Part shown: piece after piece, positions 1 through 64,000 of the stretch
Layout of the letters: each line of letters begins with the position of its first letter
How positions within the stretch are numbered: the stretch's first letter is position 1
NCBI GenBank assembly: GCA_017084465.1
Contig: CP070896.1
Coordinates: forward strand, 2,857,501-2,921,500
Reading direction: 5' to 3'
Origin: Lacrimispora xylanisolvens
GTDB taxonomy: Bacteria > Bacillota > Clostridia > Lachnospirales > Lachnospiraceae
DNA: 64,000 nt
The notes under the pieces: generated by a model
Told to the model about the DNA's origin: nothing
Database searches by the model: none
The model's input: the letters and a program-made list of their open reading frames with translations, nothing else
Translations under genes and position numbers: made by a program

Positions 1-2026
<2,026 letters not shown>

Positions 2027-2115
2027 AGGTTGGTTTAGGTAAGAGGAAGAACGGATGAAAGATATATAACAATGTGTGGTTTTGAGGGTATATGTATTAA
2101 CCTTCAAAAAGGTTT

Positions 2116-2189
2116 GGCCTGGTGGCTCAGTTGGTTAGAGCGCCGCCCTGTCACGGCGGAGGTCGTGGGTTCGAGTCCCATCCGGGTCG
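2116..2189 (+). tRNA. tRNA-Asp (GTC)
   Basis: A 74-nt cloverleaf with a 7-bp acceptor stem (ggcctgg with ccgggtc), anticodon loop ctgtcac giving GTC, and a ttcgagtc T-loop. CCA is not encoded. It is the first tRNA of a seven-gene cluster that begins 90 nt after the 23S gene and is probably cotranscribed with it. Confidence 0.97.
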
Positions 2190-2212
2190 TTTTACAACTG
2201 AATTTTGCTTAT

Positions 2213-2285
2213 GGGATCTTAGCTCAGCTGGGAGAGCATCTGCCTTACAAGCAGAGGGTCATAGGTTCGAGCCCTATAGGTCCCA
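2213..2285 (+). tRNA. tRNA-Val (TAC)
   Basis: A 73-nt cloverleaf with acceptor stem gggatct/aggtccc, anticodon loop cttacaa (TAC) and T-loop ttcgagc. CCA is not encoded. Second gene of the tRNA cluster. Confidence 0.97.
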
Positions 2286-2320
2286 TTCTGTATGCACACG
2301 CCATACATGAGTAGATTTGT

Positions 2321-2393
2321 GCCGATGTGGCTCAATTGGCAGAGCAGCTGATTTGTAATCAGCAGGTTATCGGTTCGAGTCCGATCATCGGCT
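2321..2393 (+). tRNA. tRNA-Thr (TGT)
   Basis: A 73-nt cloverleaf with acceptor stem gccgatg/catcggc, anticodon TGT in the loop tttgtaa, and T-loop ttcgagt. CCA is not encoded. Third gene of the tRNA cluster. Confidence 0.97.
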
Positions 2394-2411
2394 TGCATCA
2401 AAATTAAATAT

Positions 2412-2493
2412 GGATGGGTTCCCGAGTGGCCAAAGGGGGCAGACTGTAAATCTGTTATCGACGATTTCGATGGTTCGAATCCATCTCCATCCA
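2412..2493 (+). tRNA. tRNA-Tyr (GTA)
   Basis: An 82-nt tRNA with the long variable arm typical of bacterial tRNA-Tyr (class II). Acceptor stem ggatggg/tccatcc, anticodon GTA in ctgtaaa, T-loop ttcgaat. CCA is not encoded. Confidence 0.96.
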
Positions 2494-2539
2494 TTTAGTG
2501 ATTAAAATTCTAATCACTGCATATAATATAATTGAATAA

Positions 2540-2613
<74 letters not shown>

Positions 2614-2657
2614 TTTTTGTTGGTATTTTTTATGAATTATGTGTTTTTTACACATGA

Positions 2658-2730
<73 letters not shown>

Positions 2731-2733
2731 TAT

Positions 2734-2806
2734 GGGATACTAGCTCAGGTGGTAGAGCACTTGACTTTTAATCAAGTTGTCCGGGGTTCGAATCCCCGGT
2801 GTCTCA
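2734..2806 (+). tRNA. tRNA-Lys (TTT)
   Basis: A 73-nt cloverleaf with acceptor stem gggatac/gtgtctc, anticodon TTT in cttttaa and T-loop ttcgaat. It is the last gene of the cluster, only 3 nt after tRNA-Phe, and is followed at once by a terminator. Confidence 0.97.
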
Positions 2807-2810
2807 GGAC

Positions 2811-2845
2811 AAGCTTTGGAACAGAAATGTTTCAGAGCTTTTTTT
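2811..2845 (+). terminator. Intrinsic terminator of the rRNA-tRNA operon
   Basis: Inverted repeat aagctttggaaca / tgtttcagagctt around a gaaa loop, followed by a T-run. It begins 5 nt after tRNA-Lys and fits the end of the rRNA-tRNA transcript. Confidence 0.85.
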
Positions 2846-2969
2846 GTGTGACAGTAAAAAATAAACCCCCTGCTATGCAGGGGGAGGGCTGATCTTTAGA
2901 TATAAGTTACTCCTGTGCTAAAATAAATGTAGGTCTGCAAACCACAAATAAAAGCACAGGAGATCCATA

Positions 2970-3512
2970 ATGGACATTAATAGTTTAGCCCATACTAAAT
3001 GGGAATGCAAGTACCACATAGTCTTTGCACCAAAATATAGAAGGCAAGTAATCTACAAAGATATAAAGGCAGATGTTGGTCAAATTTTAGGGAGTTTATG
3101 CCGGAGAAAAGGAATCGAGATAATGGAAGCGCAATGTATGCCAGATCATGTACACATGTTAATACGAATTCCACCAAAATACTCAGTATCAGAAATAATG
3201 GGATACTTAAAAGGAAAAAGTTCGCTAATGATATTTGAAAAGCATGCGAATTTAAAATATAAATATGGAAATCGGCATTTTTGGTGTCGTGGATCTTACG
3301 TCGATACAGTAGGAAAGAATACAGCTGCGATTAAGGAATACATACAAAACCAGATAAAAGAAGATTTAGAATACGATCAGATGTCACTAGTAGAGTATAT
3401 AGACCCGTTTACGGGTGAGCCGGTGAAGAAAAAAACAAGAGATAAGACTCTTAAGAGTCAGTTAGAAATCAAAGCAAACCAGCAAGCCCCTTTTGGGGCT
3501 GCGCCGGAGTAA
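2970..3512 (+). CDS. tnpA: IS200/IS605 family transposase TnpA (Y1 HUH)
   Basis: This 180-residue single-strand transposase cuts and rejoins DNA through a covalent phosphotyrosine. The HUH metal site is His60-Val-His62 within PDHVHML, and Tyr124 in IKEYIQNQ is the likely nucleophile. The opening WECKYHIVFAPKYRR is typical of the family. The protein is about 25-30 residues longer than the usual IS200 TnpA of about 150, with a basic C-terminal tail. The ATG follows caggaga at suitable spacing. The last codons overlap the first hairpin of the tail region. The reading frame is intact, so the element may be active. Confidence 0.93.
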   Translation: MDINSLAHTKWECKYHIVFAPKYRRQVIYKDIKADVGQILGSLCRRKGIEIMEAQCMPDHVHMLIRIPPKYSVSEIMGYLKGKSSLMIFEKHANLKYKYGNRHFWCRGSYVDTVGKNTAAIKEYIQNQIKEDLEYDQMSLVEYIDPFTGEPVKKKTRDKTLKSQLEIKANQQAPFGAAPE

Positions 3513-3646
3513 GGCAGCTCCGATTAAGCCCTTTTAAGGGCAGCTGAGAATGTGGTGCAGTAGGCAGACTTTCGGAGCGCCTTCCGGGCGCAAGCAGGAA
3601 ATAAACCCCTTATAGGGGTTGAGCAAGCCACCGGCTAAGCCGGTGG
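3485..3646 (+). repeat. Array of five hairpins behind tnpA
   Basis: Five inverted repeats lie in 162 nt: 3485-3500 (agcccc/ggggct), 3515-3546 (cagct plus gccc paired with gggc plus agctg), 3577-3591 (gcgcc/ggcgc), 3604-3620 (aacccc/ggggtt) and 3628-3646 (ccaccggc/gccggtgg). The first overlaps the tnpA stop region and the last is the likely right-end hairpin of the element. The density suggests a folded RNA or single-strand DNA structure used by the element; this function is inferred. Confidence 0.7.
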
Positions 3647-3682
3647 TATTGACTATGCAAAAAAATATTCGATGAAATATTA

Positions 3683-3913
3683 CTATTCATCGAATTCTAC
3701 GATTACATAATATCCCCTGTCGTTGTGTTTGATTTCTTTCACAATTCCATGATCAGATTTAATACGGTCACGGCCCATATAGCAGCCGGACATAGCAACC
3801 GCAGGGTCGATAATATAGCTATAGCTACTGGTTCCTTCTCTTTCGATGATCTGAACCTGGTCACCGGCTGTTACAAGTCCGGGGCGTTCCATTTTAAATT
3901 CTATCAGTCTCAT
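3683..3913 (-). CDS. Small conserved hypothetical protein
   Basis: A 76-residue soluble protein that I do not recognise. It starts MRLIEFKMERPG, has a valine/isoleucine-rich segment (GDQVQIIEREG) and a YYVIVEFDE end, and looks like a small beta-rich fold. Longer starts exist upstream, but the ATG at 3913 is preceded by aaggag with about 10 nt spacing, so I chose it. It is divergent from the decarboxylase gene. There is no signal peptide or membrane segment. Function unknown. Confidence 0.6.
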   Translation of the reverse strand: MRLIEFKMERPGLVTAGDQVQIIEREGTSSYSYIIDPAVAMSGCYMGRDRIKSDHGIVKEIKHNDRGYYVIVEFDE

Positions 3914-4037
3914 AATTGGTGTTCTCCTTCTCATTTCCAGGTTATTATAACCCTGTGAGAAAAAATTGTAAAGATTAGATAAGAATGATATACTAAAAGG
4001 GCAATTTCCAGTGCTATTAAGAGAGGCGGTTGGCAAA

Positions 4038-5515
4038 GTGAGTGATAATAGGAATCTATTAGAACGATTAAAGGAGTATGGAAGATCGGATTTTTATCCC
4101 TTTCATATGCCTGGGCATAAAAGACAATGGGATGAATCATTTTGTAAGAAATTTACCAACCCATTTTCAGTTGATATTACAGAGATTGACGGATTTGATA
4201 ATCTGCATCATCCCCAGGGAATGTTAAAAGAGTCTATGGAATATGCGGCGAGCGTATATAAAAGCGACAGGACTTATTATCTGGTGAATGGAAGCAGCTG
4301 TGGGATATTAAGCGCTATCAGCGGTACGGTATCAAGAGGCGGAACTATTTTGATGAGCAGAAATTGTCACAAGTCAGCATTCCATGGAGTTTTCCTCAAT
4401 GATTTAAGAGCGGAATATATTTATCCACAATTGATCGGGGAATTTGGCCTTCAAGGTGGAATACTTCCTGAAGATATGGAATGGATGTTGAAAAACCATC
4501 CGGATGTGGAAGCTGTTCTACTGGTATCTCCCACTTATGACGGTATTGTTTCGGATGTGGAGAAGCTCGCGGATATAGTTCATAAATTTGGTTTACCTTT
4601 GATTGTTGATGAGGCACATGGCGCACATTTTTCTTTTGGAAAGGGACAGGGATTTCCTGTTTCAGCCATTGAACTTGGGGCTGATGTGGTCATTCAGAGT
4701 CTTCATAAAACACTTCCCTCTCTTACACAGACGGCTGTTATGCATGTAAAAGAAGGGTATCTGGATATGGACAGGCTGGACCGGTATGTTCATATGTATC
4801 AGACCAGCAGTCCATCTTATGTTCTGCTTGCTTCCATAGACAACTGTATCGGATATATGGCTGAAAATGGGTCAAAATGCATGAATGAGTTCTATGAGAG
4901 GATAATGGAGTTAAGGGCTGGATTGAAAGATCTTAGGTATCTGAAGATTCTTAATGAACAGGTGATAGGACAGTCAGGAGTGTATGAGGTTGATTTATCA
5001 AAGCTTATTATATCTACACGGGAGTCTAAATACACGGGAGCTGAACTGGATCATTTATTAAGAGAAGATTATCATTTGGAAATGGAAATGTGCGGAACGG
5101 ACTATGTAACGGCTATTTTAACCATGGCTGACACAAGAGAAGGCTTTAGAAGGCTTTCTAAGGCATTGCTGGAGATTGATTCAACGGCAGGGAAGGGCTC
5201 TGAGATATGTTCTGGAGGAAGATATTTAGCAGCGGGATATGACAATTTTAAAGTCAGACCGGAATGCAGGACTACCATTGGAAAGTCCATGGACTCACGT
5301 AGAAGAAAAGTTCTTCTAAGAGATGCAACGGATCTTGTCTCAGCGGAATTTGTTTACATTTATCCCCGGGTATCCCCATTATTGCGCCTGGTGAAGTGCT
5401 GAAAAAGGAACTGATTGAACTGATTGCAGCATATAAAGATATGAAACTTCCGGTACAGGGACTGGAAGATGAAAAGATAGAACATATTTATGTTATGGAT
5501 GAATTAGCTGAATAA
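4038..5515 (+). CDS. Orn/Lys/Arg decarboxylase family PLP enzyme (one frameshift)
   Basis: A fold-type I PLP enzyme like Bacillus YaaO/SpeA; family members decarboxylate lysine, arginine or ornithine, but the substrate cannot be read from the sequence. Visible motifs are FHMPGHKR near the N-terminus, VDEAHGAHFSF with the PLP-binding Asp, and SLHKTLPSLTQ with the Schiff-base lysine (about residue 224). I prefer the GTG at 4038, preceded by gagaggcgg; a GTG at 4011 is possible. The frame breaks at the C run near 5364. Adding one C restores YPPGIPIIAPGE and a C-terminal domain ending at 5515. The guanylate kinase gene follows after 21 nt. Confidence 0.85.
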
Positions 5516-5536
5516 ATAGATTTGGAGTAGGAAACG

Positions 5537-6124
5537 ATGAGCAGGATATTTTATATTATGGGTAAAAGTGCATCTGGGAAGGATACTATTTATAAGAGAC
5601 TTCTGGAGAGAATTCCTGGTTTAAAAACCATTACCCCTTATACCACAAGACCGATTCGGGATGGGGAAGTTAACGGAGTGGAATATTTTTTCACAACCAG
5701 AGAAGAGCTGGAACAATTCCGCAAAGACGAGAAATTAATTGAAGAACGTACTTACGATACAATATATGGGCCATGGACTTATTTTACAGTAGACGATGGT
5801 CAGTTTGACCGGTCAGGACGGGAATCATATCTTATGATCGGGACCTTGGAATCTTATGAGAAAACCAGACATCATTTTGGGAGTGGTTATTTGTTTCCAA
5901 TTTATGTGGAGGTGGATGACAGAGAGCGTTTACTTCGCTCTATTGAGAGAGAAAGATCTCAGGAAGTGCCTAAATATAAGGAAGTATGCAGAAGATTTCT
6001 TGCTGATGAAGAAGATTTTAAAGAGGAGAATCTGCTTCGATGCGGTATTGATACGCGTTTTAAAAATGACGATCTTGATTGTTGCCTGGATGAGATTACA
6101 GAACAGATTAAAAAGAGTTTATAA
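5537..6124 (+). CDS. gmk: Guanylate kinase-like nucleotide kinase
   Basis: A 195-residue P-loop kinase that would phosphorylate GMP to GDP in the cytoplasm. The P-loop is GKSASGKDT at residues 9-17, with Asp at the position usually held by Ser/Thr. TTRPIRDGEVNGVEYFF is the guanylate-binding signature of the family, and YGPWTYF lies where GMK has YGT. Length matches family norms. It follows the decarboxylase gene in the same direction. In Bacillus the equivalent position is held by thymidylate kinase, so a nucleotide kinase next to the decarboxylase is conserved context. It may be a GMK paralogue rather than the housekeeping enzyme. Confidence 0.82.
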   Translation: MSRIFYIMGKSASGKDTIYKRLLERIPGLKTITPYTTRPIRDGEVNGVEYFFTTREELEQFRKDEKLIEERTYDTIYGPWTYFTVDDGQFDRSGRESYLMIGTLESYEKTRHHFGSGYLFPIYVEVDDRERLLRSIERERSQEVPKYKEVCRRFLADEEDFKEENLLRCGIDTRFKNDDLDCCLDEITEQIKKSL

Positions 6125-6147
6125 ATAAAATATGGTTGTAATAAAAT

Positions 6148-6198
6148 AAAATGCTCTCTGAAACTGGTGTATTACCAAGTTGTTCAGAGAGCATTTTT
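6148..6198. terminator. Bidirectional terminator
   Basis: Inverted repeat aaatgctctctgaa / ttcagagagcattttt sits between the convergent kinase and permease genes, with an A-run on the left and a T-run on the right, so it can serve both strands. Confidence 0.85.
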
Positions 6199-6202
6199 AT
6201 GT

Positions 6203-7203
6203 TTATTTTGCTGCCAGTCTTCTGGCTTTTGCTTCCATACGGGATCTTGTTACATCAATGAATACGGCTGCGATGATAACCATACCAATTACAATGTATT
6301 GAACAGAACTTGATGTATTAAGGAGTGTCAGTCCGTTACGAATGGTGGAGATCATCAGTGCACCGATTAAAGTTCCCCAAATGGTTCCTTTGCCTCCCAT
6401 GAACGAAGCCCCTCCTATAATACAGGCTGCAATGGCATCTGTGTCATAAGGAGATATAGCTGCAGATGGATTTGCCACTGCGGAACGTCCTACGATCACC
6501 AGGCCGGCTATTGCACACATGAAGCCGGATAAGCTGTAGACAAAGATCAGGACGTTGTCGGAATTGATGCCTGACAGACGGGCAGCTTCCGGATTACCGC
6601 CTACACAGTAAATCATTCTGCCCAGAGCGGTTTTGTTTAAAAGAAATGGTATACACCATATATTAGTAAAAGAACTACAAAGCATAGAGGAATTCCGGAA
6701 AATCCGTCCAGTGACTTAAATAAGTTGCAGGAGCCTAAAAATGTAACGCCTGCGGGGAAGTCGGAAATCGTTTTGGTTGATACCACTAATAGGGCAATAC
6801 CGCAAAGTACGTTCTTCATACCCAGAGTTGATACAAAGGGATGAGGGAGATGCATTTTCGTCAACAGAAGTCCATTTAAAAAGCCAACACAAAGTCCTGT
6901 GATAATGCAGGCAAGTATGAGGATAAATGGATTGGTTATTCCCAGTGAATTCTTGAGCATACCCATTACACAGGCGCACAATATGGCATTTGCGCCTACA
7001 GAAAGGTCAATGCCTGCAGTAATCAGTACAACCAGCATTGCAGCGGATATCAGGCCGTTAACGGCCGTCTGCCGCAGGATATTCATCATGTTATTCATTG
7101 TAAGAAATTTGTCTGTTGCTACTGACAGGATCATAAACAACAGGATCAGAGCCAACAGCGGAGCTGCCTTACTGACTATGTCTTTCATTTGTTTTGTTTT
7201 CAT
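6203..7203 (-). CDS. Sugar ABC transporter permease, RbsC/MglC type (one frameshift)
   Basis: A membrane permease of the ribose/galactose class (BPD_transp_2), about 330 residues with many hydrophobic segments. AGIDLSVGA near residue 65 and ACIIGGASFMGGKGTIWGT near the C-terminus are characteristic. The frame breaks at the AAAA run at 6639-6642 (plus-strand numbering); one extra A restores YGVYHFFLNKTALGRMIY. Its ATG overlaps the stop of the ATPase gene by 4 nt, which shows translational coupling. It is the last gene of a binding protein-ATPase-permease operon. The sugar is not determined. Confidence 0.9.
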
Positions 7204-8699
7204 TGTATAGCACCTCCCCAGGCAGCTTTCATAATTGTCTCCTGATTCAGTAAGTCACTGTCTCGTGAAAGCTCACCCATGATTTTTCCTTCTCTCATTA
7301 TAATGACTCTGTCACTCATTCCGATAATTTCAGGCAGCTCAGAGGAAATCATTATTACACATTTTCCATCTTTAATTAAGTTGTTCATGATGTTATAAAC
7401 TTCAACTTTTGCGCCTACATCAATGCCTCTGGTGGGTTCATCAAAGATATAGATATCTGCATTGGTATTAATCCATTTGCCGATTACTACTTTCTGCTGA
7501 TTTCCGCCAGAGAGCTGTCCCACTGCTTCCTTTGAATCTGATATTTTGATTTTTAAACCGTCTACATTATCTCCGGTTAACTGGTCAATGTGTTTCTCAT
7601 CCAGAAAGAGTCCTTTTTTGCATTTTTTCATGGAACTGAGAATGAGATTGGTACGTACAGACTGGGTTAGAACAAGGCCCTGGCCTTTCCGGTCCTCTGT
7701 TAAAAATGCGATGCCTTGTCGGATTGCATCCTTTGGTGTTTTAATTGTGGCAGGTTTACCATTGATATAGATATTTCCTGAATCGTGGCCGTCAGCACCG
7801 AATATAGCGCGGAATGTTTCTGTACGGCCAGCGCCCACCAGGCCGGCAAAACCGAGTATTTCTCCGTAATTGGCATGAAAACTCACATCTTTTAAAAGCC
7901 CGGTTGAATTCAGATGCTCTACTCTTAAGGCCTCTTTCCCTCTGGTGGTCTCTATCTTTGGATACTGGTTATCCAGAGTTCTTCCTACCATGGCAGAAAT
8001 CAGAGAGTCATTGTCCATCTCCGAAATATCTTTTGTCAGAATATGCTCCCCATCTCTCATAACGGTTACGCGATCGCATAATTCGAAGAGTTCTTCCAGT
8101 TTGTGGGATACAAACAGGATGGAGATTCCTTTTTCCTTTAGAGAACGGACTGTCTTCATTAATTGGGCGACCTCTTTTTCTCCAAGACTGGAAGTCGGCT
8201 CATCCATAATGATCAGCTTTGCATCAATTAAAACAGCTTTTGCTATCTCAACCATCTGTTGTATTCCCATGCCATAGGAACCACATTCTTTCTTTACATC
8301 AATATCCTGTCCCAGTGACAGCATTACCTCATGAGCCATCTCATGCATCTTCTCATATTCCAGGAGCGGGCTGTTCTTCTTTTTCAGCGCTTTATTAATA
8401 AATATATTATCTGTGACTGACAGAAGGCGTACAATATTTAGTTCCTGGTAAACACAGGCGATTCCATGAGCTGCAGCCTCTCTGGGATTTTTAAAGGAGA
8501 CCTCTTTCCCATCCATAATGAGAGTACCTTCTTCCGGGGTATACACCCCGGTCAGTACTTTAATCAGCGTGGATTTACCGGCACCATTTTCACCGATCAG
8601 CCCATGAATTTCGCCTGGTTTTATTTCCAGTGACATATTGCGCAGAGCCACAACTCCTGGGAAGCGTTTCGTCACATCTTTCAGTTCCATTAAGCTCAT
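7200..8699 (-). CDS. Sugar ABC transporter ATP-binding protein, RbsA/MglA type
   Basis: A 499-residue tandem ATPase energising sugar import. The N-terminal domain has Walker A GENGAGKST (residues 36-44) and Walker B LIIMDEPTSSL, with a less canonical signature before QQMVEIAKA. The C-terminal domain has LVGAGRTE in place of Walker A, an intact LSGGNQQKVVIGKW signature and IYIFDEPTRGIDVG. This asymmetry is normal for the CUT2 class. The frame is intact. It lies between the binding protein gene (34 nt upstream) and the permease (4-nt overlap). Confidence 0.94.
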   Translation of the reverse strand: MSLMELKDVTKRFPGVVALRNMSLEIKPGEIHGLIGENGAGKSTLIKVLTGVYTPEEGTLIMDGKEVSFKNPREAAAHGIACVYQELNIVRLLSVTDNIFINKALKKKNSPLLEYEKMHEMAHEVMLSLGQDIDVKKECGSYGMGIQQMVEIAKAVLIDAKLIIMDEPTSSLGEKEVAQLMKTVRSLKEKGISILFVSHKLEELFELCDRVTVMRDGEHILTKDISEMDNDSLISAMVGRTLDNQYPKIETTRGKEALRVEHLNSTGLLKDVSFHANYGEILGFAGLVGAGRTETFRAIFGADGHDSGNIYINGKPATIKTPKDAIRQGIAFLTEDRKGQGLVLTQSVRTNLILSSMKKCKKGLFLDEKHIDQLTGDNVDGLKIKISDSKEAVGQLSGGNQQKVVIGKWINTNADIYIFDEPTRGIDVGAKVEVYNIMNNLIKDGKCVIMISSELPEIIGMSDRVIIMREGKIMGELSRDSDLLNQETIMKAAWGGAIQ

Positions 8700-8733
8700 A
8701 GCAGTTCAACCCTTTCTGTTTCTTACAAGCAGG

Positions 8734-9748
8734 TTATTTTAAATAGCCTTTCAGTTTTTCTAAGTAGTCTTTTGCATTTTCGGAAGAAATAACTTCACAG
8801 CCTGTATCGACAAAGGATTTCACAGTCTCGCCTTTTACAGCTTTCACTGCAGACTCTACTGCTTTATATCCCATGGTGTAAGCTGACTGAGCGCAGGTCG
8901 CAGAAATGGTTCCGTCGATGATATTCTGAACACCACTCTGATTACCATCAAATCCTACAATCACTACATCTTTTAATCCGCTTTGTTTGCAGGCGGTTGC
9001 AGCTCCTGCAGCAGTATCATCGTTATGACATAAGACGATCTGAATGTTACCGCTCTGGGCAGTTATCATGTTTTCCATAACATTGGCAGCCGTGTCAGGG
9101 TTAGACTGGGCATACTGTACGGAAACTACGTCTATTCCGTTTTCTTTCATGGCTCTTTCATAACCGGCCTGTCTGGCATCGCTGGTCGCGTTTCCTTCAA
9201 CACCGCCTATGATAACTGCTTTTGCTCCCTTACCTGCTTTTTCTGCGGCATATAATCCGCCCTGATAAGCTGCTTTGTCATTACCGGTACCCACAAAGGA
9301 TATTTTTTTCCGGGAATTTCAGCATCGGTATCAACGGTTATGATTGGTATTTTTTTACATCACCAATTACGCTGGCAACTGATTCTGACTGGAGAGGGGA
9401 AATAACAAATGCATCAATGCCTCCTGCCAGCATGGTTTCAATCATATTGTTCTGCTCGTCATAAGATGTTTCTGAAGCAGGTCCCTGAAGGTCAACTTTT
9501 ACACCTAAATCCTTTGCAGCAGCATTGACTCCAGCTGCTACGTAGCTCCAGTATTCGCTGGAAAGCGTTTTTAAGATTACACCGACTTTAATATCTCCCG
9601 TAGTGGAAGCGGCGGTGGAAGCGGGGGCAGCAGCGGCAGTGGTAGCTTCACTGCTGGCTGGCGTTGCATCCGCTTTTTTTCCTGCGCAGCCGGTAGCTGA
9701 TACCAGTAAGGCAGAAATTAACATCATGGATAAGATTCTTTTTTTCAT
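8734..9748 (-). CDS. Sugar ABC transporter substrate-binding lipoprotein, RbsB type (two frameshifts)
   Basis: A periplasmic-binding-protein-like (Peripla_BP_4) lipoprotein. The signal peptide ends in a lipobox (SATGC, Cys21) and is followed by an Ala/Thr/Ser-rich linker to about residue 50. The ATG at 9748 has aaggag in front. Two A8 runs appear as A7 (plus-strand T runs at 9350-9356 and 9303-9309). Restoring both gives VKKIPIITVDTDAEIPGKK and then ISFVGTGNDKAAYQGG. The C-terminal half has the family pattern VIVGFDGNQSGVQNIIDG. First gene of the importer operon. Confidence 0.9.
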
Positions 9749-9772
9749 GTTTAATCTCCTTTCACAACACGT

Positions 9773-9800
9773 ATTATACAAGTTGCATAAAATGATTCAA
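9773..9800 (-). promoter_or_regulatory. Promoter of the RbsB-RbsA-RbsC-like operon
   Basis: On the minus strand, TTGAAT and TATAAT are separated by 16 nt, and the -10 box lies 24 nt upstream of the binding-protein ATG. This is a good sigma-A match. Confidence 0.65.
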
Positions 9801-9897
9801 TGTAATTACTATTTTATAGACAAAAACACAATAACACAATGGTATAATTTGCGCTGTAAGGGGGTGGATGTTTCGATATCTTATTTTATATCAGATG

Positions 9898-9927
9898 AAA
9901 AAAAGCCCGGCAGAGATAGGCTTTTTT
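9898..9927 (-). terminator. Terminator behind the regulatory operon
   Basis: On the minus strand aaaaaagcc pairs with ggcttttttt and ends in a T-run. It lies about 30 nt beyond the stop of the degenerate ABC protein and separates this transcript from the sugar importer promoter. Confidence 0.75.
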
Positions 9928-9956
9928 CAAAGAGAGGCGGTGGGAAATGGAAGCAG

Positions 9957-11309
9957 TTAATCTGTAAACAAACAGCCATTTTCGACGGTCAGATGCTTTC
10001 CTTTCATGGTATATGCTTCTGTCATATGATTTGTAATGAGAATTACAGCAATTCCGGATTTTAGTGCTTCATCAAGCAGGTTGATGGTCAGAGAGCGCAG
10101 CTGAAAATCAATGGATGAAAACGGTTTAATACAGACCAGTACTTTAGGACGTAGGAAAATCCATCTGTAATAGATCAGCTTCAGCTTGCATTCGTCACTG
10201 ACATTCTCCGCTTTCTCTCCCAGTTCCTTCTCTGTAAAAACCCCTTCTGTCATATTTTTAACCAGCTTCCGATAAGACTTTTTTAACTGAATGCCAGCTT
10301 TTTTTTGCATGAACATAAAAATAAAGTTATCCATAATTGTCATATCTGTAAATATCATCTCATCTAAAGATCTTGACTCAATGAATACAATTTCGTTTAA
10401 AACAGAGCGGAAAATCGTATCTGACCGGTTGGATATAATTGCTTTTCCGGTTATGGAACGGCAGCCTTCCAGCATGGAAATGGCGTGACTGCATTCTGCA
10501 GAATTTGTGTCCAGTATATTTAACAGTTCTCCTCTCTTTATATAACGGGTTAAGGAGATTACGGGATTCAGTTTTAAATCCTGAAGATCCTGGGTATCTG
10601 AAATGGTTTGAGCATTTACTGACTGAGTAAAGTGATGAGGGGTGAAACGGCTTAAGGATCTTCCGTTTTTTATAATGGTAATTTCATCAGCGTGTTTCCA
10701 TAAATCGAAATCGCTGCCTGAAACGTAGAGAAAGGTCATTCCTTTTTCTTTTAATTTGGCGGATAGTTCAAAGAAACCGCTCATCTCATCTTCTGATAAA
10801 AACATTTCCAGATCTGTAATAACTGCCAGCTTTCGTCCGGAAATATAGGCACGAAGGAGCTCAATCTGCTTTTGCTTTCCGTAATCCAGAGTATGAGCTT
10901 TGGAAGACATGGGCAGAGACAGATCCAGTTCTTTTAAAAGGTCGGGCGCCAGCCGGCAAAGTGAAGCTGCCCGGTTCCACCAGAATACCTTACTGTTAGC
11001 AACAAAAATATTTTCTTCCACACTTAACTGGGAAAAGATGCCACGGTTTTTCCCTATAAAAGCGGTTTGTTTTTGAATCTGGTCCTGAGAACGGTAGGAA
11101 TTTATCTTTTCTCCATTCCAGTAGATCCAGCCTGAATCTGGTTTTAATGAGCCATTTAGAAGTCTTAAAAAATTCTGCTTTTCAATTAAATTAGGGATAA
11201 TGGCACAGCAAATCTGCCCCTGAAAGGCTCGCAGACATACTCCTTTTAGTAAAATCTGATTTCCCTCAGAACAGTAGATATTTTCGTAGCGCAATACTTC
11301 CTGTTTCAT
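9957..11309 (-). CDS. Degenerate tandem ABC ATPase-like protein, likely regulatory
   Basis: 450 residues with the two-domain layout of a CUT2 sugar ATPase, but the nucleotide-binding motifs are gone. Where Walker A should be, residues 37-48 read IIPNLIEKQNFL with no GxxGxGKST. The first signature reads LDYGKQKQIELLRAY, and Walker B reads VITDLEMFL instead of a DEPT form. In the second half, LDTNSAECSHA replaces Walker A, VSDECKLKLIYYRWI replaces the LSGG signature, and VLVCIKPFSSID replaces Walker B. ATP hydrolysis is therefore unlikely. Its ATG overlaps the histidine kinase stop by 4 nt. I infer a signalling role with the kinase, not transport. The frame is intact, so the degeneration is not a base-calling artefact. 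Confidence 0.8.
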   Translation of the reverse strand: MKQEVLRYENIYCSEGNQILLKGVCLRAFQGQICCAIIPNLIEKQNFLRLLNGSLKPDSGWIYWNGEKINSYRSQDQIQKQTAFIGKNRGIFSQLSVEENIFVANSKVFWWNRAASLCRLAPDLLKELDLSLPMSSKAHTLDYGKQKQIELLRAYISGRKLAVITDLEMFLSEDEMSGFFELSAKLKEKGMTFLYVSGSDFDLWKHADEITIIKNGRSLSRFTPHHFTQSVNAQTISDTQDLQDLKLNPVISLTRYIKRGELLNILDTNSAECSHAISMLEGCRSITGKAIISNRSDTIFRSVLNEIVFIESRSLDEMIFTDMTIMDNFIFMFMQKKAGIQLKKSYRKLVKNMTEGVFTEKELGEKAENVSDECKLKLIYYRWIFLRPKVLVCIKPFSSIDFQLRSLTINLLDEALKSGIAVILITNHMTEAYTMKGKHLTVENGCLFTD

Positions 11310-12340
11310 TTTTCAAGCCTCTCTGCGTCATCAAGTATGTAAGGAAGGGTGAGGGATACTTCAGTTCCGGCTCCTGGGAAACTAAATAAATGAATGCCAT
11401 ATTCCTCTCCCATAAGTAGACGTATTCTGGAATTCACGTTATTCAGTGCGATCCCGCCTTTTTTATCTTCTCTCACAGAACCAGTGTCGCCTGCCATATG
11501 AAGAAGTGTATCGTTTAAATGTTCGACTGTAGCTTCGTCTATGCCAATACCGTCATCTGAGACAGAAATATAAAGTATGGTATCACTGTGATCAATGTCT
11601 ATGATCACCTTTCCACCCTCAACTTTTGGCTCTAGTCCATGCTTAATGGCATTTTCAACGATTGGCTGGAGAGTAAGTTTTGGAATTCTGGCTTTTAAAA
11701 GGTTTTCCTCCTCTGGCAGCAGGATATCCAGATATAACTTTTCCTCGAATCGGTATTTTTGAATTATAAAATAGTTTTTTACATTGGAGAGCTCTTCTTC
11801 CAGTGTTGTAAGACTTTCCATATTAGAAGTAGTATAACGGAAAAATACCGCCAGTGCTTCTGCAATTTTTCCAATCTCAGGAACGCCCGCCATAATGGCA
11901 TCCGAGCGGATGGATTCCAGCACGTTATAAAGAAAATGAGGATTGATCTGATTTTGTAATGCCAGATAACGGGCCTGCTGTTTCGCATTTTCAATCATCT
12001 TATCCTTATCCAGGCTGGTATGGATTCCTGATAACAAATCATCGAAGCTGGGTGATATTCCTTCCAGGCTTTTAAAAAGCTCAGTGAATATAATGCCGTT
12101 GTTAAAGAGCTCTGCCTGCTTTTCCATAAAACGCAGTGGTTCCCATATTTTCGCTTTTCCCCATAGGAGAATTAAAAATAATCCAAGACCCATAAATAGA
12201 ACCAGGAGCACTGCAAAGTAGGATTCCTGACGGTGATCCGCCATCAGAATCAGGAAAAGCATAAGGAGCATAAGAATACTCCAGGATATCAAAGTACCGA
12301 TCCATATGACAAACCGGTTTTTTAACCATTGCTTTTTCAA
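11306..12340 (-). CDS. Sensor histidine kinase, YesM/LytS type
   Basis: A 344-residue membrane kinase. Two hydrophobic segments (about residues 10-34 and 42-60) are joined by a very short loop, so it has almost no extracellular sensor domain. The phosphorylated His is His135 in QINPHFLYN (HisKA_7TM/His_kinase family). The ATP-binding domain shows the N box QPIVENAIKHGLEP and the G box DDGIGID. It sits 15 nt after the response regulator gene and overlaps the degenerate ABC gene, so the three form one operon. The lack of a sensor loop suggests that the signal comes from a partner protein, possibly the sugar-binding protein or the ABC-like protein. Confidence 0.92.
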   Translation of the reverse strand: MKKQWLKNRFVIWIGTLISWSILMLLMLFLILMADHRQESYFAVLLVLFMGLGLFLILLWGKAKIWEPLRFMEKQAELFNNGIIFTELFKSLEGISPSFDDLLSGIHTSLDKDKMIENAKQQARYLALQNQINPHFLYNVLESIRSDAIMAGVPEIGKIAEALAVFFRYTTSNMESLTTLEEELSNVKNYFIIQKYRFEEKLYLDILLPEEENLLKARIPKLTLQPIVENAIKHGLEPKVEGGKVIIDIDHSDTILYISVSDDGIGIDEATVEHLNDTLLHMAGDTGSVREDKKGGIALNNVNSRIRLLMGEEYGIHLFSFPGAGTEVSLTLPYILDDAERLEK

Positions 12341-12355
12341 TTAGATTCCTCCCAG

Positions 12356-14002
12356 CTATCGGTTGGTAAACAATTTCCTGTATTCATTGGGCGAAACGCC
12401 AAGGGTCTTTTTAAACTGTCTGGTAAAAAACTTGATATCATTATATCCGGCCAGTTCAGCAACCTCACTGATGCTTCTTTCTTTTTCGGTCAGCAGCTTT
12501 TTGGCAGTGTCGATCCGCACCATTTGTATATACTCGGTTAAGGTTTTTCCTGTTTCTTTTTTAAAGAGAGAGGAAAAATAGGTATAGCTGAATCCTGTAT
12601 TTTTGGCCAGCTCTTCCAGCTTAATATTAATTCCCTTATTTTCTTCTATAAAATGTTTGGCATAGATAACAGGCTTTATTTCTCTGTTTTTCAAATGGTC
12701 CAGCACATTCATAAGTGTTTCACAAAGAGTATCTTCCAATAGCCGGAACGTCTGCTCCAGGCTTGTACAGTGTTCATACATTTCAGAAAACCAGGATACT
12801 TTTTCGTGTTCGTCCAAAGAGGAATCCAGCTGCTTGAATCCATTGATATAATAATTAAGAAGCAGCAGGAGATTTTTCTTTACCTGTAAACAGGAGGTTA
12901 TATCTTCTGCCTTCATAATATGCTTTGCAGCTTCCACGCATTTTTTAATCTCTTCCATATCAAAGGCATCCGGCCTGTCTTCCAAAAGCTTTATGATTCT
13001 GGCGTCCATGGAGGAGGAGAGACCCGCGTTTATAAAAGGTGGTTTTATCTCTGAGACTGTATTTAAGCCAGTTAGAAAACGGTTACCGATGGCAATACGG
13101 CTTTCCTTAATCCGTTTAATCAGCTGGATGCAGCTATCTGCCAGTTCGCTGACGACAGCATTAAAATAGAGTCTGGGGAATAAATCCTGAAGACTGAGGA
13201 CACGCTCCTTTATGTGGTTTATGGATTCCAGCAGCTCTTTCCGGTCAAGATCATCAGAAAATAGAAGAAAGAATATTCCTTCTTCTGTTACTTCAGAGAT
13301 CCAGATCCAGTCGTCGTGGGAGGAAAACTCCACTTCAGCTATTTCAAGGGTTTTCTCTGTCAGCAGCTGGTAGCTTTCTTCCGTAAATTCTCTGTAACTG
13401 ATATTAGGTTTTACTGCAATACACCTTGCTGAATTCTTCATAATATCAGCAGCATTTAGTTTTTCAACTTCCTGCAGTATGTTCTCCTCCTGTTCGTTTA
13501 ACTGCTTTTGTAAAACAGTTTTTAAAAACAGGTGTTTAAATGTACCGGTATAATTCTTTATGGTTTCTTCAAGTTGAAGGCGCGAGGATTGTACGGATAT
13601 CTGCTCCTGGGTTTCCTTAACCAGTTTTTTTAATGTACGGGTTAAATCTTCCTGGTTGATGGGTTTTAGCAGATAATCTCTTACACCAAACCGCATTCCC
13701 TGCTGGGCATACTGAAAGTCTTTATAACCGCTGATGATGATGCATTTGAGAATTTCATTCTGCATTTTTGCTTCTTCAATCAGACGAAGACCATCCATTC
13801 CAGGCATTCGGATATCTGTAAGTAGAATATCCGGTTTTTTTTCATTAATCAGCTGCAGAGCAGTTAAACCGTCGTATGCGGTTCCAAGCAGCCTGATGCC
13901 AATTTCATCCCAATTAACTAAATATTCAATGAGCTTACAGATCTTTTTTTCATCGTCTGCAATTACCATTCCTAAAATTGCAATCATCTCCCGTTTTGTC
14001 AT
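12356..14002 (-). CDS. Response regulator, YesN/AraC type
   Basis: 548 residues. An N-terminal receiver has the acidic pair in VIADDEK and the phosphoacceptor Asp63 in LLTDIRMPGMDG, with Lys in YLLKPIN. A long middle region of unknown fold leads to a C-terminal AraC double helix-turn-helix (FSYTYFSSLFKKETG and SISEVAELAGYNDIKFFTRQFKK). It would be phosphorylated by the adjacent YesM-like kinase and would activate carbohydrate genes, probably the adjacent importer. The start is uncertain. The first ATG at 14002 has only a weak ribosome site, and an internal ATG two codons before the VIADDE strand is also possible. Confidence 0.9.
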   Translation of the reverse strand: MTKREMIAILGMVIADDEKKICKLIEYLVNWDEIGIRLLGTAYDGLTALQLINEKKPDILLTDIRMPGMDGLRLIEEAKMQNEILKCIIISGYKDFQYAQQGMRFGVRDYLLKPINQEDLTRTLKKLVKETQEQISVQSSRLQLEETIKNYTGTFKHLFLKTVLQKQLNEQEENILQEVEKLNAADIMKNSARCIAVKPNISYREFTEESYQLLTEKTLEIAEVEFSSHDDWIWISEVTEEGIFFLLFSDDLDRKELLESINHIKERVLSLQDLFPRLYFNAVVSELADSCIQLIKRIKESRIAIGNRFLTGLNTVSEIKPPFINAGLSSSMDARIIKLLEDRPDAFDMEEIKKCVEAAKHIMKAEDITSCLQVKKNLLLLLNYYINGFKQLDSSLDEHEKVSWFSEMYEHCTSLEQTFRLLEDTLCETLMNVLDHLKNREIKPVIYAKHFIEENKGINIKLEELAKNTGFSYTYFSSLFKKETGKTLTEYIQMVRIDTAKKLLTEKERSISEVAELAGYNDIKFFTRQFKKTLGVSPNEYRKLFTNR

Positions 14003-14233
14003 TTTTAACAGTATTGCCTTTCAGGTTAAGTATACTTCACTGGTGAGAGATTCTCAACATAAATAGTGTTGAAAATTGTTGGAAATTGTAAAAAACACCA
14101 TAATATTTTAAATATTGATTAAAATATTGAGTAATAATGCTTTTTAATATGGGTTAATTCGTTAAATTTATATCAAATATGCATAAAAGCAGTTCAAATC
14201 ATAGTAAGAAACTATGAGTACAGATGAATTTAG

Positions 14234-14262
14234 TTGCTATCAATGGGTGGGTTTGGTATATT
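14234..14262 (+). promoter_or_regulatory. Promoter of the AraC-type regulator; 14003-14327 divergent intergenic region
   Basis: TTGCTA and TATATT with a 17-nt spacer lie 65 nt upstream of the ATG at 14328. A second possible pair (TTGGAA, 16 nt, TAATAT) is at 14079-14106. The 325-nt intergenic stretch is AT-rich, carries no gene that I can see, and must also hold the minus-strand promoter of the two-component operon. Confidence 0.55.
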
Positions 14263-14327
14263 AATAATAAGAATTTGTACCGTAAAAAAACATAGAAATG
14301 TAAGAGGTATAATAAGGTGATTAAAAT

Positions 14328-16508
14328 ATGAATGCTATGGAAGCCCGTAAGAGCAGATTCTTTAAAAATATGTTTTTGTCCTACTGTCTGATCATTATAT
14401 TAAGCTTTCTCATTTACTCGGTTACAGTCATTTATGAGGCTGCAAAAGTGAAAGAAAATCAGGCAGTTAAATATTATGAAACAAAGGCCCAGGCATTTGC
14501 CAATGGGATGGATCAGCAAATTTACAGCGCACAGAATATCATAACAAATCTTAACAATTCCTCGTTGATTAATAAATTGTATATGACTGTACAGATGCAA
14601 AGCCCGGTTGATTCCTATCTTCTGTATCAGGTGTTAAATGACATCCGCTATCAGAAAACAGCTGGAGACGATTTTAATATCTCAGATGTTGTCCTGATGA
14701 TGAATAACTACAATAAGGTATATACCAGTGATGAGGTGATACATTTATCCGATCGCATTGATTTATCAGAATGGAAAACCGACCGTCTGGCAATTACAGA
14801 TTTAAATACCAGTTTAAATATGAATAACAGCCAGCTGACATTTTCAAAAAATATCTGATATACAGTGGGGCTTATCAATATGGATCCGGTTCACAGAGAG
14901 GTATTATCTGCGTTTTATTTGAAAATCAGAAGATAGAGGAGATGCTGAAAGCTGCATCCGGTGAGGCCCGGGGGTATGCAGTTTACTATAATGGAAAACC
15001 GGTTATTAAAGAGGGGATCGAAGATGGAAGAAGTTTTAAACAGACCTCACAGGTAAGTAGTGCCATCTCTTATGAGATTTTTGCGGATTATAATAAGTTT
15101 GGTTTTGAGTTTTCTGACTTAGGATCGATTGCATTGGTATTTGGATTTTTGATTTGTGTGGGATATTTAATTCTGGCTTACTTTTTTACAAACCGGTATT
15201 CGTCCCCATTTGAGAAAATCAGGCTTTTAGTGGGAAAAGACAGCAAAGAGGGAAAAAACGAAGCAGAGAAAATTGTCTCCGGTGTAGTTGATCTTCTTGG
15301 AGAGCGTAATGGGTATATGCAGCAGGTTCATAACATGTCGCCCTATGCCAGCCAGGGAATCCTTCACAGTCTTGTTCTTGGGAGTGACGGGGAATCTGGT
15401 AATAAAGAATTTCTGACTGATTTTGTTCAGTTAAAACGAGTATTTTTTTTGGCAGCAATGGTTGATTTATATTTTGGAGAGAAATGGAGTAAGGATGAGG
15501 CAAAGAAAGCGGTAAAAGTGATTTCGCTGCTGGCAGAACAGGAATCAGATGAGGAATTTAAGATCCTGTCTTATAAAAAAGGATTCTTTCCATGTCTATC
15601 TTATATTTAACAGCAATAACGGAGAGCGTCTGGAAGATAAGCTTTACGAGTTTTTTGATAAGATGAAAAAGACCCTGGATCCCAGGTGCATGGTGACCGT
15701 TGGAGCAGATGAGGTAAAAGAAGAACTGGAAGAGATTTCTGTTTCCTGTGACAATGCAATGCTGGCTTTGGAGAAAATCCTATGGGAGGGGAGAGGGTCA
15801 ATCTATTTCCATGATCCACAGTCGGACTGCTCTATGAATTATTATTTTCCTAAGGATGGAGTAAAACAGCTGACAAAAGGGATGAAGGACAGGGACAGGA
15901 CGTCTATTAGTCATTTCTTTGAGGAAATTGAGAAGAAGAACCAGATGGAGTTTGATAATTCTGTTTATGCAGGAAAGCTGCTGTTAAGTGAACTATATGT
16001 TACCGTTGCAAAAGCAATGCAGGCGGTATGGGATCAGTGCGGCATTCCTTTAAGAAGAGTGGATGTCTGCCCCTCTTACCGTACCATGGATGAGGTCATT
16101 GAATATTATAGTAATCTCATAGAAGGACTTTTTATTGAAGTGGACCAATCTGAGGAATTAAGAGAGGAATATTTCCAGAATGAATTGGAATTAATTGAGT
16201 ATATCAATAAAAATGACAAAAATCCGGACCTTTCCCTTACTCAGATAGCGAATCATTTTTCGGTAAGCAGTAAATATGTGACTGCTTTGGTGAAAAAGCG
16301 GTTTGGCATGACCTATTTAAAATATGTACAGGAACGAAGAATTTCTTATGCCATTGATCTTTTAAAGAATTCGTCTCTTCCCCTTGAGAAAATAGCGGAA
16401 GAATGTGGCTACACCAATATGCTGACATTCAGAAGAAATTTTAAAGCGATTATGGCATGTAACCCCAGTGACTTCCGGGGAGAGAAAACTACAGAAGAAG
16501 AGTCGTAA
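14328..16508 (+). CDS. Membrane-bound AraC family regulator (two frameshifts)
   Basis: About 725 residues when restored. A transmembrane segment near residues 15-33 and another after FSDLGSIALVFGFL enclose an extracytoplasmic sensor domain of about 230 residues. The C-terminus carries an AraC helix-turn-helix pair (LSLTQIANHFSVSSKYVTAL and PLEKIAEECGYTNMLTFRR). This architecture typifies one-component regulators next to CUT1 importers in Paenibacillus and Clostridia. Breaks are at the A6 run 14846-14851 (one A missing) and the A6 run 15575-15580 (one A too many). It lies upstream of the importer that it probably controls. Confidence 0.88.
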
Positions 16509-16540
16509 TAAATCAACAAATTAAAGGGCTATAAAACCAG

Positions 16541-16597
16541 GAATGAATCAAAAAAGGATAGTAAATACTACTTCCTTTTTTGATTCATTCATTTTTT
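16541..16597 (+). terminator. Strong intrinsic terminator
   Basis: A perfect 18-bp inverted repeat (gaatgaatcaaaaaagga / tccttttttgattcattc) is followed by a T6 run, 33 nt after the AraC-type gene. Confidence 0.9.
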
Positions 16598-16694
16598 GTG
16601 GTCAAAATGCCCTTGGAAAAAGTGAAACTAGCAAAAAAGTAGGGCAAATTATACAATTTACTCACAACTCATCAAATGGAAGGGGACAAAAGTA

Positions 16695-17672
16695 ATGAAT
16701 GTGCTTGCCAGGAAAAAAGCAAAGCCAGAGATAAAGAAACTCTCGAAAGAAGAAAAAAAACTGCTGTTTCAAAAAAATGTGAAGAGAGATAAATATCTGC
16801 TTCTAATGTTTGCACCAGTTTTGATCTATTATCTGATATTCGCCTATTTACCTATGACAGGTCTTGTAATGGCGTTTACACAATTTAAGGCGGGCAGCGG
16901 AATGATGGGCCTTTATACAGGTACCTTTGTGGGGCTGAAATGGTTTATTCAGTTTTTTAACTCACCATATGCGTTCCGATTAATTCGAAATACCTTTTTG
17001 CTATCATTTTATTCGTTAATATTTGGGTTTCCGATTCCTATTATTTTTGCACTGTGTATTACCCAGATAAAAAACAAGTATTTACAGAAAGGGACCCAGA
17101 TCATTACATATTTACCTTATTTTATCTCTACGGTAGTTATTTGCGGAATGATAACAAACTTTTTATCACCGTCCAGCGGAATTATTAACCAGATGATTGT
17201 TAAGGCAGGGGGCACCGCAATAAACTTCCTGGGTGAGCCTAAATGGTTCCGGGCGATTTATGTTATTTCTGGTTCCTGGCAGAGCTTTGGATTTAATTCC
17301 ATTATCTTTGTAGCTGCAATTATGGGCGTTGCACCGGAACTTTATGAAGCAATGAAGGTGGATGGTGCCAGCAAGGTTCAGACTATACGCTACCTGGTGC
17401 TGCCAAGTATTAAGCCAACCATCGTGCTTTTACTTATTATGTCACTGGGCAATCTCTTAAATGTGGGATTTGAAAAGGTTTATCTTCTTTATAATTCCGG
17501 AATCTATGATACCGCAGATGTAATCTCCACCTATGTTTACAGGCAGGGTATTGGCAGTCAGAATTACAGCTATGCAACAGCAGTGGGACTGTTTAATTCT
17601 CTGATTGCTTTTGTCATTGTGTTTACGGCAAACAGGCTTAGCAGAAAACTGACAGAAACATCGGTATGGTAA
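16695..17672 (+). CDS. CUT1 sugar ABC transporter permease, LplB type
   Basis: 325 residues with six predicted membrane segments after a basic cytoplasmic N-terminus rich in Lys. The EAA loop that contacts the ATPase is EAMKVDGASKVQTIRYLVLP. The opening YLPMTGLVMAFTQFK is typical of the LplB/ParQ-like oligosaccharide permeases. The ATG at 16695 follows ggaagggg. It precedes the partner permease by 10 nt. No ATPase gene is present; such systems usually share one MsmK-type ATPase encoded elsewhere. Confidence 0.93.
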   Translation: MNVLARKKAKPEIKKLSKEEKKLLFQKNVKRDKYLLLMFAPVLIYYLIFAYLPMTGLVMAFTQFKAGSGMMGLYTGTFVGLKWFIQFFNSPYAFRLIRNTFLLSFYSLIFGFPIPIIFALCITQIKNKYLQKGTQIITYLPYFISTVVICGMITNFLSPSSGIINQMIVKAGGTAINFLGEPKWFRAIYVISGSWQSFGFNSIIFVAAIMGVAPELYEAMKVDGASKVQTIRYLVLPSIKPTIVLLLIMSLGNLLNVGFEKVYLLYNSGIYDTADVISTYVYRQGIGSQNYSYATAVGLFNSLIAFVIVFTANRLSRKLTETSVW

Positions 17673-17682
17673 GGAGGAAGAG

Positions 17683-18593
17683 ATGAATCAGAAAAGTACG
17701 TGGATAGAGTTTAAAAATGAATGTATCACAGATAAGCTGTTTGATATCTGCATCTGGGTACTGATTGCGGCAGCAGTCTGTATTACCCTGTATCCCTTTA
17801 TATATGTTGTAAGCATTTCCTTAAGCTCAGGTGAAGCGGTGAACAAGGGATTAATTACCCTGTTACCGGTGGATGTGAATCTGGATACGTATCGGATGGT
17901 TATGTCTTATAAGGATCTATGGATTTCTTATGGAAATACATTTTATTATACCGTTATGGGAACCTTTTTAAATATCGTATTTACCTGTCTGGCAGCTTAT
18001 CCGCTTTCCAGAAAACGGTTTTTCTTAAGAAAGAAAATGAATTTCCTACTGGCATTTACCATGTATTTTTCCGGTGGACTCATACCAAGTTATCTGGTTG
18101 TAACGGGGCTTGGTTTGTATAACAGCAGACTGGCCATGATACTTCCGGTTCTGGTCAGTGCTTATAACGTTATGATCTGCCGTTCTGCGTTTGAAGGTAT
18201 TGCTGAGGAATTATTTGAAAATGCGTATCTTGAGGGAGCAAATGACCTTCAGATTTTGGTAAAATAGCAATCCCACTGATAAAACCGACGTTAGCTGTTT
18301 TAACTCTGTATTATGCGGTAGCACGGTATAATGATTTCTTTAGTGCTCTGCTTTATATTGGAAAGCAGAATCTTCAGCCATTGCAGTTGTTTCTTCGAAG
18401 AATTCTTTTAATGGCATCTGCAGAGATTATGCAGTCTTCGGGAAATGCAACGGCCGCCAGTGCAGCAGCTCAGTCTACCATTCAGATCAGATACGTCTGC
18501 ATCGTTTTATCTATGGTGCCAATCGTATGTCTTACTCCCTTTATACAGAAGTATCTGGTGAAAGGTACCATGCTGGGAGCAGTAAAAGGATAA
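17683..18593 (+). CDS. CUT1 sugar ABC transporter permease, YtcP type (one frameshift)
   Basis: The second membrane component, about 303 residues with six hydrophobic segments. YPFIYVVSISLSSGEAV near the N-terminus and the EAA loop ENAYLEGANDLQ place it with YtcP/AraQ permeases. The frame breaks in the T4 run at 18254-18257; adding a T gives FGKIAIPLIKPTLAVLTLYY and continues to a TAA at 18591. It starts 10 nt after the LplB-type gene with aaggagg in front. Confidence 0.91.
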
Positions 18594-18636
18594 TCATGTT
18601 TTGATTATATATAATAAAAATGAGGAGGATGTTACA

Positions 18637-20232
18637 ATGAAAAAGAAGGAATATTGGAAAGCAGCAGTCTTATCTGCAATGATAGCTGCAGCGGCATTAT
18701 CTGGCTGTTCAGGGAAGAGCACCCAGGCGGAATCAAAAGAGGAAAAAAGCAATGAGGCTGAATTTAATTACACAGGGGCAGCACCGGTAACCAACACCCC
18801 CTGATGCAAAGGTCAGCATTCTTGCACAAAATTCCTGGTACTCTACCGTAGACTATGCCAACGCGGATATTATTAAGAAAATTGCTTCCAATGCAGGTGT
18901 GACAATTGACTGGACCCTTGTCTCACCTACCAATTATAAGGACAGCGTCAGCCCGATGCTGGCATCCGGTTCGGATCTGCCCAATATTGTGGAACTCCCT
19001 GATCTGGATGAAAATATGACTTATATTACCGGAGGACTTTTCTATCCTCTTGATGAGTATATGAATTATATGCCGAATTACAAGAAGTTTCTTGACAGCA
19101 ACCCGGCTATAAAAGCCAGTCTGACAGCTGAGGATGGTCATATTTACTATGTACCACAGACGGTTGTAACGGATAATTATCAGCCCTGTACCATGATAAA
19201 TATGCAGTGGTTAGATCAGCTGGGTCTTCCGGTACCAACCACACTTGATGAGTTTGTAGAAGATCTGCGTGCGTTCCGGGATAATGATATGAACGGAAAT
19301 GGAGACAAAACAGATGAGATTCCATTAAGCGTAACTGCTAAGAATCTTCCTCTTATGTTTGGTCCGGCGTTTGGTCTTAACCTGGTGGATGGTTTTTATG
19401 CAGATGAAAGTGGAAAGGTACACTACTCAGCCGCAGAATCTGAGAATTACAAGAAGTATCTTACGTTTTTAAATGGTCTTTATAAAGAAGGTCTTTTGGA
19501 AGTAGAATATACATCTCTTACCCGCGATCAGATCACAGAGCGCTGTGCCCGTAATATAACTGGCGCAACATTTGATTACAGCTGGCAGATGTCACAGCTT
19601 TACAGCAAGCAGTATCCGGAGTATACTGGTGAAAAAGGAATTATGGTTGGAATTCCACCTCTTTCCGGAGAATCAAAAGGCTTTTATCTGGGAAGAAATC
19701 CAATTGCCAATATTTTCGGTGTGAGCAAGTCAGACAAAGACCCGCTTCTTGCTATTAAGTTTTTAGATTATGCCATGAGTGAGGAAGCTCAGAATTATTA
19801 TGTCTGGGGACTGGAAGGAGAAAGCTATACGGTATCAGCAGACGGGAAAAGGCTTATACAGAAAAGGCTTCTGATAACAACTGGCTTCAGCAGCTTGGTA
19901 TCAATGCAGGATGTCTTCCATCCCAGCAGTCGGTAGAAGCTACAGATGTACTTCTTCCAAAATGGCATGTTGATAAGGATAAGGAGCTGCAGGCATTTTC
20001 CAAGGCACCTTGGCCATTCATCTATTCTACAAAGGATGAGCAGAATATTATTTCCCAATATCTGGTTGATATTACTACTTATGTAGATGAAATGAATGTG
20101 GCATTTATTACAGGAACCACAGATCTTAGTACATTTGATTCCTATTTATCTACTCTTGACAATATGGGATTAAAGGATCTGCTGAAAGTGAAACAGCAGC
20201 AGTATGACCGGTTCGTTTCATCGACCAAATAA
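18637..20232 (+). CDS. CUT1 extracellular sugar-binding lipoprotein, LplA type (two frameshifts)
   Basis: About 530 residues. The signal peptide ends in lipobox LSGC (Cys24), followed by a charged linker. The body resembles LplA-like oligosaccharide-binding proteins, with DLPNIVELPDLDENM and a calcium-like loop DNDMNGNGDKTDE. The ATG at 18637 is preceded by gaggagg. Breaks are at the C5 run 18797-18801 (one C too many) and near 19854 (one T missing). The restored end reads LLKVKQQQYDRFVSSTK. It completes the importer with the two upstream permeases. Confidence 0.9.
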
Positions 20233-20242
20233 TGAGTTTAAG

Positions 20243-20278
20243 ACCGGCACAGAGGATGGATTCTGTGCCGGTTTTTTA
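20243..20278 (+). terminator. Intrinsic terminator behind the CUT1 importer
   Basis: Inverted repeat accggcacaga / tctgtgccggt with a short loop and a T6 run, 10 nt after the binding protein stop. Confidence 0.92.
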
Positions 20279-20310
20279 CTTTAAATAATATATGATTGAA
20301 AGGATAAGAT

Positions 20311-21406
20311 ATGGAAAATAAGAAAAGAACAATACCCATCTCAAGGTTTTACACCTGCGAAGAGAAGCTGATAAAGAGAATGAAGGAGAAAGGCAGAAAA
20401 AACAGGTTTTGTGCGGAGACAAAAACAGATTATGAAAATTGGAAGAAGGAAACAAGAGAGCTGTTAAAAAACCTGATCGGACTTCAGAACATGGAATATT
20501 CCCCGTTAACCCCCCAGTGTCTGGAACGGGTGGTAATTGAAGACGGCATTATACGTGAAAAGATACTTCTTCAGGTAGAACCGGAAGTTTATATGCCGGT
20601 CTATGTTCTGATTCCTCCAAAGAAGGGAGAAGAAAAGTTAAAATGCTTTCTGGCACCGCCGGGTCATCAGGGAGCAGGAAAATATTCGGTAGCCGGAGTG
20701 GGGGGAAATTCCGGCAGTTGCGGATAAAATTGAGCTGTTTCATTATGATTATGGTCTGATGATGGCAAAGCTTGGCTATGCAGTTCTCTGCCCTGACTGC
20801 CGCGGTTTTGGGGAGAGAAGGGAGGCTGCACTCCAGGGGGAAGAGGAAAATGAATTTTTAAATTCTACCTGTTTTCATCTCGCCCATATGGCAGAACCCC
20901 TTGGTATGACCGTGATTGGTATGTGTACCTGGGACTTAATGAGACTGCTTGATTATGTCTGGGAGCGGGGAGAATGGGATGTGGAATCTGTTGGCTGCGT
21001 GGGATTTTCCGGCGGAGGAATGCAGACACTCTGGCTTTCTGCTTTGGATGACCGGATTAAAACCGTGATAATCAGCGGATACTTATATGGATATTCGGAT
21101 TCTCTTTTAAGACTGAATGGCAATTGCAACTGCAATTATGTACCTCATCTTTGGGAGCATGTGGATATGGGAGACATTGGAGCACTCCTGGCGCCAAGAC
21201 CTCTCATGGTACAGTCCGCCCGTTCTGATCATTTAAATGGATACAGAGGAATGGAAAATGTTTTAGAGCAGCTGGACGTGATTAAAAAGGCATATGACTT
21301 GTATGGCAAAGAGGATGTAATTTATCATGATATATGGGATGGTGGTCACTGTTTCCACGGAGAAAACTTAGAGAAATTCTTAAATGGGGTCATGGAAATG
21401 AAATAA
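20311..21406 (+). CDS. Alpha/beta hydrolase, acetyl-xylan-esterase-like (one frameshift)
   Basis: About 364 residues when restored. The nucleophile elbow is GFSGGG (Ser), and the catalytic His is in GGHCFHG near the C-terminus. The acid is probably the Asp in SARSDHLN. The family removes acyl groups from sugars or xenobiotics; deacetylation of imported oligosaccharides fits the neighbours but is inferred. There is no signal peptide, so it acts inside the cell. The G6 run at 20700-20705 has one G too many; removal gives GVGEIPAVADKIELFHYDYG. It follows the importer terminator. Confidence 0.83.
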
Positions 21407-21536
21407 AGTAATTTTAATTGGATACGATAACATTTGCCAATACTTCTTTCTTGTGGTGAAAAACGTTATATGCTATAATGATACTGGCTGGTTTTTAATA
21501 AAACGGGTCATACAACAGCGATAGGGAGGTGTCTCT

Positions 21537-22526
21537 ATGCCAGGTTTCCACGATATTATCGGTCATGAGAGAATCAAAGAACATTTGCAGAAGGCGATTG
21601 AATCAAATCATGTATCCCATGCATACATTCTCACTGGAGAAGCGGGAATGGGAAGAAAATCTCTGGCTAACGCATTTGCCATGACTTTGCTGTGTGAAAA
21701 AGGTATGAGCGAACCGTGTATGCAGTGTCATGCCTGCAAACAGGTTATGAGCGGGAATCACCCGGATCTTATTTTTGTCACACATGAAAAAACAGCAGGT
21801 ATCGGTGTAGATGACATCCGAGGTCAGATACAGGATACGATTATGATTCGGCCTTACAGCAGTTACTATAAAATATATATCGTTGATGAGGCGGAAAAGA
21901 TGACGGTTCAGGCGCAGAATGCTCTTTTAAAGACCATTGAGGAACCTCCGTCTTATGCAGTTATTATGCTTCTTACTACCAACCAGGAAGCATTTTTGCC
22001 CACAATCCTCTCCAGGTGCGTGCAGCTAAAATTAAAGCCGTTAAAGGATTCTGTTGTTACTTCTTATCTGACAGGATCTATGGGAATTAGTGAGAGCAGG
22101 GCGGAAGTATACGGAGCATTTGCCAGGGGTAATTTGGGACGTGCCATTCATCTCGCTGCGTCAGAAGAATTTCAGGCGCTGTATATGGAGTTAATCCATA
22201 TGCTGAAGCACTTAAAAGAGATGGATATCATGGAACTCTTAAATTATATCAGGAAGCTGAAGGAACAGGATCCGGATTTATCTGACTGCCTGGACTTTAT
22301 GCAGCTGTGGTATCGGGATGTTTTAATGTTTAAAGTAACACAGGATATCAATCTTCTTGTTTTTAAAGAAGAATTTAATACAATGAAGGAAATGAGCGCT
22401 GCCAGCTCTTATGAGGGAATTGAGCTGATCCTACAGGCCATAGATAAGGCAAGGGTTCGTTTAAATGCCAATGTAAATATGGAACTGGCGATGGAGCTTA
22501 TGCTGCTTGTTATGAAGGAGAATTGA
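21537..22526 (+). CDS. holB: DNA polymerase III subunit delta'
   Basis: A 329-residue clamp-loader subunit that helps place the sliding clamp on primed DNA. Walker A is GEAGMGRKS (residues 34-42). The zinc module is formed by Cys53, Cys61, Cys64 and Cys67. KMTVQAQNALLKTIEEPP is the conserved switch region before sensor 1. The ATG at 21537 has gggaggt in front. It starts the holB-ricT-trmN6-rsmI block, a conserved Firmicute arrangement. Confidence 0.95.
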   Translation: MPGFHDIIGHERIKEHLQKAIESNHVSHAYILTGEAGMGRKSLANAFAMTLLCEKGMSEPCMQCHACKQVMSGNHPDLIFVTHEKTAGIGVDDIRGQIQDTIMIRPYSSYYKIYIVDEAEKMTVQAQNALLKTIEEPPSYAVIMLLTTNQEAFLPTILSRCVQLKLKPLKDSVVTSYLTGSMGISESRAEVYGAFARGNLGRAIHLAASEEFQALYMELIHMLKHLKEMDIMELLNYIRKLKEQDPDLSDCLDFMQLWYRDVLMFKVTQDINLLVFKEEFNTMKEMSAASSYEGIELILQAIDKARVRLNANVNMELAMELMLLVMKEN

Positions 22527-22529
22527 TTG

Positions 22530-23438
22530 ATGATAAAAGTTATTGGCGTCAGATTCCGGAATGCAGGAAAAATCTATTACTTTGATCCTGTAAATCTGGA
22601 GGTTAAGGCTGGGGATCATGTAATAGTAGAGACAGCAAGAGGTATTGAGTATGGTTACGTTGTACTTGGAGCCCGTGAAGTGGAAGATGAGAAGGTGGTT
22701 CAGCCTTTAAAATCAGTGATCCGTATGGCTACCAAGGCAGATGATGAAGTAGAGAAAAAGAATCATGAGAAGGAAAAGGAAGCATTTAAGATCTGCAAGG
22801 AAAAGATTAAAAAGCATGGTCTTTTGATGAAGCTGATTGATGCGGAATATACCTTTGATAACAATAAGGTGCTGTTTTATTTTACGGCAGATGGAAGAAT
22901 TGATTTCAGGGAGCTGGTTAAGGATCTGGCTTCTGTTTTTAAAACGAGGATTGAGCTGCGCCAGGTAGGTGTCAGGGATGAGACTAAGATTGTGGGAGGT
23001 GTTGGTATCTGCGGCAGAACGCTGTGCTGCCACTCTTATCTTTCTGAGTTTATACCAGTTTCTATTAAGATGGCCAAGGAGCAGAACCTTTCACTTAATC
23101 CAACCAAGATTTCCGGAGTGTGCGGAAGGCTTATGTGCTGCCTGAAGAATGAAGAAGAAACCTACGAAGAGCTTAACAGCAAACTTCCTGGTGTGGGTGA
23201 TTTTGTGACCACAGATGACGGTTTAAAGGGAGAGGTTCACTCAGTCAGTGTTCTTAGGCAGTTAGTTAAGGTCGTGGTTACCATTAAGGATGAAAAGGAA
23301 ATCAGAGAATACAAGGTGGAACAGTTAAGGTTTAAGCCCAGACGCCGCAGGGAAAAGACCCAGGTGACGGATGAGGAGTTAAAGGCTTTGGAAGCTCTGG
23401 AAAGGAAAGAGGGAAAATCCAAGTTAGATGACAATTAA
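22530..23438 (+). CDS. ricT: PSP1 domain regulatory protein RicT (YaaT)
   Basis: 302 residues with a PSP1 domain. In Bacillus, RicT forms an iron-sulfur complex with RicA and RicF that supports RNase Y processing and phosphorelay control. The conserved Cys cluster is visible as GGVGICGRTLCCHSYLS and GVCGRLMCCLKNE. The ATG at 22530 follows aaggag by 9 nt and is preferred over the TTG one codon upstream. It lies 3 nt after holB, and its end overlaps the next gene by 11 nt. Confidence 0.94.
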   Translation: MIKVIGVRFRNAGKIYYFDPVNLEVKAGDHVIVETARGIEYGYVVLGAREVEDEKVVQPLKSVIRMATKADDEVEKKNHEKEKEAFKICKEKIKKHGLLMKLIDAEYTFDNNKVLFYFTADGRIDFRELVKDLASVFKTRIELRQVGVRDETKIVGGVGICGRTLCCHSYLSEFIPVSIKMAKEQNLSLNPTKISGVCGRLMCCLKNEEETYEELNSKLPGVGDFVTTDDGLKGEVHSVSVLRQLVKVVVTIKDEKEIREYKVEQLRFKPRRRREKTQVTDEELKALEALERKEGKSKLDDN

Positions 23439-24165
23439 ACTGAAAGACAATGAACGGATTGATGACCTGCAGCGCAATGGTTATCAGATCATACAAAACC
23501 GGGACGGCTTCTGTTTTGGAATGGATGCCGTTCTGCTTTCCGGATTTGCAAAGGTTAAGCCAGAAGAAAAGGCAATTGATCTTGGAACCGGAACGGGTAT
23601 TATACCCATACTTTTGGAAGCGAAGAATGAGGGCCTTCATTATACAGGGCTTGAAATCCAGGAGGAAGTGGCTGATATGGCTGCCAGAAGCGTGGCGCTG
23701 AATCATCTTGAGGATAAAATAACCATTGTCAGAGGAGATATAAAGGAAGCCAGCCGTTTGTTTGGTGCGGCTTCTTTTGATGTGGTGACATCCAATCCGC
23801 CTTATATGAATGACGCCCATGGTCTTAAGAACCCGGATCTGCCAAAGGCAATATCCCGTCACGAGGTATTGTGTACATTAGAGGATGTGGCAAGGGAAGC
23901 GGCCAGGCTTCTTCGTCCAGGCGGACGGTTTTATCTGGTTCACAGACCCCACAGACTAATTGAAATTATAACTGCATTAAAGAGTGTGGGTATGGAACCC
24001 AAGCGAATGAAGATGGTACATCCCTTTGCTGATAAGGAAGCAAATATGGTTCTTATCGAAGCAGTCAGAGGCGGAAGGTCCATGATTAAGGTGGAGGCCC
24101 CTGTGATTGTGTATAAGGAACCAGGTGTGTATACGGATGAGATCTATACCATTTACGGATACTGA
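23428..24165 (+). CDS. trmN6: tRNA1(Val) adenine-37 N6-methyltransferase, TrmN6/YabB family
   Basis: A 245-residue SAM-dependent methyltransferase. The SAM site is IDLGTGTGIIPILLE, and the catalytic motif is NPPY in DVVTSNPPYMND, as for N6-adenine methylation. FCFGMDAVLLSGF near the N-terminus is typical of the family. It overlaps ricT by 11 nt and precedes rsmI, which matches the yabB-yabC order in Bacillus. Confidence 0.92.
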   Translation: MTIKLKDNERIDDLQRNGYQIIQNRDGFCFGMDAVLLSGFAKVKPEEKAIDLGTGTGIIPILLEAKNEGLHYTGLEIQEEVADMAARSVALNHLEDKITIVRGDIKEASRLFGAASFDVVTSNPPYMNDAHGLKNPDLPKAISRHEVLCTLEDVAREAARLLRPGGRFYLVHRPHRLIEIITALKSVGMEPKRMKMVHPFADKEANMVLIEAVRGGRSMIKVEAPVIVYKEPGVYTDEIYTIYGY

Positions 24166-24211
24166 TCTTAACTGGGAATGAAAGAAAAGGAATTTTAGCG
24201 GGAGAAGGAAA

Positions 24212-25067
24212 ATGAACGAGAAAAGGTAAATTGTATTTGTGCGCCACTCCCATCGGTAATCTTGATGACATTACCCTCCGGGTGTTAAATACGCTGAAGG
24301 AAGCGGATTTAATTGCGGCAGAGGATACCCGTCACAGCATTAAGCTTCTGAATCATTTTGATATCAAGACGCCTATGACCAGCTACCACGAGTACAATAA
24401 GGTAGAAAAGGCAGTTTATCTGGTAGAGCAGATGAAGCAGGGAGTTATGGTTGCTCTGATTACAGATGCGGGAACACCGGGGATCTCCGATCCTGGTGAG
24501 GAACTGGTGAAACAGTGTTATGAGGCAGGCGTAGAGGTAACTTCACTACCGGGGCCTGCAGCCTGTATCACAGCGCTGACCCTTTCCGGACTGGGAACCA
24601 GGAGATTCTGTTTTGAAGCGTTCCTTCCTTCCGATAAAAAGGAAAAGCAGTGGATTTTAAATGAGTTAAAGAATGAGACAAGAACCATAATTCTCTATGA
24701 GGCTCCCCACCGTCTTGTCAAGACTCTGGAAGAGCTTTATGAAGCATTAGGGGAACGTAGAATTACTATCTGCCGGGAATTGACAAAACGGTATGAGACT
24801 GCATTTCGTACAACATTTACCCAGGCACTCAGTACTTACCGCAATGAGGATCCAAAGGGAGAATGCGTCATCGTAGTGGAAGGTAAGAGCTTCGATGAAA
24901 TTCGTATGGAGCAGACAAAAGCGTTTGAGGAGCTTTCTATTGAAGATCACATGGCACGCTACGAAAGCCAGGGAATGGATAAAAAGGAAGCTATGCGCAT
25001 GGTTGCGAAGGACCGTGGAATCAGCAAAAGAGAGGTTTATCAGTATCTGTTAAACCGGGAAATATAA
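24212..25067 (+). CDS. rsmI: 16S rRNA (cytidine-1402 2'-O) methyltransferase (probable frameshift at start)
   Basis: A tetrapyrrole-methylase-fold enzyme of about 284 residues that methylates C1402 in the decoding centre. Motifs are LCATPIGNLDDITLR, AAEDTRHS and DAGTPGISDPGE. A continuous frame begins only at TTG 24231, but the ATG at 24212 has a good site (gggagaagg). Removing one A from the run at 24220-24223 joins it in frame as MNEKGKLYLCATPIGN, the family start. I therefore give 24212 as the real start; 24231 is the fallback. Confidence 0.9.
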
Positions 25068-25075
25068 AAAATATC

Positions 25076-25104
25076 TTGACAACAGGCGTTTATTCTAATA
25101 ATAT
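25076..25104 (+). promoter_or_regulatory. fabH: Promoter of the fatty acid synthesis operon
   Basis: TTGACA (25076-25081) and TAATAT (25099-25104) are separated by exactly 17 nt, a near-ideal sigma-A promoter. It starts 8 nt after the rsmI stop. The expected transcription start falls inside the adjacent palindrome. Confidence 0.85.
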
Positions 25105-25123
25105 TAGTTTGAGATTCAAACTA
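25105..25123 (+). promoter_or_regulatory. FabT-like operator 1
   Basis: A perfect palindrome of two 8-nt arms around GAT: TAGTTTGA and TCAAACTA. It matches the TTTGA-N3-TCAAA pattern of FabT, the MarR-family repressor of fab genes in streptococci and lactococci. It abuts the -10 box and covers the likely start point, where a repressor would block initiation. The regulator identity is inferred. Confidence 0.75.
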
Positions 25124-25212
25124 TTTGAAATATAAAACAATCCAACGAGGCATGATTTCTTTTCAGTCCGGGAATTACCAGAATGGAACAGAAACATGAA
25201 TGGGGGAAATAT

Positions 25213-26178
25213 ATGACAACAAAAATAATTGGAACAGGGTCTGCAGTTCCGGACCAGGTGGTGACCAATGACGATCTGGCTAAGATCGTGGATACCAGTG
25301 ATGAATGGATCCAGTCAAGGACTGGTATCAGGGAACGGCGGATTGCTGTTGCCCAGTCTGGAACCACGGATCTGGCTATAAAGGCTGCTATGGCCGCTCT
25401 GAAGGATTCGGGTGTATCTGCTGATGAACTGGACATTATTGTTTTGGCTACTTCATCTCCTGACCGCTGTTTTCCAAGCGGAGCCTGTGAAGTACAGGCG
25501 GCAATCGGAGCTCACAGGGCAATTGCTTTTGATTTAAGCGCTGCATGCTCTGGTTTTGTCTATGGCTTCCATACAATCTCCGCATTTTTTCAGGCAGGTA
25601 TCTATAAAACAGGTCTGATTATCGGAGCCGATACGTTAAGCAAGTTAATTGACTGGAAAGACAGAGGAACCTGCGTACTTTTTGGAGATGGTGCTGGAGC
25701 TGCGGTAGTCCGGTCCCAGGATAAAGGAACGTTTTACATGACCATGGGTGCTGATGGCACAAGAGGAAGTGCACTGGACTGTGTATCACGGACCACAGGT
25801 AATTTTCTCACTGGCCAGGAACCGGAAACAGGCTATATGACCATGGATGGCCAGGAGGTATTCAGGTTTGCAGTTAAAACTGTTCCGGAAGCAATCTCAG
25901 AGGTGCTTTCAGAGAGCGGAACGGATATAAGTGAAATTAAGTATTTTATTCTGCATCAGGCGAATTACCGGATCTTTGAATCGATTGCAAAGAGACTGAA
26001 AGTGCCCATGGAGAAGTTTCCAACCAATTTAGAACGGTATGGAAACACATCGGGAGCATCGATTCCGATTTTATTAGATGAATTAAACAAAGCCGGAAAG
26101 CTGCAGCAGGGAGATAAGATTGTACTTGCCGGTTTTGGAGCAGGTCTTACCTGGGGAGCCACTCTTATGGAGTGGTAA
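25213..26178 (+). CDS. fabH: 3-oxoacyl-ACP synthase III
   Basis: A 321-residue enzyme that starts fatty acid synthesis by condensing acetyl-CoA (or a branched primer) with malonyl-ACP. The catalytic triad is Cys112 (SAACSGF), His248 (ILHQANYRIF) and Asn278 (ERYGNTSGA). The ATG at 25213 follows tgggggaaa and is preferred over an in-frame ATG 30 nt upstream. First gene of the fab operon, behind a promoter and operator. Confidence 0.96.
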   Translation: MTTKIIGTGSAVPDQVVTNDDLAKIVDTSDEWIQSRTGIRERRIAVAQSGTTDLAIKAAMAALKDSGVSADELDIIVLATSSPDRCFPSGACEVQAAIGAHRAIAFDLSAACSGFVYGFHTISAFFQAGIYKTGLIIGADTLSKLIDWKDRGTCVLFGDGAGAAVVRSQDKGTFYMTMGADGTRGSALDCVSRTTGNFLTGQEPETGYMTMDGQEVFRFAVKTVPEAISEVLSESGTDISEIKYFILHQANYRIFESIAKRLKVPMEKFPTNLERYGNTSGASIPILLDELNKAGKLQQGDKIVLAGFGAGLTWGATLMEW

Positions 26179-26191
26179 ATAATGGATCTAA

Positions 26192-26210
26192 TACTTTGAA
26201 ATTCAAAGTA
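26192..26210 (+). promoter_or_regulatory. FabT-like operator 2
   Basis: A second perfect palindrome with the same geometry: TACTTTGA and TCAAAGTA around AAT. It lies in the fabH-acpP gap, 46 nt before the acpP ATG. It shares the TTTGA-N3-TCAAA core with operator 1. I see no convincing promoter beside it, so it may act on an internal start or as a roadblock. Confidence 0.7.
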
Positions 26211-26255
26211 CTAGCATATAAAAATGATTAAGAGGAAGCAAAAGGAGATTAGAAG

Positions 26256-26489
26256 ATGTTAGAGAAAATGCAGGAAATTATAGCAGAGCAGTTAAATGTG
26301 GATGCAGCAATCGTAAAACCGGAATCCTCTTTTAAAGAGGACTTAGGGGCAGACTCCCTTGATTTATTTGAACTGGTTATGGCTCTTGAAGATGAATACT
26401 CAGTTGAGATTCCATCCGAAGATTTAGAGAAATTAACAACCGTTTCACAGGTTATGGACTATTTAAAAGCAAAGGGCGTGGAAGCGTAA
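26256..26489 (+). CDS. acpP: Acyl carrier protein
   Basis: A 77-residue acidic carrier protein. The 4'-phosphopantetheine is attached to Ser34 in [10 protein letters not shown]. It carries growing acyl chains for the Fab enzymes around it. The ATG follows aaggaga. Its TAA overlaps the fabK ATG by one base (taatg), which indicates coupled translation. Confidence 0.97.
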
Positions 26490-27414
26490 TGAATACCAGA
26501 ATCCCCCCAACTTTTGGGAATTGAATATCCCATCATACAGGGCGGCATGGCATGGGTTGCAGAACATCATCTTGCAGCAGCCGTGTCGGAAGCTGGTGGC
26601 CTTGGACTGATTGGCGGAGCCAATGCACCGGGTGAAGTGGTGCGTGAGGAAATCCGTAAAGCAAAAAAGCTGACCAACAAGCCAATCGGTGTCAATGTCA
26701 TGCTTTTAAGCCCTCATGCTGATGATGTGGCAAAAGTAATCGTTGAGGAAGGCATTAAGGTGGTAACCACCGGAGCCGGTAATCCTGAGAAATATATGGA
26801 GATGTGGAAGGCAGCAGGAATTAAGGTAATTCCGGTTGTTGCTTCCGTAGCACTTGCAAAGAGAATGGAGCGCTATGGTGCGGATGCAGTAGTAGCGGAA
26901 GGATGCGAGTCCGGCGGACATATTGGAGAGCAGACCACCATGACTTTGGTTCCCCAGGTGGCAGACGCAGTTTCCATACCTGTGATAGCAGCAGGGGGGA
27001 ATTGGTGATGGCAGAGGAATTGCAGCAGCATTTATGCTTGGTGCAGAGGCTGTCCAGATCGGAACCAGATTTGTGGTTTCCAAAGAATCCATTGTACATG
27101 ACAATTACAAACAGAGAATTATAAAAGCAAAGGATATTGATTCCGCAGTAACAGGACGTTCACACGGCCATCCGGTAAGATCTTTAAGAAATCAGATGAC
27201 CAGAGAGTATACGAAACTGGAAGAGGAAGGAAAATCCTTTGAAGAATTGGAATACTTAACCCTTGGAACCCTTCGTAATGCGGTTTTAGAGGGAGATGTT
27301 ATCAACGGCACGGTTATGGCCGGACAGATTGCAGGTATGATCAGTAAGGAACAGACCTGTAAGGAAATGATTGAAGAAATGATGGAGCAGGCCGGGAAAC
27401 TTCTTGGCCGTTAA
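26489..27414 (+). CDS. fabK: Enoyl-ACP reductase II, FMN-dependent (two frameshifts)
   Basis: About 307 residues, a TIM-barrel flavoprotein that reduces enoyl-ACP with NAD(P)H; it replaces FabI in this operon. Motifs are [34 protein letters not shown] and [13 protein letters not shown]. The C6 run at 26503-26508 and the G6 run at 26994-26999 each carry one base too many. Correction gives [14 protein letters not shown] and [15 protein letters not shown]. The operon position between acpP and fabD and the internal position separate it from the nitronate monooxygenase relatives. Confidence 0.93.
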
Positions 27415-27430
27415 AGAGGAGTTTATGACT

Positions 27431-28348
27431 ATGAGCAAGATCGCATTTATTTTCCCAGGCCAGGGCGCACAGTACTGCGGTATGGGCCAGGATTTTTATG
27501 AGCAGACAGCAACTGGAAAAGAAATTTTTGATATGGCTTCCGGACTTTTAGGTTTTTCCCTGCCGGAACTCTGCTTTGAGAAGAATGACCGTCTGGATAT
27601 TACAGAATATACACAGGCAGCCATGGTGACCACAGGGATTGCCATGATGAGGGTGCTGGAAGAAAAAACAGGAATCAGACCGGATGTGACGGCTGGTTTA
27701 AGCCTGGGAGAATATTGCGCGCTTGCAGCAGCAGGAGTCATGAGTGACAGGGATGCAATCTTAACTGTCAGACAGAGAGGAATTCTTATGCAGGAAGCAG
27801 TTCCTGCCGGTCTGGGAGCAATGGCAGCCATTCTTTCTTTGGATGCAGCTAAAATTGAAGAGGTCTTAAGCCAGATCGAAGGAGTTCAGATTGCAAATTA
27901 TAACTGTCCTGGTCAGATTGTTATATCAGGTAAAAAAGAAGCTGTTGAGGAAGCCGGTGAGAAGCTTCTGGCAGCAGGAGCAAAGAGAGTCATTGGCTTA
28001 AATGTAAGCGGACCGTTCCACTCAGCCATGCTGACGCAGGCAGGTGAAAAACTTGGTGCCGTGCTTGAGAATATAGAGATTCATAAACCTGTAATTCCCT
28101 ATGTAGCAAATGTGACAGCCCAGTATGTGACAGAGGCAGATGAAGTTAAGCCTTTACTGATCCGACAGGTATCTTCTTCCGTGCGTTTCCAGCAAAGTGT
28201 GGAGGCCATGTTAAAAGACGGAGTGGATACATTTATAGAAATAGGACCAGGAAAAACACTGGCAGGGTTTATTAAGAAGATAACGAGAGATGCGAAAGTC
28301 TTTAATATAGAAAAACTGGAAGATATAGATAAGTTAACGGAAATTTAA
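27431..28348 (+). CDS. fabD: Malonyl-CoA:ACP transacylase
   Basis: A 305-residue acyltransferase that loads malonate onto ACP. Motifs are FPGQGAQ (residues 8-14), the nucleophile Ser91 in GLSLGEY, and the catalytic His in SGPFHSAM. An ATG two codons upstream is possible, but the one at 27431 has aaagaggag at 9 nt and directly precedes the conserved SKIAFIFPGQG start. The frame is intact. Confidence 0.95.
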   Translation: MSKIAFIFPGQGAQYCGMGQDFYEQTATGKEIFDMASGLLGFSLPELCFEKNDRLDITEYTQAAMVTTGIAMMRVLEEKTGIRPDVTAGLSLGEYCALAAAGVMSDRDAILTVRQRGILMQEAVPAGLGAMAAILSLDAAKIEEVLSQIEGVQIANYNCPGQIVISGKKEAVEEAGEKLLAAGAKRVIGLNVSGPFHSAMLTQAGEKLGAVLENIEIHKPVIPYVANVTAQYVTEADEVKPLLIRQVSSSVRFQQSVEAMLKDGVDTFIEIGPGKTLAGFIKKITRDAKVFNIEKLEDIDKLTEI

Positions 28349-28364
28349 GGGGAGGTGACAGGAT

Positions 28365-29106
28365 ATGTTAGATGGTAAAATAGCGGTGGTCACTGGTGCC
28401 AGCAGAGGAATCGGAAGAGCAATCGCATTACGCCTGGGACTGGAAGGTGCCACTGTAATAGTCAATTATAATGGATCAGAAGAAAAAGCACTTCAGGTAG
28501 TAAAAGAGATTGAAGAAAAAGGCGGTAAAGCAGAGGCGATTGCCTGTAACGTATCGGATTATGAGGCTTCCGGAGTATTCCTTGAAGGAGTCATAAAGAA
28601 ATATGGGAAGCTGGATATTCTCATTAATAATGCGGGTATTACAAGAGATAATCTTCTTATGAAAATGTCGGAAGATGAGTTTGATGCAGTCATCAATACC
28701 AACTTAAAAGGGGGTATTTAACTGTATGAAGCATGTTTCCCGTCAGATGATTAAACAAAGAGGCGGCAGAATTATCAACATTTCGTCTGTATCCGGAATT
28801 CTTGGGAATGCAGGTCAGGCAAATTACTGCGCGGCAAAAGCAGGGGTCATCGGAATGACAAAATCATTTGCCAGAGAATCTGCCAGCAGAGGTATTACTG
28901 TAAATGCCATAGCACCTGGCTACATTCAGACAGATATGACAGATGTACTGTCTGATTCTGTAAAAGAGGCAAGTTTGGATCAGATTCCAATGAAACGTTT
29001 TGGAACGCCGGAAGATATTGCGGCAGCGGCTGTATTTCTTGCATCAGAGCCGGCTGGTTATATCACAGGTCAGGTCATCAGTGTAGATGGCGGAATGGCT
29101 ATGTAA
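28365..29106 (+). CDS. fabG: 3-oxoacyl-ACP reductase (one frameshift)
   Basis: A short-chain dehydrogenase of about 246 residues that reduces 3-oxoacyl-ACP with NADPH. The nucleotide motif is [10 protein letters not shown], the active site has Ser in NISSVSG, and YCAAKAG supplies Tyr and Lys. NNAGITRDN is conserved. The G5 run at 28710-28714 has one G too many; removing it gives [15 protein letters not shown]. It starts 16 nt after fabD with ggggaggtg in front. Confidence 0.95.
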
Positions 29107-29122
29107 AAAGGAGAAAAACGGT

Positions 29123-30359
29123 ATGAATAGAAGAGTGGTAGTAACTGGCATGGGAGCAATAACTCCTATTGGTAAGGATGTAGAAAGTTACTGGAACGGA
29201 CTGAAGGAAAAAAAGGTGGGAATCGCGCCTATCACTCAGTTTGATACAACAGAATATAAAGCTACACTGGCTGCAGAAGTTAAGGATTTTGATCCGAAGG
29301 AGTATATGGATCCAAAGGCGGCCAAACGAATGGAACGTTTTGCACAGTTTGCAGTTGCAGCTACAAAGGAAGCTCTTGAAATGTCAGGAATTGATATGGA
29401 AAAAGAAGATCCTTATCGCGTGGGCGTTAGTGTAGGTTCCGGGATTGGAAGCTTACAGGCCTTAGAGCGGGAACATAAAAAGTTATTAGAGAAAGGTCCG
29501 GGCAGAGTCAATCCCCTTTTGGTACCCATGATGATATCCAATATGGCAGCAGGAAATGTGGGGATTCAGTTCGGATTAAAGGGTAAGTGCATCAACGTGG
29601 TTACGGCCTGTGCTACGGGAACCCACTCCATCGGAGAGGCGTTCCGATCCATCCAGTATGGGGAAGTGGATGTGATGGTGGCAGGAGGTGCAGAAGCCAG
29701 CGTATCACCAATCGGTGTGGCCGGATTTACGGCTCTTACTGCACTTACTACTTCAGATGATCCGCTCCGTGCTTCCATCCCATTTGATAAGGACAGAAGC
29801 GGCTTTGTTATGGGTGAGGGTGCTGGCGTTGTGATATTGGAAGAACTGGAACACGCGCTTTCCAGAAATGCCGTTATCTACGGAGAAGTAGTTGGTTACG
29901 GGTCTACCTGTGATGCATACCATATTACCTCTCCTGCAGAGGACGGAAGCGGTGCTGCGAGAGCCATGACTGAGGCGATGAAAGATGCCGGTATTAAAGC
30001 GGAAGATCTTGATTATGTCAATGCTCATGGAACCAGCACCCATCACAACGACTTATTTGAAACTATGGCAATTAAAGCTGCTTTAGGCGATCATGCAAAA
30101 TGTAAGAATCAGTTCTACAAAATCCATGATTGGCCATCTTCTTGGCGCGGCAGGCGGTGTGGAGTTCATTGCCTGTGTGAAATCCATTCAGGATGGATTT
30201 ATTCATGCCACTGCCGGTCTGGAAGAAGAAGGCGAAGGTTGTGATCTAAACTATACAAAGGGTGAGGGCGTTTCCTGTGACGTAACTTATGCCATCAGTA
30301 ATTCCCTGGGCTTTGGTGGTCATAATGCCAGCATTCTTGTAAAGAAGTATGAACAGTAG
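29123..30359 (+). CDS. fabF: 3-oxoacyl-ACP synthase II (one frameshift)
   Basis: About 412 residues, the elongating condensing enzyme. The active-site Cys is in VTACATGTHS, with His in NAHGTSTHHND and a second His in KSMIGHLLGAAGG. The ATG at 29123 follows aaggag; an in-frame start 36 nt upstream overlaps fabG and is unlikely. The frame breaks in the A4 run at 30097-30100, either one A too many or two missing. The restored C-terminus ends ILVKKYEQ. Confidence 0.95.
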
Positions 30360-30371
30360 GAGGCAGTCATA

Positions 30372-30847
30372 ATGGAAATCAATGATGTGATCAGACTGAT
30401 GGAGGCCGTTTCTCAGCAGAGCCTCACCAGTTTTAAGCTGGAAGAGGGTGACTTTAAGTTATCCATTAAGAAAGAAAAAAACAGATGGTAATTGCGGCAG
30501 AAGGCGATTTTGTCCAGAGAAGTATGGAGATTCCTTCTTATGCCGTTTCCAATACGAAGGCTCCAGCGCTGGAGAGCGGAATAGATCAGGCTAAGACGGA
30601 AGCACTTGCTACTGATAATGTAGTATCTTCTCCCTTAGTAGGAACCTTTTACAACGCTTCTTCACCGGACAGCGCACCGTTTGTAAAAGCAGGAGATACG
30701 GTTAAGAAAGGCCAGACTCTTGGAATCATCGAAGCCATGAAGCTGATGAATGAGATTGAATGTGAATACGATGGTGTGGTAGAAGCCGTTCTGGTTGGAA
30801 ATGAAGATGTGGTGGAATACGGTCAGCCTCTGTTCCGTATCCGGTAG
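30372..30847 (+). CDS. accB: Acetyl-CoA carboxylase biotin carboxyl carrier protein (one frameshift)
   Basis: About 158 residues. The biotinyl Lys lies in the EAMKLMNEIE motif of a C-terminal lipoyl-like domain, behind a Ser/Ala-rich linker. The N-terminal part starts MEINDVIRLMEAVSQ, as in other BCCPs. The A7 run at 30475-30481 lacks one A; adding it gives SIKKEKKQMVIAAEGDF. It follows fabF by 12 nt and is succeeded by a hairpin with a short T-run. Confidence 0.94.
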
Positions 30848-30863
30848 ACGATTGTAAAATCTA

Positions 30864-30892
30864 AGAGAGGTCCAGGGTCGGACCTCTCTTTT
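30864..30892 (+). terminator. Terminator-like hairpin inside the fab operon
   Basis: A 10-bp perfect stem (agagaggtcc / ggacctctct) with a 6-nt loop and a short T-run sits between accB and fabZ. The downstream fabZ, accC and accDA genes need transcription, so this is probably a partial terminator or an mRNA-stability element. No clear promoter follows it. Confidence 0.6.
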
Positions 30893-30909
30893 GAACATAA
30901 GGAGATAGT

Positions 30910-31336
30910 ATGATGTTAGGTATAAAAGAGATTCAGGAGATTATTCCACACAGACATCCGTTTTTTATTGGTAGACTGCATTGAAGAACTGGTACCTGGA
31001 GAGAAGGCTGTGGGATATAAATGTGTCACTTATGATGAGTCCTTTTTCCGGGGTCATTTTCCGGAAGAACCGGTTATGCCAGGTGTTTTAATTATTGAAG
31101 CGCTGGCTCAGGTTGGAGCGGTTGCTATATTAAGCATGGAAGAGAATAAGGGGAAGATCGCTTATTTCGGAGCAATTGACAAGGCTAAATTTAAACAGAA
31201 AGTGTATCCAGGAAGTAAGATTAAACTGGACTGTGAAATTATTAGAAAAAAGGGTCCGGTAGGAGTTGGGAAAGCGGTTGCCACTGTAGACGGTAAAATC
31301 GCTGCCAGCGCTGAACTGACATTTATGATTGGGTAG
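30910..31336 (+). CDS. fabZ: 3-hydroxyacyl-ACP dehydratase (one frameshift)
   Basis: A hot-dog-fold dehydratase of about 141 residues that makes trans-2-enoyl-ACP. The catalytic His is in IPHRHPF and the partner Glu in FPEEPVMPGVLIIEALAQ. The T6 run at 30961-30966 has one T too many; removing it gives HRHPFLLVDCIEELVPG. The ATG at 30910 or the next codon can serve as start, with ggag in front. FabZ is the only dehydratase seen; no fabA or fabM is present. Confidence 0.94.
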
Positions 31337-31346
31337 GTGGAGACCG

Positions 31347-32699
31347 ATGTTTGATAAGATTTTAATTGCCAACCGCGGTGAGATTGCGGTAAGAATCATA
31401 AGAGCATGCAGGGAGATGGGAATTAAAACGGTTGCTGTATACTCGGAAGCGGATCGGGAAAGCCTTCATACCCTTCTGGCAGATGAAGCCATCTGCATCG
31501 GACCGGCACCGTCCACTCAGAGCTATTTAAATATGGAACGGATTCTCACTGCTACCGTAGCCATGAAGGCAGACGCAATTCACCCGGGATTTGGATTTCT
31601 TTCTGAGAACGCCCGATTTGCAGAACTCTGTCAGAAATGCAACATTACCTTTATCGGACCAGATGCCGGAATTATCAATAAAATGGGAAATAAATCGGAA
31701 GCCAGAAAAACCATGATGGAAGCAGGCGTACCGGTAGTACCAGGCGGAAAGGAAGCCGTTCATCACGTGGAAGAAGCCAGACAAATGGCTGAGCGGATCG
31801 GTTTTCCGGTTATGATCAAGGCCTCGTCAGGGGGCGGCGGTAAAGGAATGCGTATTTCAAAGGGCATGGAAGACTTTGAAGCAAATTTTAAAAATGCACA
31901 GATGGAATCGGTAAAAGGATTCTCCGACGATACCATGTACATTGAGAAATATATTGAAAAGCCAAGACATATTGAATTTCAGATACTTGCAGATCAGATG
32001 GGTCATGTGATTCATCTGGGAGAACGGGATTGTTCCATTCAAAGGCGTCACCAGAAGGTACTGGAGGAATCCCCTTCTGCAGCAATTTCTGAGGAACTTC
32101 GCCACCAGATGGGCGAGGTTGCTGTACGTGCAGCTAAGGCGGTAGGCTATGTGAATGCAGGTACCATAGAATTTTTGCTGGATAAGGATAAGAATTTTTA
32201 CTTTATGGAAATGAATACAAGAATTCAGGTGGAGCATCCGGTAACAGAAATGGTAACCGGACTGGATCTTATAAAAGAACAGATCCGCATTGCAGCCGGT
32301 GAACCTCTTAGTGTATCACAGTCTGATATCACAATCTCCGGCCATGCCATTGAATGCAGGATTAATGCGGAAAATCCATCAAAAAATTTTATGCCATGTC
32401 CTGGTCTTATTAAAAATGTTCACGTACCGGGAGGCAATGGTGTACGAATTGATACCCACATTTACAATGATTACAAGGTTCCGGCAAATTACGATTCCAT
32501 GCTGATGAAGCTGATCGTTCATGGGAAAGACCGTACGGAAGCCATTGCTAAGATGAGAAGCGCCCTTGGGGAACTTATTATTGAAGGAATTGAAACAAAT
32601 ATAGATTTTCAGTTTGATATATTAAGTCATGATGCATATCGGGATGGTGATGTGGATACAGACTTTATTCCCAAATTCTTCCCGGATTATGTCCGGTAA
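31347..32699 (+). CDS. accC: Acetyl-CoA carboxylase biotin carboxylase subunit
   Basis: A 450-residue ATP-grasp enzyme that carboxylates biotin on AccB. The opening FDKILIANRGEIAVRIIRA is invariant. The glycine-rich ATP loop is KASSGGGGKGMRI, and the active-site region reads EMNTRIQVEHPVTE. The ATG at 31347 follows ggtggag. The frame is intact, and the gene lies 10 nt after fabZ. Confidence 0.97.
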   Translation: MFDKILIANRGEIAVRIIRACREMGIKTVAVYSEADRESLHTLLADEAICIGPAPSTQSYLNMERILTATVAMKADAIHPGFGFLSENARFAELCQKCNITFIGPDAGIINKMGNKSEARKTMMEAGVPVVPGGKEAVHHVEEARQMAERIGFPVMIKASSGGGGKGMRISKGMEDFEANFKNAQMESVKGFSDDTMYIEKYIEKPRHIEFQILADQMGHVIHLGERDCSIQRRHQKVLEESPSAAISEELRHQMGEVAVRAAKAVGYVNAGTIEFLLDKDKNFYFMEMNTRIQVEHPVTEMVTGLDLIKEQIRIAAGEPLSVSQSDITISGHAIECRINAENPSKNFMPCPGLIKNVHVPGGNGVRIDTHIYNDYKVPANYDSMLMKLIVHGKDRTEAIAKMRSALGELIIEGIETNIDFQFDILSHDAYRDGDVDTDFIPKFFPDYVR

Positions 32700-32720
32700 A
32701 CAGGGAAAGGAGCAGATCTT

Positions 32721-34394
32721 ATGTTAAAAGAAATGTTTAAGAAAACTTATACCCTGATTGACAGCAAATACAGGACAGTGGAGAAAACCGGAGAACCAAA
32801 TATTCCGGAGGGACTTTGGAAAAAGTGCAATAAATGCTGTCAGCCAATCTATGCGGAGGATGTAAGAAGCAATCATTACGTCTGCCCAAAGTGTAAGGGA
32901 TACTTCAGAATTCACGCCTTTCAGAGAATTGAAATGACAGCAGATGCAGGAACCTTTGAAGAATGGGATAAAGAGATGGAATTTGAGAATCCTCTTGATT
33001 TCCCGGGATATGAAAAGAAGATTGCTGCAGCCAGAGAAAAAACAGGACTGTCAGAAGCCATTGTGACAGGTGTCTGTGAAATTAACGGTCAGAAAGCTGT
33101 GCTTGGTGTCTGTGATGCCGGGTTTATTATGAGCAGCATGGGGCATGCAGTAGGAGAAAAGATCGCCAGAGCTGTTGAGCGTGCGACTGCTGAGAAACTT
33201 CCTGTAATTTTATTCGCCTGTTCTGGTGGAGCCAGAATGCAGGAGGGAATCGTGTCCTTAATGCAGATGGCGAAAACTTCTGCAGCATTAAAACGCCATC
33301 ATAAGGCTGGGCAGCTTTATATCAGTGTTCTTACTGATCCTACAACCGGTGGTGTCACCGCAAGTTTTGCAATGCTTGGAGATATTATTCTGGCCGAACC
33401 AGGGGCTTTAATTGGCTTTGCAGGCCCACGGGTCATTGAACAGACAATTGGTCAGAAACTACCAGAAGGCTTTCAGAGGGCTGAATTTTTACTGGAACAT
33501 GGATTTGTTGATAAGATCGTTCCAAGAGAAGAGATGAAGGATATATTAACTTCTATCTTAAAGCTCCACAATCCCCACAACAAGGAAAGTTTTTGTGTGG
33601 ATAACCAGGAAGCAGATGAAAATGCCTGTGGAAAAAAGAGTGGGTTCTGGCCGAAAAAAAATAAAAGAAGCCCATGGGACACGGTGCAGCTGTCAAGAAG
33701 TGCGGACCGCCCGGTAGCTTCGGATTATATTCATCAGCTCTTTGATGATTTTATGGAGCTTGCCGGAGACCGTTATTTTAAAGATGACGGGGCAATTGTA
33801 GGCGGAATTGCATCCTTTCATGGAATGCCTGTCACTGTGATTGGGCAGGAAAAAGGCAAGAATACAAAGGATAATATCAAACGTAATTTTGGTATGCCTT
33901 CACCTGAAGGTTATAGAAAGGCCTTAAGACTGATGAAACAGGCAGAGAGCTTTAACCGCCCCATTATCTGTTTTGTGGATACGCCGGGAGCGTTCTGCGG
34001 TCTTGAAGCAGAGGAGCGGGGGCAGGGAGAAGCCATTGCCAGAAACTTATTTGAAATGGCAGATTTAACAGTACCGGTTCTTTCCATTGTAATTGGAGAG
34101 GGCGGAAGCGGAGGCGCTCTTGCCATGGCAGTTGGAAATGAAGTCTGGATGATGGAAAATTCTATCTATTCCATTCTGTCTCCGGAAGGCTTTGCCTCTA
34201 TATTGTATAAAGACAGTAAAAAAGCAAATGATGCAGCCAGAGTCATGAAGATCACGGCTAAGGATCTGATGGATCTTGGTCTTATTGAACGGGTGATACC
34301 GGAGGAAGAACCTGCCTGTGCAGAAAATATTCCGGAGATTGCTAAGGAAATGGACCGGGCAATGATAGAGTTTTTGCCGGATACCTTACCATGA
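32721..34394 (+). CDS. accDA: Fused acetyl-CoA carboxylase carboxyltransferase (beta-alpha)
   Basis: 557 residues joining AccD and AccA in one frame. The N-terminal AccD part has the zinc ribbon Cys36-x2-Cys39 and Cys55-x2-Cys58, and a crotonase core with [18 protein letters not shown]. After a charged linker (about residues 290-325, [16 protein letters not shown]) the AccA part begins, with [19 protein letters not shown] and [16 protein letters not shown]. coli and streptococci have two separate proteins. No frameshift correction is needed, so the fusion is real in this sequence. It completes malonyl-CoA synthesis with accB and accC. Confidence 0.95.
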
Positions 34395-34443
34395 CGAAAG
34401 AAGAACTGACAAATCAAAGATATGATAGATTTAGGAGAATGTG

Positions 34444-35564
34444 ATGGGAACATTAAAACCATTGGTAATAGGAGATCTGGTGGCAAAATATCCGGTAATT
34501 CAGGGTGGAATGGGAGTTGGAATCAGCCTTTCCTCACTTGCAGGAGCTGTGGCTAAAGCAGGAGGAGTTGGTATTATTTCAACGGCTCAGATTGGTTTTA
34601 AACAGCCTGATTTCCTTAAGAATCCCCTGGAAGCCAATTTACGTGCGATTGGTGAGGAAATGAAGAAGGCCAGGGAGATTGCTCCAGAAGGAATTATAGG
34701 CTTTAATATTATGGTTGCCACCAAAAATTATGCAAGCTATGTGAAAAAAGCGGTGATAGCAGGTGCTGATATCATCATTTCAGGAGCAGGTCTTCCTGTA
34801 AGTCTTCCGGAGTATGTGGCGGAGGCTGCAGAAGAAGCTGGTATTAAACTGAAAACAAAAATTGCCCCCATTGTTTCAACAGTAAAGTCTGCTATGGTTA
34901 TCTGTAAGATGTGGGATCGTAAATTTAACCAGGCTCCGGATCTGGTTGTTGTGGAAGGTCCTCTGGCAGGCGGCCATCTGGGATTCTCCAGAGAAGACTT
35001 ATCAGAACTGGGTGTTGATACAGCAGATGTGGAACACACCTTTCAGCAGGCGAAATATGACGAAGAAGTAAGGGGTATCATCCGGCTTGTAAGAGAGTAC
35101 GGTGAAAAGTATAACAAAGTAATACCGGTAGTAACTGCTGGCGGAATCTATACCCATGAGGATGTCATGCATCAGATTGATCTGGGTGCTGATGGTGTCC
35201 AGGTTGCAACCAGGTTTGTCACAACCCAGGAATGCGATGCTCCGGAGGAATTTAAGGAAGCTTATATAAAGTCAGCCAAAGAGGATATTGTCATCACGAA
35301 AAGTCCGGTTGGAATGCCAGGCAGAGCCATAAAAATCCGTTTTTGGATCATGTGGCCAATACCCCCTTTAAACTGGAACATTGCTATGATTGTCTGGAGA
35401 AGTGCGACAGAAAAACCATACCCTACTGCATTACAAAAGCCTTAATCTCATCGGCGGAAGGAAGAACCGAAGACGGACTGGTATTTTGCGGCAGCAATGC
35501 TTATCGGGCAGAGAAGATGGAAACGGTTGATGAAGTAATGAAAGATCTTGTTTTTGGAGAATAA
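34444..35564 (+). CDS. FabK-like NAD(P)H-dependent flavin oxidoreductase / nitronate monooxygenase (one frameshift)
   Basis: About 373 residues, an FMN TIM-barrel protein of the NPD/FabK family. Motifs are YPVIQGGMGVGISLSSLA, VVVEGPLAGGHLGFS and DLGADGVQVATRFVTT. It has a Cys-rich C-terminal extension (CYDCLEKCDRKTIPYC) not found in classical FabK. The A5 run at 35331-35335 lacks one A; adding it gives RAIKNPFLDHVANTPF. It follows the fab operon by 49 nt and may be cotranscribed. Whether it reduces enoyl-ACP or oxidises nitronates cannot be told. Confidence 0.87.
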
Positions 35565-35628
35565 CATTTCATAAACTCTTCTTTTTAGGAATAGGATAAA
35601 AAGAAAACATAGATATGTGGAGTGATGG

Positions 35629-36247
35629 ATGTTAAATTATCTCTGGGCATTTATGCTATTGATAGGAGTTATCTGGGGAGCACTTCATGGAAATTTAAGT
35701 GCTGTAACAGACGGAGCTTTAACTTCTGCAAAAGAATCGGTGATGCTGTGCATTACCATGCTTGGAATTATGTCTTTCTGGACCGGACTGATGGAAATCG
35801 GAAGTAAATCAGGACTGATTGAACGGTTGTCAGCCAAAATGGGGCCAGTGCTTCATTTTTTGTTTCCAAAGATACCTGAAAAAACATCCATCCCTGGAGT
35901 ATATATCTACCAATATCATTGCAAATATTCTGGGTCTGGGCTGGGCAGCGACACCTGCTGGTCTGAAGGCAATGGAATCCTTAAAGGATTTAGAGGAAAC
36001 CAGAAGAAAAGAGTATTCTCAGGGTAAGAAAATCCCCAAACCGGTTTCCCATGATACTGCCAATAATGAGATGTGCACGTTTATGATTATTAACATATCG
36101 TCGCTCCAGTTAATCCCTGTCAATATGATTGCTTACAGAAGCCAGTATGGCAGTCTTGATCCAACAGCAATTGTAGGGCCAGCCATTGCAGCAACCCTGT
36201 TTTCAACGGTAATCGGTGTTGCTTTGTGTAAGCTTCTTGACCGGTGA
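35629..36247 (+). CDS. spmA: Spore maturation protein A (one frameshift)
   Basis: About 206 residues with several hydrophobic segments (nucleoside recognition/gate domain). In Bacillus, SpmA and SpmB act together in spore core dehydration. Conserved parts are WAFMLLIGVIWGALHGN, GIMSFWTGLMEI and ANILGLGWAATPAGLKAM. The A6 run at 35879-35884 has one A too many; removing it gives PKIPEKHPSLEYIST. Normally spmB follows at once; here a terminator and a convergent gene follow instead. Confidence 0.92.
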
Positions 36248-36268
36248 TATCTTATACGACTAAAAAAC

Positions 36269-36300
36269 CGCCGGTCCTCCAGATGCTTGAAGGACCGGCG
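36269..36300. terminator. Bidirectional terminator between spmA and pectate lyase
   Basis: A 10-bp perfect inverted repeat (cgccggtcct / aggaccggcg). An A6 run on the left makes it a strong terminator for the minus strand; the right side (atttg) is weaker for the plus strand. Confidence 0.8.
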
Positions 36301-36307
36301 ATTTGCG

Positions 36308-37330
36308 TTATTTGGTGTTGAAAGAGCAGTTGACTACTGTAGCGCCCACTATGACATCTTTACTTGCACCGCCGCTGGAGATGCAGTCTGAAAACTTATG
36401 AGTTCCTGAGGAAGGAGCCTTTGGGAAGTAGAAATTAACGTTGTTATTCTTTGCTGTACAATTTTTGAGAGTGATATAACCGGTATTGTTATTCTGGTCA
36501 TATCCTCTTTTTTTATTGCCAATAGCAACGCAGCCTTCCAGATAATGGTTGTCGCTGGTATAATTTCCGCCTACTTTAAAGCCCTGTCCGTTTCCATTGC
36601 CTTTTCCGTTGTAAGAAGCTTCGCAGTTATATAATTTAACTGCATTGCCTGCGGAATAGAAATCGAAGCCGTCATCAGAATTGTTAAGAGCATTACAGTT
36701 TCTAAATACATTGCCGCTTCCGATGCTTAACTTGGCTGCAAAACCATCTGCATTTTCTCCGTTGGTTTTAGAGTCGTAGTTATAAGTAGAGGTAACACGA
36801 GTGATTTCATTATTGTATGCCCCGTTGCTCATCTGAAGGCCGGTGTCTCCACATTTAGTAATGAAGCAGTCTGTAACCTTGTTGTTGCCTCCGCTGATAT
36901 GTATTCCGTTATCTCCTGCGTTCTGAATGGTAAGACCGGATATAACCCAATAGTTACCCGTAATCTGGAAGCCTCTTGAGCTGTCAGCATATGGCTGGCT
37001 TGAGAAATCAACAACTGGCTTGTGACCGCTGTAATTCATAATCCGGATTGGTGAACCTGAAGTACCGCTTTTGCTTAATTTGTAGGTATTAGATGATTTG
37101 TAGGTCCCATTCATTAAATAGATGGTAGTGCCTGCGGAAGCGTTGCCCAATGCCTTATCAATGGTCTTATAAGGCTTGTCTTTAGACTGTCCGTTGTTGG
37201 AGTCGCTGCCGCTTGCAGAAACATAGTACTCCTTTGAAGCACCATGCGCTGGTGTGGGACTCATAACACATAAACTGGTGACCATAAAGCAGGTAGTGAT
37301 GATACTGATGATTCTTTTTCCATTTCTCAT
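36308..37330 (-). CDS. Secreted pectate lyase-like beta-helix protein (PL9-like)
   Basis: 340 residues with a signal peptide (basic MRNGKR start, hydrophobic core, cleavage after AHGA near residue 31). The mature part opens with EYYVSASGSDSNNGQ and folds as a right-handed parallel beta-helix with many Asn-rich turns. NADGFAAK and SDDGFDFYS match the calcium and catalytic Lys region of family PL9 lyases, which cleave polygalacturonate. It would act outside the cell. It is monocistronic, with its own promoter and a folded 5' leader. Confidence 0.87.
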   Translation of the reverse strand: MRNGKRIISIITTCFMVTSLCVMSPTPAHGASKEYYVSASGSDSNNGQSKDKPYKTIDKALGNASAGTTIYLMNGTYKSSNTYKLSKSGTSGSPIRIMNYSGHKPVVDFSSQPYADSSRGFQITGNYWVISGLTIQNAGDNGIHISGGNNKVTDCFITKCGDTGLQMSNGAYNNEITRVTSTYNYDSKTNGENADGFAAKLSIGSGNVFRNCNALNNSDDGFDFYSAGNAVKLYNCEASYNGKGNGNGQGFKVGGNYTSDNHYLEGCVAIGNKKRGYDQNNNTGYITLKNCTAKNNNVNFYFPKAPSSGTHKFSDCISSGGASKDVIVGATVVNCSFNTK

Positions 37331-37352
37331 TTTTTATCCCCTTTCTTTCTAT

Positions 37353-37390
37353 CTAGATTCCGTGCCAATTAGTTGGCCCGGTATTACTAG
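37353..37390 (-). promoter_or_regulatory. Folded 5' leader of the pectate lyase mRNA
   Basis: On the minus strand, ctag...ctag encloses ccg-g-gccaa / ttggc-a-cgg, an interrupted hairpin of about 12 bp. It lies between the promoter and the aaagggg ribosome site. It could stabilise the mRNA or be regulatory. I do not recognise a known riboswitch class. Confidence 0.5.
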
Positions 37391-37409
37391 CTACATAAAC
37401 TATAATTAG

Positions 37410-37438
37410 ATACTAAAATAGTAAAAAACAATTGTCAA
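37410..37438 (-). promoter_or_regulatory. Promoter of the pectate lyase gene
   Basis: Minus-strand TTGACA (complement of 37433-37438) and TAGTAT (complement of 37410-37415) with a 17-nt spacer. The start point would lie about 70 nt upstream of the ATG. Confidence 0.65.
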
Positions 37439-37520
37439 TAAAAAAGAAAGGGATTGTTAAATTATTCCAAAATGTCATAAATAATACTATAATTATCAAG
37501 TGAATAGAATATAAAAAAGA

Positions 37521-37571
37521 AAAAAGCATATAGAGATGTCAGGGTATTCTCGTCATCTCTATATGCTTTTT
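37521..37571. terminator. Bidirectional terminator
   Basis: An 18-bp perfect inverted repeat (aaaaagcatatagagatg / catctctatatgcttttt) with A- and T-runs on both sides. It ends the TSCPD gene transcript on the minus strand. Confidence 0.9.
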
Positions 37572-37586
37572 AACATGTATGAAAAA

Positions 37587-37838
37587 TTACTGATTGCTTT
37601 CCTTATATTCTTTTAATGCTTTGGACAGCTGATCCGGGCAGGAAGTAGGACGAAAGCCGCATTTAATTCCTTCCAGACGGCGAATGGCATCATCAACATC
37701 CATACCTTCTACCAGTCTTGATACACCCTGGGTATTTCCTGAACAACCGCCTACAAACTGAACATGACCAACCTTACTGCCTTCTATTTCAAAATTAATT
37801 TCCTGAGAACAAACTCCGTGTGTTTTATATTTCATCAT
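37587..37838 (-). CDS. TSCPD domain protein (TIGR03905 type)
   Basis: An 83-residue protein with the diagnostic C-terminal TSCPDQLSKAL motif and a central GGCSGNTQGVSRLVEGM. Four or five cysteines (VCSQE, GGCSG, KCGF, SCPD) may bind metal. The same domain ends some ribonucleotide reductases, but the role of the stand-alone form is unknown. Two adjacent ATG codons can start it, with ggaggt in front. It is a single gene with its own terminator. Confidence 0.88.
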   Translation of the reverse strand: MMKYKTHGVCSQEINFEIEGSKVGHVQFVGGCSGNTQGVSRLVEGMDVDDAIRRLEGIKCGFRPTSCPDQLSKALKEYKESNQ

Positions 37839-37953
37839 TCATACCTCCGTATAATTGTAACGCTTACCTCAACTGGAACTTTAAAGAATTATAACGAATT
37901 CCATGGCAAGTGTCAATAGATCATAATAGGAAGAAATAGGATGCATCACGCAG

Positions 37954-38865
37954 TTAAGATTCTGGCATAAGTTCTTTCTGTTCTTTTAAATACTCATACA
38001 ACATATTGGATTTGTCTGCTAGTTGGGGATTGATACAGTTGGAGGATAATTTGGCAAAACCAATATTTGTTTTAACCGAATCTCTGATCCTGTAATATGT
38101 AAGGTTTGGAAACATCTGAAGATTGGCAAGCTGTCTGGGTAAAATGGCACAGCCGCCTTTTTGAGACAAAAAAGATAGAAGCATCATATGTCGGGGGAAT
38201 GTCCCAGCAATACTGCCTGTGTATCCAATATTATAAAGTTGTTTTTTCGCCAGCCGGTAAATATCCGACTCCTTGGCAATGGTGTAAATATTATCAAATT
38301 TAAAACCTTTTAAATCAATCTCACTGCCTTGTTCAAATGGAAATACATTCTTACTGCAGATCATCACCATCTCATCTGAGACCAGAGAAACCGTATCATA
38401 TTCTGTGTCATTCATTAAATCCGTGCGGCAGATAGCAGCATCAATCTCCTGCTGTGAAAGCATCTTAATCAGATTTGACTGATCATCTTCCACAATTTGA
38501 ATAGAATAATTACCAAATTTCTCCTGAAAGTCAAGAAGCAGCTGCATAATCCCGCTTTCTGCAAGGCAGGGAATGGTTCCTACGGTCAACTCTGTAACAT
38601 AGCAGGAAGTTCCAAACTTTTCCAGTTTTGTTCTTAAGTCCTGGGTACACTTGCGGATGTTTAATGCATATTCCAGGTAGACATTGCCTGCTTCTGTCAG
38701 TTCTGCCTTTGTATTACTTCTTATAAATAATACAATTCCCAGCTCATTTTCAATTGCCTTAATATGCTTTGATAAAGCTGACTGGGAAATATAAATGCTT
38801 TCGGCAGCGGTAGAAAAATTTTGATACTTTGCCAATGCTAAGAAATCATCAATCCATTTTGTCAT
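37954..38865 (-). CDS. LysR family transcriptional regulator
   Basis: 303 residues with an N-terminal winged helix-turn-helix (FLALAKYQNFSTAAESIYIS and QSALSKHIKAIENELG) and a periplasmic-binding-fold effector domain starting near VTELTVGTIPCLAESG. I use the ATG at 38865, preceded by ggggg, rather than the TTG two codons upstream. It is divergent from the UbiD-type decarboxylase operon across 412 nt, and probably controls that operon in response to a phenolic acid. The effector is inferred from context. Confidence 0.9.
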   Translation of the reverse strand: MTKWIDDFLALAKYQNFSTAAESIYISQSALSKHIKAIENELGIVLFIRSNTKAELTEAGNVYLEYALNIRKCTQDLRTKLEKFGTSCYVTELTVGTIPCLAESGIMQLLLDFQEKFGNYSIQIVEDDQSNLIKMLSQQEIDAAICRTDLMNDTEYDTVSLVSDEMVMICSKNVFPFEQGSEIDLKGFKFDNIYTIAKESDIYRLAKKQLYNIGYTGSIAGTFPRHMMLLSFLSQKGGCAILPRQLANLQMFPNLTYYRIRDSVKTNIGFAKLSSNCINPQLADKSNMLYEYLKEQKELMPES

Positions 38866-39175
38866 AATCAAATAGCCCCCTTAAGTTACTGATAAATCGT
38901 AAAAATCTACACTCAGATGTACGTTTTGTCATTAACACTATTATAATACAGAATGATGAGAAGGAAAATATGTTTATACTATTTTATCATGACATTTTAG
39001 AATACTTTTAAATATTAAAAAAACATAAAGTTAACTATCATTTCAATGGTAAAGTGCAATAAAATGCGTATTTATAAATCGATTATTTTGGGTTTACCAT
39101 TTGTTATGAATCATAATTGAAAAATTTCAAGATTTTTTGATTCCATTATGGAATAGTTGCGCGAATTTAATCGAA

Positions 39176-39204
39176 TTGCCACGAAAATTGTAATTGATTA
39201 TAAT
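39176..39204 (+). promoter_or_regulatory. Promoter of the decarboxylase operon; 38866-39277 LysR/UbiD intergenic region
   Basis: TTGCCA and TATAAT are separated by exactly 17 nt, 73 nt upstream of the ubiD-like ATG. The 412-nt gap is very AT-rich and holds no gene. It is the expected place for LysR binding sites (T-N11-A palindromes), but I cannot single out one with confidence. Confidence 0.7.
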
Positions 39205-39277
39205 TTAACTATGTTGGAAAAATAATCCAGCTGGGAACCGTATCAGCATCATATGAAGAAAATCAGGAGGAAAATTT

Positions 39278-40717
39278 ATGGCAAAAGTTTATCAGGATTT
39301 GCGCAGTTTCCTTTCCACTCTGGAAGAAAACGGTCAGTTAGTACGAATTAAGGAGGAGGTTAATCCAGAACCGGATATTGCGGCAGCAGGCAGAGCAGCG
39401 GCAAACATTGAGAGTGGTCCGGCGGTTTTATTTGAAAAGGTAAAAGGATATCCTTACAGCGTAGTTACCAATGTGCATGGTTCATGGGCAAATCATGCTC
39501 TGATGCTTGGCATGGATAAAACGGCATCAACCAAAGAGCAGTTCCATGAAATCAACCGCAGATGGGATCGATTCCCGGTTAAGCCTGAAATCCTCAAACG
39601 AGAAGAAGCACCCTGTAAAGAAAATACCATTGATAAAGCGGAGGATATCAACCTGTTTGAGCTCCTTCCATTATACAGAATCAATGATCAGGATGGAGGC
39701 TTCTTCCTTTCTAAAGCGTCTATTATTACGGCTGATCCCAATGAGCCGGATAATTTTGACAAGTTAAATGTTGGTACATACCGCATTCAGGTTAAGGGAA
39801 AGAATCGTGTAGGAATTCAGGCACTTGCATTTCATGACATTGCAATCCAGCTGGAAGCAGCTGAGAGAAAGAATGAAAAGGTTCCGATCTGCATTACAGT
39901 TGGAAACAGCCCGCTGGTAACCTATATGGCATCTACTCCTGTTATGTATACTCAAAATGAGTATGAATTTGTAGGTGCGCTTCAGGATGGTGTTCCTACA
40001 CAGATTGTTCAGTCCGATCTTTACAAAAACCTGTATGTTCCAGCTGGGTCAGAGGTTGTTTTAGAAGGTTATATTGAGCCAAGGGTACGTGAGGTAGAAG
40101 GCCCGTTCGGAGAATTTCCGGGATCCTACTCAGGTTCCAGACGCCAGTGCGTGATTACAATAACTCATGTAACCCATAGAACAAATCCTATTTTTGAGAA
40201 CCTCTATCTGGGTATTCCATGGACTGAAATCGATTATCTTATGGCTTTAAATACATCCGTTCCACTTTATCAGCAGATCAAACGGGATTTCCCTGAGGTA
40301 CAGGCAGTTAATGCCATGTATACTCATGGAATCGGCTGCATTATTTCCACGAAGGTACGTTTCGGTGGTTTTGGTAAAGAAGTGGCATTCCGCCTTCTTT
40401 CCACCCCTCATGGCGGTTCGTACAGTAAGATTATTATTATTGTTGATGAATTTGTTGATCCCTTTAACCTCCCTCAGGTTATGTGGGCACTGACTACCCG
40501 TGTGAGACCGGATAAAGACGTTGTGGTGATTCCGAACTGTCCGGGTATGCCTCTTGACCCATCCTCATATCCGGCTGGAATGCATTCCAAACTGATTATA
40601 GATGCGACTACACCAAAGGATCCGGAACCTAATCCAAGAGAAGTTGAACTTTTAGAGCCACCAGCTGGTTATGAAAAGTATGAAGCTTTGATTCGTAAAC
40701 TGATGTCTGAGATGTAA
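39278..40717 (+). CDS. UbiD family hydroxyarylic acid decarboxylase, subunit C
   Basis: 479 residues of the UbiD superfamily, which use prenylated FMN and a divalent metal for reversible non-oxidative decarboxylation. DLRSFLSTLEENGQL opens the protein. The Arg-Glu-Glu catalytic region is IEPRVREVEGPFGEFPG, and PHGGSYSKIIIIVDEFVDP lies in the C-terminal part. The gene group (subunit D, UbiX-type B, LpdD) points to a hydroxybenzoate, vanillate, gallate or protocatechuate type enzyme. The ATG follows aggagg. Substrate not determined. Confidence 0.94.
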   Translation: MAKVYQDLRSFLSTLEENGQLVRIKEEVNPEPDIAAAGRAAANIESGPAVLFEKVKGYPYSVVTNVHGSWANHALMLGMDKTASTKEQFHEINRRWDRFPVKPEILKREEAPCKENTIDKAEDINLFELLPLYRINDQDGGFFLSKASIITADPNEPDNFDKLNVGTYRIQVKGKNRVGIQALAFHDIAIQLEAAERKNEKVPICITVGNSPLVTYMASTPVMYTQNEYEFVGALQDGVPTQIVQSDLYKNLYVPAGSEVVLEGYIEPRVREVEGPFGEFPGSYSGSRRQCVITITHVTHRTNPIFENLYLGIPWTEIDYLMALNTSVPLYQQIKRDFPEVQAVNAMYTHGIGCIISTKVRFGGFGKEVAFRLLSTPHGGSYSKIIIIVDEFVDPFNLPQVMWALTTRVRPDKDVVVIPNCPGMPLDPSSYPAGMHSKLIIDATTPKDPEPNPREVELLEPPAGYEKYEALIRKLMSEM

Positions 40718-40744
40718 GCTCTATAACGAAAGGAGATTGAAACT

Positions 40745-40951
40745 ATGAAATGTCCACGCTGTGACGGAAATAAAATTGAAGTGATTGCAACCTCTCCTGT
40801 AGGAAATGTCTGGGAAGTTTATGAATGTATGGATTGCTTTTATTCCTGGAGGTCTACTGAGACGCCCCATATTCATGATAAATTTAAACTGAAAAAAGAA
40901 CAGATTGATACGTTACAGGTTATTCCCCCCATTCCGCCCCTCGATAAATAA
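40745..40951 (+). CDS. Hydroxyarylic acid decarboxylase subunit D
   Basis: 68 residues with two CxxC pairs (CPRC at residues 3-6, CMDC at 28-31), a small zinc-ribbon-like fold. It matches the VdcD/ShdD type subunit that accompanies UbiD-type phenolic acid decarboxylases. WRSTETP and the proline-rich VIPPIPPLDK end are characteristic. It lies 27 nt after subunit C with aaaggag in front. Its exact role in catalysis is not established. Confidence 0.9.
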   Translation: MKCPRCDGNKIEVIATSPVGNVWEVYECMDCFYSWRSTETPHIHDKFKLKKEQIDTLQVIPPIPPLDK

Positions 40952-40967
40952 TATATATAGCTCCTGA

Positions 40968-40997
40968 CTCTTAAGGCTTTCCCCCAAGCCTTAAGAG
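40968..40997 (+). other. Strong 12-bp hairpin between subunit D and transporter
   Basis: A perfect 12-bp stem (ctcttaaggctt / aagccttaagag) with a 6-nt loop (tccccc) and no T-run, 16 nt after the subunit D stop. Without a T-run it is not a classical terminator. It may protect the upstream decarboxylase mRNA from 3' decay and so set unequal expression within the operon. Confidence 0.65.
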
Positions 40998-41048
40998 ATC
41001 CTAAAAAAGATTAGCTTAATGATTCTAATCATGAAAGGAGAAGCTTCA

Positions 41049-42428
41049 GTGACATTCACTAAACAGAAATCAGGCTTTTTAATCGGTATTATTATTTTTG
41101 TTCTTGTCCTACTTCTTCCGCTTGACGGCCTGTCCAGAGAAGGACAGATTTGTCTTGGATTAACACTAATGACCGTGGTCTGGTGGGCTGCACAGGTTGC
41201 CCAGTCAGGTTACGTGGGGGGATTCTATCTGGTCTCCGTATGTCTTTTAAAGCTTGCTGATACAAAAGTGGTATTTGCAGGCTGGACAACTTCAACCCTG
41301 TGGCTGGTTATCGGTGCTTACATGATTGCAGCAGCAGTTAAAGTCAGGATTAGGGGAACGGATCTCTTATGCCTATATCCTGAAATTCGTAAGATCATGG
41401 AAGAGCATTATTATCGGCATTTTTGTACTGACTTTTATTTTATCCTTATTTATTCCTCACCCCTGGCCCCGGGCATTCTTAATTATGTCGGTTATGTCCG
41501 TAGTGATTAAGGCTGGGAATATGCCAAAGGAGGATGCGGTTAAGGTGGGATTTACGGTGTTTGCAGCGTCAGTTCCGGTTTCACTTATTTTCCTCACTGG
41601 AGATTCTGTTATTAACCCGCTGGTAGTGACTTACTGTACGACTGAAAACATTAATTTCATACGCTGGTTTCAGATTATGGGACCGCCGGCTCTGTTTTTA
41701 AGTATTACTACCCTGATCTTAATCCTGATTTTGTTTAAACCATCGAAAGCAGTTGAAGTTAATTTCGATGAGGTGCGTACCGCTCAGTCTGCCCTTGGTA
41801 AAATGACTGAAAAAGAGAAGAGGACTTTAATCTGGATTATGATAGCAATTGGCCTCTGGCTTACCAACGGCATAACCGGTCTTGATGTAGGCTGGGTTAC
41901 ACTGGCGGTAGCCATGTGCATGGCTCTGCCTGTAATCGGTAATGTCTTAACGGTAAAAGAGTGGAGCGATGTTCCCGTTCATGTTCTGGTATTTTTAACT
42001 TCTGCCATTGCAATAGGTAAGGTTGGAGCAGTAACCGGTATGAATGAATGGATTGCAGCTACTCTGCTTCCCAAAACCATGCCGGGTAACATACTGGTAC
42101 TGGCCGTTATGATTGCAGCTATTGCGATTCTGATTCATATGTTTATGGGTTCTGTGATTGCAGTTATGGGAGTTGCCATTCCAGCGATCTTAGTTTGTAC
42201 CAATGCACTGGGAATTAATGAGCTGGCAGTAATTTTGTTATTTATCTGGCTATTTCAGGCCATTATATTCTTCCGTTCCATCACCTTAATATCCTGGTGG
42301 GGCAGGGAGAGGAAAACGGAATGTATACACAGAAGGAAACCATTAAGATGGGGGTTCCGTTACTTATTCCGATTTTCCTGACAGTTGGTTTTGCCGTAGC
42401 GTGGTTTGCAGTTCTTGGCATTGTATAA
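41049..42428 (+). CDS. Anion:Na+ symporter family transporter, DASS/SLC13-like (two frameshifts)
   Basis: About 460 residues, with about 11-12 hydrophobic segments. GWTTSTLWLVIGAYMIAAAV and the downstream helices resemble divalent-anion symporters. In this operon it is a candidate importer of the aromatic acid. GTG 41049 follows aaaggag and is my start; in-frame codons further upstream exist. Breaks are near 41340-41342 (one base too many, restored AAAVKSGLGERISYAYI) and at 42273-42274 (one C missing, restored IIFFPFHHLNILVGQGEENG). Confidence 0.82.
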
Positions 42429-42450
42429 CTGTTAAAAGAGAGGTGTTTAA

Positions 42451-43014
42451 ATGAGAATTATTGTAGGAGTATCAGGAGCAACCGGTGTTATTATGAGTCT
42501 TTATCTGCTGAAAGCGCTGAAAAGTGTTAAGGACTGTGAGGTTCATCTGGTGGTATCGGACTGTGCCAGAAAAACCTGGGAGTTAGAAACCGATTATCCC
42601 TTTGAGAAGCTGGTTGAACAGGCGGATTATTATTATGATGTACATAACCTGGCTGCAGCAATTTCAAGCGGTTCTTATCAGACAGATGGAATGATTATAC
42701 TGCCCTGCAGTATGAAGACTCTGTCAGGAGTTGTAAACGGTTTTACCGATAATCTCCTGATCCGTGCAGCCGACGTCTGCATGAAAGAAAACCGGAAGGT
42801 AATTCTGTGTACAAGAGAAATGCCTCTTGGTAAGGTTCATCTTCGCAATATGATGGCAGCAGCAGATTTAGGCTGTACCATAATTCCTCCAATGCTTACT
42901 TTTTATAATGGTCCTAATTCCCTGGAAGATCAGATTAACCATGTGGTTGGAAAGATCCTGATGCAGTTTGGACTTGATTATAAAAATTTCGTCCCATGGC
43001 GCGGTGCAGATTAA
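42451..43014 (+). CDS. ubiX: Flavin prenyltransferase, UbiX type (decarboxylase subunit B)
   Basis: 187 residues. It joins a dimethylallyl group from dimethylallyl monophosphate to FMN, making the prenylated FMN that UbiD-type enzymes need. The flavin loop is VGVSGATGVIMSLYLLKAL, with ISSGSYQTDGMIILPCSMKT and CTREMPLGKVHLRNM as conserved family segments. The ATG follows agaggtg. It lies between the transporter and lpdD. Confidence 0.94.
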   Translation: MRIIVGVSGATGVIMSLYLLKALKSVKDCEVHLVVSDCARKTWELETDYPFEKLVEQADYYYDVHNLAAAISSGSYQTDGMIILPCSMKTLSGVVNGFTDNLLIRAADVCMKENRKVILCTREMPLGKVHLRNMMAAADLGCTIIPPMLTFYNGPNSLEDQINHVVGKILMQFGLDYKNFVPWRGAD

Positions 43015-43048
43015 CTGTGGATATGGAATTGTAAAAGGGAGAGATATT

Positions 43049-43429
43049 ATGATAAACAAAATTTACGGAGCCGGAAAGTATGCGGTAAGTATGAGTGTCC
43101 ATATAACAACAGGAAACGGACTTGCAGTTTTTATAAGCGGCGGTGAAAGACCACATCTTGGAGGAGTGGCATTGGCATCTCCCGGTGCAGAGATTGATGG
43201 AGAGCAACTTTCCAGCTGCGACTTATGGACCCTGACAGTACCGGGCCATAAGGACGCACAGCTGGCACAAAAAATCGCTAAGAAGCTTTGCACTGCGCTG
43301 GGAGAGCCGGTATCTGTAAGTCTTGGGGTTCATGTTGAACATGCCACAATGGATGAGATTAAACTTCTGTGTGATAATGTGGAGGCTGCAGCAGATTTAT
43401 TTTTAAAAGAGTATCTTAAAAAGGACTGA
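43049..43429 (+). CDS. lpdD: Prenylated flavin chaperone LpdD
   Basis: 126 residues matching the LpdD family linked to gallate/protocatechuate-type decarboxylases, where it is thought to hand prenylated FMN to the UbiD-type subunit. Visible family features are GGERPHLGGVALASP and VPGHKDAQLAQKIAKKLC. I chose the ATG at 43049, which follows gggagaga; a longer frame into ubiX exists but is unlikely. It lies 34 nt after ubiX. Confidence 0.85.
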   Translation: MINKIYGAGKYAVSMSVHITTGNGLAVFISGGERPHLGGVALASPGAEIDGEQLSSCDLWTLTVPGHKDAQLAQKIAKKLCTALGEPVSVSLGVHVEHATMDEIKLLCDNVEAAADLFLKEYLKKD

Positions 43430-43440
43430 TTGGAGTAATT

Positions 43441-43965
43441 ATGGACCATTTGATTTGCGTTGACATACTGGATCGGGAAATAGGGAAAGCGACCAAAGAA
43501 GAGTGTCATCAAAAAGGATTGCTTCACAGGGCTTTTTCGGTATTTTTGTATCATGAGGGGAAATTGCTGCTTCAGCGGCGTGCATTGGAAAAATACCATT
43601 CCGGAGGTTTATGGACCAATGCATGCTGCTCTCACCCTCGATTTCAGGAATCTTTAGAGGAAGCAGTTAAAAGACGTCTTTATCAGGAACTTGGAGTGGT
43701 CTTAAACTGTGAAGAAGCAGGTTCTTTTATTTATTATCATAAGTTTCATGATGATATGTTTGAATATGAATATGACCACGTGTTTATTGGTCAGTATCAT
43801 GGAGAAATCAGTCCGGATCCGAAAGAGATTATGGATCTGAAATGGATGGAAATAGCTGATTTGTCTGAAAGCATGCTGCAAAATCCGGAACAGTATACGG
43901 TGTGGTTTTTAACTGCAGCACCTATGGTTATTAGAAAACTGATGAGCGGAAAAGTACCAGGGTAA
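43441..43965 (+). CDS. idi: Isopentenyl-diphosphate delta-isomerase, type I
   Basis: A 174-residue Nudix-fold enzyme that interconverts IPP and DMAPP. The catalytic Cys is in LWTNACCSHPR and the catalytic Glu in FEYEYDHVF. The Nudix-like stretch is QESLEEAVKRRLYQELG. It starts 11 nt after lpdD, so it belongs to the decarboxylase operon. UbiX needs a dimethylallyl phosphate, so Idi here may supply the prenyl donor; that link is inference. Confidence 0.92.
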   Translation: MDHLICVDILDREIGKATKEECHQKGLLHRAFSVFLYHEGKLLLQRRALEKYHSGGLWTNACCSHPRFQESLEEAVKRRLYQELGVVLNCEEAGSFIYYHKFHDDMFEYEYDHVFIGQYHGEISPDPKEIMDLKWMEIADLSESMLQNPEQYTVWFLTAAPMVIRKLMSGKVPG

Positions 43966-43979
43966 TGACCTGGATTTTT
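43957..43979 (+). terminator. Terminator at the end of the decarboxylase operon
   Basis: A short stem ccagg / cctgg with a 7-nt loop and a T5 run that overlaps the idi stop codon. The stem is short, so confidence is moderate. Confidence 0.6.
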
Positions 43980-44032
43980 CGCTGTTCAGAGATAAATTGG
44001 CTTAAAATAAATACTTAATGGGAGGTACACTT

Positions 44033-45845
44033 ATGAGTGACAAGAAAGGGTTTAAGGTTTGGATTACAAATTTATCGGTTAAATGGAAATTATCAATTGG
44101 GTTTGGTATATTATTTTTAATATTATTAATTTCGTTGGGTACTTCTGCAAGCAGTATATCCAAAATTGGAAACCAGGTAGAATTATATTCAAAATTCACC
44201 TACCCTCTTACCTCCAACAACCTGGAAGCCCAGAGGGAAGCTGTGTCAGTACAGAGATTTTTACTGATGGCGCTTCTTGAAAAAGAATCAGGAAAAGATT
44301 ATCAGGCCTCTCTTGACATGTCCAGCAAAAGCGCACAAAATTTTATGGAGGTTTTTGATAAATTTGCCAAAAACCAGCGAAGTGCAGCAAATGACAAAAA
44401 CATAGCTGACGTAAATCAGCATGTACAGGAGGCGGAAACAGCCCGTAACAAAATTCTTGACCTGCTAAACGATCCATCCAAAAAAGATGCATCAGCTGCC
44501 TATACTATTTTCCAGGAAGAATTTTTACCGCCCTTTAATCAGATCACAGATATAATGGAACAGATGAATGTGGTTGGTGCACAAAAAGCAGATGTACAGA
44601 AACAGACAGCTAAAAGCGTTATTGCAGAGTCATGGGTAATACTTCTGGTGGTACTGGTGGCATCTGTTCTGGCTACCCTTTCTATTATAATTGTACTGAC
44701 ACGGGCAATTCTAAAACCTGTTAAAGAAATAGAAGATGTGTATAAAGACATGGCGGAAGGAAATCTTCGTTCAGAAATTCATTACGAGAGCCGCGATGAA
44801 CTGGGACGTATGGCGGGTAGTATTCGTTCCACCAATGCAAGACTTATTACTTATATTGAAGATATTATTTCAAAACTCACTATGCTTTCTCAGGGAAATA
44901 TGAGTTTTACCGTTGATCTGGATTATGTTGGTGATTTCTCTGCAATCAAACAGTCTTTACTCAGCACAATTGCCTCATTAAATGCGACTATGCAGGTGAT
45001 CCATTCAGCAGCTGAGCAGGTAAACTCCGGAGCAGGACAGGTCTCTGATGCTTCTCAGGCATTAGCATCAGGAGCAACCGAGCAGGCGGCAACCATTGAA
45101 GAACTGACTGCTTCCATTCACAGCGTAACAGAAAAAGCCGAAAAGAATACAGTATCTGTTCGCAATGCCACAGAGTCCGTATTCCAGGCCGGTCAGGGAG
45201 TAGGAGAAAGTAATAACCGGATGAAACTCCTGAATGAAGCAATGAAAGAAATCAGCCATTCTTCAGAAGAAATATCCAAGGTAACAAAGATAGTGGAAGA
45301 CATCGCTTTCCAGACAAACATTCTGGCATTAAATGCAGCAGTAGAAGCAGCAAGAGCTGGTGAGGCAGGCAAGGGCTTTGCTGTAGTTGCGGATGAAGTG
45401 AGAAATCTGGCCGCAAAATCAGCGGAAGCAGCCAAACAGACAGCAGATCTGGTCCAGAAATCAACAGATAAAGTAGCAGAAGGCGAGCGGATGGCAAATG
45501 AAAGCTTACGGCTTAGATGATGTAGCTGAAAAGTCTTCAATGGTGGAAAAAGCAATTAAACAGATCGAGTCCGACACCCAGGATCAGGCTAATTCCATTG
45601 TCGAGATTAACCAGGGACTTTCCCAGGTTTCCGCTGTTGTACAGACCAACGCTGCAACTGCAGAAGAAAGTTCTGCTTCCAGTGAGGAACTGGCTGCACA
45701 GGCACAGATACTGCGTGAACAGATTTCAAAATTTAAACTCACAAGTGTGTCTGTCAGCACAGGAAATGAACCGTTCGCTCCAAGATTTGCGGAACCGGAG
45801 ATGAAGCAATCTGTAACCTTTGATTCAGGGTCCGGAAAATATTGA
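44033..45845 (+). CDS. Methyl-accepting chemotaxis protein (one frameshift)
   Basis: About 604 residues. TM1 lies around residues 15-40, an extracytoplasmic four-helix bundle follows (residues about 40-185), then TM2, a HAMP domain ([21 protein letters not shown]) and a coiled-coil signalling domain. The hairpin tip is [20 protein letters not shown], followed by [19 protein letters not shown]. The break is near 45500-45508 (one base too many). The ATG at 44033 follows gggaggt. It sits directly behind the decarboxylase operon and may sense its substrate, but no ligand is known. Confidence 0.93.
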
Positions 45846-45925
45846 AATTAATTACACAATTGCTCCGTTATCCGTTATAATAATACGGTAGTCGATGAAA
45901 CAATAAAACAAAAAGGAGGACTGCT

Positions 45926-46624
45926 ATGTTAGGGATTATCGGAGCAATGGATGTGGAAGTTGCAGAAATAAAAGAATCCATGAAGGATGTTACGGTTGAA
46001 ACCATAGCGGCAATGGATTTTTATAAAGGAACATTAAAAGGACTGGAAGCAGTTGTAGTCCGGTGTGGAATAGGAAAGGTCAATGCAGCCATCTGTACCC
46101 AGATTCTGGCGGATCATTACCATGTGACTGCTGTCATTAATACAGGAATTGCCGGTTCTTTAAAGAATGAGATCAATATTGGTGATGTAGTGTTATCTAC
46201 CGATGTAGTACATCATGATATGGACGCAACAGGCTTTGGTTATCCCGCTGGACAGATCCCGCAGATGAAGGAATTTTCATTTCATGCAGATGAAAAACTC
46301 CGGAATCTGGCTGAGAATTGCTGCAAAGAGGTGAATCCTGAAGTTGGAATTTTTAAAGGAAGAGTGGTTTCAGGGGATCAGTTCGTCTCTGACAGGGTTA
46401 AAAAAACCTGGATCTCTGATACATTTCAGGGATTTTGTACAGAGATGGAGGGGGCTGCCATTGCACAGACCGCTCACTTAAACCACATACCATTTCTAAT
46501 TATCAGAGCCATCTCAGATAAGGCGGATGACAGCGCAAATATGGACTATAGCGAGTTTGAACAAAAGGCTGTAAAAGCTTCTGTGAACCTTATTTTAGCT
46601 ATGGCAGAAAAATATTCAGATTAA
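45926..46624 (+). CDS. mtnN: 5'-methylthioadenosine/S-adenosylhomocysteine nucleosidase
   Basis: A 232-residue hydrolase that frees adenine from MTA and SAH in methyl-group recycling. Motifs are GIIGAMDVEVAEIKESM, VINTGIAGSL, SGDQFVSD and CTEMEGAAIAQTA with the catalytic Glu, and the proton donor Asp in RAISDKAD. The ATG follows aaggagg. The frame is intact. Confidence 0.96.
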   Translation: MLGIIGAMDVEVAEIKESMKDVTVETIAAMDFYKGTLKGLEAVVVRCGIGKVNAAICTQILADHYHVTAVINTGIAGSLKNEINIGDVVLSTDVVHHDMDATGFGYPAGQIPQMKEFSFHADEKLRNLAENCCKEVNPEVGIFKGRVVSGDQFVSDRVKKTWISDTFQGFCTEMEGAAIAQTAHLNHIPFLIIRAISDKADDSANMDYSEFEQKAVKASVNLILAMAEKYSD

Positions 46625-46751
46625 CTTAATAATCGAATTCTGGCAGGATTTGACGAACGATTCTAGGCTCTCTCATCTTCCCAAAGGCAGTCCGGGTGTT
46701 TATAATAAACCTATCACCCGGAGATGCCGGGAAGAAAGGGGAGCTATTATT

Positions 46752-47668
46752 ATGCTGGAATTTTTACAGACAGGCAAAGCGTTATACGTGATGGCAGTTT
46801 TCTGCGGCATTGGCATTATTACCAGATGGCTTACACGTAACCTCTACAAAAGACTGATTAAAGAATCAGACAATCTGACACTTACTAAAAACAGGAATCT
46901 TCGTGCTTTTAAACAGAAGACCGAATCAACTTATCAAATGAACCAGGGGATTCCCAGGGTCAAGCCTTATTTAGAAAGACAGATGTATGATTTTAAACAT
47001 ATGGGTATTACACTCCATGGCTGGAACATGTTATCGAATCAAATGACACTTTGGTGTTTCTTAGCTGGTGGTGCAGCCGCGTTTGGTTCCTACTGGTACC
47101 GGACAGATCCTTATTACATAGTTTTATATGGTTCGGTAGGAATCATGGCAGGTTTGTTTACCATATTGGTGGATCATGGTGCGGGAGTTACAGAGAAACG
47201 CCAGCAGCTGTTTGCAGCACTGGACAATTATCTGGAGAATACGCTGATCTACAGGCTGGATCAGGAACGGGAGGAAACAGCTTCCATGTCGGGGCCGCGG
47301 CTGGAGCCTCGTGAAAATATCCGTTCCATCTATGGGGCTCAGTCAAGAGTTGCAGCAGAACCGGAAGCGGAGCCTGATCGAAAGGCTGACAGAAGGAGCG
47401 CCAGACAGAGGGTGCGCAACCGTCCTCAAAAGCAGGCGGAGGAATATTCTGATGAAATGGAGCGTTTGCCAATGAGAGGAGAATCCATGGATGCATCGGA
47501 AGTAAAAGGTTCCGTCCGTGATGTTGACTATTTAAAAAAGAGTCTGGAACAGATTGCAGCAAGCAGGGAAAAGAGCGGGGAAACAGACAGGGAGAGGATT
47601 GGCTTAAGGATTTAAATCCGGAAGAGTTAAAGCTGATTGGCGAAATTCTCCAGGAATATTTAACATGA
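46752..47668 (+). CDS. Conserved membrane protein of unknown function (one frameshift)
   Basis: About 305 residues that I cannot assign. An N-terminal hydrophobic segment (residues 10-25) and two more (about 98-140, around FLAGGAAAFGSYWY and SVGIMAGLFTILVDH) are followed by a highly charged cytoplasmic tail rich in Arg, Glu and Gln (PEAEPDRKADRRSARQR). Adding one G near 47577-47592 restores an in-frame end (EDWLKDLNPEELKLIGEIL), stopping at 47668. The ATG at 46752 follows gaaagggg. A possible hairpin (ccgggtg/cacccgg) lies in its leader at 46692-46721. Confidence 0.7.
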
Positions 47669-47779
47669 ACGTTCGGAGGGCAGAAGAAAATAAAGTCGCA
47701 TTTCGATGAGTTCTATGATATAATTTTCCTAAACAGGCAGACAGGAACCTGACATAATAGGAAAAGGAGAATATTAGCA

Positions 47780-49125
47780 ATGGGAAATATAGTTTTTGAT
47801 GATTCCAGAGCAGCAGGATTTGTATCAGCAGAAGAGATGGATAACATGAAAGCCACAGTACTGTGTGCGAAGGATGTGCTGATGAACAAAACTGGTGCGG
47901 GTAACGATTTCTTGGGGTGGATTGATCTACCAGTCAATTATGATAAAAAAGAATTCCAGGAAATAAAGGCGGCAGCAGAAAAAATTCAGAGTGATTCTGA
48001 TGTACTGCTTGTTGTCGGGATCGGCGGTTCTTATCTTGGTGCAAGAGCAGCGATCGAATTTTTATCCCACAGCTTTTATAACGTATTACCAAAAGGAAAG
48101 CGTAAAACTCCGGAGATTTATTTCGTCGGCAACAGCATTAGCAGCAAGTATATTCAGGATTTAAAGGACGTGCTGGAAGGAAAAGATTTCTCCGTTAATA
48201 TTATATCCAAATCCGGTACAACCACAGAGCCTGCTATTGCATTCCGTGTATTTAAGGATCTGCTGATCGAAAAGTATGGACGTGAAGAGGCAAATAAAAG
48301 GATTTATGCCACTACGGATAAGGCGAAGGGTGCGTTAAAGAATTTAGCGGACCAGGAAGGTTATCAAACGTTTGTTGTTCCGGATGATGTGGGAGGACGT
48401 TTCTCAGTGCTTACGGCAGTCGGCCTTCTTCCGATTGCAGTATCCGGTGCTGATATTGATAAATTGATGGAAGGCGCGGCAGCAGCCAGAGAGGAGGCAG
48501 TAAACACACCTTATGAATCAAATGGTGCACTCCGGTATGCAGCGGTCCGCAACATTCTCCTTAGAAAGGGAAAGACGGTTGAGATCGTGGCAAATTATGA
48601 GCCAAGCCTTCATTATGTTTCCGAGTGGTGGAAACAGCTGTTTGGAGAAAGCGAAGGAAAGGATCAGAGAGGTATTTTTCCGGCAGCAGTGGATTTAACC
48701 ACAGACTTGCACTCTATGGGACAGTTTATTCAGGATGGGTCCCGAATTATGTTTGAAACTGTATTAAATGTAGAAGAATCTCCGGCAGAGATCCTCTTAA
48801 AGGAAGAGGAGGTTGATACAGACGGAATGAACTATCTGGCGGGAAAGAGCGTGGACTTCGTGAACAAGAGTGCGATGAATGGAACCATTCTGGCGCACAG
48901 TGACGGAGATGTCCCGAATCTGATGGTGAACGTTCCGGATCAGGATGAATTCAGCTTAGGACAGCTGTTTTACTTCTTTGAATATGCCTGTGGTGTAAGC
49001 GGCTATATTCTGGGAGTGAATCCATTCAACCAGCCGGGTGTGGAAAGTTATAAAAGAATATGTTTGCTCTCCTTGGAAAGCCTGGGTTTGAGAAAGAAAG
49101 AGAAGAGCTTTTAAAGAGATTATAA
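47780..49125 (+). CDS. pgi: Glucose-6-phosphate isomerase (one frameshift at the C-terminus)
   Basis: About 448 residues, interconverting glucose-6-P and fructose-6-P in glycolysis. The phosphosugar motifs are [32 protein letters not shown] and the conserved [12 protein letters not shown]. The A4 run at 49052-49055 lacks one A. Adding it restores [21 protein letters not shown], the normal end, with TAA at 49123-49125; uncorrected, the frame ends in an unrelated tail at 49114. The ATG follows aaaggag. Confidence 0.95.
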
Positions 49126-49139
49126 TCTGGTTTCAATAT

Positions 49140-49180
49140 AAAAAAGTCATGTGAATTATTAAATTCTATGGCTTTTTTTA
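49140..49180 (+). terminator. Terminator behind pgi
   Basis: An imperfect stem aaaaagtcat / atggctttttt enclosing gaatt / aattc, followed by a T-run, 15 nt after the restored pgi stop. Confidence 0.7.
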
Positions 49181-49231
49181 TTGACTCAGACTTTACCCCA
49201 GATTTATTAAATACTTTGAGGAGGGTGAAAG

Positions 49232-50649
49232 ATGTTGTACATTGACCGTGAAAGTAAAATACCAATCTATATGCAAATATATGAACATATAAAACGGGAT
49301 ATTTTAAGTGGTAATATGCCTGTGGAATCACGCATACCTTCCACACGGGTGCTGGCCAATGAATTACATGTGGGAAGGAACTCGGTGGAAAACGCCTATG
49401 ACCAACTTAAGCTGGAGGGATATATCATAAGTATTCCTGGTTCGGGATATCTTGTAAACAGGTTGGAGTTTGAGTTGATTAAGGAATTACCAAAAGGGAA
49501 ACACCCAGGCAATCTTATGATGAAACAACCAGCCAGCCCTCCTGATAAAAGTAAATACAGCTTTCAATATGGCGAACTTGATGAAACAAATTTCCCAAAG
49601 AAGCTCTGGCGAATGCATCTGGCTGACGTTCTGGATGAACCACTGATCCATTCGCCAAACAATTACGCTGACGGAAAGGGTGATCCTCAGTTACGTCAGC
49701 AAATAAAAAATTATCTGTATCTCAACCGGGGCGTACAATGTGAAACAGAGCAGATTATCCTTTGCAGTGGAACACAGTCTGCATTGGAGATGATTATAAA
49801 GCTATTATCAGTTGAGAAAACCATTGCAATGGAAGAACCATGTTATAATGGTGCAAGGGCAGTATTTCTTAGTAATGGTTTGCAAATACAGCCAGTTCCG
49901 GTTGACGAAGAAGGCATTAATCTTCAAAAGCTTTCGCAACAAAAGTCTTCAATCGTTTATCTCTCCCCCTCACACCAGTTTCCCACAGGTGCGGTTATGC
50001 CTATCCAAAACCGGATGGAGATATTAAATCTTGCACGAAAGCAGGATATGATGATTATAGAAGATGATTATGACAGTGAGTTCAGATATAAAGGAAGGGC
50101 CATTCCTTCTCTGCAGTCCATTGATCAGTCTGGGCGCGTGATTTATGTGGGTACTTTTTCTAAGGCTTTATCACCTGGGTTACGAATGTCTTATCTGGTG
50201 CTGCCATATTGGTTATTAGACACTTATCATGAGAAATACAGAGGGTATCAATGTACAATCCCTTTGATTGAACAAAAGACATTGCTGCATTTTATGCAGG
50301 ATGGAAATTGGGCTAAGCATATACGCAGAGTTTGTCTCAGTCAAAAAAGAAAACATGATACCCTGCTGGCTGCCATTCATAATATTTTAGGAGACCGGGT
50401 TCGTATTTTCGGGCATAATGCAGGATTGCACATATTACTTGAGTTCTTGGATGGACAGCAGGAGGATGCGCTTTTACAAAAGGCGCTGCAGTATGGAGTT
50501 TTAGTGTGCCCGGTATCACCGTTCTGGTTGGAAAAGGTAATTATCGGGGCAATACTTTGATGCTGGGATATGGGAAGATAAAAGAGAAAGATATTGAGCC
50601 TGCAGTAGAACTTCTAAATCAGGCATGGTTTCATTCAGACATAGTATAG
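49232..50649 (+). CDS. MocR/PdxR-type GntR-aminotransferase regulator (one frameshift)
   Basis: About 472 residues. An N-terminal GntR winged helix (IPIYMQIYEHIKRDILSG, RIPSTRVLANELHVGRNSVE) is joined to a class I aminotransferase fold. The PLP Lys is in YVGTFSKALSPGLRMSYL, and IIEDDYDSEFRY holds the PLP Asp. Such proteins usually control vitamin B6 or amino-acid genes with PLP as cofactor. The frame breaks at GG 50535-50536 (one G missing); correction extends the protein to LLNQAWFHSDIV. It precedes a DUF454 gene and a PNPOx-like gene that it may regulate. Confidence 0.92.
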
Positions 50650-50671
50650 AACTGTATCCTATAAAAAAGAG

Positions 50672-50701
50672 AATACCGTCCCTTATCAAGAGGACGGTAT
50701 T
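50672..50701. terminator. Hairpin between MocR and DUF454 genes
   Basis: A 10-bp perfect stem (aataccgtcc / ggacggtatt) with a 10-nt loop, 22 nt after the MocR stop. There is an A-run on the left but no T-run on the right, so termination on the plus strand is doubtful. Confidence 0.5.
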
Positions 50702-50750
50702 GCTGTATAATTTTATAATAGAAATAGAATGAAACGGAGTTGCAATAAGA

Positions 50751-51203
50751 ATGATTGAAAAAGAGATGGTTTTTGAAGAATCCGGGGAAGAAATAACTCA
50801 ATTAAAGAGCAGATCCAGAATCGTGAAATTTATTTATCTCACCACAGGGCTGGTCTTTCTGGGGTTGGGACTGCTGGGGGTGGTGCTGCCGGTTCTCCCT
50901 ACAACGCCATTTCTTCTCATTACCACTTACTGCTTTGCAAAAGGGTCTTCCCGATTTCACCAATGGTTTTGCAATACCCAAATTTATCAGAAGTATATAG
51001 AAAACTTTATAAAGGAAAGGGCCATGACACTTAAAACCAAGCTGTCAATTTTAATATTTGCGTCCACAGTTATGATGATTGCATTTGCCACAATCCGTGT
51101 TTTGCCTGCAAGGTGTTTTCTCATTGCAGTGATAATCTTTCATTGGTGGTACTTCTTTTTCCGTATAAAAAAACAAAATAATTTATTACAGGAGGATAAA
51201 TAA
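50751..51203 (+). CDS. YbaN family (DUF454) inner membrane protein
   Basis: 150 residues with three hydrophobic segments. The family core TTGLVFLGLGLLGVVLPVLP-TTPFLLITTYCFAKGS is clear, and FHQWFCNTQIYQKYIENF follows. The function of the family is not known. Its TAA directly abuts the ATG of the next gene, so the two are coupled. Confidence 0.9.
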   Translation: MIEKEMVFEESGEEITQLKSRSRIVKFIYLTTGLVFLGLGLLGVVLPVLPTTPFLLITTYCFAKGSSRFHQWFCNTQIYQKYIENFIKERAMTLKTKLSILIFASTVMMIAFATIRVLPARCFLIAVIIFHWWYFFFRIKKQNNLLQEDK

Positions 51204-51677
51204 ATGCAATATAGAATGAAAACACATCCGCTATCAGAAGAAAAGTTGAATGATTTATTGTCCAGAGTGCAAACTGGCAGCCTGGCAACCTTAAATGAAG
51301 ACGGGACACCATACAATACTCCGGTTCACTTTGTCTATGTTAATGAGTGTATTTATGTGCATGGATTGCCCAAAGGACAAAAGATTGACAATATTATTCG
51401 TGACAGCAAAGTAGGATTTACGGTGTATGAGATGCAGGAGCTTTTACTTGATGAAAATGGGAAACCCTGTGATACCAATACAAAATATGAGAGTGCAATA
51501 GCAACGGGAAGAGCAGCTTTGGTTGGTGATCTGGAAGAAAAAAGGATGGCTCTGCAGAAAGTAGTGGAAAAATACACACCCCAGCTGGTTCATGTTCCGC
51601 TTCCAGAAAACATGGTTCGGGGAACTGCAGTAATACGAATCACCGTAGTTGAGCTCACAGGCAAGTACTATGAATAA
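51204..51677 (+). CDS. Pyridoxamine 5'-phosphate oxidase-like flavin-binding protein
   Basis: A 157-residue split-barrel protein of the PNPOx-like/NimA group. LATLNEDGTPYNTPVHFVY and VHGLPKGQKIDNIIRDSKVGF are the FMN-binding segments. KMALQKVVEKYTP-type C-terminal sequence is also typical. The reaction is unknown; members range from heme or F420 proteins to nitroimidazole reductases. It starts at the base after the DUF454 stop. The MocR neighbour suggests a link to B6 metabolism. Confidence 0.85.
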   Translation: MQYRMKTHPLSEEKLNDLLSRVQTGSLATLNEDGTPYNTPVHFVYVNECIYVHGLPKGQKIDNIIRDSKVGFTVYEMQELLLDENGKPCDTNTKYESAIATGRAALVGDLEEKRMALQKVVEKYTPQLVHVPLPENMVRGTAVIRITVVELTGKYYE

Positions 51678-51698
51678 AGATGAAAAAATAGTTGTAAA

Positions 51699-51729
51699 AA
51701 GGCAGACAGCAAATTCGGCTGTCTGCCTT
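51699..51729. terminator. Terminator between convergent genes
   Basis: A 12-bp perfect stem (aaggcagacagc / gctgtctgcctt) with a short loop and an A-run on the left. It separates the flavin-binding protein gene from the minus-strand small gene. Confidence 0.75.
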
Positions 51730-51757
51730 AATAAATATTAGTTACCCGCTTTTTCTG

Positions 51758-52024
51758 TTATTCTTCTATAATCTGTATCTCCAGAAAATCAAAATCAATG
51801 GGTTCCATAAAATTATCCTGAGTAAATCGTGCTTTTGAATGAATTTTAAAATCCTTTACAGTAGAATCAAGCCATATGGGCTTTCCAAGATCAAACTGAT
51901 AGCAGATCTCCTCCAGAGACTGAAACACCATGGAAGTTCTGGACAGACTGTAATCGGAGATACAGATGACGGTATCTTTTACGATCCGGGTATTGGTTAT
52001 TAATTTTGCCCACATACGAAACAT
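51758..52024 (-). CDS. Small conserved hypothetical protein
   Basis: 88 residues, soluble, with no recognised domain. It begins MFRMWAKLITNTRIVKD and ends with an acidic IDFDFLEIQIIEE strand. The length, an internal EEICYQFDLGKPIW segment and a usable ribosome site (aaggg) support a real gene. It is convergent with the gene to its left and divergent from the coiled-coil gene. Confidence 0.6.
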   Translation of the reverse strand: MFRMWAKLITNTRIVKDTVICISDYSLSRTSMVFQSLEEICYQFDLGKPIWLDSTVKDFKIHSKARFTQDNFMEPIDFDFLEIQIIEE

Positions 52025-52191
52025 AATAATTTTCCCTTCTATCTGACAAATTTCGGTGACCGGCAGTCATTTGATGAGACGATTATAGCATTATGTGTAC
52101 GAATATGGCAAGGAAGAAATTCAGGACATTGTAAAACAAATCAACCTATGATAAAATTGTGAGAGGAAAAACCGAAGGAGGAAGACAAAAG

Positions 52192-53283
52192 ATGGCACAG
52201 CCTATAGAAGATCAGGTTGGATTTCTTGGAGAGGCATGCAGAGCCGTTCAGGAACTATCGGTAAGCAAGAGTTTGCTTGAAAAATACCGTCTGGAAGAAA
52301 AGAGTCTTTTTAGAGAACTGGAAGCAGAGAGAAAGGCTGTGACCGATGCCATCAGCCTTACGGTGAAAAAAAGGGTACAGGAAATTAACGATACTTATGA
52401 CAGAGAGATCGCGAAAGAACAGGACAATCTAAAGCGTTTAAGAAACAAACGGGAAAAAGCCAAGACCCAGGGAATTAAGGAACGGATTGAAGAGGAGACT
52501 CAGGAGCTTAAGGATAAAAACAAAGAATTGTTAACTGAGTTAAAATCTGTTTTTAAACGGGATCATGTTCCGTCTTACTGCAGGAGCACCTGGTATTATG
52601 CTTTGTTTTTCACCAGAGGGTTTTCTGAAACCATTATTCTGCTTTTTACCGCACTTATTTTCTTCCTTGCCATACCCTGCGGGATCTATTTTCTTATACC
52701 CCAAAGAAAATCATTTTATCTGGCGGGAATTTATTTTGTCTCCATTCTGCTTTTTGGCGGGATTTATATTCTGATTAACAACCGGACAAGAGTCAGACAC
52801 CCAGAGGCTTTAAAAAAGGGAAGGGCTATAAAAAATTCTATAAAATCCAATCGGAGAAAGCTTCGTGCCATTATCCGTTCTATAAAAAAGGATCGTAACG
52901 AGAAGGTCTATAATCTGGAGAAGTTTGATGATGAGATTGCAAGAACAGAACAGGATCTTGCTGATATTGCGGACAAGAAACAGGAGGCATTAAATACATT
53001 TGATAAGGTAACCAGTACGATTATTTCCGATGAAATCGCCAGCAGTAAGAGAGAAAAGATCTCACAGCTTGAGAAGGAGCACGAAGATGCGGTTAATAAC
53101 TGGAAAGAAGCTCAGATACGGGTTAAGGAGCAGACGCTGTTTATCAATGATAATTATGCCTCTTATATCGGATCTGAATATATGATCCCGGAAAAGCTTG
53201 ATGAACTGGCAGATATGATACGGATGGGAAAGGCACAAACCATTAGTGAAGCCAAGGAAATTTATAATAGCATAAAAGACTAA
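52192..53283 (+). CDS. Coiled-coil membrane protein of unknown function
   Basis: 363 residues that I do not recognise. A long N-terminal heptad-like region (about residues 20-125, rich in Lys and Glu) leads to two adjacent hydrophobic segments (about 143-168 and 176-196, around TIILLFTALIFFLAIPCGIY and YFVSILLFGGIYILI). A second coiled coil runs to about residue 320. Both coiled coils would face the same side of the membrane. The ATG at 52192 follows ggaggaag. It is monocistronic, with a terminator behind it. Confidence 0.75.
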   Translation: MAQPIEDQVGFLGEACRAVQELSVSKSLLEKYRLEEKSLFRELEAERKAVTDAISLTVKKRVQEINDTYDREIAKEQDNLKRLRNKREKAKTQGIKERIEEETQELKDKNKELLTELKSVFKRDHVPSYCRSTWYYALFFTRGFSETIILLFTALIFFLAIPCGIYFLIPQRKSFYLAGIYFVSILLFGGIYILINNRTRVRHPEALKKGRAIKNSIKSNRRKLRAIIRSIKKDRNEKVYNLEKFDDEIARTEQDLADIADKKQEALNTFDKVTSTIISDEIASSKREKISQLEKEHEDAVNNWKEAQIRVKEQTLFINDNYASYIGSEYMIPEKLDELADMIRMGKAQTISEAKEIYNSIKD

Positions 53284-53290
53284 AATAAAG

Positions 53291-53334
53291 GTACAGGAAC
53301 CAGCCGGCTTAAACGGCAGGCCTGTACTTTTTTT
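53291..53334 (+). terminator. Intrinsic terminator
   Basis: Stem gtacagg / cctgtac with an inner ccg/cgg pairing and a T7-8 run, 7 nt after the coiled-coil gene. Confidence 0.85.
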
Positions 53335-53463
53335 GCGTTTTTCTAAAGGAATGAGGTGAATAATTCTAAAGAACCCGGCTTATAATAGAACAGAGAAAAA
53401 TAAGGACAGCAGGGCAGTATATTATGAAATTATGGGAAAGAATTGCAATCCGGGGAAATCGGG

Positions 53464-54024
53464 ATGGTTTTTTATTATGACACCAGGCAGACCTTTGAAG
53501 CAGAGGAGTTTGCGTCCAGACTTTACAGCATGATATGCTCGGAGCAGGAGAATGGAAAATCGGCAGGTGTACTGTTTTTATGCATAGGCACCGACCGTTC
53601 CACGGGAGACAGCCTTGGGCCCTTAATTGGTTATAAGTTAAATGAAATGGGACTGGAGCATTTAGAGTTACTGGGCACGTTGGAGCGTCCGGTTCACGCC
53701 ATGAATTTAGATACCTATCAGACTATTTTGAAGCTGCGATATCCCAATCATGTAGTGGTAGCCGTGGATGCCTCGGTTGGAAATATAGAGCACATTGGTT
53801 ATGTCACCCTTGGAAAAGGGGCGTTAAAACCAGGCCTTGGAGTCAGCAAAGAGCTTCGGGCTGTAGGGGATATTTTTATTACAGGTATTGTGGGAAGCTG
53901 TGGAAATTACGATCCGCTTATGCTTCAGAGTATCCGGCTTTCTGTTGTAATGCGTATGGCAGACTGCATCAGTAGCAGTATTTGCCTTGTCGAAAAGTTA
54001 TGGGAAAACTCGTACTTTCTTTGA
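53464..54024 (+). CDS. yyaC: Spore protease YyaC family protein (DUF1256)
   Basis: About 186 residues of the YyaC family, which shares the fold of germination protease GPR and is tied to sporulation. CIGTDRSTGDSLGPLIGYKL, GTLERPVHAMNL and VVAVDASVGNIEHIGYV are the diagnostic segments. The start is uncertain: the ATG at 53464 lies close behind ggggaaatcggg, and a TTG at 53443 gives 7 more residues. The frame is intact. It precedes a LysM protein gene. Confidence 0.9.
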   Translation: MVFYYDTRQTFEAEEFASRLYSMICSEQENGKSAGVLFLCIGTDRSTGDSLGPLIGYKLNEMGLEHLELLGTLERPVHAMNLDTYQTILKLRYPNHVVVAVDASVGNIEHIGYVTLGKGALKPGLGVSKELRAVGDIFITGIVGSCGNYDPLMLQSIRLSVVMRMADCISSSICLVEKLWENSYFL

Positions 54025-54086
54025 CACGTTTTTCAAAAACCTTATGCTATGATTCATTGGATTAAATAGAATAGCGGGGTGATCCA

Positions 54087-55338
54087 ATGGATGAATTATA
54101 CAATCCGTTCCCGAAGCTGCCCAAAACATCAGACAGATTGGGGAACGGATGAAATCGTAAAATTATATGTAGAGGATTATGTTAACACATATTTAAAACG
54201 TCTTTTTTTCCTGTAAGTGGACAAAGACTGCGAGTCGGACTTTGCTTGGCAGCATGGAGTTAAGTGACGGGACGCCGTATATCTTTATTGACGGAGCGTT
54301 GGAGATGGAGGACGTGACGGAAGAGGGCCTGAAGGTGTCCTTTACAGAACTGTCATGGAAAAGAGCTTCCCAAAACATGGACCAGCTTTTTTCCAAAAAA
54401 GATCCATACAGGGCTGGTTTATATGTGGAAGTCCCGGAGAGGACTTAAGTCCTTTAAATTACTGGAAGCAGCACATGCAGTATTTTGGAGGTCCTAACAA
54501 ACTAATGTATCTAAGTTGTGGAACAGAGGGGGATGAAACAATTTATGTAACCTCGGAAGATGGTTTTTATAAGCTTCAGGGGTACAGTATCTATTATGAA
54601 CGCAATCAGATGATGCAGGATTATATGGTACTGCGCAAGGATGTAAAACGTATCGAAACCGATACAAATGATAAGGTAATTGAAGAATTCCGCAAGCGAA
54701 TGGGCGAGAACAAGGAAGAAGCAGTGGACAGGCATCAGACTGTCGGACTTCTCCGGGGCATGTGCATGGCCATGTCAGTTGTCGTATTAGCTGGCGGAAT
54801 TGTTATGTTTAACAACTATGAGCGTATGAAAAGCATGGAAAGTGTGGTAGTCTCTGCAATTCCAGCCAAGGCAGAAAAAATTCTCCTGGGTGATAAGGCT
54901 CAGCAAAAGGGTGAGAAAAAGGAATCCGGAGTAGTGGTAGAGGAAGCAGATGGAGAAGTTTATCCGACCTCTGCAGTCAACAAGGAAACCATGTCTGAAA
55001 CCATGCCGGGAGCCACGCAGGCGCAGACATCGGCACAGGCCGGGGAGACAGCGGGTGAGACAGTCAGTGAAACAGCTGCAGTCGCAGAGACAGAGCCAGC
55101 AACGAAAAAGATAGTAGAAGAGAAGGTGACACAGGCAGCCAAACCTGAGACACAACCTGCTACCCAGGCGGCGGCGACGGATGGACAACGGATTCATACC
55201 GTGGTAGAAGGCGAAACGCTGTATGGGATTTGTATTGCTGAATATAAGAGCGTTAATAAATTAAAGGAAATTTGTGAACTGAATGGACTGGAAGATGAAA
55301 ATAAGATAGTTGCGGGCCAGAAATTGCGTCTTCCGTAG
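54087..55338 (+). CDS. LysM domain membrane protein (several frameshifts)
   Basis: About 415 residues when restored. The N-terminal part (MDELYNPFPKLPKNIRQIGE) is spread over three frames between 54087 and 54430, with at least four single-base errors. From there the frame is clean: a soluble region, one transmembrane helix (MCMAMSVVVLAGGIVMF), a Thr/Glu/Ala-rich linker and a C-terminal LysM repeat (HTVVEGETLYGICIAEYKS to AGQKLRLP) that binds peptidoglycan. The topology puts LysM outside. The resemblance to SafA/SpoVID-like spore coat proteins is only general. Confidence 0.75.
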
Positions 55339-55410
55339 AAAAACTTAATGCGTTTCTCTCTAATTTGATGTATACTACAATTACATATGGGCATTTTTAG
55401 GAGAAACTGC

Positions 55411-56684
55411 ATGAGCGATATGAACTCTATGAACAGAGAGATAAAGAAAGACCAGCTGCGGCGTCAGATTGTCCCGGCTTCACCGCAAAAGGACGAGGAC
55501 AGCAATGAAATCATAAAAAGAGCCCGCACAAAGGTTAAAAAGAAAAAGTTAAAGATTTTTCTCGTGGTGCTTTTTATCCTGTCTGCTGGTGCAGTCAGTC
55601 TGTATACATATTTGAATTATTATCAGTATACTGGATACAGCGTCGTCTGGGAAAAATCGCTCAATGAAGGAAGCTACGTTGGATATTTGGACTTTGGAAC
55701 AAATGTGTTAAAGTATAGCAAGGATGGAGCTTCCTATATTGATAACCAGGGGAAAGAGGTATGGATACAGAGCTACGAGATGAAATCACCGGTTGCCAGT
55801 GTCAATGGCCCTTATGCGGTCATTGCGGATCAACAGGGTAATTCCATCTATGTCTTTGATAAGACGGGTAATACCGGAGTGGCAAACACGGTACTGCCTA
55901 TTATAAAGGCGTCTGTATCAGCCCATGGAGTGGTGGCCGCGATCTTAGAAGATACTACTTCCAATTATGTTTATTTTTATAAACGGGATGGCAGTTCTCT
56001 GGATGTGAAGATCAAAGCTTTATTAGGAGGAGATTCCGGTTATCCGGTGGATATCAGCTTATCTCCTGATGGAACACAGCTGATTGGATCTTATGCATTT
56101 TTAAAGAATGGGACAATGAATGGAAGAGTTGCCTTTCATAATTTTGCAGAAATCGGTAAAAGTGTCCCGGACAGGCTTGTGGGTGGATTTGATGAACCTT
56201 ATGAGTCAACATTTGTAGCACAGGTTAAGTTTCTTGATGACACATACTCCTGTGCGTTTGCAGATAATGGTATTTCGTTTTATTCCACAAGAATGCACTT
56301 TCTCCGGAGCTGATTAAGCAGATTCCGGCTGAAGATGAGATAAAAAGTGTATTTTATTCGGACAAGTATGCAGGAATGATTACCGATAACCCGGAAGGGG
56401 AAAATCCTTATAAGCTTTCTGTATATAAATCCAATGGGAACCTGATGTTTACCAGTGGTTTCCAATATCAGTACACCCATGCCGATATTGACGGAAACCT
56501 GGTAATTTTGTATAATGAAGACTCTTGCAGAGTCTATAACATGTCAGGAAGGCTTAAATTTTCCGGTACATTTGATTTTCCCATAACAAAAATCCGAAAC
56601 GGCAGATTTCCCAATACTCTGATCGTATCCGGACCCCAGAACATGAAAGAAATAAGATTACAAATAGGAGGACAATACCAATGA
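55411..56684 (+). CDS. DUF5711 family membrane-anchored beta-propeller-like protein (one frameshift)
   Basis: About 425 residues. A basic N-terminus (KKKKLK) precedes a single membrane helix ([20 protein letters not shown]). The extracytoplasmic part consists of repeated four-stranded units (for example [20 protein letters not shown] and [14 protein letters not shown]), like a WD-type propeller. One A is missing at 56289-56290; correction gives [19 protein letters not shown]. The ATG at 55411 follows aggag by 8 nt. Its stop overlaps the tkt ATG by 4 nt. Function unknown. Confidence 0.8.
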
Positions 56685-58661
56685 GCAACATCGATACTAT
56701 GTCAATTAATGCAATCCGCATCCTTTCTGCCGATGCAATCCAGAAAGCCAACTCCGGACATCCGGGACTTCCTTTAGGCTGCGCATCTGCTGCGTATGAA
56801 TTATGGGCAAATCACATGAATCATAATCCGGCAGATCCAACATGGACCAACAGAGACCGTTTTATTCTGTCTGGAGGTCATGGATCCATGCTGTTGTACT
56901 CTATGCTTCATCTGTTTGGATATGGTAATTTATCCAAAGAGGATGTGATGAATTTCCGCCAGCTTGGTTCTAAAACTCCTGGACATCCGGAGTATGGCCA
57001 TACGGTAGGAGTTGAGGCAACCACAGGTCCTCTTGGAGCTGGTATGGGTATGGCAGTCGGTATGGCAATTGCCGAAAGTCATCTTGCTGCTGTATTTAAT
57101 AAGGACAACTATCCGGTAGTTGATCATTACACCTTTGCTTTGGGTGGAGACGGCTGCATGATGGAAGGAATTTCCTCCGAAGTATTTTCTCTTGCAGGAA
57201 CTCTTGGTCTGGGTAAATTAATTGTAATTTATGATTCCAATAAAATTTCCATTGAAGGAAGTACAGATATCGCATTTACAGAGAATGTACAAAAAACGTA
57301 TGGAAGCATTTGGTTTCCAGATTATCACGGTTGAGGATGGAAATGATTTAGAAGCCATCGGACGTGCAATCGAAGAGGCAAAGGCAGATACAGAGCATCC
57401 TTCCTTTATCACCATAAAGACACAGATCGGCTTCGGCTGTCCTGCAAAGCAGGGTAAGGCAAGTGCTCATGGGGAACCTCTGGGTGCTGATAACATTACT
57501 GCATTAAAGGAAAATTTAGGCTGGCCATCTATGGAGCCATTCTATGTTCCTGAGGAAGTATACAGCCATTACAGAAAGCTTGCTGAGGAAAAGGCTGAGA
57601 CAGAAGCAGCATGGAATGTAATGTTCGCTGCTTACTGCCAGGAGTATCCAGACATGGAAGACCTTTGGAATGCTTACCATGATCCGGATGCAGGAGAAAA
57701 ATCCATTGAGGCATGCGCTGATTTCTGGAAAAAGCCGGAGAAGGCAGATGCAACCAGAAATTTATCAGGACAGATTTTAAACAGAATCAAAACATATATG
57801 CCAAACTTAATCGGCGGTTCTGCTGATTTAGCGCCTTCCAATAAGACAAATATGTCCGATATGGGAGATTACAGCAAGGAGAACCCAGCTGGCAGAAACA
57901 TGCATTTCGGAGTCCGGGAACTTGGAATGACAGCCATAGGAAACGGTATGATGCTTCACGGCGGACTTCGTACCTATGTGTCTACTTTCTTTGTCTTCAG
58001 TGATTATACAAAACCGATGGCTCGTCTTTCTGCTTTAATGGGAGTACCGTTATCCTTCGTATTCACTCACGACAGTATTGGGGTTGGCGAAGACGGTCCT
58101 ACTCATGAGCCAATTGAGCAGCTTGCCATGTTACGTGCATTGCCAAACTTCCATGTATTCCGTCCCTGTGATGAAACAGAGACAGAAGCAGCTTGGTACT
58201 CTGCACTGACTTCTAAAAAGACACCGACAGCCCTGGTTCTCACCAGACAGAATCTGACACCTATGCCAGGAAGCAGCAAAGAGGCATTAAAGGGTGGATA
58301 TGTAATCGATGACTGTGAAGGAACACCAGATTTGATTCTTATTGCCAGCGGTTCGGAAGTAGAACTGTCTGTAAAGGCAAAAGCACTTATTCCTGACCAG
58401 AAAGTCCGCGTAGTTTCCATGCCATGTATGGATTTATTTGAGGAGCAGAGCCAGGAGTATAAGGAATCCGTACTTCCAAAAGCAGTTAGAAAACGTGTGG
58501 CAGTAGAAGCATTAAGCGATTTCGGCTGGGGCAAATATGTGGGCCTTGACGGCGCTTATGTCACCATGACCGGATTCGGAGCAAGCGGTCCTGCTAATCT
58601 GTTATTTGACCATTTTGGATTTACGCCTGAGCATGTGGCAGAAGTGGCAAAATCCTTATAA
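56681..58661 (+). CDS. tkt: Transketolase (one frameshift)
   Basis: About 660 residues, a thiamine-diphosphate enzyme of the pentose phosphate pathway. The ThDP site is [35 protein letters not shown] opens the protein, and [20 protein letters not shown] lies in the pyrimidine domain. The A6 run at 57291-57296 has one A too many; removal gives [19 protein letters not shown]. Its ATG overlaps the DUF5711 stop. Near the C-terminus, [15 protein letters not shown] is typical. Confidence 0.95.
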
Positions 58662-58707
58662 TTAAACTGCTTCTGTGGTACAAAAGCATAAAGGAGTGTA
58701 TCTGGAT

Positions 58708-59652
58708 ATGGGAAAAAAGTGTGTTGGCATAGACGTGGGAGGAACATCTGTTAAGATCGGAATATTTGAAACAACAGGGGAACTTCTTCATAAGTGGGAG
58801 GTTGGTACCAGAACGGAAGAGAACGGAAGATACATTCTGGATGATGTATCTGCTTCCATTCTGGAAACACTTAAAAAGCTTGATCTCTCTCTAGATGAGA
58901 TCAAAGGCATAGGAATGGGAGTTCCTGGACCGGTTATGCCGGATGGATATGTGGAGGTCTGCGTCAATTTAGGCTGGCGTGATTTATATCCGGGCAGAGA
59001 ACTGAGCAGCAGGCTGGACGGAATTCCGGTGCTGTGCGGAAATGATGCCAATGTGGCTGCCCTGGGCGAGATGTGGCAGGGCGGTGGAAAAGGATATGAA
59101 GACATCGTTATGGTCACTCTGGGCACAGGCGTGGGCGGAGGCGTAATCATAGGAGAGAAGATCATCGCTGGCAAGCACGGACTTGCAGGTGAAATAGGTC
59201 ATATCCATATCCGGGATGAAGAGACAGAACATTGCAACTGCGGCGGCGTAGGCTGTGTGGAGCAGATTGCAAGTGCTACTGGTATTGCGAGGGAAGCAAG
59301 ACGCAAGATGGCTTCTACGGATATTCCTTCTGCATTGCGGGAATTCGGAGATGATGTTACTGCCAAGGAAGTATTAGATGCGGCAAAGGCCGGAGATGAA
59401 CTGGCAAAGTCTGTGATTGATATCGTGGGTCATTACCTTGGCCTTACACTGGCTCAGATTACCATGGTCATTGACCCGGAAGTATTTGTTATAGGCGGAG
59501 GTGTATCAAAGGCAGGACAATATCTCATTGATGAGATATTCCGCCATTATGATGAGTTTACTCCTATATCAAAAAGCAAGAGCAAAATCGTTCTTGCAAC
59601 ACTGGGCAATGATGCTGGGATTTTCGGTGCGGCAAGACTGATTCTTGACTGA
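58708..59652 (+). CDS. glk: Glucokinase, ROK family
   Basis: A 314-residue sugar kinase. The N-terminal phosphate loop is GIDVGGTSVKIGIFE. The substrate region is CGNDANVAALGEMWQGGG, followed by LGTGVGGGVIIG, with zinc ligands in HCNCGGVGCVEQIAS. I use the ATG at 58708 just before the conserved KKCVGIDVGGT. An in-frame start 33 nt upstream is possible. With pgi and tkt it forms a central-carbon group. A strong terminator follows. Confidence 0.94.
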   Translation: MGKKCVGIDVGGTSVKIGIFETTGELLHKWEVGTRTEENGRYILDDVSASILETLKKLDLSLDEIKGIGMGVPGPVMPDGYVEVCVNLGWRDLYPGRELSSRLDGIPVLCGNDANVAALGEMWQGGGKGYEDIVMVTLGTGVGGGVIIGEKIIAGKHGLAGEIGHIHIRDEETEHCNCGGVGCVEQIASATGIAREARRKMASTDIPSALREFGDDVTAKEVLDAAKAGDELAKSVIDIVGHYLGLTLAQITMVIDPEVFVIGGGVSKAGQYLIDEIFRHYDEFTPISKSKSKIVLATLGNDAGIFGAARLILD

Positions 59653-59670
59653 TGATGAGCATGTAATAGA

Positions 59671-59715
59671 AAAGGAAGGCAGAGAGAATAAACGCTCTCT
59701 CTGCTTTCCTTTTTG
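59671..59715 (+). terminator. Intrinsic terminator behind glk
   Basis: Stem aaaggaaggcagagaga / tctctctgctttccttt with a short loop and a T-run, 18 nt after the glk stop. Confidence 0.9.
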
Positions 59716-59768
59716 CATTGAGAGGGAAATGTTCTCACTAAGAGTGGGATCGAAGCAGTCATCGCTTA

Positions 59769-59796
59769 TTTACAATTTACTAAATTATGATATAAT
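59769..59796 (+). promoter_or_regulatory. Promoter of the ppaC gene with a folded leader; 59653-59998 intergenic
   Basis: TTTACA and TATAAT are separated by 16 nt. The leader to the ATG at 59999 would be about 195 nt. It holds an 11-bp GC-rich hairpin at 59839-59861 (ccccggctgcc / ggcagtcgggg, minimal loop) without a T-run, possibly regulatory. I recognise no riboswitch class. The rest of the 346-nt gap is the glk terminator and AT-rich sequence. Confidence 0.55.
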
Positions 59797-59998
59797 GGGA
59801 ATACTTCACAAAGAATAAAACCTTGTAAAATGAGGAGACCCCGGCTGCCAGGCAGTCGGGGCAATTATGAAAAATCTATGTGCAATTTGACCATTTAAGC
59901 GTTTTTGTTTGTTTGATTTCTATACAATTAGTATAAAAAATACATGTGAACACAATATGAACGCTGTGTAAACAGATTATGAAATAAAGGAGGAACGC

Positions 59999-61668
59999 AT
60001 GGAGGAGAACCGTAGAAACAGGAAAACAATTGTAATTGGACATAAAAACCCGGATACAGATTCCATTTGTTCTGCTGTCTGTTATGCCAATTTAAAAAGG
60101 CTGCTGACAAAGGAAGACTATCAGCCGGGAAGAGCAGGGCGGGTGAATGAAGAAACCCAGTTCGTACTTAATTATTTTGGAGTTGAAGCTCCGGAACTGA
60201 TAGAGAATGTAAAGACCCAGGTGATGGATATTGAGATAAGGGAGACCCGGGGGGTAAAGAAAAACTTATCTCTGAAAAATGGCTGGAATTTAATGCAGGA
60301 GGCCAATGCTGTCACCATTCCTGCTGTGACTGACGATGGAATGTTAGAGGGGCTTATTACAGTAGGTGATATTGCCAAGTCCTATATGAATGTATATGAC
60401 AGCAGTATTTTATCAAAAGCTAATACCCAGTATGCCAACATTGTGGAGACTTTAGAAGGAAACATGGTGGTTGGTGATGTCAGCGATTATTTTAATAACG
60501 GAAAGGTATTAATTGCTGCAGCTAATCCTGACATGATGGAATATTATATTGCCAAAGGTGATCTGGTTATTTTAGGAAACCGCTATGAATCCCAGCTGTG
60601 CGCCATTGAAATGGAAGCAGCCTGCATTATTGTCTGTGAAGGTGCTGCAGTCTCCATGACCATAAAGAAGCTTGCCCAGGAGCGTGGGTGTGTAGTTATG
60701 ACAACTCCGTATGATACCTATACCGCTGCCCGTCTGGTAAATCAGAGTATTCCCATCAGTTATTTTATGAAAACAGACGGTCTGATAACCTTCGAGGTAG
60801 AGGATTATATTGACGATATTAAGGATGTAATGGCCAGCAAACGCCACCGTGATTTCCCTGTTCTTGATAAGAATGGAAAATACAAAGGAATGATATCCCG
60901 TAGAAACCTTCTTGGTGCCAAAGGAAAACGTCTGATTCTGGTTGACCATAATGAGAGGTCCCAGGCTGTTGAGGGAATGGAAAGTGCTGAGGTGCTGGAG
61001 ATTATTGATCACCACAGACTTGGAACTGTGGAAACCATAGCTCCGGTATTCTTCCGCAACCAGCCGGTTGGCTGTACGGCTACGATTATATACCAGATGT
61101 ATCAGGAAAATCACGTGGAGATAGAACCCAAGATTGCCGGTTTATTATGCAGCGCCATCATTTCCGACACGCTGCTGTTTCGTTCTCCTACCTGCACAGA
61201 GGCAGATAAGAGGGCGGCTCTTAATCTTGCAGACATTGCAGGGATTGAGGTGGAAAATACGCTTCATCCATGTTTGCAGCAGGAAGCAATTTAAAAGGGA
61301 AAACAGATGGAGAGATATTCTATCAGGACTTTAAGAAGTTTACATTTGGAAAGGTGAACTTTGGAGTAGGACAGATCAGCTCCTTAAACGCCAAGGAACT
61401 GGATGAATTAAAAGAGAGAATGCTTCCTTATATGAAAAAGGCCAGAGAGGAGCATGGGGTAGACATGATGTTCTTTATGCTGACCAATATTCTTACGGAA
61501 TCCACGGAACTTCTTTGTGAGGGACAGGGTGCGAAACAACTGATTGCAACTGCATTCCGTGCAGAGGATTCCACAGACAGCAGTGAAGATCATCTGGTAA
61601 GTCTTCCTGGTGTTGTATCCAGGAAAAAGCAGCTGATTCCTGGTATTATGCTTGCAGTACAGGAATAG
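59999..61668 (+). CDS. ppaC: Manganese-dependent inorganic pyrophosphatase with CBS and DRTGG domains (one frameshift)
   Basis: About 557 residues. The DHH phosphoesterase core has VIGHKNPDTDSICSA, LVDHNERSQ and EIIDHHRLGTV, which bind Mn and diphosphate. Between them (about residues 70-300) lie CBS repeats and a DRTGG insert that bind adenine nucleotides and regulate activity, as in clostridial CBS-PPases. One T is missing at 61263-61264; correction gives ENTLSSMFAAGSNLKGKTD. The DHHA2 domain follows, with the Arg-Lys motif SRKKQLIPGI near the end. The ATG follows aaggagg. Confidence 0.94.
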
Positions 61669-61683
61669 AGGGAGGCAGGAGTC

Positions 61684-62322
61684 ATGAAAGATAAGAATAA
61701 CAGAGAGTCCGGGCAGGCAAAGCCATCCGGTAAGATAGACTGGAAGCCTGGAAATATGCTTTATCCAGTACCTGCAGTTATGGTGAGCTGCATGCGGCAG
61801 GGAGAAAAGCCCAATATCATTACGATAGCCTGGGCCGGGACGATCTGTTCTTCTCCTGCGATGCTGTCCATTTCCATCAGGCGGGAGCGCTACTCCTATA
61901 ATATTATTAAGGAAACCGGTGAGTTTGCTTTAAATCTGGTGACTGCAGATTTGGTTCGGGCAGCAGATTACTGCGGTGTGAAATCTGGTAGAGACGTGGA
62001 TAAATTTGCGGATATGAAATTAACCCCCTGTTCTTTAACAAATATAGGAGTGCCGGGAATCGCAGAAAGCCCGGTGATTCTCTCCTGTAAAGTTACAGAG
62101 ATCAAGCCCCTTGGAAGTCATGATCTGTTTCTCGCTGAGGTAGTGGGTGTAACGGTAGACAATCGATATATGGATGAGCAGAACAAATTTCATCTGAATC
62201 AGTCCAAACTAATTACTTATTCCCATGGAGAATATTTTGAGCTAGGAAAAAAGGTGGGCACTTTTGGTTATTCGGTAAGAAAATCGGATAAGAAGTCAAA
62301 GGACAGGAGGAAAAGGAAATGA
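61684..62322 (+). CDS. Flavin reductase family protein
   Basis: 212 residues, an FMN-binding split-barrel like flavoredoxin. NIITIAWAGTICSSPAMLSI and RYSYNIIKETGEFALNLV are the flavin-contact segments, and DLVRAADYCGVKSGRDVDKF is typical. The reaction partner is not known. The ATG follows gggaggcag. It lies 15 nt after ppaC, and its stop overlaps the shikimate kinase ATG by 4 nt. Confidence 0.9.
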   Translation: MKDKNNRESGQAKPSGKIDWKPGNMLYPVPAVMVSCMRQGEKPNIITIAWAGTICSSPAMLSISIRRERYSYNIIKETGEFALNLVTADLVRAADYCGVKSGRDVDKFADMKLTPCSLTNIGVPGIAESPVILSCKVTEIKPLGSHDLFLAEVVGVTVDNRYMDEQNKFHLNQSKLITYSHGEYFELGKKVGTFGYSVRKSDKKSKDRRKRK

Positions 62323-62852
62323 GAAGAAACCAGAATCTTGACAATATTACCTTAATTGGAATGCCTGCCTCAGGAAAGAGTACAGTAGGGGTTCTTTTAG
62401 CAAAGCGTTTGGGGTATTCCTTTGTTGATGTGGATATCGTAATCCAGGAACAGGAGGGACGGCTGCTAAAAGAGATCATTGCCGAGGAGGGGCAGGAGGG
62501 CTTTCTTCAAGTAGAGAACAGGGTGAATGCAGAGCTTTCCGTTCATAACAGTGTCATTGCCCCGGGAGGAAGTGTTATTTATGGAAAGGAAGCCATGGAA
62601 CATCTCAAAAAGATCAGTACAGTGGTTTATTTAAAACTCAGTTATGAAGCAGTAGAGGAACGGCTTGGTAATTTAACGGATCGTGGAGTTGTGCTGAAAG
62701 ATGGAATGACACTAAAGGATTTGTACGAAGAGCGGATTCCTTATTATGAGCAGTATGCGGATATCACCGTCGATGAGACCGGAATTGATGCTGGCGGTAT
62801 CGTTGATGTACTTAGAAGTATATTGGAAGAGCGTTTCGGATTGGAAACATAA
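62319..62852 (+). CDS. aroK: Shikimate kinase
   Basis: A 177-residue P-loop kinase of the chorismate pathway. Walker A is GMPASGKST (residues 14-22). The substrate Asp lies in FVDVDIVIQEQEGR, and the shikimate-binding glycine motif reads APGGSVIYG, a slight variant of the usual GGG. The lid region and IPYYEQYADITVD follow the family. The ATGA overlap with the flavin reductase stop shows coupling. Confidence 0.92.
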   Translation: MRRNQNLDNITLIGMPASGKSTVGVLLAKRLGYSFVDVDIVIQEQEGRLLKEIIAEEGQEGFLQVENRVNAELSVHNSVIAPGGSVIYGKEAMEHLKKISTVVYLKLSYEAVEERLGNLTDRGVVLKDGMTLKDLYEERIPYYEQYADITVDETGIDAGGIVDVLRSILEERFGLET

Positions 62853-62874
62853 TGGAATGAAAGCAAGACGTTGA

Positions 62875-62903
62875 ATTGATAAGATTCTGCGTCTTATTTT
62901 ATT
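62875..62903 (+). terminator. Weak terminator behind aroK
   Basis: Short stem aagacg / cgtctt with a 9-nt loop and the T-rich stretch attttattt, 22 nt after the aroK stop. The stem is short, so this is tentative. Confidence 0.5.
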
Positions 62904-63034
62904 TGTACCAGCATAATTATATAAAAAATGAGGTAATAATATTAATTTATTTAACATATTAGTTTTAAATATTAAGTAAGCAATTCAAAAATTAACTTAT
63001 TGATTTTATTATAAGCAATGGATATTGAAAACTA

Positions 63035-63063
63035 TTGACAAATATATAAAAAAATATCATAAA
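63035..63063 (+). promoter_or_regulatory. Possible promoter of the OppA-type gene; 62853-63156 intergenic
   Basis: A perfect TTGACA (63035-63040) is followed after 17 nt by CATAAA, a weak -10 box. The 304-nt gap is AT-rich, with the aroK terminator, this promoter and a terminator-like hairpin. Confidence 0.5.
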
Positions 63064-63082
63064 GTTATAGAAAATTAAGACT

Positions 63083-63128
63083 AAGGCGTCTGAACAGAAA
63101 ATAATTCTGCCAGATGCCTTTATTTTTT
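63083..63128 (+). terminator. Terminator-like hairpin upstream of the OppA-type gene (attenuator candidate)
   Basis: A 10-bp stem with one G-U pair (aaggcgtctg / cagatgcctt) encloses an inner cagaa/ttctg stem and is followed by tattttttaaattt. It lies between the candidate promoter and the ribosome site at 63144, so it could stop transcription before the gene. Confidence 0.6.
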
Positions 63129-63156
63129 AAATTTAATTAATTTGGGAGGTAATTAA

Positions 63157-64000
63157 ATGAAGAAAGCCTTAAAAAAAATGGTGTCACTGGGAATCTCCGG
63201 ACTAATGGTCTGGTCATTGACCGCTTGTGGCAATTCCAAACCTGCGGCTCCAGTCTCAGGCACAACCCAGGCTGCGGCGGAAACGAAGGCGGCGGAAGCA
63301 GCAAAAGGGAATGCATTAAATGTACATATCGATGTGGAGGTTGCTTCCATGGACCCACAGATTGCTACAGATGGAACATCATTCGAAGTAATTGCGGATA
63401 CAACGGATGGACTCTATGAACTGGATGCAGACGGGAAACCGGTCCCCGCATTGGCAGAAAGTGTAGATAAGAGCGCAGATGGACTGACTCTTACCTATCA
63501 TTTAAGGGATGCAAAATGGTCCAATGGAACACCTGTTACAGCTAAGGATTTTGTATTTGCATGGAGAAGGGCAGTGAATCCAGTAACGGCAAGTGAATAC
63601 GCTTTTATAGTTGGAATCGCAGGCATTAAGAATGCAGATGCAGTTTCTTCTGGTGAAAAACCAATAGAAGAACTGGGAGTGACTGAGGTTGATGATAAGA
63701 CACTAAAAGTAGAACTTGACGTACCGGTGCCATTTTTTGAATCTTTAATGGCCTTCCCAACCTTCTATCCGGTAAATGAAGAATTTTTCACTAAGTGTGG
63801 GGATCAGTATGCAAGTACACCGGATACACTGCTGTCAAACGGACCTTTTAAGATTACCGCCTATGAGCCGGCAGCCACTACCATTACTCTGGAGAAAAAA
63901 CCCTGATTACTGGGATGCTGGAAAGGTAAAACTTGATGGGATTAATTATCAGGTTATTAAGGATTCCCAACAGGCAATGCTTGCGTATCAGAACGGAGAT
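63157..64000 (+). CDS. OppA-type peptide-binding lipoprotein, 5' part (one frameshift)
   Basis: An extracellular solute-binding protein family 5 lipoprotein. The lipobox is SLTAC (Cys24), followed by an Ala/Lys/Glu-rich linker. The family core MDPQIATDGTSFEVIADTTD and YTLT-like SADGLTLTYHLRDAKWSNGT is clear, and AKDFVFAWRRAVNP is the classic signature. The A6 run at 63895-63900 has one A too many; removing it gives LEKNPDYWDAGKVKLDG, which runs to the window end. The ATG follows gggaggt. The 3' end and the permease genes lie outside. Confidence 0.92.

Follow-up and report, generated by a model that had tools for sequence, protein, structure and literature searches.

A catalytically dead sugar-transporter ATPase homologue as a possible signal-input subunit of YesM-type histidine kinases without a sensor domain

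A response regulator, a histidine kinase and a catalytically dead homologue of the CUT2 sugar-transporter ATPases, here called pABC, are encoded together in Lacrimispora xylanisolvens, and the tie between pABC and the kinase is well supported by gene linkage across many genomes. Because pABC is co-encoded with a kinase that lacks a sensor, it is probably through the dead ATPase that the kinase receives its signal, which perhaps concerns the adjoining sugar transporter. The reading that we prefer, and to which we give about an even chance, is a three-component system in which the pseudo-ATPase replaces the sensor of the kinase and probably reports the state of a CUT2 permease.

The locus and its genes

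The window, that is, the whole stretch of 64,000 nucleotides that was analysed, contains the following features of interest.

12356..14002, minus strand: YesN-type response regulator, receiver and AraC-type helix-turn-helix, 548 aa as listed
11306..12340, minus strand: YesM-type histidine kinase, 344 aa, QINPHF motif at about residue 128
12146..12316, minus strand: predicted transmembrane segments of the kinase, residues 9-36 and 38-65 (hydropathy script)
9957..11309, minus strand: pABC, 450-aa two-lobed CUT2-ATPase homologue, catalytic motifs lost
11172..11198, minus strand: lost N-lobe Walker A position, IPNLIEKQN, residues 38-46 (alignment)
10113..10142, minus strand: second-lobe Walker B position, VLVCIKPFSS, residues 390-399 (alignment)
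9898..9928, minus strand: terminator-like hairpin directly 3' of the pABC stop (alignment and folding)
9749..9880, minus strand: highly conserved stretch ahead of the transporter operon, containing a TTGAAT-16-TATAAT site
8734..9748, minus strand: CUT2 solute-binding protein, frame broken in the assembly from about 9294 to about 9360
7200..8699, minus strand: intact CUT2 ATPase of the transporter (GENGAGKST, DEPTS, LSGGNQQK, DEPTRG)
6203..7203, minus strand: CUT2 permease, frame broken in the assembly from about 6637 to about 6685

The coordinates of the original prediction are correct: the regulator, kinase and ABC-like genes fill the stretch that it named, all three on the minus strand, and the last two overlap by 4 nt as it described. 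The regulator matches Response_reg (6.6e-24) and HTH_18 (3.9e-22) in Pfam, and its true start may be an internal ATG near 13969. The kinase matches His_kinase (PF06580) and HATPase_c, and the locus has the combination that marks YesMN systems, a PF06580 kinase core with an AraC-type response regulator. Neither dCache nor HAMP was found in the window kinase with Pfam. Two hydrophobic segments with almost no loop between them, located by a hydropathy script rather than a dedicated transmembrane predictor, leave no room for an extracellular domain, in agreement with the predicted near absence of one, and Pfam and the script revealed no extracellular domain on which a solute-binding protein could act. 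The window kinase has the features of the BceS-like kinases: its two transmembrane helices are joined by a very short loop, and a sensor domain is lacking.

pABC can be aligned along its length with the two-lobed CUT2 ATPases, and its N lobe matches ABC_tran at 1e-10 (Pfam). Alignments and predicted structures agree on two ABC lobes in one chain, both lobes being ABC domains in the predicted structures. The whole-protein model has a pTM of 0.53, which counts against our preferred reading, and no CUT2 ATPase is named among the structure matches listed for the pABC models. The alignment confirms that this 450-residue protein has the two-domain CUT2 layout and, as predicted, no usable Walker A, signature or Walker B motif in either half. 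In the N lobe these positions are occupied by IPNLIEKQN (Walker A), LDYGKQK (signature) and LAVITDLEM (Walker B), and in the second lobe the motif positions read DTNSAECSH, VSDECKLK and VLVCIKPFSS. The window protein lacks both the N-lobe Walker A, signature and Walker B set of an active CUT2 ATPase and its C-lobe LSGGNQQ and DEPTRG. Against the best NCBIfam CUT2 model it scores 85.6 bits, where the equivalog cut-off is 699. A genuine ATPase with unusual motifs is rejected for the window protein by the motif alignment; in the family at large the loss is graded. Since an intact CUT2 ATPase is already encoded among the genes of the adjoining transporter, pABC is a second, non-catalytic copy.

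The binding-protein and permease frames are broken in this assembly and whole in relatives. A hairpin resembling a terminator lies between the transporter operon and the unit of regulator, kinase and pABC; it is visible in the window and in seven aligned relatives, and is missing from a hairpin list made with a loop limit of 8. In the window it folds at -10.6 kcal/mol (z -2.3), with 2 of 200 shuffles equally low. The conserved region between the hairpin and the transporter genes, with its promoter-like site, is probably the binding site of the regulator too.

A conserved family without a full set of catalytic motifs

pABC is a conserved family under purifying selection and not a decayed gene. 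An orthologue is present in 18 of the 25 genomes of the genus, its own included, with 50-98% identity and no internal stops, and omega is about 0.075 across seven close loci, compared with 0.041 for the live ATPase. The family spans several bacterial families of the phylum and reaches five copies in a single genome (G063). Its members point to a CUT2 origin: the two-lobed CUT2 layout is kept in all aligned members, and all 30 A2 members match CUT2 ATPase models. None of the pABC members compared has a full catalytic motif set. Since 11 of 62 keep the Walker A Lys and Ser/Thr in the N lobe, motif loss is graded; the expectation that no homologue with intact Walker motifs would occupy an equivalent locus thus held to the extent that none beside such a kinase has all motifs, and failed for the partial Walker A of those 11. 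D420, present in 55 of 56 live ATPases, is mostly I or V across the 62 pABC proteins, and a replacement motif, PxVxVCIxPF, is common in the family at the second-lobe Walker B position. The scaffold residues N98 (57/62) and N351 (61/62) are kept. We take these Asn residues to lie near the permease contact; they may be structural instead of permease-contacting.

In a quick tree, the 62 pABC proteins and 56 genuine ATPases fall on opposite sides of one branch (SH-aLRT 100), which disfavours independent losses in many operons. Long branches meet in this tree (L104, L108, L112, L113, L115 and others) and its deepest forks are weak, so that a single origin of pABC is likely and not proven. Profile scores overlap between live and dead proteins in a mixed zone of about 220 to 250 bits for A1 and up to 330 bits for A2. 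Among the loci fetched from this zone, L076, L077, L078, L080, L101 and L102 encode genuine ATPases and L074 a pABC; L075 and L079, fetched for a live ATPase, have a pABC beside it. Divergent pABC proteins score below this zone and were recovered through the length of the kinase, and genome counts based on profiles are therefore lower bounds.

Linkage to short kinases without a sensor

The kinase gene lies directly upstream of pABC in all 54 loci, so the pair is conserved where its absence would have spoken against the original prediction. The regulator is present in 53 of the 54, the remaining locus being at a contig end. A census of kinases took in all 125 PF06580 matches in 10 genomes chosen for holding pABC. 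An open frame shorter than 420 aa was found for 22 of them; pABC is next door to 20 of these, and each of the two exceptions has a PocR sensor domain. Of the long-kinase loci compared, 19 in all, not one includes a pABC. Thirteen further genomes gave no clear pABC match; three of their 89 kinases are short, and pABC is beside none of the three. Besides that of the window, eight pABC-linked kinases were scanned with Pfam, and dCache and HAMP were absent from all eight; the long kinases have dCache and HAMP in five of five, one dCache being below the cut-off.

A CUT2 ATPase and permease are present in 43 of the 54 pABC loci. Neither is found in nine, some of which are at contig ends, and this counts against our preferred reading. 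The same two genes also lie beside eight of the 19 long-kinase loci, in smaller stretches; the neighbourhood alone is accordingly little proof, and we have set it aside as such.

Discussion

We propose that an ATPase of a CUT2 sugar transporter lost catalysis and came to serve as input subunit to a YesM-type kinase with neither sensor nor HAMP. Retaining its two-lobed nucleotide-binding-domain shape, pABC would dock on a CUT2 permease from the cytoplasm, alternating with the genuine ATPase, and would also touch the kinase. The binding protein and sugar would change the permease conformation, pABC would shift, and the kinase would be toggled; the phosphorylated regulator may then activate the separately promoted operon for binding protein, ATPase and permease. 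More tentatively, and with rather less confidence than in the three-component system itself, we suggest a widespread class in which a dead ATPase serves as sensor subunit for a kinase with no sensor of its own and, in some cases, no membrane anchor. Dead and live ATPase would take each other's place on one permease, and the dead one would convert permease conformation into phosphorylation. If this is true, a single importer moves sugar at one time and reports it at another.

Distance matrices bear on which partner pABC follows. Its covariation is tightest with the kinase and regulator: the rank correlation is 0.88 with the kinase, 0.56 with the adjoining ATPase and 0.38 with the adjoining permease. 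This pattern suits an alternative that we consider unlikely but the strongest of its kind, in which pABC is a cytosolic ligand sensor whose old nucleotide pocket binds a sugar phosphate or metabolite and which signals to the kinase without contacting the permease. The nine loci without CUT2 ATPase or permease agree with it, as do two pABC-linked kinases, those of L115 and L135, whose frames, read between stop codons, contain no hydrophobic segment. For these two, a tie to the membrane is possible only through a partner, and kinases of this kind fit a purely cytosolic sensor equally well. The partial rank correlation of pABC with the permease, given the kinase, is nil (-0.02) and counts against the permease-reporting system. 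A cytosolic sensor would, however, leave the retained two-lobed layout superfluous, and the family has no pocket-like replacement motif throughout except PxVxVCIxPF.

Less probable still is a direct reading of the permease by the transmembrane helices of the kinase, as BceS reads BceB, with pABC as an assembly factor or brake. The two-helix window kinase resembles intramembrane-sensing kinases, and the available portion of one account of BceAB-S reports a transmembrane contact between kinase and transporter and a kinase that throttles the ATPase (PMC10314905). The partial correlation of kinase and permease, given pABC, is 0.25, which counts against our preferred reading as well. The partial correlation of pABC with the ATPase given the kinase (0.28) nevertheless exceeds that of kinase with ATPase given pABC (0.04). 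Moreover, the pABC-linked kinases of L111 and L113 have a single transmembrane segment each, so that neither they nor those of L115 and L135 show the BceS-like pair; the kinases without such segments weaken direct reading and strengthen the cytosolic sensor.

Homology to CUT2 ATPases and dead active sites would also suit a role for pABC outside signalling, as an inhibitor of transport that competes for the permease by docking on it, but this is quite improbable, since pABC is encoded with the kinase, the hairpin divides it from the transporter genes, and its presence tracks kinase architecture. Broken frames next door in the assembly could suggest a decaying pseudogene or sequencing artefact, which is effectively ruled out by a frame open in the window and in the listed genus orthologues, free of internal stops, by the omega of 0.075 and by a tree that places 62 members together on one supported side.

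Transporter homologues that serve kinases have precedents. In UhpC-UhpB, a transporter homologue is the receptor for a kinase, as proposed here for pABC; UhpC is a membrane carrier, whereas pABC is cytoplasmic and resembles the ATPase subunit of an ABC importer. XylFII-LytSR is a binding-protein-coupled three-component system, in which a kinase for sugar uptake works with a transporter-derived protein. As far as the available part of its description goes, CuaDSR of Ruminiclostridium cellulolyticum likewise joins a kinase for clostridial sugar uptake with a protein derived from a component of a transporter; CuaD binds extracellular kinase domains, whereas the pABC-linked kinase has none, and its third component should be cytoplasmic. 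The CUT2 ATPases RbsA, XylG and MglA share two lobes and homology over the protein with pABC, which differs in having no full motif set in either lobe and in being encoded with regulators. In the portions available of two papers, BceRS-BceAB also pairs a kinase without an extracellular sensor with a gene-linked ABC transporter that is the sensing part (PMC7828314, PMC10314905). There the signal comes, in peptide-antibiotic resistance, from the permease and active ATPase of the transporter itself, whereas the pABC locus adds a separate inactive ATPase and has a PF06580-type kinase, an AraC-type regulator and a CUT2 sugar importer; the window neighbours are genes of that importer and not of a BceAB-type transporter. 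Among the top-ranked titles and abstracts from open-licence full texts, none describes such a pABC-kinase system, consistent with the prediction of an undescribed system; the available part of a paper on Clostridium phytofermentans evolution holds nothing on a pABC-like protein (PMC3899296).

The models that pABC proteins match bear the name 'ABC transporter ATP-binding protein', and the proteins are easily mistaken for parts of transporters, while their gene linkage points to parts of signalling systems. If our reading is right, the family shows a route from transporter ATPase to receptor subunit, explains the signal input of sensorless YesM-type kinases, and offers a way into sugar sensing in the Lachnospiraceae and their relatives. 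Signalling from ABC transporter to kinase would then become testable with a separable, non-hydrolysing part.

Results

On the minus strand of the window the order of transcription is regulator, kinase, ABC-like protein, binding protein, CUT2 ATPase and permease, including the following genes.

12356-14002, minus strand, YesN-type regulator
11306-12340, minus strand, YesM-type kinase
9957-11309, minus strand, ABC-like protein (pABC)
7200-8699, minus strand, CUT2 ATPase of the transporter

The pABC gene starts inside the kinase gene, with an overlap of 4 nt. Its product matches ABC_tran in the N lobe (Pfam, 1e-10), and CUT2 ATPase models (xylose, ribose and the like) are matched by all 30 members of A2, one of two pABC profiles (A1, A2) used for genome searches, although the best such score of the window protein, 85.6 bits, is far under the cut-off of 699. 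Gene order, overlap and motif loss confirm the original prediction of a two-component system encoded in one unit with a catalytically dead ABC ATPase.

The binding protein (8734-9781) and permease (6203-7203) frames are broken, as is the ATPase frame in L066, a stretch of the same genome (about 1.83 Mb). Because these genes are whole in relatives (L039-L045, L081) and genome completeness is 89.5%, the breaks look like assembly indel errors rather than gene loss. L066 holds a second regulator-kinase-pABC module (6995-9506) beside another CUT2 set, its pABC sharing 23-24% identity with that of the window. The divergent neighbor (14328-18267, plus strand) comprises a large AraC-type regulator, broken here but about 726 aa long in relatives, and, downstream of it, an apparent CUT1-type sugar importer, judged by eye.

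Motif loss was tabulated across homologs by comparing 62 pABC proteins, assigned by better score with the pABC profile, with 56 live CUT2 ATPases; the latter came from pABC loci and control loci and, having been picked for Walker A and B, are invariant there by selection. Eight near-copy loci and one ATPase frame clipped at a stretch end (L064) were left out. By script pattern none of all 70 pABC members has both Walker A and B, and no pABC inspected keeps the full catalytic set. The Walker A lysine is kept in 27/62, the following Ser/Thr in 16/62 and both in 11/62; the Walker B glutamate is present in 11/62 and the H-loop histidine in 6/62, and the second-lobe Walker B aspartate is mostly Ile or Val. 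L091 comes nearest to an N-lobe set, retaining Lys, Ser and DE with the first Walker A glycine and the signature gone. Scaffold residues are retained (N98 57/62, N351 61/62, P422 59/62, D427 57/62), and the family has marks of its own: close to the N terminus are E4 and R7, and PxVxVCIxPF replaces the second Walker B. In a divergent subgroup from four genera (L103, L105, L106, L107), the first Walker B position reads EDE(F/L)E and the second L(F/L)EPF; its members adjoin closely similar CUT2 ATPases.

In a tree of these 62 and 56 proteins, built by a quick method, a single branch (SH-aLRT 100) splits pABC from live ATPases. An intact-looking N-lobe Walker A without Walker B or signature occurs in five pABC, L073, L074, L109, L075 and L079 (versions GLSGAGKS/T, GLSGSGKT, GNNHSGKS, GVNYSGKS), which are possibly ATP-binding, non-hydrolyzing intermediates. 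L075 and L079 branch next to the live ATPases (support 93), and the other three group with L104, L108 and L111 at the next fork, weakly (66).

Linkage was counted among 57 stretches fetched around profile or orthologue matches. Six (L076, L077, L078, L080, L101, L102) contain live ATPases only; L075 and L079, fetched for a live ATPase, proved to have pABC beside it. The window and L044-L100, leaving out near-copies L039-L043, gave 54 pABC loci. The kinase-pABC pair was conserved throughout: 54/54 have a kinase immediately before pABC in the same orientation (the L055 frame being only 175 aa), and 53/54 have a regulator before that kinase, the exception (L060) being a contig end. CUT2 ATPase and permease accompany 43/54 under a strict rule and 44/54 under a looser one; 9/54 have neither. 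Kinase and pABC genes lie no more than 23 nt apart in 51/54 loci; the gap from pABC to the next labeled transporter gene is at least 55 nt in 30 of the 34 where this gene starts within 500 nt.

A hairpin and T run directly follow the pABC stop in the window and seven aligned relatives (folding was done on the window copy), and some 130 bases from there to the binding-protein start are strongly conserved and include a sigma-70-like site, a class of site whose scan as a whole gave no excess over shuffles. From the hairpin and this region, pABC is probably co-transcribed with the kinase and the transporter transcribed separately.

Distance matrices (40 of 59 loci) gave rank correlations of pABC with kinase of 0.876, regulator 0.858, live ATPase 0.564 and permease 0.378. 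Partial correlation with the live ATPase was 0.28 for pABC vs 0.04 for the kinase, and with the permease 0.25 for the kinase vs -0.02 for pABC; these values point to pABC as the closer link to the ATPase but to the kinase as the closer one to the permease. Median omega over seven close loci was 0.075 for pABC, 0.046 for kinase, 0.061 for regulator and 0.041 for live ATPase.

Orthologues occur in 18/25 genomes of the genus, the window's included (50-98% identity), and none was found at E<=1e-25 in the other 7. At least 24 of 250 Lachnospiraceae genera have an A1 match of 249 bits or more, and the stretches fetched from those matches contain pABC. With A2, members (350 bits or more, the next matches listed having 330 or less) also occur in further families within the order, the class and the phylum (family codes f5, f17, f24, f34, f54, f121, f126). 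These counts are lower bounds, since 4 to 6 candidates were scored per genome and divergent members fall under threshold.

Among the 150 of 413 PF06580 matches listed for 16 genomes, all chosen for holding pABC, 18 kinase frames are under 420 aa, and pABC lies beside 17/18 of these vs 0/19 long kinases taken in order (Fisher p 1e-9); six of the short ones had already been seen beside pABC and twelve were fetched for length, one of which (L109) had a weak ABC match beside it already on the list. Across all 125 matches in ten of those genomes, 22 are under 420 aa, with pABC next door in 20; the other two (L110, L136) have PocR sensor domains. Thirteen genomes without a clear A1 match have 3/89 under 420 aa, none next to pABC and all built otherwise by appearance, one with a weak 7TM match. 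The window's genome is unfit for this count because of its broken frames; one of its short frames (L114) is a long kinase split over two.

By Pfam, neither dCache nor HAMP occurs in the window kinase, predicted to have almost no extracellular domain, or in eight other pABC-linked kinases, and five long kinases all have both (one dCache under its cut-off). In most pABC-linked kinases two closely spaced hydrophobic segments occur; read stop to stop, L111 and L113 have one and L115 and L135 none. These counts and scans therefore show that pABC accompanies kinases without a sensor of their own. The kinases without a hydrophobic segment (L115:4587-5366, L135:4881-5651) are apparently soluble, judging from sequence. 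Long YesM-type kinases often have CUT2 parts and one or two binding-protein genes as neighbors (L116-L119, L123-L125, L128, L130), perhaps a second, binding-protein-type control of such importers.

Discussion

A non-catalytic ATPase under selection is gene-linked to a kinase without an input domain, and the usual setting of the pair is an adjoining sugar importer that has an ATPase of its own. Read most simply, pABC would be the kinase's input domain on a separate chain. Because of its descent from CUT2 ATPases and retention of both lobes, we infer that it may still fit a CUT2 permease. The proposal that the pseudo-ATPase docks on permease or kinase and turns transport state or sugar binding into a phosphorylation signal is plausible, and is sharpened here.

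In PMC10314905, PMC7828314 and a 2025 review (PMC12189002), BceS is portrayed as a kinase that has no extracellular sensor and reads its transporter, so that coupling of this kind exists. The likeness lies in a sensorless kinase coupled to a transporter, the coupling being a proposal in the pABC systems. The titles and abstracts listed by literature searches contain no description of an inactive CUT2 ATPase as kinase partner. The regulator, kinase and pABC plausibly constitute a variant form of transporter-coupled two-component system, whose third component is undescribed as far as searched.
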